The position numbers were made by a program, and so were the translations under genes. The notes beneath the pieces are model-generated. The model was not told where the DNA came from. It worked only from the letters and a program-made list of their open reading frames with translations, and did no database searches. From Ectocarpus siliculosus (lineage: Eukaryota; Sar; Phaeophyceae; Ectocarpales; Ectocarpaceae): a DNA stretch of 64,000 nucleotides. The stretch spans positions 316,245 to 380,244 of the forward strand of contig FN649751.1 in assembly GCA_000310025.1 (NCBI GenBank), read 5' to 3'. Shown here one piece after another: positions 1 through 64,000 of the stretch (position 1 is its first letter; each line of letters opens with the position of its first letter).

Positions 1-1164
1 CCCCTCCCTTGTGGGTGAGGGGGGCGGCGGGAGGAGGAGGAGCAGCGACGATGGCGGGGTGAGCGCGGGGAGTGATGGGCGAAGGGGGAGCGGCGGCGGG
101 GATGCCGAAGAAAAGGTGAGGAGAGTGGCGGCTGAAAAGATTTTGGTTTGCGGGGTCTTACGGCGGGAGGATTTCAGAATTGTCGTTGTTGATGTTGGTG
201 GTTTTGATCATGGTGGTGGTGGTGGTGGTGGTCGCTGGTATTGTTTTGTTTTCCAGGAAGCATGCGGCGTACGGGAAGCTGGCACCGTGGGATGCCGCAA
301 CTAGACTCCCGCACCGGTTTTACCCACAACAAAGCTCTAGTCCGCGCGGCAACGAGTTTTAGGCGGCAGGAAGACAAGGAGCGGGACCCGCCTGAAATGG
401 ACCTGCCATATCAAACTCCGCCTTGGTGGCGGTTCCTCTGGCCCCTTGAAGGCGTGGGTGGTTGACTGCTTGTAGCGTTCCATGGTACGTTCCGTGGTGC
501 GGGTCCCCGCTCATGCCGTGTCTGCGTCGCAAGATTCTCATCACGTCGTCCTTGCTCGTCGTTGCCGGATTGGATTGGCTTGGCGTGGAACCACACAGGC
601 CTCTGCCAAGCAGGAGATGGAGCAGATAGGCCAGGCCGCGAAGGCCATGGGGGTTCCGCAGAGTAGGCGGCTTTCGTCCAGGGCGGGGGGGGGGGGCAGG
701 GCGGAGGCTAAAAGCAGGAGCAACAGCCTAGGGACAGGTATATAACCGGGGCCATGTTGATGCGGGAACGGGATTCCAAGTTGATGCGGGGATGGAAATT
801 CATGTTGATGCGGAAATGGATAGTGATGGTAGCGGCATCCGTTTCCTTGTGGGATACCATAACTGGTAAGGATATCCTAGATAGTGGTTCCAAATGGTGG
901 GTGCGCTAGGTCGTCGGCCCGTACCAGATACAAGCAGGGGAGGCGGCGATCGGCTGGTAGGACTCTACTTTTCGAACGCCACGTGCTTGGCTCGCCGGAT
1001 GACAAAAACTAACCGATTCTGTAGTCACCGTTGGTTCCCGTGCAAAATCCGGCATTTTTTGTTTTTCTTCGCGAAAATTTGGCGTATGCGTAGTGTGGCA
1101 TGGCCTAAAATGCTCAACTGGTATACACCCATACTCTTCTCGTTTTTGTGTTGGGGTTGTGCAG
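1..1164. other. 5' flank, no gene assigned
   Basis: GC-rich, G-run-rich sequence with several short open frames but none with a recognisable domain. It probably contains the promoter and the first, unplaced exon of the IFT54 gene that follows. ATG codons near 51 and 74 are followed by GTGAG-type donors at 59 and 117, but the phases they give do not fit the exon at 1165, so I do not assign them. Confidence 0.4.
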
Positions 1165-4100
1165 GAGGGCTGGGAGATGACCCCACCGCGGCTGGGGGGC
1201 GCGACTTGACCGCTGAAATCGAAGCATGCACGGGCGAGGTGAGCAAGTAGCCCATTCCCCCTGACGAAGCGGGGTTTCTTCCATTCTTGATGGACCCGAC
1301 CGAACGTACTCGTGTGTATAGCCAGCTAAAAGGGTGCTCGAGTATGATCACAACTGACAGCATCCGTCGCAGGCGTGGCCTTACCCTCAAGAAAAAGTAA
1401 AAGGTTCTGCCACCTGTGGCTAAATATGTGCGGACCACGCTCACTCCGGTGCTCTCTATGCTCTTTTCCTTACGGGCGTCGTGGACTTACCGGCGATTGA
1501 TTGATTGTTGTTGTTGTTTGTTGTTTCGTCGCAGATCGCCGTGACCCGTCAGATGCTGGAGCCAATCATCAGTCGGCCACGGCTAAGCGACAAGCTTCTC
1601 AACATGCCTCCCTTTCGTTTTCTGCACGACATCGTCTCCGAGGTCACGAGACAGGTGACGAGATGGGTACGGGGGTGGGGGGTGGGGAGAGGTTGATCGG
1701 CAGCATGTGTTTGTGGAACAAACAACAGCAACAGCAGCCGCAGCAACAAGGAAGCTGGATTGAAAAATGTTGCCCCTTCCTCGGTAGATTTTGACGCCTT
1801 CGTACCGTTTCGCCCTACACAGCTACACACGTACGTACGTACGTACGTACGTACGACGTGATTTTCGTGATTGACTGATGTTGGGGTCCTTGGCATTCGA
1901 AGCGAGCACAGCACTGCCCCGCAAAAGAAGACACACACTATGCACACGCTGAATAGATCAACCCGCAGGATGAGGGCCCTCTTTCTTCGAAGGTGTTTCG
2001 CTCACGTCGTTCACCGAACTATCTAGGTTGGTTTGCTTATAGAGGAAAGCGTTTGGTTTGGTGCATGGCGGATGGTGGATGGCGGATGGTGCATGTTGCA
2101 TGTTGCATAATGCGGTGGGACGGCACAGACAAGGCGAATGCCCGCATTTGATTGAAAATGCTGTCCACGGTAGTCAAGTGCATTGGCAGGATAGACGGTA
2201 CGGTGCCCTTTCTGTTGTCTATCGATGCACTTGGCCGTTCCGGCTACATTTACGTATCTTTGCAGTAACTCCCTTTCCTCCCTACCCACGGTACGCCCCA
2301 CGGTACGTGCCACTCCATAATAACCCGGGAATAAACGGTATTTTCGGAAAATTTAGGAAATTGACCATAAGAACAGGGTGTCGGTGAAGAATCGTACGCT
2401 GTTTCGGCTAGGGTATGGAGAAAAATTCTGTCCTACCCATCGGTTTGTCTCTCCCCTCGTCGATCGAAATAGCTCGTCGCATGTTTGTCGACCTACAATC
2501 AACCAATCTGGTTGTCCTCTGAATGTTACTTTTATCTTCGCTGTCTGCTTCCTGTTTGTTGCCATTTTTTTGTGGTCTCGCAGTGTGTCATTTTCTCACG
2601 CGGTCTCTTCCTTCTGTCACCATTCTGTTTGTTCGCTGCATGTGTTGCTCGTCTGTAAGACGGGTTTTGGTCAAGGGCTGTACACCGGAGATGAGATGGA
2701 CTCCAGTCTCGTCAAAGCAAAGCCTGCCAAGGTGCGCGAACGCTCTGCTGACGGTGTTGGTGATGTTGTTGTCGTGGTTGGTGGCGTGTGCCTTGGTTGC
2801 TACTGTTTTCGTTGTCGTAGCCTGAGACGTTCCCGCTGATACTCTTGTTGATCTTATCGTTGCCGTCGATCCACTCCTCGTACTACATACATACGTACGA
2901 TGCCTTCCTACATGAGGATTTTATCGTGCGGTCACGTACGTACGCATATGTAGGACAGTTGCTGTTCATTGTTCAGTTTGTTTTGGAGTGAAACCATGCC
3001 CGAGCTTGAGGGGACGCCAACCCGTGGCCGCCGCGCCCCTCCCCCTAGATGGCGTATCTGGACAAGCTGATAATGTTGGTGGGGAACTCCCTCAACACCT
3101 TGGTGGACGCGAGACCGGCCAAGATCGTGGCGGGGCTTGAGGCCGGCAACACGAACAGGATGCTGCAGCTGCTGGCACTAGCGGCGGTGGAAAAACCCGA
3201 CTCTTCGAGGTACATATGTGTTTTTTTTGTGTCGAGAAAATGAGAAGACGGTTGGAGTAGCGGTGCAACGAATATACAATCGAACCGTCAGAATGGACAA
3301 AGAAGGAATAGCAAATAAGAAATGGATCGGAGGCCCTCTGTGCGACTTGTTGTAGCCGATGACAAAGAATCGAATGAAGTAGTTTTTTGTCATTCGCGAT
3401 GCAATGGTCTGCAGAAGATTTTCGGGGACTGGTGGGGCTGACCGTACAAAACTATGGTTGACTCAGTTGTACATGTTACATGTGGTACCGGTATGCGTTT
3501 GGAGAATCCGTTGGATAGTTCTTTTTCATCGAAGCCAGCTCGCTCACCTCCGAAACATGCCATGCTCGAAACCTCTTTGGAAGGCGGTCAACTCCAGCGG
3601 CGTTCTCTCACACGCAAGATGTTCGGTTTCATGGCTTGGCTGGAAACATGAGTGAATGATCTCTACAGCGTGGTGTGTGTGAAATGCACGCATCCGCGCA
3701 GACGTGCCCGCCTCCAACCAAACACCGTTCGCTCGGTGCCGAAAAACGTTGGCATCGATCTGTCTTCGACAGATGCCCCGTCCCCCCCCCCTCATCAGGC
3801 AGCCCACATGGTCTAGTGGTATGATTCGACATTCGGGTTGTCGAGGTCCGGAGTTCGAATCTCCGTGTGGGCCGATTTTTTCACCCCCCCTCGGTGTTTG
3901 CCGTCGGGGTTGGGTTTTCGTCGCTCGGCAACGACGTTGTAAAACAAGCTAATAAATAACTTCGTGAGCTCGGCAACCAGGTTGCCGCTTTTTTTTTTGC
4001 CTCTGTTTTTTTTTTGGCGGTAGTCATGATGGTGGTCGAGTAGATCATGTTGTGCGGGGTTGAGAACCCTCACTCCGCGCACGGGGGATGATCGCACCAT

Positions 4101-5778
4101 GTTGCGTTTAATTGGTCAAGCACCCTCGAGGCAGTCACACAGTGCTTATAACTGTCTCTGGAAGTGAAAGCACCAGAAAATAAATTAAGTCATACGTAGC
4201 TGTCATCCGGACGCAAGGAAGGAAGCACAAGATGCCGAACACCCTTAGCAGGATGCAGCTCACCCTTCATGCGACTCGCCAAATACCTCACGGCGCTTCG
4301 CGCTTGGTGATGTGAGAGCCTGGTCCAGTGAGAACCCGGCGTGCTCCGTCCCGGCTTTGTAGGGATGCGAGGTCAATGGTCAAACGACTACGGCATACAC
4401 GACTATGAGTACCCCCCCCCCCCCCCCCCCCCCGGGTGTTCAAACCCCCCGTGGGTTCCTACTCTGTGAGGGGAATCCTGGCTTTTAGGTATGTGTCTGG
4501 GTCTTATAAACCACTGGGTAGCTCTCATGACAACCTTTAAGATTACGTGGCTGCCTCAGGCTCCTCCACGCAAACACACAAACCCGACTCGAGGAGGCAC
4601 ACAACAGCCAGCGGTACCGGTCTTGTGCAAGCTCGACGACTCTAGCGCTACAGCAGCTTCCCTATTCCTGCGGACGCCCAGCCTAAGCAGTAACACCTCC
4701 GGAGATTCTGTAGTAGTAGATCATTCACTCGCTAACCAGTGCAGCGATGTTGACGGTTCTAACGATTCTAAGGGCCGTGGAGCTTGTCCTGGACACGACT
4801 CCCGTGAAGCGAAGGAGTTCCAGCAGTAGCGGAGGGGTTTCTGCGGCAACTGCGGCTGCTACTGCTGCTGCTGCCGCTACGGGCAGGTAAAATCTGCTTG
4901 ACGTTTGGCAGATAAAGTACGATATAGTTGGGTGGGCGAATAAGGGTGTGAGATACCGGGCTTAACCCCCCCCTGGCAGCTAGAGAGCTCAAAAACCATC
5001 GAGGGAGAGAGAGGGAGGGACGATACCGATTTCAGCACGAGAGCATTTAGCATGACAGCTTTCGCTTTCGAAGCCTTTCTTCTCATTGCTCGGATCCCCC
5101 TTCGAGAATGGTAGAAGCGCTGCCAATACGGGGTTGGTTGGAGTTCTTGTTTCCGCTGATTGTTACCAAGTGTTTTTCGCTAGCCTGACCTCCTTGGGGC
5201 CGCGGCTGTGTGGTTCAGCCTGAATCCCACCCACGCCTCTTCCCACAGAAGCAAACGTCCCCCTCCGGACATTTGGTTGTCCCCCCCCCCCCCCCCCCCC
5301 ATCCCCTTGTGGTATGCTGACGCAAATGCTTCTGTGATGACTGCCTCGTGCAGAGAACACGAGCGACCACTACAACAACAACAGCAACAGCCCCACCGTT
5401 CATCATCGGCCGCGTCCGATGCGAACACGGCGGCAGCGGCAGCGGCAGCAGCAGCGGCAGCGGCAGCGGCAGCCCCTGCGGCGGAGAGAGATGGTTCTCG
5501 AGGGTCTTCAGCAGGCGAGGCCAAGGGCGGGGATGGTGAGTTTGTATCCCCGGGGGTGATGATCCGTGTGTGTGGCCGTCATTTTGGACATATTCATTTC
5601 TAACGAGGCTCAATGCCTTACTATGTCTCAACCGAGAAGCACAGGTTGTTAATTTTTACGCTGTCGTCTACGGATGAATTCACTATAATACCTAGTACTT
5701 ATGCCATACAATACTTGTTGTTATTAGAAATCCTGTGCGTTTTCTGATGAGCAGGCCGGGGCTTTTTTTGTTGACAGC

Positions 5779-5820
<42 letters not shown>

Positions 5821-7141
5821 CCTTTTCGTGTTTTTTTTTCTTTTTTCAGGGGGCAGAGGTGGACAGCAAGAGGCCGCCGAGGAGAAAGGTGGGGGTGGAG
5901 GTGGAGGCGACGAGGACATGGGAGGGGCAGGGGCGGCGGCGGACGCGCCGCGCTCCATGCGCCCAAGGACGGCTCGAAGGTATCTATAGTATCTACGGTA
6001 TCTATCTACGGTGGTACCTAAGCAATCTTCAATGCCGATTATCACCCATGAGCAACTAGTCTCTGAGATCTCGGGGTAGTGCTCTGCTACCCCCCCCTCG
6101 GTGAGCATCACACTTTCATGTTTGTCACGTGAAAAAATGAGCTGACTTGTTGGTTAAACAAAGCACGCGCGAGGCATAGCGTCATAGCACCCGACTTGAT
6201 GCAGCCAACGTCCTCGCCGCCTTCTACCGGCAGAGGCAAATATTCCCCTCTCTCTCTGGCCCTCGCCAAAGGGGCCTTGTGTTGAAATAAACGCTGCATA
6301 CCTCGTTCTGTTGGTGCTGAAGAGGCACGTTTCGTAGGTTCCAGGTGGTGTCAAGCGAGGGTCGCCCCCCTCCCCCACAAAATGCCGATATGAAAGGGGC
6401 AATATAAAGACAAGCGAAAGGTCACTTCGTCCAAGTGCAGAGCGCTGGAAACAGGAGGAAAACCCCACAGAGCACGCCACGTACCACCCTGTCTCTCCTC
6501 TTTTTTTGCTACCCGAACTTATTCTTTTGGGATTCATACTCATACTTCGGTTCGTTCGCGGAACCGTACATAGCAGGGGGTAGTGCTGCAGGCACTCCGT
6601 GAACGTCAGGTAAACTCGTTTTATGGAGGTTTCGACGTTTCGAAGCCGGTTCCTCAAGGGGTCGGGGTATCGAACACGATTTACGCTTCGTTGGCGAGTT
6701 CCTGGCTTGAGGGTAGAGGTTGCCACCCACCCACTTTCAACCGACAACCCAACAACAACAACAACAACAACCCCCATCTTCTTCTTTTTTTTCCCGACGA
6801 ATCATCGGTGGCTTTGCTCAGACGCCCCCCGACCTTGAAGGACAACACGAAGCAGTTTGCGGACCAAGGTCGAGCACAGGTGCCCGATGAAGCCCTGGCG
6901 GCCCCCAAGAAGGCCAGCATCAACATCATCATGGACGGAGACAGCGACCAGGTGTGTGGCACATGTCTTAAGTGTAAGCATCGACCGCGCTAGCCGGCTG
7001 GGCACTGAGCATACGTCAGTCTCAAGTTCATGGTGTGTGTTGGTCCCATTTTCTGGCCCCAGCGTACTTCAAATTTCGGTGAACATGTAATTGATGTATC
7101 GGTTGGGGTCGAAAAAATGGATAGGGAAAGATGGATCTTGT

Positions 7142-7217
<76 letters not shown>

Positions 7218-10200
7218 ACACACACAGAGAGAGATAGCAGTAGAGAGAAATTTCCTTGCACGTGTCGGTCGGTTTTCGATAGCATCCACCCTCTTGCCTG
7301 TGAAGCACTCGAGTTGAGAACATCGATTGGACACAAGTCAGTTGGTTTGCCGGCACTTTTACTGTACATACCCACCGGTTTGGTTTGACCGTGACACGAC
7401 TCAACATATACAGTAGTCATTGCGGGTTTCCTTTGAAGTTAAGAAGGGTTAAGAAGGGTTAAGAAGGACTTCGTTTTCGTAGTTGGAGCACGGGTACCTG
7501 AGTGCTGCAGTGCCCGAAAACGCGTGCGCAACAGAAAATTACACGCTCGATGACCATCCCCGCACCCAGCATTTCTGATCAGCTGCAGCGCATGTACATG
7601 AGAGCAACCGAAGCACGAGCCGTCCCATTACAACGAACTCCACGGTACAAAATGATACGGTAGACTGTCTCCATAACTAAAAACGGATGAACTGCGTGCT
7701 TCACAAGGGATGGATGACCAAACGTCCAACTCCTACGGCTAGCATCAACCCCCCCCTCCCCCCCCCCCCCCTCCACATGTGTGATGCCCTCTGCTTGCAT
7801 TCATTGCACCCCCCTCAGGAAAGCGACGATGAGGACGTCGGCGACGCCGCTCGTGCGGCAGGAGCGGGGGCTGGAGAGCGACCGGGGGGGGGCGCCGCGG
7901 GTGCGAAGGGAGACGGGGTGGGCCACACGGCAATGGTAGCGGACATCCTGAAGGAGAAGGAGAAGGCGGAGATGCGAGCCAAGGAGGCTGACGCGGAGTC
8001 TAAGGGAAGAGGGGACGGCCAGGTGAGAGAAAGGGCGGTGTGTTTCCCCCATTCGTTGTGTTGACTTTCCCCTTTTTGTGTTGACTTCCCCCCGACGTTG
8101 TGTTGACTTCGCGTGTCGTGGCAGATGGTGCCGGTGTGAAATGCCTTGAGTGCTTGTGGATTCGTCACGTGGCAGGTGTCCATTTTTGTTTGCGGCACTG
8201 CTGCCAACGGGTTACTTACGTAGACGCTCGATCTTCGGAATTGTTACAATGGGAAAGAGTTGTAGTCTACCGCCCGAAAATCGTCGCGGTATTGTTTTTT
8301 TCGAGGCCGCGAAAGGCTGGCGGTAGTGGAGCGTGCCAGGTGGCCTCAATGAGTACTACGGGAGTGTGGCTGACGGTCTGATTTCCCACGATACATGTGA
8401 AGTGACACCACGGTTTGCGAGTGGTGCCACACCAACACATTTTTTTTTGTTTTTCCGGTTTCCACTTGCGCGCCCATAGCCAGGCACCAACATCAACACA
8501 TGTGCCATTGAATGCATTTGAGGTCCGCCATGTGTACTGCTTCTATGCACCCTACCCTTATGTTTATTATCCTAGCCGTGTCCAAGCCCCAATGGACGGC
8601 AGGGGCGTCCGCCCTGCTCGCACCTGCAGCGTCATCGCAAACGCCTCCTTGCATTCGCCGTGGGTACGCGAACATGCAGCATCCAAACAAGCACTCGCAT
8701 GCTTGAGTTCCTCTCGTTCAGTTCTGTCCCCTCTAGTAGTATAGTTTTTTTGCAAAATGGCACTCCTCTTCCCCCCGGTGTTTTCAGGAGGCGAAGGGGT
8801 CTGCAGAAGGAGGAGGCGGTGGGATCAGAATGGGCCGCCTCGGGGGTGTCGGACGGCGTAACTCCGGGAGCTTGTCGTCAACGGCTGCGACTGCTGCGAC
8901 TGCTGCGGGCGGGGGGTCCAAGCTCGCTGGCGGGGGTGGCGGTGGTAGTGGGTACGGAGACGCGGATGTTGCCAAGTTGAAGGACGCCATACAGACGCTC
9001 TGCCAGAGCACCCACCCACTCGGTGAGCACATTCGATTCACAGGGGCTTGTGTGAGTGTCTTCTTCTGTGTGTGACGTGAGACGGTTGCCGTCGTGCCCA
9101 ATCTGATTGCTTCGCCGTTGCTGTTCGATCTTCGGGGCTACTGAATGTAATAACCGTGCAGGCAAGTGCATGGACTTCGTCCACGAGGACCTGTCCCTCA
9201 TGTCTCAGGAGATGGATCGCTGGAGAGCTCTGCACAAGGTCAAGGTAGGCTAAATCAACTCAATCATCAACTCAAGCAGGAAAAAAAGCCATCCAGGATG
9301 ATTCAAATATCCTGCTTGTTTCTCTCTCTCGCCCTCTCATTGTCGGCGCTCGACCAACACAACACAGTACCTCTTGCACCCCTCACCAGTGTCAAGGTTT
9401 TGCAAAGTGTGCAACCTCCCCAACATCTGGGCGGGTTGCGGGTACCCCTAAGCCTATTTCTTGTCAACTAGCAACCAGATAGATCGGAGAATAAATTGCT
9501 CGCTAACAGGGGGTGGGGGGGTGGAGATCACCTCAGAAAAGTCACCTAGCTAATGTATATCGAGGACGATTCCTTCTTTCACAACCGATCTCTCTTCTTT
9601 CATGGCCGATCTCTCTTCTTCCACGACCGATCCCCTCTTTCATGAGCGATACCCTCGTTCACAATCGATCCCCCTTCTTTCACAACCGACACCCTCGTTG
9701 CTGTGAAGGAAAAGTTGGGTGCCGCCCCTGTGTTATTCTTTTTCTGGCCTCCGAGGCTCTCCTAACGGTGCGAGTCTCCTTTTGTTACTCGATGTTTTTG
9801 GTCGGGTTTGCGCGGGCCTGCACCGTGGTATTGCAACAGGCGGATGCTCTTGAGTCCGAACGCGCAGCAACGGAGGCGTTCCTGCAGCCCTTGCAGTCAC
9901 AGCTCAGAGATCTCGAGGATCAGGTGAGAGCGATGATGCATGTACAGGGATCCTACAGGTGAGAACGATCATGCATGTACAGGGATCCTACAGGTGAGAA
10001 CGATGATGCATATACAGGGATCCTACAGGGATCCTACAGCAGTACCTCGCTGTAGTAGAGACAACCTCGTTTTCTTCGACAGATAATTGCGCCGGTCGTA
10101 CAGTGCATGTGGTGCGTCAAAACTCGCCACGTAGTAGGTGTGACTTACGAAATCGACGTCGAGAAAACTCGAAAAAATCCACGCACTTATTACACTTCCC

Positions 10201-10433
10201 CGATTCCTGGGACGTGTTTCATGTTGCTCCTCGCCGTTGCTCTTCTTCGATCCAACATCATGTATGTGCCGTCCAATGGTTGTGTGCTTTTTTTTTTTTT
10301 TTTGCGTGGGCGATGGGCGCGGTACCGCTCTCAGTTGAAGGAGTCGTCGATGAAGATCGATGGAGTGAAGGCGGGAATCTCGGTCAACGACAAGAAGATC
10401 AACAGCTTGCTCAAGATGATGGTCACCTCTTAA
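1165..10433 (+). CDS. IFT54: Intraflagellar transport protein 54 (TRAF3IP1/MIP-T3 family)
   Basis: IFT54 is a subunit of the IFT-B train that moves cargo along the flagellar axoneme; its N-terminal calponin-homology (CH) domain binds tubulin. Exons by eye: 1165-1232 (uncertain), 1535-1654, 2660-2731, 3049-3209, 4773-4886, 5354-5535, 5850-5979, 6822-6951, 7819-8022, 8788-9022, 9162-9244, 9840-9923, 10335-10433. All borders are GT-AG and phases agree throughout. The CH region is clear: [15 protein letters not shown], then [15 protein letters not shown], then [16 protein letters not shown] low-complexity Ala/Gly/Gln linker follows, then the family's C-terminal coiled coil ([20 protein letters not shown], later [13 protein letters not shown] before the stop). 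The linker is richer in Ala, Gly and Gln than in animals. The initiator Met is not resolved; the first in-frame Met downstream lies inside the CH domain, so an upstream exon is missing from this model. Confidence 0.92.
3802..3873 (+). tRNA. tRNA-Pro(CGG)
   Basis: A complete 72-base cloverleaf. The acceptor stem is GCCCACA with TGTGGGC, the D arm contains TGGTCTAGTGGTATGA, the anticodon stem is CGACA/TGTCG around loop TTCGGGT (anticodon CGG), and the T arm is CGGAG-TTCGAAT-CTCCG. There is no intron, and a run of six T at 3876-3881 serves as the Pol III stop. The gene lies on the sense strand inside the IFT54 intron 3210-4772, immediately beside a SINE-like repeat on the other strand. Confidence 0.9.
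3882..4433 (-). repeat. SINE-like dispersed repeat, copy 1
   Basis: This copy matches 59424-60160 (inverted relative to it) and, for its first ~150 bases, 19964-20115. Read on the minus strand it starts with a run of 22 G (C at 4412-4433). It then has a tRNA-like A box (TAGTCGTTTGACC) and a weak B box (GGTTCTCACTGG). A perfect short hairpin CGGCAACC-A-GGTTGCCG lies near 3970. It ends in one unit of the motif that is repeated about four times in copy 2. A tRNA-derived SINE is the likeliest reading, but the B box is poor. Confidence 0.6.
5778..5819 (+). repeat. (CAA)n microsatellite
   Basis: Fourteen CAA units in the IFT54 intron just upstream of the exon at 5850. Confidence 0.95.
6620..6720 (+). 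repeat. tRNA-like repeat fragment
   Basis: A stretch around AGCCGGTTCCTCAAGGGG and TATCGAACAC resembles the sequence at 27290-27380 in order and spacing. Both end in a segment like GGTTGCCACCC. A B-box-like core suggests remnants of one tRNA-derived SINE. Only two diverged copies are seen, so the call is weak. Confidence 0.3.
7143..7214 (+). repeat. (GA)n microsatellite
   Basis: About 35 GA units followed by a short CA run, in the IFT54 intron 6952-7818. Confidence 0.97.
9921..10025 (+). repeat. 35-bp tandem repeat carrying the 5' splice site
   Basis: Three units start at 9921, 9956 and 9991, each beginning CAGGTGAGA. The first is the junction of the IFT54 exon 9840-9923 with its intron, so the authentic donor is followed by two extra perfect donor copies 35 and 70 bases downstream. 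A shorter GGATCCTACA repeat follows. Confidence 0.9.
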
Positions 10434-12506
10434 TTAACAGAGACCCAAGAACAAAAGTCAACAGCTTGTTCAAGATAGGGGTTGTCTCACTTCATAGTCT
10501 TGAGGAGGAAGTGAACAGCAGTCAGTCGTCTCGATCGAATGAAGTGAAGCCTCCACCTTCTAGTACCCCTTCTAGAGATGGTGCTTGTGTTAGTGAGTTG
10601 GTGCAAGTGTAAGTGATATTGAAAACGTGAACCTCAAACAGGACGCAGAAATGAGTGTAGTGTGCGAAGCTCCTTTACAAATTTAGTGTTCGGGCAGTTT
10701 TGAGAATCACGCACAGTATTGTATCTATCATAACTGGACCTACGCCTTCACCTCGAGGGAAGGGGGAACCTCACTCGCTCACTCGCTTCTGGCCTAGTCT
10801 ACATGTATGGTAGTTCATCAAGAGATCAAGGACAGCGTAGAGGGAGAGCCACATAGATCGTCGTGGCTATCGATGCGTGCGTAAGGTCGGTGGTTGATGA
10901 CGTACCTTGAGCGGTGCTTCGATCCTTGTACGAGTGGGAGGTGGTGCGGCAGACTAGACATCGAAACGGCTTGCTTGTTTCCAAGGAGTCACTGTTGTGC
11001 AGCAAGCAGTCGTGCACGAGGGAAGGTAGTGCCTACCGTGTTCCAACAGTACTGCCAACGTGTTCAGGCGCGCCATGTGAATTTCGTTACTTGACTGTCA
11101 GCGAGTATTTGGTTGCCGACGGGTGCTGTCGTGTCGACTACTTGGGGCCACGAAAACAACCGCTTGTGTTGTGTTTTGCCTGATTTTCTCCAGACGTAAC
11201 ACATCCTTCGGCGGCGCTTGAGTTGGGGAATAAACGAAGTGACAGCATGACCCATCGCACTCGAGCATACCACGATGAACAAAACTCCGTTAGCGGTGGT
11301 GGCAACCAACCGTGTCACGTGAACCTAGGTTTAGTTCATCTTCAGCCTTCCTTAAAGCAGACGGACGGGCTTGCTTCATTTCGGTGCTTGACAGCACTAC
11401 CTGGCCTGGTGAGGATGGGCTTGTCGTCACGTCTTCGTCATTCGTGTCGACAGGGACACCAGAAGATCGTTGGGATACAACCGCCACCAACCACGACACG
11501 CCGGAAGAGGGATGCTCACGTCGTGAGAACTACTGCCCCGGAAGCCAACGACGTTTCCGTGCCAGTTGTGTTGTGTCGTCAGGACAACCAATGGCTTCCA
11601 CGGAAATTTCTTCTTCGACATTCTGCGGTATATCTACATATCTACGCTATCAGAGGCCCGTCGTATCATCTCATGTGCGGGCTTGTTCGAAAAAAAAAAG
11701 GGTTGATTTCGGCTTCAGTAGAGAAATTTGTTCTCGCCGAGACAAATATCAATCGGTTGGATCCGTGCTCGTAAAGTACATGTTGACTCGTTCAGCACCT
11801 GCGCCTGCGCCCAAGACGATACACCATGCCCCGGCCAAAGAAAAAAGGCAACAACGGGTACAACTACTCGAGCGTAAACAAACCAGACGAAACATAACAA
11901 CTTTTCCGCACCACGGTCGTCCTCAAAACATAGCGAACAACATGCAAATCCTCGGGATGCGTTCAGGCTTGTGCCCTCCTTCGCAGCCTCAAGCCCTCTC
12001 CTATGAATATGAATACAGTCCTGCCCTATCCCGACACCCAAAGCTCACTGTGCCATGAATTGGCGACTGCTCACAAACTGTTGGAGGGCACCGATCTGCG
12101 CCCCCCCGCACGACATCAGAACTCGTCCGAAGGACAAGTGCAACCCATGAGGCATAAAAATACGCGACAACCTCGGCCATTCTCTATTTTAACCATTCAA
12201 ATTCCAGCAGACATGACATGTTCCACGGAATCCCACCACACATGGCGACCCCCTATTTTACAAGTTGTGCTCGAAACGGCGGGGCCAAAAAAAAAAAAAA
12301 CACACACACAACGAAAAAATCACGTGCTGCGGGAAACAGCCAGAAAATTGAAAACCATCCCGCATGACATAATTATCCCGCGAACTATTCCAACTACAAG
12401 ACGACGGTGTGAGTCGTAATTTTTTCTTATTTTCATGAGGAAACGCCAGCGCGATCGATCGATCGCGCCGCCGAACCAGAAGATACATATCCTCTCCAGC
12501 AGGTTT
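10434..12506. other. Intergenic, between convergent genes
   Basis: No gene is supported. Bases 10454-10492 are a diverged copy of the final 37 bases of the IFT54 coding exon. Long open frames around 11223-12058 show no domain, no family motif and no splice context, and they overlap one another in several frames. A 20-base palindrome built on GATC repeats lies near 12450-12469. Confidence 0.5.
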
Positions 12507-13312
12507 CTATGCCAAGGCGTCGCCGGTAGCGCCACCAACCACCGCGGTCCCTCCGCCTTCCCCATCATCGCTGCCGCTGTCGTAGTCCCTAACCCCCATA
12601 ATGAGCTGCATGCCACCCCCGTTGTCACCTTTATGCTGCAACAGCCCGTCGTCGGCCGCCACGACTCCGTAGCGGTCGGTCTTCCCCCCCGTCCAAAACG
12701 CCTCGGAAAAGGTTACCCACCTCACCGCCAAGGCGGCGCTGGCAGCGCCGAGGGCCCAGCCAGCAACCACGTCGTCCTGAGGGGTACAGTTCAGTGCACA
12801 CAGGGTTTGGGGATCAAGTTGCCGGATGCACGCGGATTGGGTTGGATTGGGATGATGCCATGGGCAACAGCATCCCAATGTCAACGGCGATCTCAGCATG
12901 TATGTGCACGTTCTTCGCAAGAGCAAGCACGCCAGATTATGAGGAACACACCACGGACAACAAGGATAAGTTGCTCCTAAAAAAAAGAGAGTGCACTTTT
13001 CAAAGAGTGCATTTTTCAGCTGGGAATGTATGTACAGTAGTAGCACGCTCCACCTTCGAGTAGCACAAAACATGACCAACACTCCAAACGGCTGCTACAC
13101 GGCAAAGGCGCCAAACAACGAACGAAGGGGAAGGTGCGCGGTTATTACAGTTACAGCCAATGACCGGAAGAGAGCATAAAAACGCAAGCAACAGACTCAC
13201 CTGGAAGTGCCAGAAGTCGCGGATGCGGCTGACGCCCACATAGATCGAGATCAAGATGGGACAGATAGACAGGTACGCCTGTCACCGTCATGGGAGAGGG
13301 GAGCGGTACAAG

Positions 13313-13343
<31 letters not shown>

Positions 13344-16300
13344 CTTCACATTAAAAACCGCTCTGTTCTCTCTGCCCAGTACCTTCTTCTGTCAGTACTA
13401 GTCTAACACTTGACGCGGTCGATTCCCGTGGTCACAGGCTAACTTACCCAAAAAAGGTACAAAAAAATAAAAAATGGAGCCGAAAGGGTCCGCAAGCCAA
13501 TAGAAGTCAACGACAGATAGTCTAGGCCACTCCGCTCGCCTTTACACGCTATGCGAGGTAACCCTAGATTGGAAAAGTAAGAGAAAAAGGAAAAGGAAAA
13601 AGAAGAAGAAAAGGAAGAGGGAAGATGGAGAGAAGGGAGAGGGGAGGAAAAGTAGCCAGGGTTATTGACACCTCGGTTTCAAGCCGTCTTGCATCTTGAC
13701 CAAGATACAAAGGGCTCAAACAACACTACTGAAGCGGTGGTCAAACACGACTCTTCAATCCTTGCAGGTCAACCGGAACAAAAAAAATAAAGTGCGGGTG
13801 TAGGGGGACATTTCACTTCTCTCTGTTAGCATCTACGGACGATTTTCTTTCTGGTTGTTGGTGCTCACACGGGCAGCCCGGAAAACAAGTGGTGCAGGTG
13901 AGGGTGGGCTGTTCTAGATATTCTCTCTTTAGGGGTCTACGGACGCAGCGTTTCAACAAGATTGCCCGGTGCGGTGGCCTTAGGAGCGGGGAAATGGTAA
14001 TCGAGAGCGAAAAAAATCACGGGTGTACGTGAGGAAGAAAATTATTGGGCTGGCTGCTGCCACACCGATGTTTTAGCGGTTTGATGAGCGAGACTCAGTA
14101 GCACCATGGACCACAACCACAAGAAACATGGGGTGGTCTGTGTGCGATAGCTGGTCTGTGTGCGATAGTATGTACTAGTACTGTACCTGGTATATTCTCC
14201 AAGAAACGTGACACTCAACGGATACAACAGTCAACCAATGAAATCATTCGCACGGAGCCAGCCTACCAGGAGGGATCTTCTCCAGCTCTTGTTTTCCGCC
14301 GCAAAGCGAGAGAGGTCGCCCCAGCAAACGAGCGTAACGTAGAACATTCCCGCCATCGACATGGAAGAATGGCCAGAGGGGAAGCTTCTGATGCTCTTGG
14401 CCTGCACACGTACGGATACGGATACACGGGAGGGGGGCGAGAGGGAGCAGACACAAAGAGGGGGGGGGGGGGGGGGGGGGGAAGGGGGGGGNNNNNNNNN
14501 NNNNNNNNNNNNNNNNNNNNNNNNNNNNNNNNNNNNNNNNNNNNNNNNNNNNNNNNNNNNNNNNNNNNNNNNNNNNNNNNNNNNNNNNNNNGGGGGGGGG
14601 GGGGGGGGGCAAGGCAGGTGGATCAGGCACAACAACGAAACAGACCTCGAGCGGAGACGAACAGCACAATTAAATCCAAACGTAACCGCCGGAGAAAAAC
14701 AACAGCTGCGACAATCTCAAATCCAGCCAACCACAACAACTCCCACATACCGGTGGGCCTCACCTTTAAAGACATCACGTTGCTCCCGCCGTGCTCCACC
14801 AGAGCCCTAAGGGCGGCGTAATTTGGGCGAGGCCTCCCGACCATGAACTTGATGGCGTCCGTGAGAGTAACAGAAAGCCCCAGGCAGAACACGAGGCCGA
14901 GGATCACGTCGGCCAGGCTCGCCGCTCCTCTGTACAGCCCGACTGTTCGGACGAATAATAACGCGGCGGGACTTGTAACGTTTCGTGTCTTACGGGAGGG
15001 GGGGCGGTCAACTCGCACTCAGGAACTAAGCTGGCATGCTTGCGGACGTATCGTATTGGCACTCCATGTGGACGTAAATGTGGTTCCGATCGAAAGACTC
15101 CAATCTTTCCAGAGAGCAGAGAGCCGTCATGGGAAGGTCTCAGACCATTTCATATCAGCCAACTGGTGAAAAGGGAGCGGCCGTGCTCCCGCAGCGGCGA
15201 AGGTTGAGAACCGCACAAAAAAAATCCAATCCGCCAGACATTCTTGTTCAAAGTTCGGCCCACCACATGAAACAGCAGTGGGCACAGGTCCCACGCCAGT
15301 AACACTAACCCGGAATACCCGGGGGTAAAACCCGTCTATTTCCCACGGAAACGAGAGAACCAGCGAAAAAGAACAAAAAGTCATCACAGCAAGCAGCATC
15401 TGAGCCGCGTAGTTACAAACGAGCAAAACCCGATCGCCATGTCAAGAACGTCGAACCTATTATAGTACGCCCCTTACGGTACACAGCACACGTGCAAGAT
15501 AACGGCTGGCGTTAAGAATATAAAGACTGTTCAGATGTACGCAGCACCCGTTCAAGGTACCGACTGACACCCGTGCAAGATACCGACTGATTTCAAGACC
15601 TGTCAAGACTCCGAATACATTACGCACGTTTGGCGAGGACCTGGCGCACCGCGACGAAGGCGGCCGGGATCACGAAGTAGACAAACCAAAGCTGAAACTC
15701 GTCGACGGTTTCATGCGGCGATTTTCCCGCCTGCATCCCTTTGCAACATCCGCTGCTCCAGCGCGAGGGTACGACAGGGCGAGAGAATGAAGGAAGGCGC
15801 GCACGAGGAGAGGACGAAAATGTCGGCAGAGTTCAATACACCAGTAGGGATCCGCAGAAACAAAGGTCAATATCTCGGGTCGAGGGAGGGTCCACTTGTT
15901 ACCACGTCGTATCGTCGCCATTGTCGAGTACAGATTCACTATGTGTGTAGAGATTGGAGTAGGGGCCTCGGTGGAGCCAAAGCCGCAGTAGGACCAGCCG
16001 TGTCTCTCAACCCAATCTTGGTAGTTTTCGTGAACAGTTGAGTCTTCCCACAGCAGTACCATACATACCCGCATTCATGTAAGGATACGGATTCGCACTG
16101 CTGCACGTACACCGCCTTGCATCGTATCACATCATACCATACCATACCATACCACATCATACCATACCGTACCACATCATACCTTTCGGACTGGATTGCA
16201 CATGACGACAGGTCGCTCGCCGTACACCACTCTGCTCCAAGGCCAACTGGGAACCCGTTGATGCCCTCCTTGTTGTTCTGCGGGTCGGCCGATGGGTGGT

Positions 16301-17835
16301 GAATGACTATGATTGGCTGGGCGGGGGGAGAAAACGCTTGAACTTACTGCATGACCTTCCTCACAACCCCTGCAGGATAGACTAAGACTACAGCAGTAGC
16401 GTACAGCAGACACCTACGGCCGGTAGTTTCTACTGAGTACTTGTACGATACGGAGATTCTCCATCATCTTACACTGTGACTATTTGGAAGATAAACACTA
16501 CCAGTACAAGTACAAGTATTTAGTAGTGCCACCTGCTTAGCATCTACACACGTTACCCTGGTGTCCTCTCCCCAACACCTTCACGCGAGAGAACCGCTAC
16601 AGTACAAGCACGGCATAACGTCGACATTACCCCTGATTTTGACTATGCATATGCATTCAACACAGGTTTTGCCCTGCCTGGCAGCATGTGTGTGTACTAC
16701 CCGGTCTCTCGAAACGAAAGACGGTATGAAAAGGAGGTGAAAATCTAAAATTTGAAAAAAAAAAAATTTGAAACGTCACCGCCTCACATCTGTAGGTATG
16801 ATTTGCTAAGCAGTAGTTAGTTGAACTGCACCAACGGTCGCAGTATGGCACCCCGTACTTTGGCCGAGGTGCGGAGGAGTCTTGTCGGTGGGGGCATGTA
16901 ACATCGACTAACCATGGTACAATATTGGTTTTAATGCAAGGGTTCTTGACAAGCACCTGTTTTTCTTCAAGGTAGCCAAGAATTCTTAAATCTGGCGTTG
17001 CCCTTTTTGTTTTGGCGCCATTTTATTCGTTAGCAGAGCGGCGCCATAACATAGCTATCATTCGCCTGTTCGGTGAATTCTAAACACATAACATATCTCC
17101 GTGATAGCTGGAGAGAAGTGCTGTCTTCGGCGACTGATGTCTTGCTTTCGAGAACCATGTGCACACGTGCACGCGAATGCACCTGCTGCAGTCGCAGGCT
17201 AGTGTACGCCAGAAAAATAAAACCGAAATGTTCTCACCCCAGCTGTGCCTCTCCTGCCCCAAAACAAAACTTTTGATACTGGCGAATAAAATATGGGTGG
17301 CGTTGTTGTTTACCATACCTGGGTCAAGACGACCGCAAGTAGCCCTGGCTAGGCCAATCGCTGCCATGTGTGGCGAAGCAGCACCAGACCGCGGAACATC
17401 GTCATCGAAGAATCAGCAGCAACAAACAGCAGCACAGCAGCAAACAGGATGCTTGCGCATGCATGTATGTAACGGCACATCATGAAATAAGAAAGAAAAC
17501 AAGCTCACCTCGGGTACGAATTGCTCGTACTCGGAAAAGCAGGCCTGCACGAGCGAAACAACGGCTAGTCCCACCACCACGCCGACGAACTCTGGCACCC
17601 TCCACCTGCGGATGCGGTCGGCCGAAGACACGGCCGCAGCCGAACGCCCCCCTTCGCTGCTCCCCATCCCAAACAAGCCGAGCAAGAAGTTGCTGTCCCC
17701 GCAGATCGGTGCCGGCTGGTGCTTCGCACACGCCGCCGTTCCGCCTGTAACGCTCCTCCCGCTTGTTGTCTGCACAGCGGAGTACGACTTCTGGCGATCA
17801 GCAGCCAGCATCATCGAACGAACAGCTGAATTCAA
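12507..17835 (-). CDS. Lipid phosphate phosphatase (PAP2 family)
   Basis: An integral membrane enzyme that removes phosphate from phosphatidic acid and related lipid phosphates. Exons in order of translation: 17835-17509, 15730-15628, 14927-14764, 14401-14267, 13278-13201, 12776-12507; all phases agree, giving about 358 residues. The three PAP2 catalytic motifs are intact: KFMVGRPRP (KX6RP), FPSGHSS (PSGH), and SRIRDFWHFQDD (SRX5HX3D) formed across an exon junction. Hydrophobic segments are visible: EFVGVVVGLAVVSLVQACF in exon 1, WFVYFVIPAAFVAV in exon 2, a helix before KX6RP, and one before the SR motif. The C-terminal tail is Gly/Asp-rich and presumably cytosolic. A 100-base assembly gap (14492-14591) lies in an intron and costs no coding sequence. 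The start is taken as the first Met of the open frame; Met at residues 8 or 9 would also serve. Confidence 0.9.
13312..13575 (+). repeat. Dispersed repeat family B, copy 1
   Basis: It resembles 61388-61655 in the same orientation: a (GTT)n or GTTGTTG start, a shared AACACTTGACGCGGTCGATT block, then a GGGTCCGCAAG block, then a GACAGATAGTCTAG block. GGTCGATTCCCG is close to a Pol III B box, so a SINE is possible. It lies upstream of an LPP exon and in antisense to the gene. Confidence 0.65.
14492..14591. other. Assembly gap (100 N) in a poly-G tract
   Basis: Runs of G flank the gap on both sides (14461-14491 and 14592-14609), so the missing part is probably a homopolymer that defeated sequencing. 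It lies in an LPP intron. Confidence 0.95.
16124..16183 (+). repeat. TACCATACCA short tandem repeat
   Basis: An irregular array of CATAC/CATCATAC units inside the first LPP intron. Confidence 0.85.
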
Positions 17836-18566
17836 ATGGTTGTTCGGTTCTTTCGGTCCGGGGGCAAGGTACGCTCCACGCTGCGCGTGTTGGTTGTCGT
17901 GATGTTACTAGAGTAGAGAGTAATGACGCGGAGTATCGTTTGCAATTATATAATGTTCCTTCCGTGAATTTTTAGAACAAGGGCCAACCATGGTCAAAGA
18001 ATCACTGCTCATCATACGTCACGTCTAATGCCCCCACCACCACAGCACTTTGATGTTGTCCAAGCGATCACGTCGCGAACTAGACTTACCCGTAGGCTGG
18101 TCGAGAGAGGCCACCTACACGCCACACACCTCCCAATGTGGGTAACAGGCTCTCTCAGCACCACCAGGTCGTTCGCATTGCAATGCATGCATTATACTAG
18201 AAATAGACCGGGATCGGAGATGTGTGTTCTTGATCGTAGATCGCAAACATGCGGCGCAATTTCTCGCTTGGCCTCTTGGCCTCCAAGCAAGTACCAGGTG
18301 CTGCTCCACTTTTCCCGCGTCCTTCCTCTGGTTTTCTCCACGAGTTTACACACTCAGCCACCAACAAGCTTTGGGAAGGAACTGCAAGGTGTGTCAAGAG
18401 TCTCGAGATGACGCAGATGCTTCCACGACAGGGTGGATTTGGTACTCTGTGTAGCAAGTATGTAGCGCGTGACCTGCAAATCCAAGCATCTCACACTCAA
18501 TCATCTAGAGTTACATGTCCCTCCCTCGGTGTCCGCGCCCCTTGCACCATGCTCGCAACATCATAG
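17836..18566. promoter_or_regulatory. Putative shared promoter of LPP and LSm10-like genes
   Basis: These 731 bases separate two divergent start codons (17835 minus, 18567 plus). No TATA element is convincing. The role follows from position only. Confidence 0.4.
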
Positions 18567-20673
18567 ATGGCAGGGAGAGCAGGCAATCGGCCGCAACCCA
18601 GGCAGAAGAAAACTTCGCCCCTGGAGAAAACTCTTGCCATTTTGATTCAGGTGAAGATAGGCAAAATCATCTGTACTGGACGCTACTCTGTACACTACTC
18701 AGAGAGTGCGTGCTGCACTTCTGAACATAGATGCACACATGCATTAACACACTTATCCTATGTAGCTGTTGTAGTGAGTGCGATGGCCGGGACCACTACT
18801 ATTGGCGTTGAAACTCTGTGATTGGTGTTGCAACTCGGTGTGGAATGAAATACAGAGTGTACACACAGGCATTCACCGACCACTCACTGCTGTTGCCATA
18901 TTCCGCTGTCGGCTGACAGAGCATGCGAGGGAACAAGATAGTGGTGGAAATGAAGAACGACGCCGAGATCTCTGGTATCCTGGAAGAGACAGATCGAAAC
19001 ATGAAGTGAGTGCGTGAGCCTCGAACCAGGGACTCGATCTCGATCACAGATAGACACCTTTCGTAAGGCTGAGCAACCATTAATGGCACCATCCGTTGTC
19101 GACAGCTTTTAGGGCAGCAACGGTATGGTTGGCTGCGTACGGGCTGACGTGCTCGCGCGCTGGACCTGCGCCGAGGTAGGATCGACGCATTCCTTGATTA
19201 GACCAAGAGCGATTGATGATTCATCATGGGTTTGTCCGAATGCCAGTATACTGCTGTTCTTGCGGTACACATTCATCCACGGTACAACAAGTCACGAGAG
19301 CGAGCAGACCACGCTGAGCTCCAACTGGCATTGTTGCACCACTATTTGTTGCAGCCCCTTTCACTGATAGCGCCTCGCAGCTTCTTCTACTCCCGGCAAG
19401 GTTTGGTGCCTTTCAGTAGAAGAGCCCCGATGACCGGGGCACACAGAAAAACGTCCGCAGAACGCTAGAAGAACGATGTTGAGACTCCCTCATGGGCGGC
19501 CGAAAGAAGTTGTTAACCTCACGCTACCCTTCTTCGCGCCTTCTCTAATCCCGATTGACCTCGCAAACTCTCGCGTGCTGGACGTTCATGGACCACACTT
19601 GGCATCACAGCTTGTCTATGGTGGACGTCCGCCAGACGAACCCAGATGTGAGCGAAACTGGGCAGCCGAGACCATCGTGCAGCAGCAATCACGCTTGAAG
19701 TCTGACGTTGAAGAGCCACAGATTGTCACCCACGGATGCTGCCCCAGCGAGAGCTCCGCGCTGTATCCCGTTGTGCCAGATGGTACCGAAAGTCGCCTGT
19801 AAGACAACAGATACAGCGGAAAGCCGTACTGATCGTTTTGCCCGCTCCCCGTTGTCCTATCATGGCAGGCAGAATTCGATTCTGAAAACCTTTGAGGCAC
19901 CGAGAATCGTCAAGAAGAAACAGGCACAATCGGAAAGCCCCGCTGATCAGCGCCCCCCCCCCCTTGGCCGAATACCTCACATCGCTTCGCGGTTGGTACT
20001 GTGATAGCCTGGTCCGGTGAAAACCAGGCGTGCTCCGTCCCGGCTTTGAAGGGGTGCGAGACCAATGGTCTAGCGATTACTGCGTGCACGGCTATGAGTA
20101 CCCCCCCCCCCCCCCTGCCATTGCCCGCACCGTGGCAGAGCCTGATTACAAAAACCTTAAATTCTTCCCTGCCCCTGCTTGCCAGGGCTCGGTGAGGAAG
20201 ATGGACGTGGTCTTAGTCCAAGGAAAGATGATCAGATACGTCCACATCCCCGACAAAGTGGACGCCATCAGCAATTTGCAAAAACACGTGAGTTTTTTTT
20301 TCAGCCCTGACGTTTACGCCGCCGTTGGCACGCTATCGTAGCGTTTTATAGTAGCCGCCGAGGTTCAACGGGCGCCTTTTGTGCCCCACGTTTACATTTT
20401 CCTTGCGTCATCTTCCGTTCACAGCGTTTTTCATGCGCATTTGCAAACAACGTGGCCGTAGCTAGAAGTCTGAGGGTGTTCCCTGGATGCGTTCGTACGA
20501 CAAAAAATAGTTTGTATGTACTCTTTCCTGTGCATCAACATTTTCGAGGTAAATGCCTTTTTTCCGCACCTGTCCCCGATTTCGCAACATGCCGCTTGCA
20601 GATGCGCACGATGGACCAGCAAGGCTACCATCGCAACATGCTCAAACCGAAGCTGTCACAGGCACCTCCATAG
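18567..20673 (+). CDS. Sm/LSm-fold protein, closest to LSm10 of the U7 snRNP
   Basis: Exons: 18567-18650, 18920-19005, 19118-19175, 20186-20287, 20602-20673; phases agree and give about 133 residues. The Sm1 part reads LEKTLAILIQ, then GNKIVVEMKNDAEISGIL, then ETDRNMN. The Sm2 part reads VVLVQGKMIRYVHIPDKV. The N-terminal TLAILIQ before a Gly-rich turn and the RYVHIPD signature resemble animal LSm10 (123 residues in human), which replaces SmD1 in the U7 particle for histone mRNA 3'-end processing. LSm2 or SmD1 paralogues are the alternatives: they share the general fold but lack RYVHIPD. The 58-base third exon is the least certain part. The last intron-bearing stretch before 20186 carries SINE-like copy 3. 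The tail MRTMDQQGYHRN has no known function. Confidence 0.65.
19964..20115 (-). repeat. SINE-like dispersed repeat, copy 3 (head only)
   Basis: Minus strand. It starts with a G run (C at 20101-20115), followed by the same A-box-bearing head as at 4433 and 59424, and is cut off at another C run (19953-19963). It lies inside the third intron of the LSm10-like gene. Confidence 0.6.
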
Positions 20674-21793
20674 CCTTGGTGGCAATGAAGGGTTAGCGTT
20701 TCCGTCTATGCATAGACCTCCGGTGTGTGTGTGTTCGTTGTTTTTGCTTATTTTCGTCGCTCCAGTTAGCTGCCCAACGGCCTTGCCTCGCTAGTGTAGA
20801 ACTCCGAACCCGTGGTTACACAGGCAGCAGGATATTTACTTCACCGTGTGGTGCGCTCGCCGGACGTGGAATTTAGTAGTGATCGTTTTTCGGCCAAGCT
20901 TGCCCAGCTGAGTATCGGTTCGGAATGCTTCAGGTTCAATTATTTGCTGTCGCATTTAAGAACGTTGAAACGGGACCCTTTCGGTTCATAATGCCAACGA
21001 TAGCGTGGCACTCCCAGATTGTTGCAGAGCCCGTAATCGCAGTTTTGATTTTGTATGTATATTTCTTGCCGTTGCGGGAGGATCCCTCGAGGTTGCCGTG
21101 TAGTTGTGGAGGCCTTCCGTGGGTGCCAACCCACGAGTTTGAGGCACGTGGGCGTTCTTTGTTGAAGGTCCAAGAGCAACTGTAGAGCAGAGGTGTGAGC
21201 CCAGAATTAGAAGCACAAAGGGTACCAAGCCACGAAATTGGGGTACGTGGGCGTCTCTTTGCTGAAGGTTCGAGAACTAGAGAATGTGAGCCCAGAATTG
21301 TACCAAGTGTAATTTTCCTATGCATGGTGGGGTATCGACAATGGTTTGTCGAGCTTGCTGCGAACCGGGATGCTTGACCACCTCCGCATAGCCACATGCA
21401 CCGATATCCCGCACCAGTCTTGGGCAACTCGGGCGTGGGCAACCCGCAACAACAGAACAAGCACGCACTCAAAGGCGTTGTGCCAACGTCCACCAACCAC
21501 CTACAGTATTCGCACATTGGCAAGCGCACTGCTTGAACACCACCGCAGTTCAACGTCTTCGATGGCCCCGAAAGGGCCACATGGTTATCTCAACTCTTCT
21601 TCCTGTCGTTGCGCAGCGGTACTATCAGACTGGTCAATGGGTGCTGTCCAGTCGCTTCACCGACTTTTCGCTTTGTCTTTGATTTTTTTGCAGTTTATCT
21701 ACGACTTTGCACTTTGTATTCGAGCCGTACACCACCAACCGGGTGTTCGGCGAGAAAAAGGATCGCCTCTATGTGCTTACCCCCCCACCCGTT
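20674..21793. other. Intergenic, between convergent genes
   Basis: No gene is seen. Bases 21120-21303 hold two diverged copies of a unit of about 100 bases (shared blocks: CACGTGGGCGT or TACGTGGGCGT, and TGTGAGCCCAGAATT). Confidence 0.6.
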
Positions 21794-24700
21794 CTACCCC
21801 AGCGAAGCCCCCCAAGCCCTTTCCGCCGCACCGAAGTAGCGACCCCCGTTTCCCGGTCGCGACGTTTCATTCTCTTCCCCGAGACCCCTACCATGGACTC
21901 CGCCGACGCCGTTACCGTTGCCGTCACCGCCCGGGTGCTGCTCCCGAGCAACGCCCCACGCCGCTGGGGACTGTTGACGGCTTCTGCTCGTCCACTCGCC
22001 GGGAAAAACGGCGGCCTTTTCCGCGGCGCGTCGCTCCACCGTTTTCTGGAGGAAGTAGAAGGAGTCCCTCCGTTCTTCGAGGCGCTGACGCCTTTTGTTT
22101 GTCATCGTTGTAGGACCGCCGGGTGCGGACAGCGGGTGGAATGGGTGGGTTGAGATGGCTGCGGCGATTGTTGTTGAATGACATAATTGGTTGTCGACGA
22201 CGGTATCGGAATTTTGACATAGTGGTTTTATCATGAACTCTTGCCGTGATGGTGGCATCCCGCATGGCGAAATGTAGCCGTCGATTCCATCGGCCTACCT
22301 CAAATCTCGGTCAGATTGAAACCATTCCCCCTTCAACAAGCACCCCACTCGAAACTGAGTTATGCTGCGCAAGTCACACCTTGCCTGCATCCATCACCTT
22401 GAGCTACATACAACACCCGGAACCTGGAAAAAATGCAGAACGTCCGGAGCTCGCCCGCCGCATACGTTCCTTCGAGCTCTATCGTACAGGGTACCTTGCC
22501 CTTGGTCATCGACTGGCACCTGCTTTTAGAAGAAACCGCTCTTCCATCCCACGGGGCACCGTCGTGCAGCAGCCACTCCCCGCCCTCGGCTCCGTCTTCA
22601 CTTTCTGCTCCCCCCACAGTAGCGCTCTGTGAACATAGACAAACCAACGACGCCATCGAACAGCGGGCGAAATGATGTGAATGTCATCAATCGCTGCGCG
22701 TGCAAGTTAAATTTTGCCTGACATACTCTGTGTATTGACCTCCCTTTTGTCTGAACGTCGCCTGCTGTTAACGCGGGATGGGCCATGTAAACGGGCACTT
22801 TGCTAAGCAGTTTTACGCTTCTGTGGTTCAAGAGTTTCCCGGATTGGTAATTTTTTCCGCGCAACACAGTACATCTAGTGCGAAAAACGACCACCACACA
22901 GTGCGCTTCGATGAGTGACCTGATGCCAAATAGCCCCCCCGAGAACATAAGTTCGCCCATTGTCAACACACACTGTATAGAATGACTGGGATTCATTCGT
23001 GGAGGATTTTTTTGCGCCATGCATGCGCTCTTGGGCTGTCTACCGCGCGCGTGAACGCCCATAGGGGCACCACCGGACAGTCTCTTGCTCCCCGACCCGA
23101 TACGATCACCTGAGCCTGTTGGGATTCTTTGACGATGTTGGAGAGTACCCTCAGGTACTCGTGCTTCCTTATTCCCATCAGCTGGCTATCGTTATTTTCC
23201 ACCTGGTAGGCCACCATTCCCAACTGGAATGGTAGACGTATTTATACACAACCAGAAGCAGCACGCAAAGTTTTGGTAAAAATGACTGCAAGTGATTTTC
23301 GTTCTATGTGTTACGGTTGCGGAGTGCCTCGTGGTCGACATAATAACTCCTTCAACCTGAACCAAGCATGTGTAGTCAAGGTTGATATTCATGGGCCCTT
23401 CGCACAAAGATGTGACCGGCCCCCTCTTTAGGCTACAAGTTTGAAAGTTACTGTAGGTTTTGTTGCCTCACCGCGATGATGACGACAACCACAGTTCCAC
23501 GCACGTGATGCCGCATCGTTAGGGCCAGGCCATCCAAGTGAGTCGACAGCCGCCAGCCCCAGGCAAGCCCTACAGCCCCCGTAACAATGCTCAGAGCAAC
23601 CTGGTGGACAAACCGACTGCAAGCGTACACCCTGCAGGGGGTGGAGTACGCAAAACAAGCGGCATTCAGTTGCGCTGAGGGTCGGTTCTTTGGAGGGACA
23701 AAACGGTTTTTGTTGTAGAACCTGACGACAGGCAGTTGTGGGCTTCGAATCGAGTGGGCGACCACGGCAATCCAGTCTTTTTCAAATACATTTTCGTTCC
23801 ATGTACGCTTGGCTGCTAAATAGTCTAGTGTAGACGCCTAGACTATTCCCTTCGGTAGGATGAATGTTTGACGCAACAACCGGGGTCAAACGGGAGTAAT
23901 TCGTTCCCCACTGTCCTCCTGCGGTGCTTGCCTTCAAGCTTTGGCGCCAAAAGGGTCCAGAGCCCCCCCCCATCCCCCTTCTTCGTGTGCGCACGACTAC
24001 ACGCCTTTCACTTCTAGCCTTGATGCAGTCTATTTCATTCGTCGCCTGCAGTGAAAGAAGACGTGCCCGAGCTGTCGCATGACGCCGAGAACGATATGTA
24101 CTGATACACAGCAATCTGTCTCTACTCTACCGGACCATTTCCACATCATGCAAGACCACATCATTCGGCAGGACACATGCCGCGCGGATCGAAAGAGCTC
24201 TTGACGCCCGACCGACCCAAAGCAAATATATATATATATTGTCAAGACCATAGAACACCCTCTCCCACTTCCGTCAACAAATACCCCCAGGGTGTACGCA
24301 CCTTGTGAATCCGACGAAAGCGATGTACCCGAGAGCAAGTAGCCTTACGAGCGGCTGCACTCCGTCGTCGCCCCCGCTGTCGGTGCTGCTTCCGTTGCTC
24401 CCACCCGATTCAGCCCACCACCCTGCCACCACCGTCGCCATGTGGGTCTCTAGAGAAGGCAGGCCGTGGCTCGTTTCGTAACGGTCGGTCAGCGGCCGCA
24501 GCCGCTGGTCGTACATGAACGGACGTGGCGCTGAGAGGACGAGGCGGAGGAGAGCCGCGCCGGCCATGTTGATGCAGCACGCCCAGAAGAAGTGGAAACC
24601 TTGGGTGGTTCGTGATTGGTATCGACATTCACGAGATGATCGTCCCGAGTTCATGGGGGGGGTGGATCGAGACCACTAACGAGAACCGAGGTCAACTTGT

Positions 24701-25815
24701 GACGAAGCTGGAAAATATTCTGTACGGAATAGCTTAAGACCTTAACACGGGTGACAAACTACTTGTATGATCCGAAGCTCATCGAAGTTGGATTTGTGCC
24801 CCTCAAGTCCGATTCCATGTTCGACCTTGGTAATCGGTGTCTCTATGGACATAGCGTTGATTATCTCGCGCACCCTTCGTTTTTCTCTGGATTGTAAATC
24901 CGAAAGACCTGGTGTCGACCCTGTAGCCAACTAGACGTCCTCCCCAAGCACGAAATTCTTTGTATGGGTCTCCACGTCATCGGACACCAAGCACAGCAGT
25001 TCCCGTACGAACCACAAAACGAATTTGTGCACTCTCTACTTTCGTCCGCCCGTACACATTCTACCCGCAGAGAATGTGGTATTATGGCAGGTTGGGACTT
25101 CACGTGAAGTCGGTAAACACGTACAAGGCCAGACTAGCCGCTCAGCACTGGAACCAAGTTCATGGAAGAGATTGGTACCTTCGTTCCTTACTGCAGACTG
25201 CGAAGAATCCGGATGGTGCTTGCCTTTGCAGCTGAAACGGACTGGGAGGTGCGTCAACTTGACGTGAAGATACTGCTTTTACGGTTCATTATATATTATG
25301 GGACCTGTGGTACATGTATCCCGGCACGTCGCAGCAGGGAGCTGACGCCCACCGACGCTAGTCGGTGTTATTGCTCGTAAAGCTGTTATTTGCTCGTGTA
25401 GCAGGTAGCAACAGTCGTAGACCACAGCAGTGCTTCGGTGCCGATGATGCGATTGTGCGAACACAGCGTATATAAATGTGGCCAACACAGACAGATGGAC
25501 AAGTCTAGGCCATAAGCCAGCAGTATCCAAGGTACGAGAAGGACAGTCTTATGCACAAGGATAGTCCGAAGAGACCACAAGGAGTGAGGTTGATCACCGA
25601 ACGTCGAGACAAGAGACACACTTATGAATCGTAGACGGCGACACACGAGATATAACACAGGCGTCTCTACAAAGGAGAGGCGTAAGCATATTCATTTCCA
25701 GAACGATCATGATCTCACCAAATCGTTGGCAGCCCAAAAAGAAGGCAAACCAGGTGATGATGGATACATCTCTGAGCGGGTGATGGGAAACAACGCGTGA
25801 CAGGTTGTTTTGCAT
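21794..25815 (-). CDS. Divergent PAP2-fold membrane protein
   Basis: Exons in order of translation: 25815-25719, 24599-24302, 23631-23472, 23223-23110, 22626-22495, 22084-21794; phases agree and give about 363 residues. PAP2 hallmarks are recognisable but altered: RLVLSAPRP for KX6RP, GLPSLETH where PSGH is expected, and ACSRFVHQVAL for SRX5HX3D, with helices between (DVSIITWFAFFLG, FHFFWACCINMAG, VTGAVGLAWG, GTVVVVIIALGMVAY). It probably sits in an internal membrane; whether it still removes phosphate is open because motif spacing differs. The last two exons (a polar, charged tail) are the least sure. Start at the first in-frame Met (25815); an earlier exon is possible. Intron 1 contains Copia fragments. 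The donor at 23109 (GTGATC) is weak. Confidence 0.7.
24770..25300 (+). mobile_element. Decayed Copia-type reverse transcriptase fragments
   Basis: On the plus strand, antisense to the host intron, stretches such as IEVGFVPLKSD and DWEVRQLDVK match the Copia RT region, but the fragments lie in the wrong order relative to an intact RT. It is an old, broken and rearranged fossil with no LTRs seen. Confidence 0.6.
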
Positions 25816-28737
25816 CCATACGGGCCACACTCGAACAGCACCTTGGACCCTGACCGAAAACCGACGGAGAAAAGTAACTCACGGGTCATTTGAAGCACGC
25901 CACGTAGAGTGTGGATTGGACGGGGTACCGCTGCAGATGACGCCTATGATACCTTCATGGGCCGAAGCAAATCAGTTCGCATTCTCTTACGTCCGAAACA
26001 CCAAAAGAATATCACGTGGATTTTCTTTCGAACGAAAGTTTGCACTGCTGATTGCTGCTGATGAGTGTCAACGTTTGGGATTGAGATTACTTCTAAGGGC
26101 CTGCTACCTACCCAACAATGGGGTCGGTCTTCAGTATAGTCAATCGGGCCGTTTAGATATGCCTGCATTCTGGCAGCCATGTGATGTTCTTTTTGACAGG
26201 CAGCGGGAGAGCGACACAGCACTTCACGTATGGCCAACGCTTCGACGTGCAGGGCGTCAAAGATAGGGCTTTCAAACAGCAGATCAGGTTTACGGTGACA
26301 TCGCGTTCTTTTGGGTGCTGTTTTGCCTGTGTCGTCCATACAGCAGTACCTGTCATGTACAGTAGTGCCAACGAACACTTGGCGGCGCAAGTACTACTGT
26401 ATGCCGCAGCGAAGGAGAAAAAACATCGTGGGGGAGACACAACAACACCTGCATCCAGCGACTGCTGCGAGTGATATTTTCTTCAACCCCAAAATTTGTT
26501 CCCACGTGAACCACGTACCTCCAAACGAGCTCAAGGTCAGACGCGATAAGCGCTCGCCAAAAGTCCCGCAATGGCTGTTCTTCTTGTCCTTGACCGCCTC
26601 GCGATCTTCTTGAGCGCCTTGTCCGGTCCATGTTCTTTCACTGGTTTACCCGTCGTTGCTTCTCTTCGAAGGGGAGGTGAGTTACTATATCAGACGAGTG
26701 AGAGATCCTGGCCTCACCCCCGGGTGTCTCAGCCGCCGTAGTGCTCGGCTGGACATGGATATAAAACCGCCGGATGCGCCAGATCTTGCTTGGTAAAGAG
26801 GGGGCACATAGGCTGGAATTTGTGACGTGGATAGGGGGCCCCGCGAGACAAAATGCGGCGGGTTTCGGTTAGACTCGGAACAGCACGTGCAGTGCTTTGT
26901 TTGTGCGCAGAGTGCAGACAGCAGAGAGAGGTTTCCTTGTAGGGTTGCGGAGGGAGCGCACAACGAGATCGACCGTCATTTGGCCAGCATTCAGCACACT
27001 TGACTGTCGGTGTATTTTTCTGCGACGTGGACCGCCTTGGCCCGCAGCCTCTGCCGACATCACGAGATATATCCGTCCTGTCCAGACCAAGGCGATTGGC
27101 GTGTAGCAGACTGCTACATCTAGTCTACATGTGGGCTATACTTGTAGGGTAGATAGTTGACAGCGAGAGGTCTGGGCCGTCGTCGACAGCAGGAAGTAGG
27201 CCAGAGTGCGAGGGCGGGTTCTGCGCTCACACGGGCCTGGGAAACCCAGCTCCTCGAGCTTCGTTGCACTGGTCAAGCACTTGGTTGGCGCCATTGGTTA
27301 GAGCCGGTTTTCTCAAGGGTTTGGAGTTCGAGACCCCGAGGTCAAGAGCCAAGCGAGCGGTGCAGAGCTTGGTAGGGGTAGCAACCCCGTCCAGCTCGGA
27401 CATCGGACATCGGATATGGTGCTTTTCCCGAGGACTTTCGATGCAGTGCGATGGAGGTGAGGTTGTCCACACAATCGGCATCATTCGCGTCGCGTCTATT
27501 AACTCGTCTGTGTTGTGCACGAGACTCACACCGTGTGTTGATGATTCAACGGATTGAGGGTATCGAACACTCTCCTCTCGCCTTCTTGTGAAGTAGGCTT
27601 GCATGACCGCTCCTCATGTTGATCACCCAGACGCGCAACGCGGGTGTTCTTCGTGGATGCAATCATGCATGTCATTCTGCCGCCTACTTGTGTAGTCATG
27701 TACGGGCTGAAGTGAGAGCTTGACCGTCTACCTGATAGACTACAACAATCCGACGCACAGTGGTCTAACCACCCGACGTTAAATGTTGCTGTATTCAACT
27801 ATGAAAAATCCCGGTTGAAGCTGTATCCGGCGTTCTCCTTTGTGGCAGTCACTGCGCCCGCCATTTCTGTTGCTCGCTTTGTAGTCTACGGGCCGAGATC
27901 CCGCCTTCTCAAAAAGTTGTTGTCACCGTCTCAGCTAAAAACCCGGTTCAAAACCTACCGTAGGTGACATGACATGACATGACACAAGATATCACACCCC
28001 CAGGACCGCTTTTGAAAGCTCGATTACTCCACGACGAAGAGGATGCACAATCAGGGGCATAAAATGAGCAATGTCGCAATACCTTCGGAATCACTCATGA
28101 TCGTGTGTTATCCGCTCCCAACAGGTATTGGTGCAGCAACGAACGGAATTGGCTCATCGCTCTCAACAGGTGCGAGTGACAAGTACCCCGGCCTCCGGCG
28201 GCTACGCATACCATGGCAACACCAAAACAACACCAAGTAACCTCTGCGAGAATGCCGCATGCGGAAAGGCATGCATGCTCTCTGCCTGTGGCTTTCAAGG
28301 GCGCCGGCTTGTGTCGCTTTGATGTGTGTGGGTGTGTTGTTGTCCCCATCCATTCTGGGCAACCAATGTACGCGTTCGGTATTCGTTTGACGTTCAAACC
28401 GGGGTCGCACAGGAGGAGGGAAAATACGGGACAGCCGTTCATGTTTTTCTCCCCATCGTTTCCCCTGCCGTGCTTTCCTTCCATGTTTTACACGAAAAGG
28501 GTGCAGCAGCCCCCTCCTTGTTGCGTGTACTCACGACTGACTACGGTCCCACGTACGCATGAATTGGTATTATAACGTTTTTTTTCTGCGGTGTGGGTCG
28601 GCTTTCTCAAATCAAAGGGCAGGAGTAGATCAAGCCGTGTTGGCCAAAACACTCATTACCAATCAGCCTTGATTCAGTGTTTTTATAATTGCGTAACTCG
28701 TTTGGACGATCCTCTGTGTGGCGTTGACGTCCGTGGA
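25816..28737. other. Intergenic, between divergent genes
   Basis: No protein gene is supported. Bases 27290-27380 carry a tRNA-like stretch (A-box-like GCGCCATTGGTTAGAGC, B-box-like GGAGTTCGAGACC) that resembles 6620-6720; it does not fold as a full tRNA. A short TGACA repeat lies at 27966-27983. Confidence 0.5.
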
Positions 28738-29602
28738 CGATGAATGAAGCCCAGAAGATTCGCTGTTGTCGCACCCGCAGTTGTCCCTGCAGCGTGGGGA
28801 GCCGAGTCTACGTTCGTGCTGTCCGCCAGATGTGGTTTGGTTTAGCTTGCCAAACACCCTTGGTTATTTTTTCCCGTGGGATGCTCACCTGTGTGCACTG
28901 TGATAGACGAGAGAGAGAGGTGCTGTGCTCTTGGCGAGACACGAAAAGAAGAGCGGTCGGTCGTTGCTGACAGGAAGATACTCGATTTTTTTTCACCCGG
29001 CGCCTAGCGATGGAGCTCGCGTACCACTGAAGACAACAATCGAAAGGTACATTTTTGCCGTGCGCGTGCCTCGTCACTGCGCTTGTTGTTCCAGGGTGCG
29101 TTGCTGTTTCAGGTGAACNNNNNNNNNNNNNNNNNNNNNNNNNNNNNNNNNNNNNNNNNNNNNNNNNNNNNNNNNNNNNNNNNNNNNNNNNNNNNNNNNN
29201 NNNNNNNNNNNNNNNNNNAATACCTGAAACAGCAACGCACCCTGGAACAACAAGCGCGGTGACGAGGCACGCACACGGTTACAAAGATTGTTGTCTTGAG
29301 TAGTACGCGAGCTCCATCGCTAGGCGCGGGGTGAAAAAAATCGAGTATCTTCCTGTCAGCAACGACCGACCGCTCTTCCTTTCGTGTCTCGCCAGGAGCA
29401 CAAAATCCACTCTCTCTCGTCTAATATATTCTCTTCGGAGCGCACACAGGTGAGCACTCCACGGGAAAAAATAACCAAGGGTGTTTGGCAAGCTAAACCA
29501 AACCACATCTGGCGGATAACACACACGTAGACTCGGCTCCCCCCGCTTCAGGGACAACTGCGGGTGTGACAATAGTGAATCTTCTGAGCTTCGTTCATCT
29601 GT
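28738..29602. mobile_element. Large inverted repeat (foldback or MITE-like) around a gap
   Basis: The left arm 28738-29118 and right arm 29219-29602 are reverse complements of each other at roughly 85-90% by eye, with small indels. The 100 N gap (29119-29218) is the loop. Because the arms have diverged, this is not simply a mirrored assembly artefact. No transposase frame is seen and no clear target duplication; similarity fades over ~10 bases outside each arm. The right arm ends about 120 bases before the start codon of the next gene. Confidence 0.75.
29119..29218. other. Assembly gap (100 N) at the hairpin loop
   Basis: The gap sits exactly at the centre of the inverted repeat, as expected where a hairpin blocks sequencing or assembly. 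Confidence 0.95.
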
Positions 29603-29721
29603 TGTCTCCGGACAAAAACATTAACACCATCAGCCACCACCCCATTATTCTGGACCCCCCCACTGCGCTTGTTTTTTCTTGGGATTCACCTCGTGGGCTG
29701 CTGCGCACCTCCAGCTTTAGC

Positions 29722-32700
29722 ATGGCTTCTGGCGTGGTCTTGGCAGCTTCTGCTGTGTCGCTGCTGCTGTTCACTAGGTGAGTTCGACTCGATTTCCAAG
29801 CAGGGAGGTCGGAGGTAACCGTTAATGCAGAGACGGTCAGGCGATTGGGTGGCGAGCTCAGCCGCAAGACCCTTCGGGAAAGTCGAGGGGTAGCCATGCA
29901 ACAGCAGGCTGGACCTTCATCCGCATACACGACCTTCCTCCGTTAAGGGGTATTGTGGTCTTGAGGTCTCGCACTCCTCTTTGACTTTGATGACACACCT
30001 GCTGTCCTTCTGTGTTTGCGATCGAACGTGCGGTGTGCAGGTGCGTACCGCTCTTTGTGCTTTGAGAGCTTTGTGATACCTTTTCATGCCTTTTTTTTTT
30101 TCGAGAAGTAGGCTTGGGTTGATGAGGTGGTGACGGTGGTACGGTGCTGCGATAGCCTTTGAAGGAATACGATTTCGTATGTTTGAAATAATGCTCAGAT
30201 GACATGGTGCCGTATGATACCACGGTATTTTTTGTCTGTGGAGTCCGAAGGTCTGCGATCCGATTGTCCCGCGATTGTTAGTTGGAGGACGATGAGGCGG
30301 TGGTTCGAACTTGTTCATGGTGCTTGTGATAATTAGCTTGAGAATTTGAATTGTGTTACGGTCTGATGTGTTGTCCACATTTCGGATGTGTATGATAGGT
30401 ACGAGGAAGAAGAGACGGACGGAACAGATAGCACCGTGTACAGTACCGCGGTGGCTTTGGCCATCATGGGGTGCTTTCAGGTGCGAAAATGTTTGACGGC
30501 CTCGCTACATGTATACAACTGTCTCGCTTCACATGCGGCTGTGCTCGCTCGAGTCTGCTCGTCGCCACAGAAAATATGTTGCCTTGAAGACAAAAATCAC
30601 TGTGTCTGTCGCCACGATCACGCGTTAGCGCCAAAACCTTTCGTTGCCTTTGCTTGTTTCTGCTGCAAGTGCAGCATGTGTTGCTCGCTCCTTTCCACCT
30701 AGGGCTCAACTATTTTTGCATTTTGCGGGAACATACCAATCCTTTTTGCCCACGCAAAACGCTAATTCTGAAGGTACAGGTGCAAGGTACACTCCCAGAC
30801 TGAACGTACCATGTGATGTCTACCATGATCCCGTACATCATGCACCATGAACGGTGAACCGCGAACCGCGAACCTCGTGCCATAGTTACCCATCTCTTCG
30901 CGGTTCTGGAAAGCCAATGTGGCACGGCCTGACTTCCTTCCGTTTGCTGCCTATGTCTGCGTCTGCTGTTATCTCCTGCTGGCTGGTGTGGCGGGGCTGG
31001 TGCCTCCTGTGACCACTCTTGCCTCTTCTCTACTTCAGACGGTGGTGGCGGTAATAGGGATAGTAGCTGCCGATAAGGTATACGCTATGGTTGATTGGTA
31101 GATGAACTCCTTGGCTGGTTGTGGCCTAACCTAGCGTCGAGATGCTGTGTTGCGGTCGGTCTTGGGGCTAGGTTCGCCTTTTGGAGCATCCACAGCCGCG
31201 GAGAAGGCTTCATGACTACTGTACGCCCAAGCGGACTTTACTCCACACCCGTTCAGTTTCTACTTCTGCGCGTGCAGAACTCAGAATAACCATTGGTGAG
31301 ATTTCACCCCCTGAGTTGGGTTGGATCTCGACCCTCTTCGTTTTTTCCTGGCGTCTTTGCCCCTGTCGGAGTCCAGTGTCGAGAGCTTGATCTTAAACTT
31401 GCCGCTGTTGAAGACAGTGAGGTATCCTTGGCGTCCAGGGTACCGTTTCTCCCGCACCAGAGGAGGACTGGCGTTTTTTTCCCCGTCAGGGGCTCCGCGC
31501 TATAGTTTTTTTCACCCTACGGTATGTCCCATGTATTCACCCGCCGCGCGGCGGACGCCGCACTTCCGCAGGTGAGCCTACACATGATGGTGTTTTACTT
31601 CTGGCTGGTGTCCCTGGTGATCGGGTCGATGTTCATGTGGAGCATCGCAGCCTTGGACTTCCACTTCAACTTTAGGGTACGCGAGGCGTGTTTTGGATGT
31701 TGTCGGGCAGTGAGTGCCGTGTGGCTCGCCGCATCGGACTATTGCTTTGTACGGGGATGTCTGCCTCGTGTTTGTGTTGGCCTTGTGTTAGGTAGTGGGT
31801 CTCGCGTGTCCGGTATGATGGGATTTGGCTTTTGCTGGAAGTCGTTCTTTTAGGTTTGTGTCTCATGTGTTTGCTGGGCCCCAGTGTACCTACGTCTTTA
31901 GGGGCAGCAGGGGCCTCACACGGAGGGAGAGTCCTCTTCGTCTCTTCCTCCTGCCGTTCTTGCCTTCAATGTATGCATACACTGCTGTTCAGGACCGTGC
32001 CTGTCAAGCTCTGAATCGTGTGCGGGATGACTCTGGCTCATTCGAGAAGATTTTTTTTCCTGTTGTCTTTGTCTTTCTGGGTGGTGTCTTTGCGTCCGTC
32101 CGAACGGTGTGCACTCCCGCCGCGACATCTCCCACCTGACGTCCCATCCTGACCCCCACCCCTTCCCCTCGTTTTCGTACTATTGCACCTTTTTTCTGTC
32201 TCACATCCCACCCCGCCCTTCCTGCGACCGGTCAAGGTTTGGCTGGACAAGCACTGGGACGACCCTGCCCTGGCAAACGTGCGAGATCGGCTGTGCTTGA
32301 ACGGGACCGCTAGCGATCAATGTGCGGTGCCCCCGGCGGGGTTCCCCCACGGGTCTCCGGACCTGTGGTGTCAGGCCAAGTACGACTCGGACGAGTGCAC
32401 GGCGATAAAGGCAGAGGTAGGCATGGCCGCCTGTGTGTGTCGAATCCACGGGGCTGCCCTCCGGTGAACATTTTCCCTCGTGTTTTCTGATGTTTGACGG
32501 TGGGTGGCATCAGCTATACACCGCAGTAGGGGCAACATGTAAGGTTTGACAGAGGGTCCGCTGCCAAGCTATCCTAAATCCCCCTTCTCCAAAACCATGC
32601 TTGTACTACCTCTGATGACGAGGTGAGTCACTTTTTAGCTAGAAGTATAGAAGAGAAGTGTACCTGCGGTTGTTGCGCATGGCGCACTCCGACGCGTTGC

Positions 32701-35700
32701 GTAGCACCATGGCAAGGTTAAGAGTGAGAAGGTATCATAAATCAAGGCCACCTGTCGCTTACGTTCCAATGTTAGACCTACCACGGTGTGGTTTGAGATC
32801 TCACATTCTGGCATCCGTTCGTTCTGATGGTGGTTTGTCAACAACATCTTTTGCGACCCTTCAGGCCAATATTTCTAGGCTGATGCCTTCGTTTGAAACC
32901 GTGCTGAAGAAGCGCGAGACATGAAGCAACTGGCGTCAGATAAAGTGTTGACGGTTTCAACGAACCACTCACAGCTATCATGCCGCTCACCTCTTTCGTG
33001 TGTTTGCGTGTGTTATGTTTCCAACAACGTGTTGAATACTCGCTCCGATGAACCTTTGCAAACGATCACGGCCAATAGTTTCCTCGCCTTTGTTTTTTTT
33101 TGTTTTTCTTTTGTGTGTGTGTGTTTGTTTCCAACAACTTGTTGAGTATTTGCTCCGATGAACCTTTGCAACCGATCACAGCCAAAATCTCCCTCGCCTT
33201 CGTTTTTTTGTTTTTATCAAGTGTGTTCTGTTTCCAACAACTTGTTGAATGTTTCACGCCGATGAACTCCTACGAACGCTCACGGCCATCTTTTCGCTTG
33301 CCGTTGGTTGTGTGGCGACTCCAACAACTCGGGTAACGTTTTCGCACCCCCGAACATGTTGCAGGCGGTAGACAAGGCCATGGACTTCCTGTCTCTTTTC
33401 ATGAACGTGGCGGGAGGACTGTCGGTATCCAGCGTGGTGGAGATGCTGGCTTCTCTTGTGCTCACCGTGAGAGTGGTAACAATTCCCATCATCATGAGGT
33501 GAAAATGTCCGCTCATCAGACGTGCGTGCCCGCGTCTTTAGGGGTTTGTCCTGTAGGGGTGCGCTGGTCAAATCAGGCATGCTGTGCCTAAGAATGCTTG
33601 ATTGGTACGTACCCGGGTCTACACGGCATTCTCCCTGCGATGCGAATGCAGTTTTTCTCGAATGCTGAGACTGCTGTGGGTAAACCTGCTTGTGCTTTTG
33701 CACATTTTTTTCTATTCATGGATACATGAACCTGTTCCCTTGCCCTGGAGAGCATGGAAGGCGACGGGGGGGCACAGGCTAGAAAGATGCAGCAACAGCC
33801 GTATAATACCAACTTCTCAACCCGTTCACGTCTGGTAGCATTATGAGGTAAAGGTCAGTCTTCGAATTGTCTTTGACCTGCAGGTTCGTTTCCTTTCACC
33901 TAGGCAGCGCCGCCCGCCATAGCTGGCTGACTATAAAATAGAAAACAACAACAACCAGGTTGCATAGCTCGCCTTTCCACATCAAAGCACCGGAAAGGGT
34001 CGGTGAACAGACACCGCGTTTCGGGGTTCCCCCTTTTCTAACATTTTTTGTATCACATCGCATTTTTCTCTTTGCTGGAGTGAGTGAATTAACGCTTAAC
34101 GAACAGCAGAGGCAGCACCATGAACACCAGTATCATAAATGGACCAATAGGGATGTTGATATTCGACTCGGTAATTCACTTGGGCATCGGGGTTAGCTCA
34201 ATTCCTTGTGTGAAAGGAAAGTGAGAACATCGTTGGTTACCGTGAAACGTGTACTTGCTGCTGCAGTTGGTCACCACCGCAAAGGCGCCGTGAATTTTGC
34301 CAGTGACGGGAAGACATCGCAGAGGTACGCCCACTCTGCCCGCCCAGGTTTATCCTCATTCTAGCTAGTCTCTTTGTAAGCGAGATGTCCGGGCTACTCA
34401 CTGCAGTACCACAACTCTGCTTGGTCGTTCTGTGCCCGGTTGCCCAGATCAATGCAGAGCATGATCAACTACCTTCTCGTCTTTCCGGTGGTGGGGGCTA
34501 TCGTCATGGGATACGTGCAGGTGATGACGGCGTATCCTATCGCGTCTCTGGGCCATTGTTCCTTGAAAGCTGTTTTGGTTTGTCTGGTGCTGGTGGACCG
34601 TCCGACCCTTGTGCGCTACCCTCAGCCGTCGCATGTGACGATAGATGTGTCTATAATAGTTGCTGCAACGCGTGCGCCATATTTGACGTGAGCGAGAGCC
34701 TGATTTTTTGAATGAGGTCTTGACAGACGAGTGAAAAGTTTGCGCGTTTTTGTGTGTCGCGTTTGAGGTTTTTGGACCCTTAGCCCTACCGTACGTCAGT
34801 TGGTGTGGTCTGCTGTATGTTGGTTTGGTCGGAACAAAAGCACGTAGGTGCTACGGGCGATGCAAGTTTCGACGATCACACAAAGCCAATACGTGGGAAG
34901 GGGCTCCGTAGTGTTGGTACAGTATGTACCCAGAAAATGTACCGGCACCATACCGGACACAAGCTGTAAACAGCCCCCCCCCGTTGTCACATAATTGCGG
35001 TACTGGCATCAACGGCAAGTATTTCCCAGCTTGGGTACCGCCGTCGTCGCTCTCAACCCCACTCCCGGATGTTACATTTTCCGTGTGCGCAGTCTTTGCA
35101 TCGTCCGATGCTGGAGGTCCTGGGTCTGGTGGACCTGCACTACGTTGTGGGGGCCCTGCTGCTGGTAGTAGCGGTGATGGGGGTGCTGGCGGGGCACTTG
35201 CGTCATCACCTCTTGCTGCAGGTGCGGTGACCCGCCTGTCATGTCTACGGCCGTCTGCGGTAGTGATTGGTGCACGTTGTTGTTGTTGTTGTTGTTGTTG
35301 TAGTGGGGGTGGTCGCTGGTGATGTTTTTGCTTTGCTGCCCTAAAAAACTCTCTCTCGCTCTGTAGCCGGATTCGAAGCGTCAGAACTGTAACCGTCTTT
35401 CGGCCCTGTTGCATGCTTTGGTTCGTGTTGCGTGGTTGGTTTACTCTCTGCCTTTCTCGCTCTCCCTTGCGTGAATTTTCAGCAGGCGGGAGGGGTACAT
35501 ACATTCATAACCCTGATACTCTGGTGTCAAATCGTTCCCTCTCGGTGTGGTTGGTCTTGTGTTGACATTGTCCCCGTCTGTCTCACCCAGGTGTACATGG
35601 CAGGTCTCGGCGCCGTCCTGATGCTCTACCTGGTCCTCATTACCTTGGGACTAGTCTCGTGGGCGAGGCTCGCGGACGGCTTCGACCCCGACGACCCGGA

Positions 35701-37628
35701 AGGGCTGGTGAGGATAGCGTGTGAGGTGAGCTGACCTGAGAGGGGTTCGCTCGGCCATCCTGGCGCCCTGCTTGCTGTGCCCCACGCGTTTTTTTTTTTT
35801 TCTTCTTGTGAGGAACTATCGTTGCGGGGGCTTTTTCTTCCTGTCGCCGGGATGGGGGGCTCTGGGAGCGATTTAGATTTAAGGGGAGGTTTGTGTGTTG
35901 CTGAGCTCTTTACGTGGAGTACGAGGCCTCAGGCTCCGTCGGGACATTTCCCCGCAGAGTTTTTTACCTGGTACGGTAGGGAGGGAGTTTGTGGGGGCAG
36001 GTTCAACTTCAAGAGAGGTTCATGGGCTATTTTGGCTCTGTGCTAGGCTGGCCGGCGTTGCCGTGAGGATAACCGAGATCGAGATGTGTAAGGTGTGTAA
36101 GGGTTGTGTTGTGATTCGTGGGGGTCGGTTTCATCGCCGTGGTGTCGCCGCTCGACGAGGATTATTTTTCGTTTTGGAGGAGAGCTGAAGGCGTTGTGAT
36201 GTTCTGTTCGCGTGATGTATATCTATTGCCGGACAGGGGTCGAAAATTGTGATTCCAATTGTCTGTCTTGTCTATCACACCCGCTGTATGATCTATTACG
36301 GTCCAACTGCGTTATAGTTTCCTGGCTGTGCAGCGTATCTTTCGTTACAAATCAAAGCTTCCCCTTTACTTGCGCACACTCTGGTCCACCCCCCCCCTTA
36401 TCGAGGCTACAATGAACCTCAGGTAGTAGCATGGCATTACTGGTCCACAGAACGTCTGCGTCGTACTCAGGCCCGTTACCCACAGATGTTTATGTTTGTT
36501 CCAAATGTTTGGTTCACAAACGTCTGGGCAGTCGTAGCAATATTTGGAAAATACCAAGCAAGACATGCGGAACGGTCTCTTCCAACTTTGACGAAGTTTT
36601 TCCAATTTTGATGGACATTTTCCGTCTTGTATTGCCTTCGAAACGCCTTCGCCATGTCCCCCAATTCGGAACAATTCTCAAACTTGGAGGGATAAACGCC
36701 CAACTTCAACCTCAAGACCGTTTTATTCGTACCCCACGCACGTTTGATCGAACCCGTCTAATTTAACATTGTCCTCGTACAAGCAACCAAAGTCCTCAAC
36801 AATCAACCGCGGTCCTCGCTGCTGTGATGTGTCGCAGGTGGGCGTACACGGTTGCTGCTGCTGTCGATATACACCGGAGCTCGATTTCAGCCTGTACACT
36901 GTACCCGGCTGCCCGGAGTGGTCTGACCCGTGAGTGGAAGCCTCCCGCTACATGAACTCTTTTCTGCTTCTGTGACGATGCCTTATATTCTGCGGAAACA
37001 TTATCGCTTGCAGCGCGCCATTGCGATAGGTAGCATGGCGGCACCAGCTGCCGCGGCGCGTTTTTTTGATGTCATGCGTTGATGGATGCGGTATTGCGGA
37101 GAAAGCCGTGGCCTAGAGGCGACGTCCTGACCAAGTATCGAAATATTTTCACAATAGGGCTGGTAAAGCAGAACGCGAAATCTGCCCACTGTTTTTCCCT
37201 CCTGGTCCCTCGTGTTTCCGTTGAAGTACATGTGAGTGTGATCGGAATGGGAACGATGAGGACGTCAATACAGTATGGATGGTCCGTCCCTGTTCTTTTC
37301 TGTTCTGATATTGGTGATCCTCAACCTCCTTTGCTTGCGCGTCACGGAGTGAGCTTTGCATCGTCTCCTTCTCGACCCAGCCTCTCTCGTTTGCTTCCCC
37401 TCTTGGCGTCTTATCTTCGACGGCCGTTACCTTTTTTTTTGTTTTTTGTTCGCTGATGCGATACTGTACTCCTCTCTCGCCAGGAAAGAGCTCGCCCAAG
37501 TGGCGATTGTTTTCGTGAAGCTCGGGCTGCTGACGTCGGTCATGAGCGTGGTGTTCGTGCTGTGCGGTCTCTGGGCGAGCGTGATGTTCCACAACAACCT
37601 GAAGGGGTACCAAGTGGACTACATATGA
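29722..37628 (+). CDS. Eight-helix membrane protein, two tetraspanin-like units
   Basis: Exons: 29722-29777, 30399-30480, 31039-31077, 31572-31676, 32237-32416, 33365-33498, 34448-34520, 35093-35221, 35591-35725, 36838-36929, 37484-37628. All phases agree; about 390 residues. The product has eight hydrophobic helices in two sets of four. Unit 1: VVLAASAVSLLLF, VYSTAVALAIMGCF, FYFWLVSLVIGSMFMW, then a 60-residue polar loop with four Cys (RLCLNGT, QCAVPP, LWCQAK, DECTA), then VVEMLASLVLTV. Unit 2: YLLVFPVVGAIVMGY, VVGALLLVVAVMGVLAG, GLGAVLMLYLVLITLGLV, a second Cys-rich loop (RIACE, HGCCCCR, PGCPEW), then LGLLTSVMSVVFVLCGLW. Three helices, large extracellular loop, fourth helix is the tetraspanin plan, but the classic CCG motif is not exact. 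The family is not firmly recognised. The start codon is provisional; an upstream exon is possible. Confidence 0.6.
33017..33330 (+). repeat. ~105-bp minisatellite in an intron
   Basis: Three diverged units start near 33017, 33127 and 33229. They share blocks GTTTCCAACAAC, CCGATGAAC and CACRGCCA. The array ends about 35 bases before the exon at 33365, so it provides or borders the branch and polypyrimidine region of that intron. Confidence 0.8.
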
Positions 37629-39644
37629 TGACGGGTCCACCACCAAGACGAGGGATGTGTAGACTATGCATACGATCGATAGAAGCACGCGCCGGTGCAT
37701 TGTGCGCATCCACACTCTGTATTGTAGCGTTTTCAGGATGCCCACTATAGCTCACGCATGGTGCCCGTTTTTTTTTTTTTTTGTACGAATTGTGTTGCAT
37801 TTTCGGGATGCACACGCGCGCTGTCATGCATTGAGCAGCGTCGGGGTAGTTAGCAGACGACGAAGCATCGGGAGCTCCTGAGCTACGAGGGCGGCGGGAC
37901 ACACGAGAGTGCGTTGCCTTTTGGTGCGGTGGCGAGGGTTCCCGGTCTAGTGAGAGAGTGAGAGAGAAGAGAGAGGTGATCTTCCTCTTGTAGCCCATGG
38001 CAGACAGACAGACACGAGGTGAGGAGTGCGAGGATGTTGCAGTGCGTGTGAACGGTACGGCCCTGACGGCAGCAGTAGCACAGTAGGCGCCGCTTGCCCG
38101 GGACCGCTTTGTAAATATTACTCTACACTTGTGCCTCGAAAGTTCCAATGACTGGCCCACACGGCCGACTGCGGGGAGTATTGGCAACGCAGCTTTTGCC
38201 TCAGGCAGCCGTGCTACTGCTGTAGTTGTCATTTTCAAGATGTTTTTCTCAATTCATGATTCATGATTCATGATTCATGATTCATGATGCGGGACGGTGA
38301 CGGTTTTCGTCACGCAGAACGCGGCAAGCGAATACCGACAGACTCGTGTGATGATCATCGACGAAGGATACGCCGCGTTCGACAACCCTGCGAAACGTTT
38401 CGCGTGGCTGCCTCTGAACCCTGAAATTATCCCCAGTAACGTTATGGTCGACGACACATCGTCTTTAATTTTCTGACCCATTTATGTTCACCGCCTTGGT
38501 GTATCGACTGAATCCAAAATCCCCTTTTCTCCACGATGACACTTGGTCTAGCGGAGGTACAAAACACACGACACCACAAGAACATAGCTCAAAAAGAACT
38601 GCATAGCTCACAGCCGTGAGAAAATACAGCACCCCACACCCCACCTCCCCCCACACACAGCACCGCACCACAACGAAAGAAACGACAAAAACAAAACAAG
38701 CTCTTCGGTACGCGTGCTTTCGAGACCAAGGAAAGCGGTCATCATCTCACGTACGTACGCCGACGAAGAGGCGTGCCCTATCCCCGGCCAGAGGACATCA
38801 TGCGGTGACGACACACGCCTATCTTTTCCTTGCGGGGGGGAGCGGCACCGAGCACTGCATAATAACGTCTACCCTAAAACTAAAACCCTAAAACAGCCAA
38901 CAGCAACATTCACGGCACTACCCTCGCTCAACTCCGACGCACACCGACGGGATGGCTTGTATCCCGTTTCCAACCGTATCGAATTCAGATTACTACTGAC
39001 GCCGTACCACTACAGTAGCAGGCACTTCCGCTTTTTTCTGTGGCTGGCATCAAGTATCCCATCTATCCAGCAGGGTCAACGCCCCCCCCCCCCCCCCCCC
39101 CCGAAAAACCCCCAAAAAAGAAAAACCCCTTGGCCAAAAAACCCCTCACGCATGCACACCATCTTAAAATGTAATCACGGTAGACTCACGTGTCACCCCA
39201 CCACAAACGCCAGACGATTCCTCGAATGCTGTTTCGTTTCGGGTAACGGCTCTTGCCGCAGTTGTCCGGCTGTCATGCCCGGAAAACTCCACATCGATCG
39301 TCTCGTTTCCCCATCGGGGCCTCTATCCCCGACCCGTCCCTTTCCTTACCCTCCAACACCCATTTACCAACTTTGCTGGCAAGTGGCCCACCAACCGCAG
39401 AGCACTCTTTCGGTCGACTTGCCATAGTAGCTTGCTTGCCGTCGAAACTTCCAAAAAAAATTCCACGTATCCCCGACGCAACATGTCGAGTGCCATACGA
39501 TCACATCACATGACGTAACGAAACAAAAAAATTAATAGAGAGGTTACAAGTCTACGAGAAGCTGGTTGGCTGTTCACTGCCGCGGAGCAGCCACAGCCAC
39601 CACCACGGCATCGATGGAAGCTTTCCAGGAATTTTCCCAGAATG
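37629..39644. other. Intergenic, between convergent genes
   Basis: No gene is supported. It contains a GATTCAT tandem repeat (38252-38288) and a poly-C tract around 39085-39102. Confidence 0.5.
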
Positions 39645-42403
39645 CTACAGCTGTCCCCCGGCAGCCACCGAATCCCGCCGCTCGCTGAGCAGGGAGGTCA
39701 AGGTGTTGTACTGCAGCGGCGCTATGCTGAAGTCCGCAATCTTACCCTTGGAGCCAGAAAAGATCTGGGGGGGTGCAGAGCGGAGAGCGGGAGAGTGACA
39801 AGAAAGTGGGCGGGTAAGCGAACGGCCATGGCAACATCGAGGCCACCAGTTATTGTTTTTTTGGCGGACGGGTCAAGTATATTCGCGGGACCCCGCTGTG
39901 GGCTGTACGGCACGGACAACTTCCCCGAACAGCTAGCTCGGAGAGCAACCTGGCTGGAAGAGAGAAGACGTCTTGCACTACTGTGGAAGTACTGTAACAA
40001 CCGACACAATTGACTCCGAGATATTGGGATCTTTCGCAAAGATGGAGATATTGGGATCTTTCCTAAAGATGGGAATGGAATCGCCCCGCGACGCAGACGC
40101 CTGCATTGGGAAACGAGCATGCGACATGGGGGACCTGCAGACTTTGGGCCTTGGTATCAAGATCTGAGGGCGGGGAGCTGGGGTATACACCAAATGGGGA
40201 ATGGAAGCATAAATTATGTGGTACGTGAATTCTCGTCGTTCTCCGCGTTTTCGTAACTGCCACGACTAAGGGTCTCTAGCCAGAATTTGAGGGGCAACCG
40301 TCGGTTTCGAAGCAGAGTCGGAAACACACGTGACGGCCTTGGGTTGGGTTCGTAGCGAACGGTACACGCTTGCTGGACACGGAGAGGGCTCTGAAAAGAT
40401 AGACGCGTGCGGGCTCTCTCTTCAAGATGATCGAAATTGCAGCTTTGGCCGGTTTGTAGGAAACGAAACAATCGCCGTATAAAATGTCCTCCAAAACATT
40501 AAACATTGCTGAGTAAACAGTAATGAAATCAGAAGCCATTATTTTGCAGCTCGGTCGCTTCCACTGACAGCATTGCAAGCACGGATGCACGGCTCCTGGC
40601 TCAAGAAGGCAACTACATTGTAGACTCTAGGATCTCAGAAAGGCGGCTCATGGATTCAAAGTTGTCAACACACGAGGCAGCCCGCTCATCACAGCATACT
40701 GTCGGCTGTACACGGGTCGTCTAGTGTGTCTAGGCCTCATCCCAACTCATTTGGACGGATTGTGTCACCGTCCCCTCGGTATGTTTGTTCTACTTGTAGA
40801 TCATACACGCAAACGAAAAGCCGGGGCCACACAAACGGAAGGCCCCGTAGCATTGAATACTCACATCAGAGAGACAACTAATTGAAATGCTGATGAAACT
40901 ACAAGGGTAACGGTTCCGATTTGTGGAAGGGATCGATCGGGTTGTCTTTAACAGCGCCAAGAACTCGAAATAGTATCAGCAGTACCTGCACGTGGGGAAC
41001 CGACTTGATGCCCATCCTCTTGCACAGCTGCCGGTTGCTGTCGAAGCACACGTCAGCGAAGGTGACCTGCTTGTTGTCCATGTCGCCAAACTCAGCCGCG
41101 GTCTGCCTGAACCTCCCCTCCACCGCCCTCGAAGCGTCGCACAGGATGGCGTGGAACTTGACCACGACGAGACCATCCGAAGCCAGCAGTTTCGTCAGCT
41201 CCGCCTCGTTCTTGACGGTCTTTGGGGCGGGGGGGGCGGGGTTCGGCCGAAATTGTCGGTTATCCCAGACCCACTGCTTGGTTGGGTTTGCAAGTAAGAG
41301 GTGGCAAAATGGGTAAGAAAAATACTTCATTTGGACGAGGAGGAAATAAACCAATCGCGAGCGATTTGATTGGAGGACGAGCACCTCTGGAGGGTATCGG
41401 GGGTATGTAGTAGTCCCAACATGCAGAACCAACATGATATGTCTTTTCAAATGGAGCCCGCTGCTGGGCGTGAAGAAGCGAGGATATCTTGTTGGATTGA
41501 CACGGTAAAAAAGTATCTAGACTGGAAGGCACTCTGGTCCGAATATCTCTGGACAGAGTAATACATTCCCAACTTGGGCTTGAGCTGCAACTTTGTACTG
41601 AATCCTTCTCTCGCGAACCAAACGTTCAACATTACAAAATAAGCGCCGCAATAAACAATCTTTCAACGTTGTACGTCCTTCTGTGTGACCCCGGCTGCTG
41701 ATACAAAAACATCTATGAGTACATAGGAGAAGGTATTTCTGCATACCGAGAAAAGCCGCGCCCAGCAGAGTGATGCGACTAGACGGAACGCATGTGCATA
41801 TGCATAGATACAATTACAGAGAGAGACGAATCGAAGGACAAGTCTTCGTTTTTTTCGCGGCGGAACCAACCAGCCCATTTTGTATTTTGTATTTTTGGCG
41901 ATCCTGCACCGGCAAATCGGCAAAACCTGGACTGCCGTATTTACCAATGTCCGCCGCAAGCTCGGGAGAACGAGCTACACATCCACTCGCCCTCTTAAGA
42001 CTGCAAAGCCTTCCCCACGAGGACACCACCGATCCTCAGCATACCCATCGAATCGGCAGCACGGATGCGTTCGCCCACCAATAATTTTGCAGACTTGCGT
42101 GACACACCACCAATAGAGCCGGTACCTGCATCAGCTGGCTCACCCCCAGACCCCAGACCAATCTTCTCCAAAAATACGCTCAATACGGACGCTTACCTCA
42201 ACAACATCCGTGGGCGCATCTGCTGCTTTGTCGTTGTGCCACAACTCCGTGGTCTCTCGGTAGGCCCCCGGGAGCGGGGAGCGGACGTTGGAGCAAGGGG
42301 ACGCTGCGCTGATGGCGCCGCTGGTGAGCTTGGCAGCCACCGTCCGCTGGCCTTGGCGCGAAGCCCTCACGGCGGCACGTCCCGCGATCGTCGAAGCAAG
42401 CAT
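39645..42403 (-). CDS. Thioredoxin-fold protein with monothiol CxxS-type site
   Basis: Exons in order of translation: 42403-42197, 41273-40986, 39764-39645, each in phase 0, giving about 204 residues. Residues 1-69 are rich in Arg, Ala and Ser and nearly free of acidic residues at the start (MLASTIAGRAAVRASRQGQR), like a mitochondrial presequence; no plastid ASAF-type signal is seen. The thioredoxin fold follows: VVVKFHAILCDAS at the active site (about residue 114), then ADVCFDSNRQLCKRMGIKSVPHVQ with the cis-proline loop, then IFSGSKGKIADF. The usual WCGPC is replaced by LCDAS, leaving one cysteine. Such proteins usually act in mixed disulphides or glutathionylation rather than as full dithiol reductants; this function is inferred. 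The start lies 497 bases from the retrotransposon at 42900. Confidence 0.78.
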
Positions 42404-42899
42404 GCTGATACTGATTGGCTGACCTCGACGCAGGACGGGGTTGCTTGAGAGCTGACTCGTGCCTGCTGCGGTTGGCGAGCATGAAGGAGAAGGGGCAGCA
42501 GCGTCACAAGACGAGACACCAGTATAGACTACTCGTTTCAGAAGAACTCTCGTTTGGATCGCACAGTTCAGCCCGGCAGATCGATGCTTACAATTCTCCG
42601 TCTTCGGCAAGACAGCACGCTATGCGTGCCTGCCTCTCTCTCTCTCTCTCCTACATACATACAACTCATCGCGCTTTCTGCGCGCACGGCCATCAATCCC
42701 ACCTGAGGTCTTACCTAGGTAGCGTGTTTCCGGGAATGGGAAGATGTAGTGTGAGTGGGAGACTGGGTGGGCCGGTGGCGCGGCACGCGGCGGAACAACA
42801 AGTAAACGGGGGTGCACTCTATATTGAGGTTGACGTGTACAGCGTGACGACCAGGCAGCAGTTGGCCAATAGGCTCGAAGATGAAAAACATGGTACCGC
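42404..42899. promoter_or_regulatory. 5' flank of the thioredoxin-like gene
   Basis: These 496 bases between the start codon and the retrotransposon insertion are presumably the promoter and 5' UTR. A short CT repeat lies at 42632-42649. No specific element is identified. Confidence 0.35.
42895..42899 (+). repeat. Target-site duplication ACCGC, left
   Basis: ACCGC directly precedes the left LTR and recurs directly after the right LTR at 53505-53509. The five-base length is typical of Copia integration. Confidence 0.93.
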
Positions 42900-43421
42900 T
42901 GTTGAGTAGCTTTGTGCGTGGGTGCCTCGGCGCGGGGTCCCGTAGTGGGAAACAAAAGGTGCCAGCAGCTGGGTACTGCCAACGGTCAAAATGTAGAAAC
43001 TATCCGCGGGCGTGAAAGCCCTTCTACGTGGTGGAGCGTGGAAGCTCGTGTATAATATAGTTGTGGCGTGGAAGCCGGGTGGCGTGGTGGCCCTGATGTA
43101 AAGGTATATTTAGGGACGTGGGAGTCCTGAAGGCGTGGAAGCCGGGTTGGCGTGATAGCCGGAGTATGGGCGTGGAAGCCGGGGTTGGCGTGAGAGCCGG
43201 AAAAAGGACTTGATTATACACAGAAAAAGGAAGTGAGGAACCACAAGCCACGCACACAAATTCCGTTGTAGACACCCATACCCTCAAACCTGCAATATGT
43301 GATAAAGTTGGTACCACCAAATCTAATCCATAGCAACCATTGAACCCCCAAACTCCCCGCTCCATCTGCTCGGGAAATTCTTGCTCGCAATAATCTGTTG
43401 ATGCTGTGAGTACATCCAACA
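42900..43421 (-). repeat. Left LTR (3' LTR of the minus-strand element)
   Basis: 522 bp, TG...CA ends. Beside it at 43422-43430 is the polypurine tract, TAGGGGGGC in element sense. It contains nine small hairpins at 43008-43198, identical to those of the right LTR. Confidence 0.93.
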
Positions 43422-43948
43422 GCCCCCCTACTCGCTGCATTGGCAAGATTACACCCGGACTCATTTAACTACCTTACACATGCATACCCTCTTATACCAA
43501 ATACCTGAACGCAAGGCTTAGTGATTAACATTCCATCCATCTCATGCTTCGTCTTCGCCAAAACACCATGACCATTAAACCCGAAACAAAACTCGTTAGA
43601 ACTCCAACCGGTTTGAAACTCTTCTCCTAACCATTAAACCAGAAACACTGCAGAGATTATCCATCGGTCACCCTGGAATTCAACATCGTAGAAAATCCTC
43701 AGAAATAGCAATTCAATAGAATCGCACAAACGCAAAAAAACAAAACAAAAATAAAGACTCCAGGATCTGCTCATTCATTTAGAATTTCAATCGGATAGAA
43801 AGTATTCCCAACCAACCATTAAAACAGAAATACCAAATATAATGTCAATCGGCCATTCTTGAATTCAAACTCGTAGAAAATCAACTCCTCATATACTCAA
43901 ATCGAAAGAATCACACAAACAAAAACACAACACAAAAAACTCCGGGAC

Positions 43949-46900
43949 TGCTCAATTTAAGTTCATCACGTAGTCCCTGTGGAACACAAAATCCCTCTCA
44001 GGTAGCGCCTTCGTGAGGAAGTCAGCATGCTGGTACTGCGACGCTACATGAATGATCTCTACCTCCTTCTCATCTACCAGTTGTCTGAGGAAGTGATGCC
44101 GCACGTCGATGTGCTTCGAGTTGGAATTCGAGATCGGGTGTTTTGCGATCTGGAGAGCACCCTCGTTATCCTCGTACAGTGGAATGCACGGCCGCAACTC
44201 CTTCGGCAACATAAAGCGCCAAACCTGCCTCAAAAAAAGAATCTCCTTCCCCATGTCCGCCATCGCCACGTACTCTGCCTGCGTGGTGGACAAAGTCACA
44301 CACTTCTGAGTCTTGGAAAACCATGCTATCGCTCCCCCCGCACACATTACTACTCCCCCTGAAACCGACCTACGATCCGCCGCACGCGAGGCGTAATCCG
44401 CGTCGACGAACGTGATCAAAGAAAACCCTGAAATTGTCCCCTTCTGAAAAGAAATCCCGAAAGAACTAGTCCTAACTGCATATCCTAAGATGCCAAGTGC
44501 AGCCTTCCAGTGGATCAACTTGGGTGCACTACAGTACCTCGCTACTGCCCTCACCGCATTCGCGATATCCGGCCTAGTCAACAAAGCTATCCATAGCAAC
44601 GAACCAATCAGCGCGCGAAATGGGTGCTCTACGCTCGGCTCATTCACATCAAAGTCCCAAAGTCTCCAAGTCGTGGGCAAAGGAATGCTTCCGCCCCACT
44701 CCACACCATATCTCTCTCCCAACTCCTTGGTGTATGTCTCCTGCGAAATCGTCAATCTACCTGCCTCTCTGTCCCTCTCGTAATAGCAACCAGAGTACCA
44801 CTGCAACTCCCCCAGAGACTTCACCGGTACGTAATCGCCCAGGTCCTTCCCAAATTGATCACACCTCTCCTTCGTCCCCACTGCAAAAATATCATCTACG
44901 TGTACTACTAGAATCAACACTACTTCCCCCCCTTCGACTAAGCGAAAAACACATGAATCGGCCATGCACTGCTCGAAACCCAAAGCCAAAAGACACTTCT
45001 TCAGCAACGCGTACCACTCCCTAGATGCCTGCCTCAAACCGTAAAGGCTCTTGTTCAACTGCACAATCTTCCCCGACAACGCACCACATCCTTCCGGCAA
45101 TCGCATGAAAATGTCTTCCTTGAGAGGGGCCCTCACAAACGCCTGATCGATATCGAAATGACACAACTCCAAGTCAAGCTCACACGCCAAAGCTGCCAAC
45201 ATACGAACACTAGACGAAGCTACTGTGGGAGCATACAAATCACCAAAGTCAATGTACTCCTTCTGCATATCTCCTCTTGCAACAAGTCTGGTTTTGGCCT
45301 TCGTAGGAAAGCCGAACGCATCTACCTTCCAATCAAACACAAACTTCGACTTGATACAATTACCGATTGGTTGCTAGGGTCCAACAACCTTGAATGCATC
45401 TGCTTCTAGCAACCCAAACACCTCTCTCTTCGTTGCGTCCATGAACTGGGTGCTGTGCACGCTCTCCTTCGCCTCCTTGAATGTCTGGGGAACCCTGAGG
45501 TCCTTGGCGTGGCAGCGCGGCATGTCGGGACGCAGAAGGGGTGGCTCCATCTCAGAGATAGCCGAATCGAGGTCGTCGCGCGTCGCAAGACGCGCCATGA
45601 GCCCGAGCGGAACGCCCCGCTCAGAGGGACCGATCGACCATCCATACCCCACGCGTCCCTTCTCGCCCGTGTCCCCCTTAGGCAGGATGCCCTTGCTTCC
45701 TCCCGCGTCCCCACTCCGAGCTCGCTGCTCCCCTCCGCCCCCCCTGCTCATCATCCCCCTCCAATCCTGGCCGGAGCATCGTCTTCCCGTTCATGACTCG
45801 CCGAGCATCCAGCATGGAGAGGAGGACATCTTCGTTCGCCTGAGCCAGCAACCCCATGGTGATCTCGGAAGGAGGGAGAGGAGTACTGACGGCCTCGTTC
45901 GGCAGAGATGGGAACTGCCGGTCCTCCGAAAGAGTAGAGAGCTGCTGCTGTGACATGGCGCGCGCATCTCCCCTCGTGCGTCCTCGGACCCGAAGGTCTC
46001 CCTTCTCGCCCAGCTGTCTCGAAGCATGGGGCGTCAGGGGCGTGGCGTACCCCGGTGCGGTCGGCGGCGGTCTGGTCAGCCTGGTTTGGCGTGGTTGCGG
46101 CGCTCTTCTTGGCGGGGACTGTTCAGCCTCGATGGGTGAGGACGACCATTCCGGGAGCGGCGGCGATATCGACGACGACGGCGACGACCCAGCAGCGGCA
46201 GCAGCAGCAGAGGACGGNNNNNNNNNNNNNNNNNNNNNNNNNNNNNNNNNNNNNNNNNNNNNNNNNNNNNNNNNNNNNNNNNNNNNNNNNNNNNNNNNNN
46301 NNNNNNNNNNNNNNNNNNNNNNNNNNNNNNNNNNNNNNNNNNNNNNNNNNNNNNNNNNNNNNNNNNNNNNNNNNNNNNNNNNNNNNNNNNNNNNNNNNNN
46401 NNNNNNNNNNNNNNNNNNNNNNNNNNNNNNNNNNNNNNNNNNNNNNNNNNNNNNNNNNNNNNNNNNNNNNNNNNNNNNNNNNNNNNNNNNNNNNNNNNNN
46501 NNNNNNNNNNNNNNNNNNNNNNNNNNNNNNNNNNNNNNNNNNNNNNNNNNNNNNNNNNNNNNNNNNNNNNNNNNNNNNNNNNNNNNNNNNNNNNNNNNNN
46601 NNNNNNNNNNNNNNNNNNNNNNNNNNNNNNNNNNNNNNNNNNNNNNNNNNNNNNNNNNNNNNNNNNNNNNNNNNNNNNNNNNNNNNNNNNNNNNNNNNNN
46701 NNNNNNNNNNNNNNNNNNNNNNNNNNNNNNNNNNNNNNNNNNNNNNNNNNNNNNNNNNNNNNNNNNNNNNNNNNNNNNNNNNNNNNNNNNNNNNNNNNNN
46801 NNNNNNNNNNNNNNNNNNNNNNNNNNNNNNNNNNNNNNNNNNNNNNNNNNNNNNNNNNNNNNNNNNNNNNNNNNNNNNNNNNNNNNNNNNNNNNNNNNNN

Positions 46901-47880
46901 NNNNNNNNNNNNNNNNNNNNNNNNNNNNNNNNNNNNNNNNNNNNNNNNNNNNNNNNNNNNNNNNNNNNNNNNNNNNNNNNNNNNNNNNNNNNNNNNNNNN
47001 NNNNNNNNNNNNNNNNNNNNNNNNNNNNNNNNNNNNNNNNNNNNNNNNNNNNNNNNNNNNNNNNNNNNNNNNNNNNNNNNNNNNNNNNNNNNNNNNNNNN
47101 NNNNNNNNNNNNNNNNNNNNNNNNNNNNNNNNTTCTTGCCGGTGTAGAGCTCCTGCGGCGAGGCACCCCCTGCGTTGGAAGGAGATGCAGACTGGTTCAG
47201 CTTCTGCGCGGCGTCTTTTGCGGACTCCGCCCAGAGCTCGTCGCCCCGAACGCTCAGCCCGCGGATACGAGAAAATCCAGCGGGGCCAAGTATCTCTTGG
47301 GCAGCGCGGCGAGACGCCTTGCCGACCTTGAGGCACCTCTGGATGGCGCTCTCGACGACGCCGTTGTACTGCTGCACGCCGGGAGGGGAGTACTCGATCG
47401 CGATCCCCATGCTGGCACAGAACTCCTTGAAGTCGCCGCTGGTCCAGAGGGCGTCACAGTCGCCCCGGACGCACTTGATCGCGGTGCCAGCCTTGTGGGC
47501 GGCGTCCACGACCATGCGCTTGAAGACCGCCAACGCCTCCGACTTCCGCCGCATGGCATAGCAGACGATCCAGCCCGTGGCGGCGTCCACACCGAAGAGC
47601 ATGTAGTGGTTGCCGCCGATGGTCGCCGTGTACCCGCCGCACATGTCGATGTGGAACATGTCGTTCGGCGCCCTCTTGCCGCGGTATCCGCCCCCCTGCT
47701 TCGGCACCGGTGCCCTCGTCCCCCGCGCCGGCAAGCACCACCGGCAGCTGTCCATTGTGCCCGTGAGGGTGATTAAGAAAGTGGCTGCTGTGTCTGCGCG
47801 AATAAGACGGCTGGAGGAGATGGACGAAGACCTCCGCGGGGACCAGGGACTAGTTCCTCTCCCCACGGGGAAGACAACGG
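43949..47880 (-). mobile_element. Copia pol region: integrase, RT, RNase H
   Basis: Minus strand, in Copia order. The integrase core is at about 47750-47133 (HIDMCGGYTA, then DAATGW, then GVQQYNGVVES with the third catalytic residue), preceded by a possible remnant of the zinc finger (CRWC). After the gap come a linker and RT plus RNase H at 45340-43952 (RLVARGDMQKEY, FDIDQAFVRAPL, HVDDIFAVG, FVDADYAS, STTQAEYVA). It is largely open, with few breaks outside the gap. The protease and most of the upstream part are not present on this strand. Confidence 0.88.
46218..47132. other. Assembly gap (915 N) inside pol
   Basis: The gap interrupts the retrotransposon pol region between the integrase core and the linker. 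Long frames reported across it on either strand are artefacts of the N run. Confidence 0.97.
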
Positions 47881-47899
47881 GGGGGAAGGACGAGGTTCG

Positions 47900-49150
47900 T
47901 TGAACCTCCCCGATGTGGACCAGCAGGGAGGAACGAAAGCAGCCGCGGATGGAGGGGAACAAGATCCAACTATCGCCCTTGTCGACCTCCTCCGCCGGGT
48001 TGCCAACTTCGCCTCCCAGACTCCGGGACATGACGTCCGCTCAGGCACGTCTAGTTCCCAGCCCATAGAGTTGAAGCTGAGAGAGAGAGTCGAAGTACCT
48101 GAGTGGAATGATGCTTTCTTGAAGGATCGAAGTGTGACTGTCGCGTTCCGAATTTTTACGAGTTGTTTCTCAGGGTGGATGGATGCAGAGGGTCTTGAAG
48201 AGATCATGAGAGGAGAAGAGATTCCTGTGGGTTCGTTGCACGTCGATAAGACTTGGTTGCGGCAGAGGTATGGCGATGAAAGTGTTCGAAAGGCCACGAG
48301 AGTCTGGATGTGCTTGATCACGAAAATCAACGTTCAACCTATACTAGACCAGATACTAGCTTCAGAGAGTCCACAAGCAGGGTGGAGAGTGTTTCAGTCC
48401 TACTACACTACAAACAGGACGCATGAGAGAGAAATCCTGGACGGCACTTGGAACTGCCTTAGACAGAAGCATGGAGAGACTCTGGTCGACTACTGGGGAA
48501 GGGCGAATACTGTGTGGATGCAATTACAGTCTTGTGGGGACAATCGAGAGGAGACGTTAATGTCGAGACACTTTGCACGTGGCTTGCTCCCAATGTACGA
48601 CGATGTCAAAGACCGTATTCTGTTCCACCCCATGCTTTCGAGAGGTACTCTGGAAGAGACGCTGAGGCTGGTCGAGCACGAGCAGAGGATCAAACGGAGG
48701 TGTGGGGAGGGGATCGAGGACACGAGGCATGCGCCCGTCGCTGCCGGCGCAGGCCGGGACGGCGGCATGAGGAGAGCAGCTGCTGCGGGAGCGGATGGCG
48801 GACCATCTCATGAGCAGAGAGGTGCCTTCTTCTGCCAGGTTCACGGAGCGAACTCCTCCCACAACACCCCAGACTGCCATAAACTTCGCAAGGACTTCTT
48901 GTTCCACTACAACGACTTCATGGCGTTCATTCGCGAGAGGGACGGTATGCGGGGACCAGGTTTTCCTCAGGCCGGGGGGCAAGAATCGGGGCGCTTGTCG
49001 GGCGGATCATATCGAGAGCAGCTGCACCAACTCGACCAAGGGGCAAGCTGGGGTCGGGGCCGCCCGTTCTGTCCCCGTTCTGCAGGGCCCGACGCTGATG
49101 AGCAGCGAGTCTTCAACGAGGCCTTTAGCACCGCTACTCAGCCGGCGACT

Positions 49151-49200
<50 letters not shown>

Positions 49201-49480
49201 CATCGGCGCTAATCCAACGACCTCTGCCTCCTCGACGGCGACCCCCTCTCCACCTCCGGGCGACACTCCTCCAGCAAGTGGCGCCCCTCTTCGTCTCTTC
49301 CTCACACGTAGTGTGAATTCTCTAGGCGAGTCTGATTCTGTGTCTGGAAATGAGATTAGAGTTGTTAGTGATGGGGAGGTGTCTGGTGTTCCCGTTGCTG
49401 GTATGTCTGTGCCTGATGTTCCTGTGGTTCCTGTGGTGAAGCCTGCTGTGACCTTTCAAGCCCCCGGTATGGCACACTAG
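47900..49480 (+). mobile_element. Copia gag gene on the opposite strand
   Basis: An open frame of 526 codons with the Copia gag pattern: WLRQRYGDES, then QKHGETLVDYWGRANTVWMQ, then RGLLPMYDDVKDRI, then LVEHEQRIKRR. A CxxH...HxxxxxC-like cluster (CQVHGANSSHNTPDCHK) and a polyglutamine run (CAG repeat, 49153-49198) follow. It is read head to head with pol. It looks whole as a frame. No protease or integrase follows it on this strand. Confidence 0.8.
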
Positions 49481-49481
49481 G

Positions 49482-50042
49482 ATGTCAACACCCAAAGGTG
49501 GTGAGCAGTTGCAGGGAGACTCGGGGACGAGTGCGGGGATGTTTGATGCGAGGGAAGGTGTTGCGTCTAAGTGTGATGTGGCTGTGTTGGGTCGTGCCGA
49601 ACAAATGGATGTTGACGGTTTCCACCACCGCGCTGGCTACTTTCCCCAACCCGTTTTGAGTTTGACTGCCAAGCAACAAGGGAACACCCTCCCCAGGGAG
49701 TTGGGACCCGGGGCCATCGCCGCTTCGCAGCCCGCTGCCACCGCTGCGCCTTGGCCTGTAGCCGCCGCCGCCGCCGCCGCCGCCGCACCACCGCCGCTGC
49801 CGCCAAGTCCCGGGGCACCCGTGCCGCCTGCATCCTCGCCGGATGTCGCCGCGCTGCCGGACCCGCGGATGACTGCGACGAGGACTACCGCCGCTCCGCT
49901 GCCCGCCGCTGTTACTACCGCCGCGCCGTTGCCGACACGCAAATCGGTGCCGACCTCCGAGGCCGATGGACCACATCCATCTCCGACGGCGCGTATTGAA
50001 CGGCAAGCCGATGATTTGGCCTGGGATGATACGGACCGGTGA
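49482..50042 (+). mobile_element. Second open frame after gag, Ala/Pro-rich
   Basis: 186 codons starting one base after the gag stop. It is low in complexity, with Ala and Pro runs, and no domain is recognised. It may be the tail of the gag-unit coding region or chance GC-rich sequence. Confidence 0.35.
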
Positions 50043-52484
50043 GCTGGGGGAAGGCGAGCTGGGGGGCGACGAGATGGAGGGCGGTGGAGAACAGGATGTT
50101 TGGGAGGGGTGCATGTGGGAGATCAAGAACAACCTGCTGGGGGTCGCCCCTCCGAGCGGGGCACTCCGTTTGGGCTCGTGACGCGCCTTGCATCGCGCGA
50201 CGACATCGAGTCTGATCTAACAATGTGGGTTTCGTGTTTAGTTTAGTTTTTTTTGCCTTTCTTTCTGGCAGCGCGTTTTACTTTTGCACTGGTTTTTTCT
50301 TCTTTGTTGCTGTTTTTATGTACATCCAGAATCATGGGGGGGGGGATGTCATGTGTGACCATGATTCTAGAGGGCATGAACAGCAATCGATTTGTTTTTG
50401 TTTCCCCATATGAACAGCTACCTTTGCAGGGGGGCTGTCTCCATGTTTGTTAGTTGGCATTTTGATATTCGCGGAGTGTTCTTGCATGAACTCTGGAAAT
50501 GTAAGGGGTATGTTTCGGGATGTGACAGCGGGGGGCTGTCTATATGTTTGTTTAGTTTTCTATCCGTTTCGTGGACAGCAACGGCGGCACCGATTTGCGT
50601 GTGCGCACTGTTTAGTTTGGTGCTCAACGACTATACTGGAGCAAGGAGTTGGCAGGAGTGATTGTTAGGGCCTATGTGCTTTCCGAATACTCGTTTCTGT
50701 CGTCCAAGAAATTGTAACATTGTTTCGTTTGAGTTTTTGTGCCTACTCTTTGAAGCTGTTTTCCTCAGAATTGTCCGTCCCCATTCCGATGTTTTTCTGA
50801 TGCAGCGCTGCCGCTTGTTTGGTATTTGTCTGAGAATGGTTCTGTGCTGTTGACGGTTTGAGATAATTTCCAGAGAAGGATGCATCGCCCAGCGGGGATG
50901 GAAACCACGGGCAACGGCGGTTTAGTGACAGATGTATGCATGCGGGTTTGTGGATCCGGAATTGTTTTTTTGGTTGGTTTTTGGTTTTGGCTTGTTTCGG
51001 CGTTCTTTCGGATTTGATTTTGCGATTGAAATTGCACCTGCAAGAATATTTGACGGCATGAAGGCTGCGTTGAAACTGTTCAGAAAGGATCATGATGATG
51101 GAATAGGGTTATTGGTTTGAATCCTTGCGGCCATGTCGCGAAGGCCGCTACTATGGTTGTGCTTGTTGTTTTTGTTTTTTCCTTCTGCGTGTGGCATTTT
51201 TTTTAGGTAGAAGGCTCTATCTACATTGTTGTTGTCCCCTGTGTGTTTGGCGCGCCTCTCCATGTACCATCGGCCAGGGGTAACCCCTCTATTTATATAA
51301 AATGCTATGTCTTCGATGCTGTTGTCAATTGTCATTGGGGGGGGAATTGGTGTGTCATGACAATTAACTACAGCAATGTTACGAAGAATGGAATGTTTCG
51401 TCTGTTTTCGATGTTCGATTTGCAGAGTTCGGGATTTGACAATGCAGGTTGCGATTTTGGGGTTGTTTCCAGTACCCAAATGTCACAAGATGCGTTTATC
51501 AAGTAGAGGGTTGATCCCTTCACGTCTGGTGTTCGGAGAAGGGGGGCCGCAGCCAGACATGCATGGGTAGGGTATGCAGGAAGAAAATAAAAGGTATTGT
51601 AGGAAACTGAACGAACGGAGGTTTGTTTGTGTTTGAGGAAAAATAATGAAAGAAGAAGGGGGGCCTATCTTTGTAGCACTCCATGACTCCAATGTACCTC
51701 GCGCTGTCAACCACGCAGGCAGGGCACGTAGCGATGTCACATGTTTCAAGGAGATTTTGTTTCTGAGGCAGGTTTGGTGTTGCTCCCATGTTGCTGAGGT
51801 ATTCTGGTTTGTAATTTCATCGTGTTTGTTGGACATTGAATTCAAGATTGGCCGATAGAAAATACTCGAAAGAAAGGGTTTTTTTGTATTAATGGTCTTC
51901 GTGTTGTTATGAGGATGAGGTATTATTGTGGAGTCGAGCATTTTTGTGCAATCATGATTCTTGTGCTACGTGTGGATTTGAAGTCTCCTCGGAAAGTGAT
52001 TTGTCCCGGACGGTGTTGGATGTGTTTGCATTTGTGTTCGTTTTCATTTGTTCCTGATATAACCCATTGCGGTTGTTTCCACGATTTGAGTTTTGGATGA
52101 TTTGATATTGGGAATTTGAAATTCATGAGCGACCGATGGAAATTGTTGGTGGTGTTCCTGGTTTAATGGTTTGGAACCGATGGGAATTGCAATCAAGTGT
52201 TTCTGGTTTAATGGTTTTTAGTGAATGTTTTGATTTTTGGAGATTCTGGATACAATGGAGACCGATGGAGATTCTGGTAGTAGGTGTTTCTGGTTCGTTT
52301 GCGACAAATGGAAGTTCGAACTAGTCTCTCTGGTTTAATGGTTTATGGTTGTTGCAAGAGGATGGGAGGAGAAACGACTGTTGCACAATGACATTGATTT
52401 CTGGAGTTTTTGGGATGGGTTTCGTGTGATGCATAATATAAGCAAGTTCGGGTATAATCTTGACAATGCAGCGAGCAGGGGGGC
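50043..52484 (+). mobile_element. Noncoding 3' region of the plus-strand unit
   Basis: About 2.4 kb, T/G-rich, with no pol remnant. At 52140-52345 several copies of a phrase like GTTTCTGGTTTAATGGTT recur. The same phrase in reverse complement occurs at 43570-43830, between pol and the left LTR. Both units therefore share their 3' noncoding region. A polypurine tract (AGGGGGGC) ends at 52484. Confidence 0.7.
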
Positions 52485-52974
52485 TGTTGGATGTACTCAC
52501 AGCATTGACAGATTATTGCAACCGAGGAATGTTCCTAGAAGATGGAGCGGGGGATTTTGGGGGTTCCGCAGTTGTAATAAATTGGGGGAATGGTGGTACC
52601 ATCTTTGCCACATATTATTGTTTTCTGGGTATGCGTGTCAGCAACGGTGTTGGCCACGTGCCCTTGATTTATTCATCTTCCTTTTTCCCGGCTATCACGC
52701 CCTGGGCTATCACGCCCGTGCCCATACTACCTATCCACCATCTATCACGCTGCCAGGCTTTCACGCCTCTAGGCTATCACGCCATCACAACAGCTATCAC
52801 AGCACCAGCGTCAACACATCAGAGCTATCACGCTCCGGAACATCATAGATGCGGCGGGTTACCACACACACCCGTGGGCAGTTTACTGTATTTTATCGTT
52901 GCCGGCAAACTCGCCGCGCGGTTCTTTTATTTTTGCCGTCTACAACTGCGCCGGGCGCACCAAGCCACCCAACA
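52485..52974 (+). repeat. Third LTR, inverted and divergent
   Basis: 490 bp starting TGTTGGATGTACTCACAGCA and ending CCAACA on the plus strand, preceded by the family's polypurine tract. It is clearly related to the outer LTRs in its first ~200 bases but diverged afterwards. It has its own set of hairpins (52690-52835). It is the 3' LTR of the gag-bearing unit; no matching 5' LTR is present. Confidence 0.85.
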
Positions 52975-52982
52975 CGCTAGCG
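52975..52982. other. 8-base palindromic LTR-LTR junction
   Basis: CGCTAGCG separates the end of the inverted third LTR (AACA) from the end of the right LTR (TGTT), making a perfect 16-base palindrome. The two LTRs meet by the same (U5) ends. The outer element therefore lacks a recognisable primer-binding site at its normal place. Confidence 0.85.
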
Positions 52983-53504
52983 TGTTGAGTAGCTTTGTGC
53001 GTGGGTGCCTCGGCGCGGGGTCCCGTAGTGGGAAACAAAAGGTGCCAGCAGCTGGGTACTGCCAACGGTCAAAATGTAGAAACTATCCGCGGGCGTGAAA
53101 GCCCTTCTACGTGGTGGAGCGTGGAAGCTCGTGTATAATATAGTTGTGGCGTGGAAGCCGGGTGGCGTGGTGGCCCTGATGTAAAGGTATATTTAGGGAC
53201 GTGGGAGTCCTGAAGGCGTGGAAGCCGGGTTGGCGTGATAGCCGGAGTATGGGCGTGGAAGCCGGGGTTGGCGTGAGAGCCGGAAAAAGGACTTGATTAT
53301 ACACAGAAAAAGGAAGTGAGGAACCACAAGCCACGCACACAAATTCCGTTGTAGACACCCATACCCTCAAACCTGCAATATGTGATAAAGTTGGTACCAC
53401 CAAATCTAATCCATAGCAACCATTGAACCCCCAAACTCCCCGCTTCATCTGCTCGGGAAATTCTTGCTCGCAATAATCTGTTGATGCTGTGAGTACATCC
53501 AACA
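52983..53504 (-). repeat. Right LTR (5' LTR of the minus-strand element)
   Basis: 522 bp, near-identical to 42900-43421. In element sense it has TATA-like TATATTATA at about 53141-53133 and nine short hairpins at 53281-53091. Confidence 0.93.
53091..53281 (-). promoter_or_regulatory. Array of nine mini-hairpins in the LTR
   Basis: On the plus strand each unit is a 3-4 base stem around GTGRNA-type hexamers: GGGC/GCCC (53091), GAGC/GCTC (53117), GGC/GCC (53148, 53164), GGAC/GTCC (53197), GGC/GCC (53215, 53232, 53252, 53270). In element sense the loop is mostly TNYCAC. Stem bases change in pairs while the loop stays. The array brackets the TATA-like site. Confidence 0.75.
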
Positions 53505-55010
53505 ACCGCAACGGATTTCTATAGATGTTTCTGAGATTGTTCCGCTAGGGTGTGGCAAGCACCACGAGGAGCGCGCGCGGAGCGCGCGAACACGTTGCAG
53601 CACACGACACGGCGGCTTGCCCGACATGATCTCTGTCTGAGATTGATTGACTTCCCCGACCCGCGTTTTGATTGTCTTGCCAGTGTGCGGGCGTTTGTTG
53701 CCGTACGCATGCATATGTAGCAGCGAAGTGCCTCCTGCAAGATGCCGACCGTGACAAATCATCCATCGTGGTTTGGTGGCGGCGGATGCGCCGAACGAAT
53801 ACGAATTGCACCTGCCTGCTCAGTGATCTCCACAATGGGACCGAAGACTACAAGTAGCGGCTGTAACTTACAGCTGCTGCGTGATATGTAGCGGTCAGCC
53901 ATATACTGTATATGGTTAACCATAACCATAAGGGATTCTTCTTCCTCTCCCTCCTCTCTTCCTAAAAGACTGCGTCCGGTGGCTGTTGGGTACCGCGGAG
54001 AAGGCGGAGGGATTATTTGGTGAAAATGCGGCAGTACCTCACCAACCGACACTTGTTTGCTTGCCTCACTCTCTTGCCGATCTCCCTTTGTACCTCGAAA
54101 AAGGAGTGAGACGTACATACACGCGCGAGTAGGTTTTGACCTTGCTCATCCCGGCCCGACACCGACCTACCTGCAACCAAGTCGTCGTCCTATTGGGGGG
54201 CAACTTCCGAAGCAGCCATGTACAAAACCAAGAGGTGTGCACAAATGACATGAAAGCACCACCACCATGGTTGGGGTCATGGTTAAACCTTATTTTCAAG
54301 TTGTTGTCCGAGAAAGGGCACACTGCTGTACTGCTGTGCCTGTGTCATGGGCGGTAGGGGGCGAGACGCACAAGTGCGGTGGTAGAAGAAGAGCGCTGCT
54401 GCAATGTGAACCGTGGTCAGGGTGCTGTCTGTCCATCCAAGCTCTGTACACATTCATCATGAAAGACGATTCTTTCTCAAGTATATGTCCAGTGCCGGCC
54501 CGCTCGTAAGAAAACACATACTTTGAGGGCTCAACGCCTTTGCACAACGATTGAGCGCAGGCTGATGCTAACCTATCATATTCCATGAGGTAGTGTGGTG
54601 CTCGTGGCTGAGTTAATCTTCTTTCGCAAATTTGAATTATTTCCTAAAAACACGAGAATAGTCTTCGTTTCGTTGAGTTGAAAAAACAATTGGAAAAAGG
54701 AGTCGACTGCTTGTGAGCATGTTCCTACGAGCGGGTCGGCCCTATTGTACAAGCAACAGCCGTAGCACAAAAACAATATAAGGGTAGCCTTTGTTCATAG
54801 CTATGTTTTCACGCGCTTTCACGATACCAAGACCCTGCAATATGACGTTGGCGAGTGCCTGGTTCAAGGTGAGAAATGCTTCGCTGAAATATTCCACCAA
54901 GCATACAAGCAAACGGAGAAGCACGTCACGCCCTCAATGCTCGGTGCGCGCCTGGTCAAGAAATCACGCCGGACGCACTCACATGATGTTCGCACAGATT
55001 AAACAAGAAC
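53505..55010. other. Intergenic, right of the retrotransposon
   Basis: It starts with the right copy of the target duplication ACCGC (53505-53509). No gene is assigned. The stretch 54791-54869 ends in a good donor (AAGGTGAGA) and could be a 5' exon of the next gene, but its frame could not be linked. Confidence 0.45.
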
Positions 55011-58000
55011 ATGGTGGATGGTGGCTCTTATATAAGCATCGGCGACATGTACAAGGGCAACAAAATAATTCTCCCAGACCGATGGAAGGGCAAGGGGCTT
55101 TCGGTAAGTTGTGCTCGCTATAATATTGCTGTGCGTTGTGGAAACTCAGGTTTTACGCTCCGGAAAATACGTGCACTATTATACTTGGAAGAGGAAGCAG
55201 TTTAAGTTGGAATCACCTGCTGTGAGGCTGCAAATACATTACGGATCGGAATCTTTCGGAAAGGAATACGTGGACTAGTTCGAGACCGTTGCACATGTGA
55301 TCTAGATCGTCAAGGATCAATCCACAGTCCGAAACTACCGCTGCTTCATTTTCCGCATCCGTAAACACGTAGCTGGACTGAGAGTACCACCGTACGTTCG
55401 GCCCCAAAGGACGTGAATCGAGGCTACATCCAAGACCCAGGGTGCAAACGTTGTCTGATTTGATTAATCTTCCTAGCTCTAATCGTGCTCGAAGTTTCGC
55501 CAGCAACTCACCAGCAGGTACATAGCTCACCATCTTCGGAAAAGAAGAAGTTCGCGCTGCCAACGGACCACCCACTTGAAATCGGACCCACGGAGAATCT
55601 TGTGTATTTTAAGGCAAACAGAGCCATGACGACTCACACCATGGGTCTACAGCAACGTCACGGAACGGTTACGTGATTTCACTTGTTCTTATTGCACACC
55701 GAGCGCCTTAACACCTGGGGTGCCATGCCACCTACACGCGGCCTGCGTGGGAAGCAACGCTGAGAAATAGACTTGCGCCGGCGCTCGCTATCATGTGCCA
55801 GGTGCCCCAACTCCCCAAGAACGCGGAGAACGGCAACTTCAGCCGGCTCGAGTACAGAAGTGAGCCGTATGCAGACATGGAGAAATTCTCCAAGACCCAG
55901 CCGCTGGACAAGAGGAAGCTTGGCTTTGGGTGAGTTCGACGTTCCGCGTCGTTGCTCACACTATCCTTCCCACCGTTAGTGTGCTTCCGTCTCCCTCACT
56001 GGCGCCAAGTTTATGCGCCTACCACCCGGTCAACAACCATCGAGGCGTGGTAAATGGTAAATTTGAAAGCAACTCAAGGATTGTGGCTTTGTAGTTATTC
56101 TTGGCGGGGACAACAAGTCTCGGGATCGCGCCCGCCCGCATATCGCGTTTTCCCGGGCAATAGTATTGTGGTGGCGTGGCCTCTCGTGACCTTCTGAACG
56201 AGCTTCTATCGATTTCCACTCGGAAACAAATGGTGTTGCTAGTTGGAGGGCCAGACGCAACGCTCTCAAGCTGGATCATGATGAGGCACTCCACATACAC
56301 GATTCCGCACGCCATGCCGCCTCTAGAACAGGTACCGGGTCCATCTTCCCTGGCCCTTGCCAGAGCCCGTGATGTGCGCTCTCTCCCTCTGCTCGCATGT
56401 TATTATAACACTGAAAAACCGAAGACAGGGCCTCCTTGAACCGTCGTGAAACCCTCCAACATGGACGACGAAACCACCTTTAGCACAAACGCCGACCATT
56501 ACTATGCTGCTGTCACTCCCGTCACTGTCGAAATCGCACCCTCCCCGACACAAAAAACGCTTGCAGCACGAAGGATGCCTTTCGTCCGGGCGAGTTCACG
56601 GCGACCATCCGAACGGAGCAGTACCGTGATCTTCTCCGGGCCGAGAAGAACATCATGGAGAAGCACCGCGACCCCGCCAAGGACCAGGCTGCAGCCCAGG
56701 TGAGGGGTTGGTGTAGCGTATGTCGCCGTAGCGTTTGCAGAGGTAGGCCAGGCGACGGCGGCGGCGTGTGCGACACACTGCGGCACGTGCTTGGTGGGAA
56801 AGCTTCGGCTTCTTTTGGGTGTTATTACGCATTGACCGCGCGCTGATTGAATCGGTGCAGAACGCGGGCTCATGCGGCGGAGGGAAGACGTCTTTAGGTC
56901 AAAGGCGAGGACAAAGTCAACCAATACCAACGCCAGCCAACCAATAGCAGCAGCGGCAGCAGCAGCAGCAGCAGCGGCCGCAGAGGCAACGACGAAACAT
57001 CTTTGTTTCGTGTGGTTGGTTAGTTTGCTGTTTTTGCCGTTCCGAGGCATGAACATCCACCCCTCCGCTGTCGTCCGACTACATCTGATCGGCAGAAGTA
57101 CGAGAAGGACTGTGCGGAGCATCGAGCGTTTCCCGACGGCTTGAAAGAAATCGAACACCTTTACGACGTCGGCCGCAGCCAGGTAAGGAAATCTCACCTT
57201 GTACAAGCATCAATCAAAGAAGATTAAATTTTGGCATCGGCGCTCAATGCAATGGACTTAATGATGACTCTTTTCCAGAATAACGTACCGGCTTCTGGGC
57301 TAGTTTCTAGCTAGAGCACGGCGGCGTGAATCGAAGGTTGCCGGAAGTGCTTGTTCCTCGTTTTCGCCGAGTGATGCCCAGGAGAAAAAAAATCTTGGTG
57401 TTCTAAGGGCAACAAACAATAGAACTTAGGAATGTCGCGCGTGACACCTGTGCCTGCAGTCTCGATGCGGTACACGCGGTTTAGCTAAGTGCCCCGCTCG
57501 GCAGTTTCACATCCATGACGCATCGCCAGGATATTTCTCAGATTATTCGAATCGCGCCGAGAAAGGAAGGGCTTTCAAGCGGGTATACCTTTATGCGTAA
57601 CAGCCCGGCTCTAGACAAAGACTCATCGGGCACCAAATGTGGACCTGAACGTGAATCGGATCCTCGCCGTAAAAAAAATGTCGATGGTCTCTCTAGCAAC
57701 GATTGTTGCCTTTTCGCTGCTGTGTCTCGACAAGGTGACCGAGTTTGACCCCAAGAACTCACGGGACAGGTTCTACACGCTGTCTATTGGCCAAGAGAAA
57801 CGGCGGGGCCCCTATCGCACAATGGCTCAGGTAACGTCCGTCTACCTCTACCGTTGTTCGAAGTCGGCAATGTGTACGTTGTCTGGTGGGAACAAGCGTC
57901 TTCTTTCTTCGTTGTAATAAAATATCTACGGTATTTGTCGCAGTTGTCGTTGTCGTTGTCGTTGCTCCAAAGTACAACCCCAATGCCATAATATGCGATG

Positions 58001-59001
58001 TCACGACCCGCGGAAACTTGTAGCACACCAACCGTGTCCGAGTTTACTCAAGCACTTAGGAGTACAACCAAGACGGAGAGACAAAACCAAAGCCGGCACC
58101 ATCCGCGAAGCTACAAGGATACTGCTGGCCTGGCGTGAGGATGTTCTTTGAGTCCGACAGATCCTCCTATTGTCTACTGACTCTTCTTCTACAGCTCTCT
58201 GACAATCTGTGGTCTCCTTGCGTCTCATCCATCACCTGGCCCTCCCAATATTCAGAGGATTTACGCTGTATTGGGCAGGGGTTTTGAGGAGTTGCATACT
58301 TCACCAGCTTGAGGCACGAGGTTTTCATCGTAGGACCCCTTCGGGCATGTATACGTAGCTCATACGTGCTCAGCACCACCCCAGCGAATTGTTCAGAGCA
58401 CAACCGCAAAGTGGGAGAGTTTAACGGGGTTTCGAGGAACGTGTCTTTTTTCTTGGTGTCCTGATGCTGGAGTTGTGGGTGTGAGCGCTATTTCTTGAAA
58501 GGATGAGATGACAGCAACTCACGGATATCAGGCGTACTGCCATGTCCCGTCCCGCTTCGCTGCCTCACCCAGCTGTCCTCCATCGTTTAGCTGGGTGTGG
58601 TACCAACCTATACATCACGAAATGTAACGCAAAAAACGAGCGAATGCGGAAGAATTCAACGCAAAAAACGAGCGAATGCGGAAGAATTACAGTACTCCAG
58701 CCAATGTAACGGTGCGACAACACACAACCGAAATTATACCTACACGGTCGTCCCTGACCTCTTTGGTTGTTCGCCTGCATGGTGGGTTTGACGTTTTCCC
58801 GCTGTGTTTTGTTCGTCAACAAGAAAAAGCTACGAAAATATTCATGCAAAGAACGCGACGAGCGTACAACGCGTAACGGCCGTAACACAGGACATCGGAT
58901 CCGGCGCTTGGGGGCACACGTACCAGTCGCCGGAGCACGGGCCCATCCACCACGTCAAGTTCTTCTACGACAAGAGCCACCTTTCCTTACCGCAGAGCTA
59001 A
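55011..59001 (+). CDS. Uncharacterised protein, possibly axonemal
   Basis: Exons: 55011-55103, 55802-55929, 56567-56699, 57096-57182, 57735-57830, 58891-59001. All borders are GT-AG and phases agree, giving about 215 residues. It is soluble, charged and without a membrane segment. Short phrases, SYISIGDMYKG near the N-terminus and YRSEPYADM later, recall the CFAP96/C4orf47 group of ciliary proteins (YITVGDKY). The rest (GFGTKDAFRPGEFTATIRTE, HHVKFFYDKSHL) I do not recognise. A ciliary role is an inference from those phrases only. The start ATG is the first in a frame that stays open upstream, so a 5' exon may exist. Confidence 0.65.
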
Positions 59002-59423
59002 AGTTGGGACCCCGTTGGTCTGGGTGGTTCTGGTTACCGAACCTTACGCAGTTGGTGCAGCAACATTTTCTTTCAGTGGTAGTAGTAGCGGTGGCCGCAG
59101 CGCCTGCGGCAATTCGAGTAGAAGTTAGTTAGGCGCTTCTGTGAGTTGGCTCCGATTTGTGACGGACTTCGTGATTACTTAACTTTTGTTAGCGTACAAG
59201 CGACGACCAATATCGGCTAGCCGGCTAGCCCCAACCAAACCATCGTTGATGTAGATATTCTTCTGTTGCGCCCCTTATTTGATGTTCCATCGGGCTGATT
59301 GATGCACACCTGTTCCCAACGCCAGACGAGTGCCTTCTGGACTGATATTGTTGTTTTTGGCGTATCTGCCCACTCGAGGCCCGCCTTCAACCAGATTATC
59401 TCACAACACAACAATATACGGCA
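59002..59423. other. Intergenic, no feature seen
   Basis: Nothing recognisable; a short self-complementary GGCTAGCCGGCTAGCC lies at about 59214-59229. Confidence 0.5.
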
Positions 59424-60160
59424 GGGGGGAGGGGGGGAGGTCGTGCATGCCGTAGTCGTTAGACCGTTGACCTCGCATCCCTACAAAGCCGGGACGGAGC
59501 ACGCCGGGTTCTCACCGGACCAGGCTCTCACATCACCAAACGCGAAGCTCCGTGAGGTATTCGGCGAGTCGCATGAAGGGTGAGCTGCATCCTGCTAAGG
59601 GTGTTCGGCATCTTGTGCTTACTTACTTGCGTACGGATGACAGCTACGTATGACTTAATTTATTTTCTGGTGCTTTCACTTCCAGAGACAGTTATAAGCA
59701 CTGTGTAACTGCCTCGAGAGTGCTTGACCATTTTAACACAACATGGTGCGACTATTCCCTTTGCGCGGAGTGAGGGTTCTCGACCCCGCACAACATAATC
59801 TACTCGACTACCATTCATGGTTACCGCCCCAAAAAAAAACCAGAGGTGAAAAAACCCGGCAACCTGGTTGCCGAGCTCACGAAGTGATCGGCTTGTATTA
59901 CGTCATCGCTGCCAAGCGACGAAAACCAACCCCGATGGCAAACACCGGGGGGGGCGGCACGTTTTCAAACATCTTTGCCAAGCGACGAAAACCCAACCCC
60001 GATGGCAAACACCGGGGGGGGCGGCACGTTTTACAACATCGCTGCCAAGCGACGAAAACCCAACCCCGATAGCAAACACCGGGGGGGGCGGCATATTTTA
60101 CAACGTCGTTGCCAAGCGACGAAAACCGAACCCCGACGGCAAACATCGGGGGGGAGGGGG
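59424..60160 (+). repeat. SINE-like dispersed repeat, copy 2, with minisatellite tail
   Basis: It starts with a G-rich run (59424-59438), then the A box (TAGTCGTTAGACC) and weak B box (GGTTCTCACCGG), then body sequence matching 3882-4433 in inverse orientation, including hairpin CGGCAACC-T-GGTTGCCG near 59857. From about 59905 to 60160 it ends in four units of ~65 bases, each with GCCAAGCGACGAAAACC and a run of G. Copy 1 has only one such unit. Confidence 0.65.
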
Positions 60161-61387
60161 GGGATCAAGCGTAGCTCCTCTGCTCGCTATAGTTTGAAGG
60201 CTACCCTTCTCCTTGGTGCGCTTGTATTCTGTCGTGAAGTCGTATCGTCGCGTTCGAATGCAACTCCATGGATTCCGACAGTACTCTCGTCCGTCGAGTG
60301 CACTCGTCTTCTCTCGCCGTGCTCCGCGAAAGTGCCAAAGTATGGGGAGAAATCGCTGAGATATGCCTTGATTGTTTTTCCCAGCGACTTGGGTTTTCCA
60401 CGGAATAAGGATTCGGCGTGTTTCGGGGAAGGCTTCCCCGGGCTACCTAAAGTAGTCGTGGTGGTGGTGTGGTTATCGCAGCCGTTGGGTCTGCTGGAGC
60501 ATCGCGTTCTTCGAAAGATCACCGGCAACAGCAAGAACATCAACAGAACATCTTCTTGCCGTAGAGCCGTAAGCACTAAAGCACCCCGAGGTGCTGACAT
60601 GGGCTATTGCATGCCTGCACTTGAAGCCGCGGGAAAAAGGTTTTGAGGCTCTGCCGAACGTGCGCGTGACAACACACGGGGACGCAGTTTCTCCTCGCCG
60701 ACATGATGTACTGCTGTACATCTCAATCTCCACGCAACCGTTTTCCGACTCTGTTCCAACGATTGGGGGGTCTCAACCTTAGGAGGCATGCCATTCTTGC
60801 AAGGGAAGGGGCGCGACTGCTGCTCTTGCCGACCAAAGGGGGGGGTCAGTGTTTGCTTACAAGTAAGTGTGGAATGCTACCCCCCCCTCCGAGTGCCCAA
60901 AAATTCAAACTCAATATAGAGCAAGAGGAAGAGGTTCTCTACCTTCCGAACCTCGATGATGACGGAGAAAAGCAACCATGTCGGCCAACACTGCGTGCGT
61001 GCGTGCGAGCGAAGCTTTTCGTGAAGATTATAGCTTAGTCATACCACACACACATCGATGTATCGCTGCCAGCGTTTTCATCGCTTGCAATGCAGACCGA
61101 TATTGACGTACAGCTACTGTAGCTGCTGGCACATCAAGCAACACCCACTCATCACTCGTCTTTGTATTCCCAGGATCTTCTCCATGAACACTCTCCAGCT
61201 GCAAGCTGACAACATAAACAGTTCGAACAAAAGCAAACGAACTATTTGCACCTTAAATGGACGGGCGCCAAAAAACTCCCAACCAAGAGACCCAGCGCCA
61301 AAGCACCACACTGACACGAAGCAGCCGATGTTGGAAGCATCGTTTCATCCTCCGGCGAATTGAAGAAAAAACACTGAAGGATTGAAG
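60161..61387. other. Intergenic, no gene assigned
   Basis: A short frame at 60924-61038 begins after an AG and encodes an acidic peptide (EEEVLYLPNLDDDGEKQ) but could not be linked to any exon. Nothing else is recognised. Confidence 0.4.
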
Positions 61388-61655
61388 TAATTGTTGTTGC
61401 TGTAGTTGTCTTCGCATTAAAAAACCGTTCCGATCTCTGTATCCAGTACCTCCATCTGTCTGTGTACTTGTCTAACACTTGACGCGGTCGATTCCCGTGG
61501 CCACACGCGTTAACCCACCCAAAAAAAGGCATGACAAAACAAAATGGACCCGAAGGGTCCGCAAGTCAATAGAAATCAGCGACAGATAGTCTAGTACCCT
61601 CCGCTCGCCTCTACACGTTAGGCGAGGTACGCCTCTACACGTTATGCGAGGTAAA
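61388..61655 (+). repeat. Dispersed repeat family B, copy 2
   Basis: Matches 13312-13575 in the same orientation, including the B-box-like GGTCGATTCCCG. It contains a small internal duplication of the CGCCTCTACACGTTA block. A purine-rich stretch follows both copies. Confidence 0.65.
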
Positions 61656-62319
61656 CAGAGACTAGAAGTCAACATCACAAGTCAGAGGGTAGCATATTCC
61701 CTGGTTCAATCTGGGTATTTAACACAAAAAGAGAGAAGGCCACCTGGGTAAAAAATAATCAGAGAAAAGGCAAAAGAAACAGAGAGAGAAAACAGAAGAA
61801 GGAAAAGGAAAATAAACCAAAATAATGAAAAAGAGGATGACACGTGCCAGAACCACCTATTCTGTAACGACCCAACATAACAAAAAGGGGCACCAGAGAC
61901 AGCAAACGCACGGTAGTCGCTTGTGGGGCGATGGCGAAACGGTGCAGTGATTGGGGGGGGGGGGGGGTAGTTAATCAAGGGTTCAATCCGGCACGAAATG
62001 CGCCACTCCGTCCCTCTCGTTTTCTTTCTTCGCTTGCCGCCTCGTCCGTCTGCTGTCCCCCTCCCGCCCCATTGGTTGTAGTCATGTCGATGTTTGTTGT
62101 TTCGTTTCAGCGCTCGTTGTCGGCTATTCTCCTCTTCATTCTAGTGCCAGGAGGCCATGAACTTCTTAGCTCCCCGCAGTACCCCCCGTATGCCACGGTG
62201 CACCCCGCTCCACCGTCACTGCTTCCGTCCAAGTTGCTTGCGGGACTCCGAAAACACATGGCTCGGCGTCCGTAGATCCGTGCTTTGCCTCGAACATCTT
62301 GAGGTCGCCCTTCAGGCAC
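61656..62319. other. Intergenic, purine-rich then unassigned
   Basis: An A/G-rich stretch at 61720-61850 and a run of G at 61954-61967. No gene is seen. Confidence 0.45.
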
Positions 62320-63330
62320 ATCTGCCTGTTTTACTCCGGTTTCCCCCTGCCTGGGTCCTCCCCGTCACCAGTAAGCCAAGCATTAACCGTTTCGGGAGTC
62401 GCCCGTCTGGCTGCCTTGCCAATGCTCCCGTGAACAGTGGGCGCCGTTGCCGAACAGTGGCTTCCACACTCTGACACCCTACCCTTTTCAGGGTCTGGTA
62501 GGAAAGCTGCTGGTAGGTGCCATTCTTGCGGTGGTAACCGATAGCTTGCAGGAGCCGCCGGTGATGAATCGATCGCAACAGCCGGTATTGGTCTTGACGT
62601 CGGCCCCATGTCATTCAACGTACAGCAGTGCCTCCATCGCCCCCGTCTGGAGCAGGCGAGCCTCGAGTCGGAACCGTGCTTTCGGCCTGTCGAAGAGCTC
62701 CCGGCCGTAGCTCCTGATGTACGCCCACGCTGTTCTGTTTTCCGCTTTTTTCTTCGGTAATTGATCTCCCGGGTGAGGTCGCAAAGTTGGTTGACGAAGC
62801 CACTTAGGTACTGGAACTCAGTCGTCTGGGCGTACCTCTGCCCTGCCGCCTCTATAATCAGCGGTGGTGGCGGGGGAGCGGTGGTATTGACTGCTTCTCT
62901 GTAGTGCGCATCAAGAGCGTCTCCGTCTTCTTCTCCGATACCGTCAGCCCGAACTCCCGAACACCTCCACGATGACGGCCATCTTTCTCGCCAGTCCGTC
63001 GGCCGACCTCGATACAACGCCGGCGTCATCGGCGTACATCATCTCCCATACCGCCGTCCGCACTCGGTCAAGCGGTGTCCCCTCCCCCCCTCCCGTGTCC
63101 TCCGCCAGGTACAACAGATCCTGAATCGAATGACTACGACCTCGAGAACCGCGGCGAAGGAGATGTTGAAAAGCAGTGGGGACAGCACATACACACCCAG
63201 AACCATGTCTGAAAACTTTCCGTCGTCCATGCGCACCCGGGATTGCACTCCGTCGTGGAAGACAATACGAATATCGCTTTTTCCCAGTCGTAAACATGGA
63301 CGTCGAGATATCTCAAGTATCCAGTATCAC
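62320..63330 (-). mobile_element. Broken non-LTR (LINE) reverse transcriptase
   Basis: On the minus strand RT motifs appear in order but in different frames. VLSPLLFNISFAAVLEV (63200-63140) is in one frame. RTAVWEMMYADDAGVVSR, with the catalytic YADD near 63036, is in another. TEFQYLSGFVNQL, the LINE-type thumb motif, lies near 62830. At least one frameshift separates the first two, and the G of the usual RQG motif before LSPLLFN is altered. No endonuclease domain or tail is seen. The clade cannot be fixed by eye. Confidence 0.75.
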
Positions 63331-64000
63331 CCTTTTGCTCCCGTGGTCTCCCAGTGTGAACCTACTTGCACAGTGAAGATATACCAACCATCACTCTATT
63401 GTCTGCTGCTCTGCCAATCAAGTTCCTCCTAGGATAGTTTATCCGCCTCGCTTCCAGAGGGGAAACATCTACAACAAGTCCCCATGGTAGGCGCGTGCAG
63501 TCACTTTGTGACGGTAATCGGTCAATCAGTATTGCCGAACTACCTCTTGGAAAACTTCGAGCACAGCCCTCTCCGAAGCAAGTATCTCTACACGTGCTTC
63601 ATGTGTCATACTAAATAAACAAATAGTTTTGTCGTCGGTGTGTCACGCTCCTTCGGATGATCGAGCTGCCACAACATTGTCCGTGGCGGCGATCATCGCG
63701 GTGTCCACAGACCCCCCGGCAACCTGCAAGCACAAAGGGAACAGCAGGAGCGGTAGCTCATCGACGTTACCATACTGTGAGCACATGCGGTGTAGGGAAA
63801 CTGGCTGGTTCCCAAACCTAAGCGCTCGCCTTCTGCCTTTCTTTATGGCACAGAGGTTTGATGCTGATGCCGTATGGGCTGGTACGCTTAGCTGTTACGG
63901 CGATCGTGGGGTAGACGACAAAATTTGCACTGTTGTGTGACTTCAAGAGTAGATTATATATCTGTGGGGTCATCTAATCTCATAGCTAGAGTGCGAGGGA
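63331..64000. other. Right end of window, no gene assigned
   Basis: A 103-codon open frame at 63629-63940 has no recognisable domain and no splice context. Confidence 0.4.

Follow-up and report, generated by a model that had tools for sequence, protein, structure and literature searches.

Nine loop-conserved dyad or hairpin units with paired stem changes in the long terminal repeats of a rearranged Copia element of Ectocarpus siliculosus

Short repeated sites near TATA-like stretches are the usual content of the U3 region of a long terminal repeat (LTR), and the iron-responsive element is a hexaloop RNA hairpin with a fixed loop and a variable stem. Like the iron-responsive element, the array described here combines a six-base loop that stays constant with a paired stem that varies; the two differ in the sequence of the loop, in the length of the stem (3-4 bp here), and in repetition. 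In the available sections of the literature on Tnt1, a Copia element of tobacco, the U3 region is described as carrying BI/BII, in which a short motif is repeated, with an extra BII repeat in some elements. Tnt1 and the present element are alike in that a Copia LTR contains a short motif repeated several times; they differ in that BII is described in those sections as protein-binding boxes, with paired stem change unmentioned there, whereas the present unit is a loop-conserved dyad known from sequence alone. By analogy with these partial descriptions, the BII boxes may be regarded as the nearest known case of a repeated dyad DNA site. In Ectocarpus, gag-only Copia families (Copia-N1_Ec32 and Copia-11_Ec32) have been described (PMC12477816), and a count of the terms hairpin, stem-loop, palindrom, and secondary structure in the main text of that paper gave 0 for each. 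Further literature sources, each available in part, were PMC2923131, PMC3601003, and PMC3316501. No covarying hairpin array in an LTR was found among the titles and abstract starts of the top-ranked literature matches, and 0 papers joined 'tandem hairpins' with LTR and retrotransposon.

The window (the whole stretch of DNA analyzed, 64 kb) contains a Copia element and three LTRs, with the following features.

42900-43421, minus strand: 3' LTR of the Copia element, with nine units as in its partner.
43952-45340, minus strand: Copia reverse transcriptase (RT) ORF (Pfam RVT_2, E 3.7e-36), including a part that we take to be RNase H.
47135-48031, minus strand: integrase-core ORF (Pfam rve, E 1.7e-9).
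47900-49480, plus strand: gag-like ORF of an inverted relative, with a C-H-H-C knuckle recognized by eye.
52485-52974, plus strand: third LTR, diverged and inverted, 490 bp.
52983-53504, minus strand: 5' LTR of the Copia element (the main LTR), TGTTG...CAACA, 522 bp.

The main LTR and its partner were aligned over 522/522 bp with 1 difference, at LTR position 60; both have TG...CA ends, and the target-site duplication ACCGC lies outside both. The integrase (48031-47135) precedes the RT (45340-43952) in element sense on the minus strand, which is the order of Copia (Pseudoviridae) elements, and an N gap (46218-47132) separates the two ORFs. The stretch from the integrase to the right-hand LTR holds a second element, inverted relative to the first. 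Its gag-like ORF gave no Pfam match and is followed by about 3 kb containing short DNA matches to the first element, including one in the pol linker (82% over 65 columns, E 9e-13) and another in the RNase H stretch (81% over 75 columns, E 3e-13). Protein matches in this part were weak (best E 2e-5, in the linker; the rest E 0.007 to 0.44), and no intact pol was found. The inverted relative thus resembles, by description only and as far as the accessible part of PMC12477816 goes, the Ectocarpus gag-only families, both in combining a gag-like ORF with no intact pol found and in its linker and RNase H matches. Eight bases, CGCTAGCG, part the third LTR from the inverted right-hand LTR, and the two inverted LTR ends join in the palindrome CAACACGCTAGCGTGTTG; a G-rich tract was seen by eye just before the third LTR.

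An intact 5' part (primer-binding site, gag, and protease in element sense) was not found in the Copia element, the primer-binding site and protease being judged by eye only, and the inverted gag-like ORF and its LTR stand where that part would be. The Copia copy at 42900-53504 is a rearranged member of its family: a composite in which an inverted gag-only relative, together with its 3' LTR, replaces the Copia 5' part, with a boundary placed by eye near 47750. Despite this composite interior, only one base distinguishes the outer LTRs, and ACCGC flanks both. The composite may stem from a recombined cDNA, a later rearrangement, or an assembly error. The RT protein matched nothing in the viral contigs or phage records searched; in genome contigs, 14 stretches fitted a pattern and 0 were confirmed. 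The LTR start likewise had no match in the viral contigs searched.

The array occupies 53091-53281 (LTR positions 224-414) and consists of nine units with a loop of six, read in element sense on the minus strand.

53270-53281, minus strand: unit 1, GGC-TCTCAC-GCC (LTR 224-235).
53252-53263, minus strand: unit 2, GGC-TTCCAC-GCC.
53232-53243, minus strand: unit 3, GGC-TATCAC-GCC.
53215-53226, minus strand: unit 4, GGC-TTCCAC-GCC.
53197-53210, minus strand: unit 5, GGAC-TCCCAC-GTCC.
53164-53175, minus strand: unit 6, GGC-CACCAC-GCC, with an off-consensus loop.
53148-53159, minus strand: unit 7, GGC-TTCCAC-GCC.
53117-53130, minus strand: unit 8, GAGC-TTCCAC-GCTC.
53091-53104, minus strand: unit 9, GGGC-TTTCAC-GCCC (LTR 401-414).

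The preliminary description had reported nine units of 12-14 bases with a constant hexamer loop, mostly TNYCAC, on GGGC/GCCC, GAGC/GCTC, GGAC/GTCC, and GGC/GCC stems. All nine were recovered with these stems, GGC/GCC in six units and each of the others once. The closing pair is C-G in 9/9 units, and the loop is TNYCAC in 8/9 and CACCAC in 1/9. The main LTR therefore carries nine units with a near-constant loop. The main LTR pair is identical throughout the array and was counted once. Paired changes inside the main LTR rest on two units (GGAC and GAGC) and on the fourth pair in three units.

To find counterparts, the two LTR types were globally aligned with an alignment tuned for easy gap opening. 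Identity was 144/178 ungapped columns over LTR positions 1-200 (32 gap columns), 142/179 over 201-420 (69 gap columns), and 69/88 over 421-522 (21 gap columns). The counterparts in the third LTR, three of which (at 52704, 52755, and 52822) had already been pointed out with the stems listed here, are as follows.

52690-52701, plus strand: counterpart of unit 1, GGC-TATCAC-GCC.
52704-52717, plus strand: counterpart of unit 2, GGGC-TATCAC-GCCC.
52739-52752, plus strand: counterpart of unit 3, CATC-TATCAC-GCTG, in which 3/4 pairs form, with a mismatch at the second pair.
52755-52768, plus strand: counterpart of unit 4, AGGC-TTTCAC-GCCT.
52772-52783, plus strand: counterpart of unit 5, GGC-TATCAC-GCC.
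52791-52804, plus strand: counterpart of unit 6, decayed, with the loop TATCAC and no stem pair.
52822-52835, plus strand: counterpart of unit 8, GAGC-TATCAC-GCTC.
52856-52873, plus strand: possible counterpart of unit 9, remodelled, GGGT-N10-ACCC, recognized by eye where the alignment is gapped.

Unit 7 had no recognizable counterpart in the global alignment. The third LTR thus keeps the order of the array, with six units that pair (one of them mismatched), one that looks remodelled, one decayed, and one unrecognizable. The array order is common to both diverged LTR types, which indicates that the array predates their split. The GAGC/GCTC stem of unit 8, which is the same in both types, is probably a single event by descent.

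We compared LTR positions 201-420 with 1000 dinucleotide shuffles. The main LTR contains 11 hairpins with a loop of six (shuffle mean 2.3, maximum 9), and 9 with a YNYCAC loop (mean 0.05, maximum 1). In regards to the third LTR, 5 YNYCAC-loop hairpins were found (mean 0.03, maximum 1), and its total of 6 loop-6 hairpins was not unusual, being reached by 58/1000 shuffles. Both strands of the window were also scanned for clusters of at least 4 hairpins with similar loops. Loop-6 clusters occurred in these three LTRs only (8, 8, and 5-6 members, those of the third LTR including one hairpin that is no unit). Other loop lengths gave clusters of 4-6 members, mostly of loop 4 and a few repeating a stem, and loops of 7 and 9 gave no cluster on either strand of the whole window.

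Other repeats were seen in the window. A 520-bp repeat lies 10 bases past a tRNA gene (3802-3873; the region as a whole spans 3802-4403). The repeat has an inverted copy at 59440-59954 (90% identical) and a 149-bp piece at 19967-20115, and is possibly an element inserting beside tRNA genes. Tandem copies of a unit of about 66 bp lie at one end of this repeat (59889-60154), and an inverted repeat of about 380 bp (28739-29599, 87% identical) flanks a 100-N gap. Rfam detected one tRNA only over the whole window. In 52400-53600, no Rfam family reached its cut-off, and three weak matches (E 0.0066, 0.048, and 0.83), far below the gathering score, were rejected as chance.

A two-unit array pattern was matched by 10 stretches in viral contigs and 33 in genome contigs, all prokaryotic or viral records; the patterns fixed the core stem as GGC/GCC, so these matches could not reveal paired core changes. 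From their spacing and sequence stretches, the matches, most of two to five units, were judged to be unrelated coding or tandem repeats. One contig of the bacterium Paeniroseomonas aquatica has four GGGC-TWTCAC-GCCC hairpins (spacings 90, 24, and 23) with two loops on one stem, which are probably unrelated to the Copia array.

To examine paired change, sites were chosen by loop alone (TNYCAC in LTR 201-419), which gave 8 sites per LTR type and 16 in total. Pairs formed at stem positions 1-4 in 15, 14, 14, and 8 sites, against means of 13.2, 12.3, 9.8, and 3.7 when the right arms were re-dealt over all 16 (column p 0.12, 0.07, 0.007, and 0.002); the total was reached in 0/20000 re-dealings. When the arms were re-dealt within each LTR, p was 0.0007 for the three core pairs and 0.00006 for four pairs, and the 14 sites with TWYCAC loops gave 0.006 and 0.0003, respectively. 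Wider loop definitions gave lower p values but include non-units, and they test the existence of hairpins, not covariation.

A second, hand-chosen set of 16 rows comprised the nine main-LTR units, with CACCAC, and seven third-LTR sites, with the decayed one; it leaves out the remodelled site (GGGT) and any loop match beyond the array. In these rows 51/64 cells pair (80%), against at most 42% for slid partners, and neither the observed pairing nor the covariation score was reached by any of 500 shuffles (0/500). Cells changed on both sides numbered 6 (4 core and 2 fourth pairs; reached by 1/500 shuffles). The number of pairs with a both-sided change (3, reached by 22/500) and the number of further pair types (4, reached by 354/500) were not extreme. 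Both-sided core changes are few, with four cells and about three events. Re-dealing within each LTR gave the following p values for core and four pairs, respectively, all under controls that leave the relatedness among units in place: 0.002 and 0.0002 for all rows; 0.014 and 0.007 for the main LTR alone; 0.14 and 0.015 for the third LTR alone; 0.004 and 0.0008 without the shared GAGC copy; and 0.006 and 0.0008 for the 11 distinct arm pairs only.

We simulated substitutions at levels of 20-30%, and the probability of at least three two-sided changes among the 27 counterpart pairs was 0.008 to 0.12. The three changes lie in the third pair of unit 3, in unit 5, and in unit 9; for unit 5, two single-base insertions could also explain the difference, and the change in unit 9 depends on a gapped alignment. 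Moreover, one-sided breaks occur in the third LTR at 52739-52752 (one pair) and 52791-52804 (the whole stem). The fourth pair of units 2, 3, and 4 is formed in the third LTR only, through a one-sided difference, and that of unit 5 in the main LTR only. The proposal that the stems change in pairs thus stands above controls on most measures, but it is tempered by the small number of independent events and by the one-sided breaks in the third LTR. Paired change appears to exceed chance, with few events and two LTR types behind it. It is likely, but not proven, that selection has kept the dyad or hairpin unit itself.

The opposite reading is that no selection acts on structure and that the units form a degenerate palindromic minisatellite, spread by duplication, with arms matched by template switching (quasi-palindrome repair) during reverse transcription or replication. 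We consider this unlikely. The tandem periods speak for it: units 1-4 have an 18-bp period (3.8 copies, 76% match), units 6-7 a weak 8-bp period (61% match), and the third LTR a 16-bp array (2.6 copies, 80% match). So does the state of units 3, 6, and 7 in the third LTR. According to the accessible part of PMC8794818, paired stems can arise and be restored through template switching, and evidence of template switching is described for Tnt1 in the available sections on that element. However, the role of template switching in short stems is described as "less clear" in the same part of PMC8794818, no tandem array of the main LTR includes unit 5, 8, or 9, and no head-to-tail period runs across the array, about 4/9 units lying in the 18-bp array and the others having other periods or none. 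The order of units kept across the diverged LTRs also stands against a minisatellite. Furthermore, the stems never exceed four pairs, whereas repair would set no such limit: a fifth pair is Watson-Crick in 0/16 units and G-T in one, which points to units that are compact dyads, each 12-14 bases long.

Within the unit, the loop varies least, which also argues against the minisatellite. Paired stem change around a fixed loop had been taken as the mark of selection on structure; the constancy of the loop holds, but template-switch repair could yield the same pattern. In the third LTR, 6/7 loops are TATCAC on differing stems, compared with 1/9 in the main LTR (Fisher p=0.009, the units within one LTR not being independent); with the remodelled site (TACCAC) counted, the proportion is 6/8. 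Whole-unit copying would also have evened out the stems, which makes a shared shift in the reader of the loop attractive.

We also consider it possible, although doubtful, that the array is a U3 promoter or enhancer in which repeated dyad sites, GGC-N6-GCC, bind a dimeric DNA-binding protein as double-stranded DNA, with no hairpin. A motif repeated within the LTR, as found here, is what such an enhancer would contain, and a dyad of 12-14 bp with a sharp end would suit the footprint of a dimer. TATA-like stretches at main LTR positions 204, 310, and 363, ahead of the array or within it, also fit this reading; all three words are absent from the third LTR, where TATTTTA is found at 405 instead, and this weighs against the enhancer. 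Independently drifting half-sites should also often mismatch, whereas the arms match beyond re-dealing. The repeated BII boxes in the U3 region of Tnt1, described in the available sections as binding DNA-binding factors, are in favor of it.

The pairs and the predicted folding bear on both DNA and RNA. The wobble pairs expected of a structured RNA were absent, with 0 G-U among the 51 paired cells of the hand-chosen rows in sense, which suits DNA. Read in antisense, six cells turn into wobbles and pairing rises to 89%, which may be explained by base composition; the two strands exceed their shuffles by similar margins (10.4 points in antisense, 9.4 in sense), and we therefore claim no strand from pair counts. 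As single-stranded DNA, the array folded no better than shuffles (z +1.0), again in line with a double-stranded site. As sense RNA, the array of either LTR type was predicted to be more stable than shuffles (z -2.6 and -2.9; second run -2.8), and four other LTR stretches were not (z -0.55 to +0.92); the antisense array gave z -0.8 and -2.2. When the whole main LTR was folded in sense, the closing-pair probabilities of the nine hairpins in the ensemble were 0.35-0.96. In the corresponding ensemble of the third LTR, 5/8 tested hairpins formed at 0.69-0.99 and 3 had a probability of 0.0, namely the mismatched, the decayed, and the remodelled one, the test having assumed a loop of six, which the last one lacks. 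When the third-LTR array stretch was folded alone, unit 1 also dropped to 0.01, leaving 4/8 closing pairs near 0. A paired unit as RNA has -2.4 to -6.0 kcal/mol, and the mismatched unit does not fold.

We lean toward a cis-acting element of the Copia family composed of hairpin units recognized through the loop, in preference to the dyad enhancer, which we rate as almost equally probable, and hold this reading tentatively. The step from a kept dyad to an RNA is one that we infer: sense folding and loop constancy favor the RNA, and the weak stems of 3-4 bp and the missing G-U pairs disfavor it. In the hairpin reading, about nine small hairpins, each with a TNYCAC loop on a C-G closing pair, would be read through the loop, and the letters of the stems, just 3-4 bp long, would be largely free provided that they pair. 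The sense transcript would present the units as single-stranded hairpins, and one RNA-binding protein might bind several of them at once. This protein would be the Gag of the element or a host factor, presumably of the YCAC-binding kind. The array is common to the pol-bearing element and its gag-only relative, so both would use the same factor. The fuller proposal, in which a multi-hairpin LTR RNA signal with a coevolving hexaloop and stems of 3-4 bp that covary freely tags pol-bearing and gag-only partners for the same Gag or host protein, seems to us quite improbable.

LTR regulatory regions usually change too fast to reveal what is selected, and constant loops combined with paired stem change would directly show selection on shape. 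The array is therefore a potential test bench for compensatory evolution versus template-switch repair in reverse-transcribing elements. If the shared tag were true, it would help to explain how gag-only elements go on exploiting their partner.
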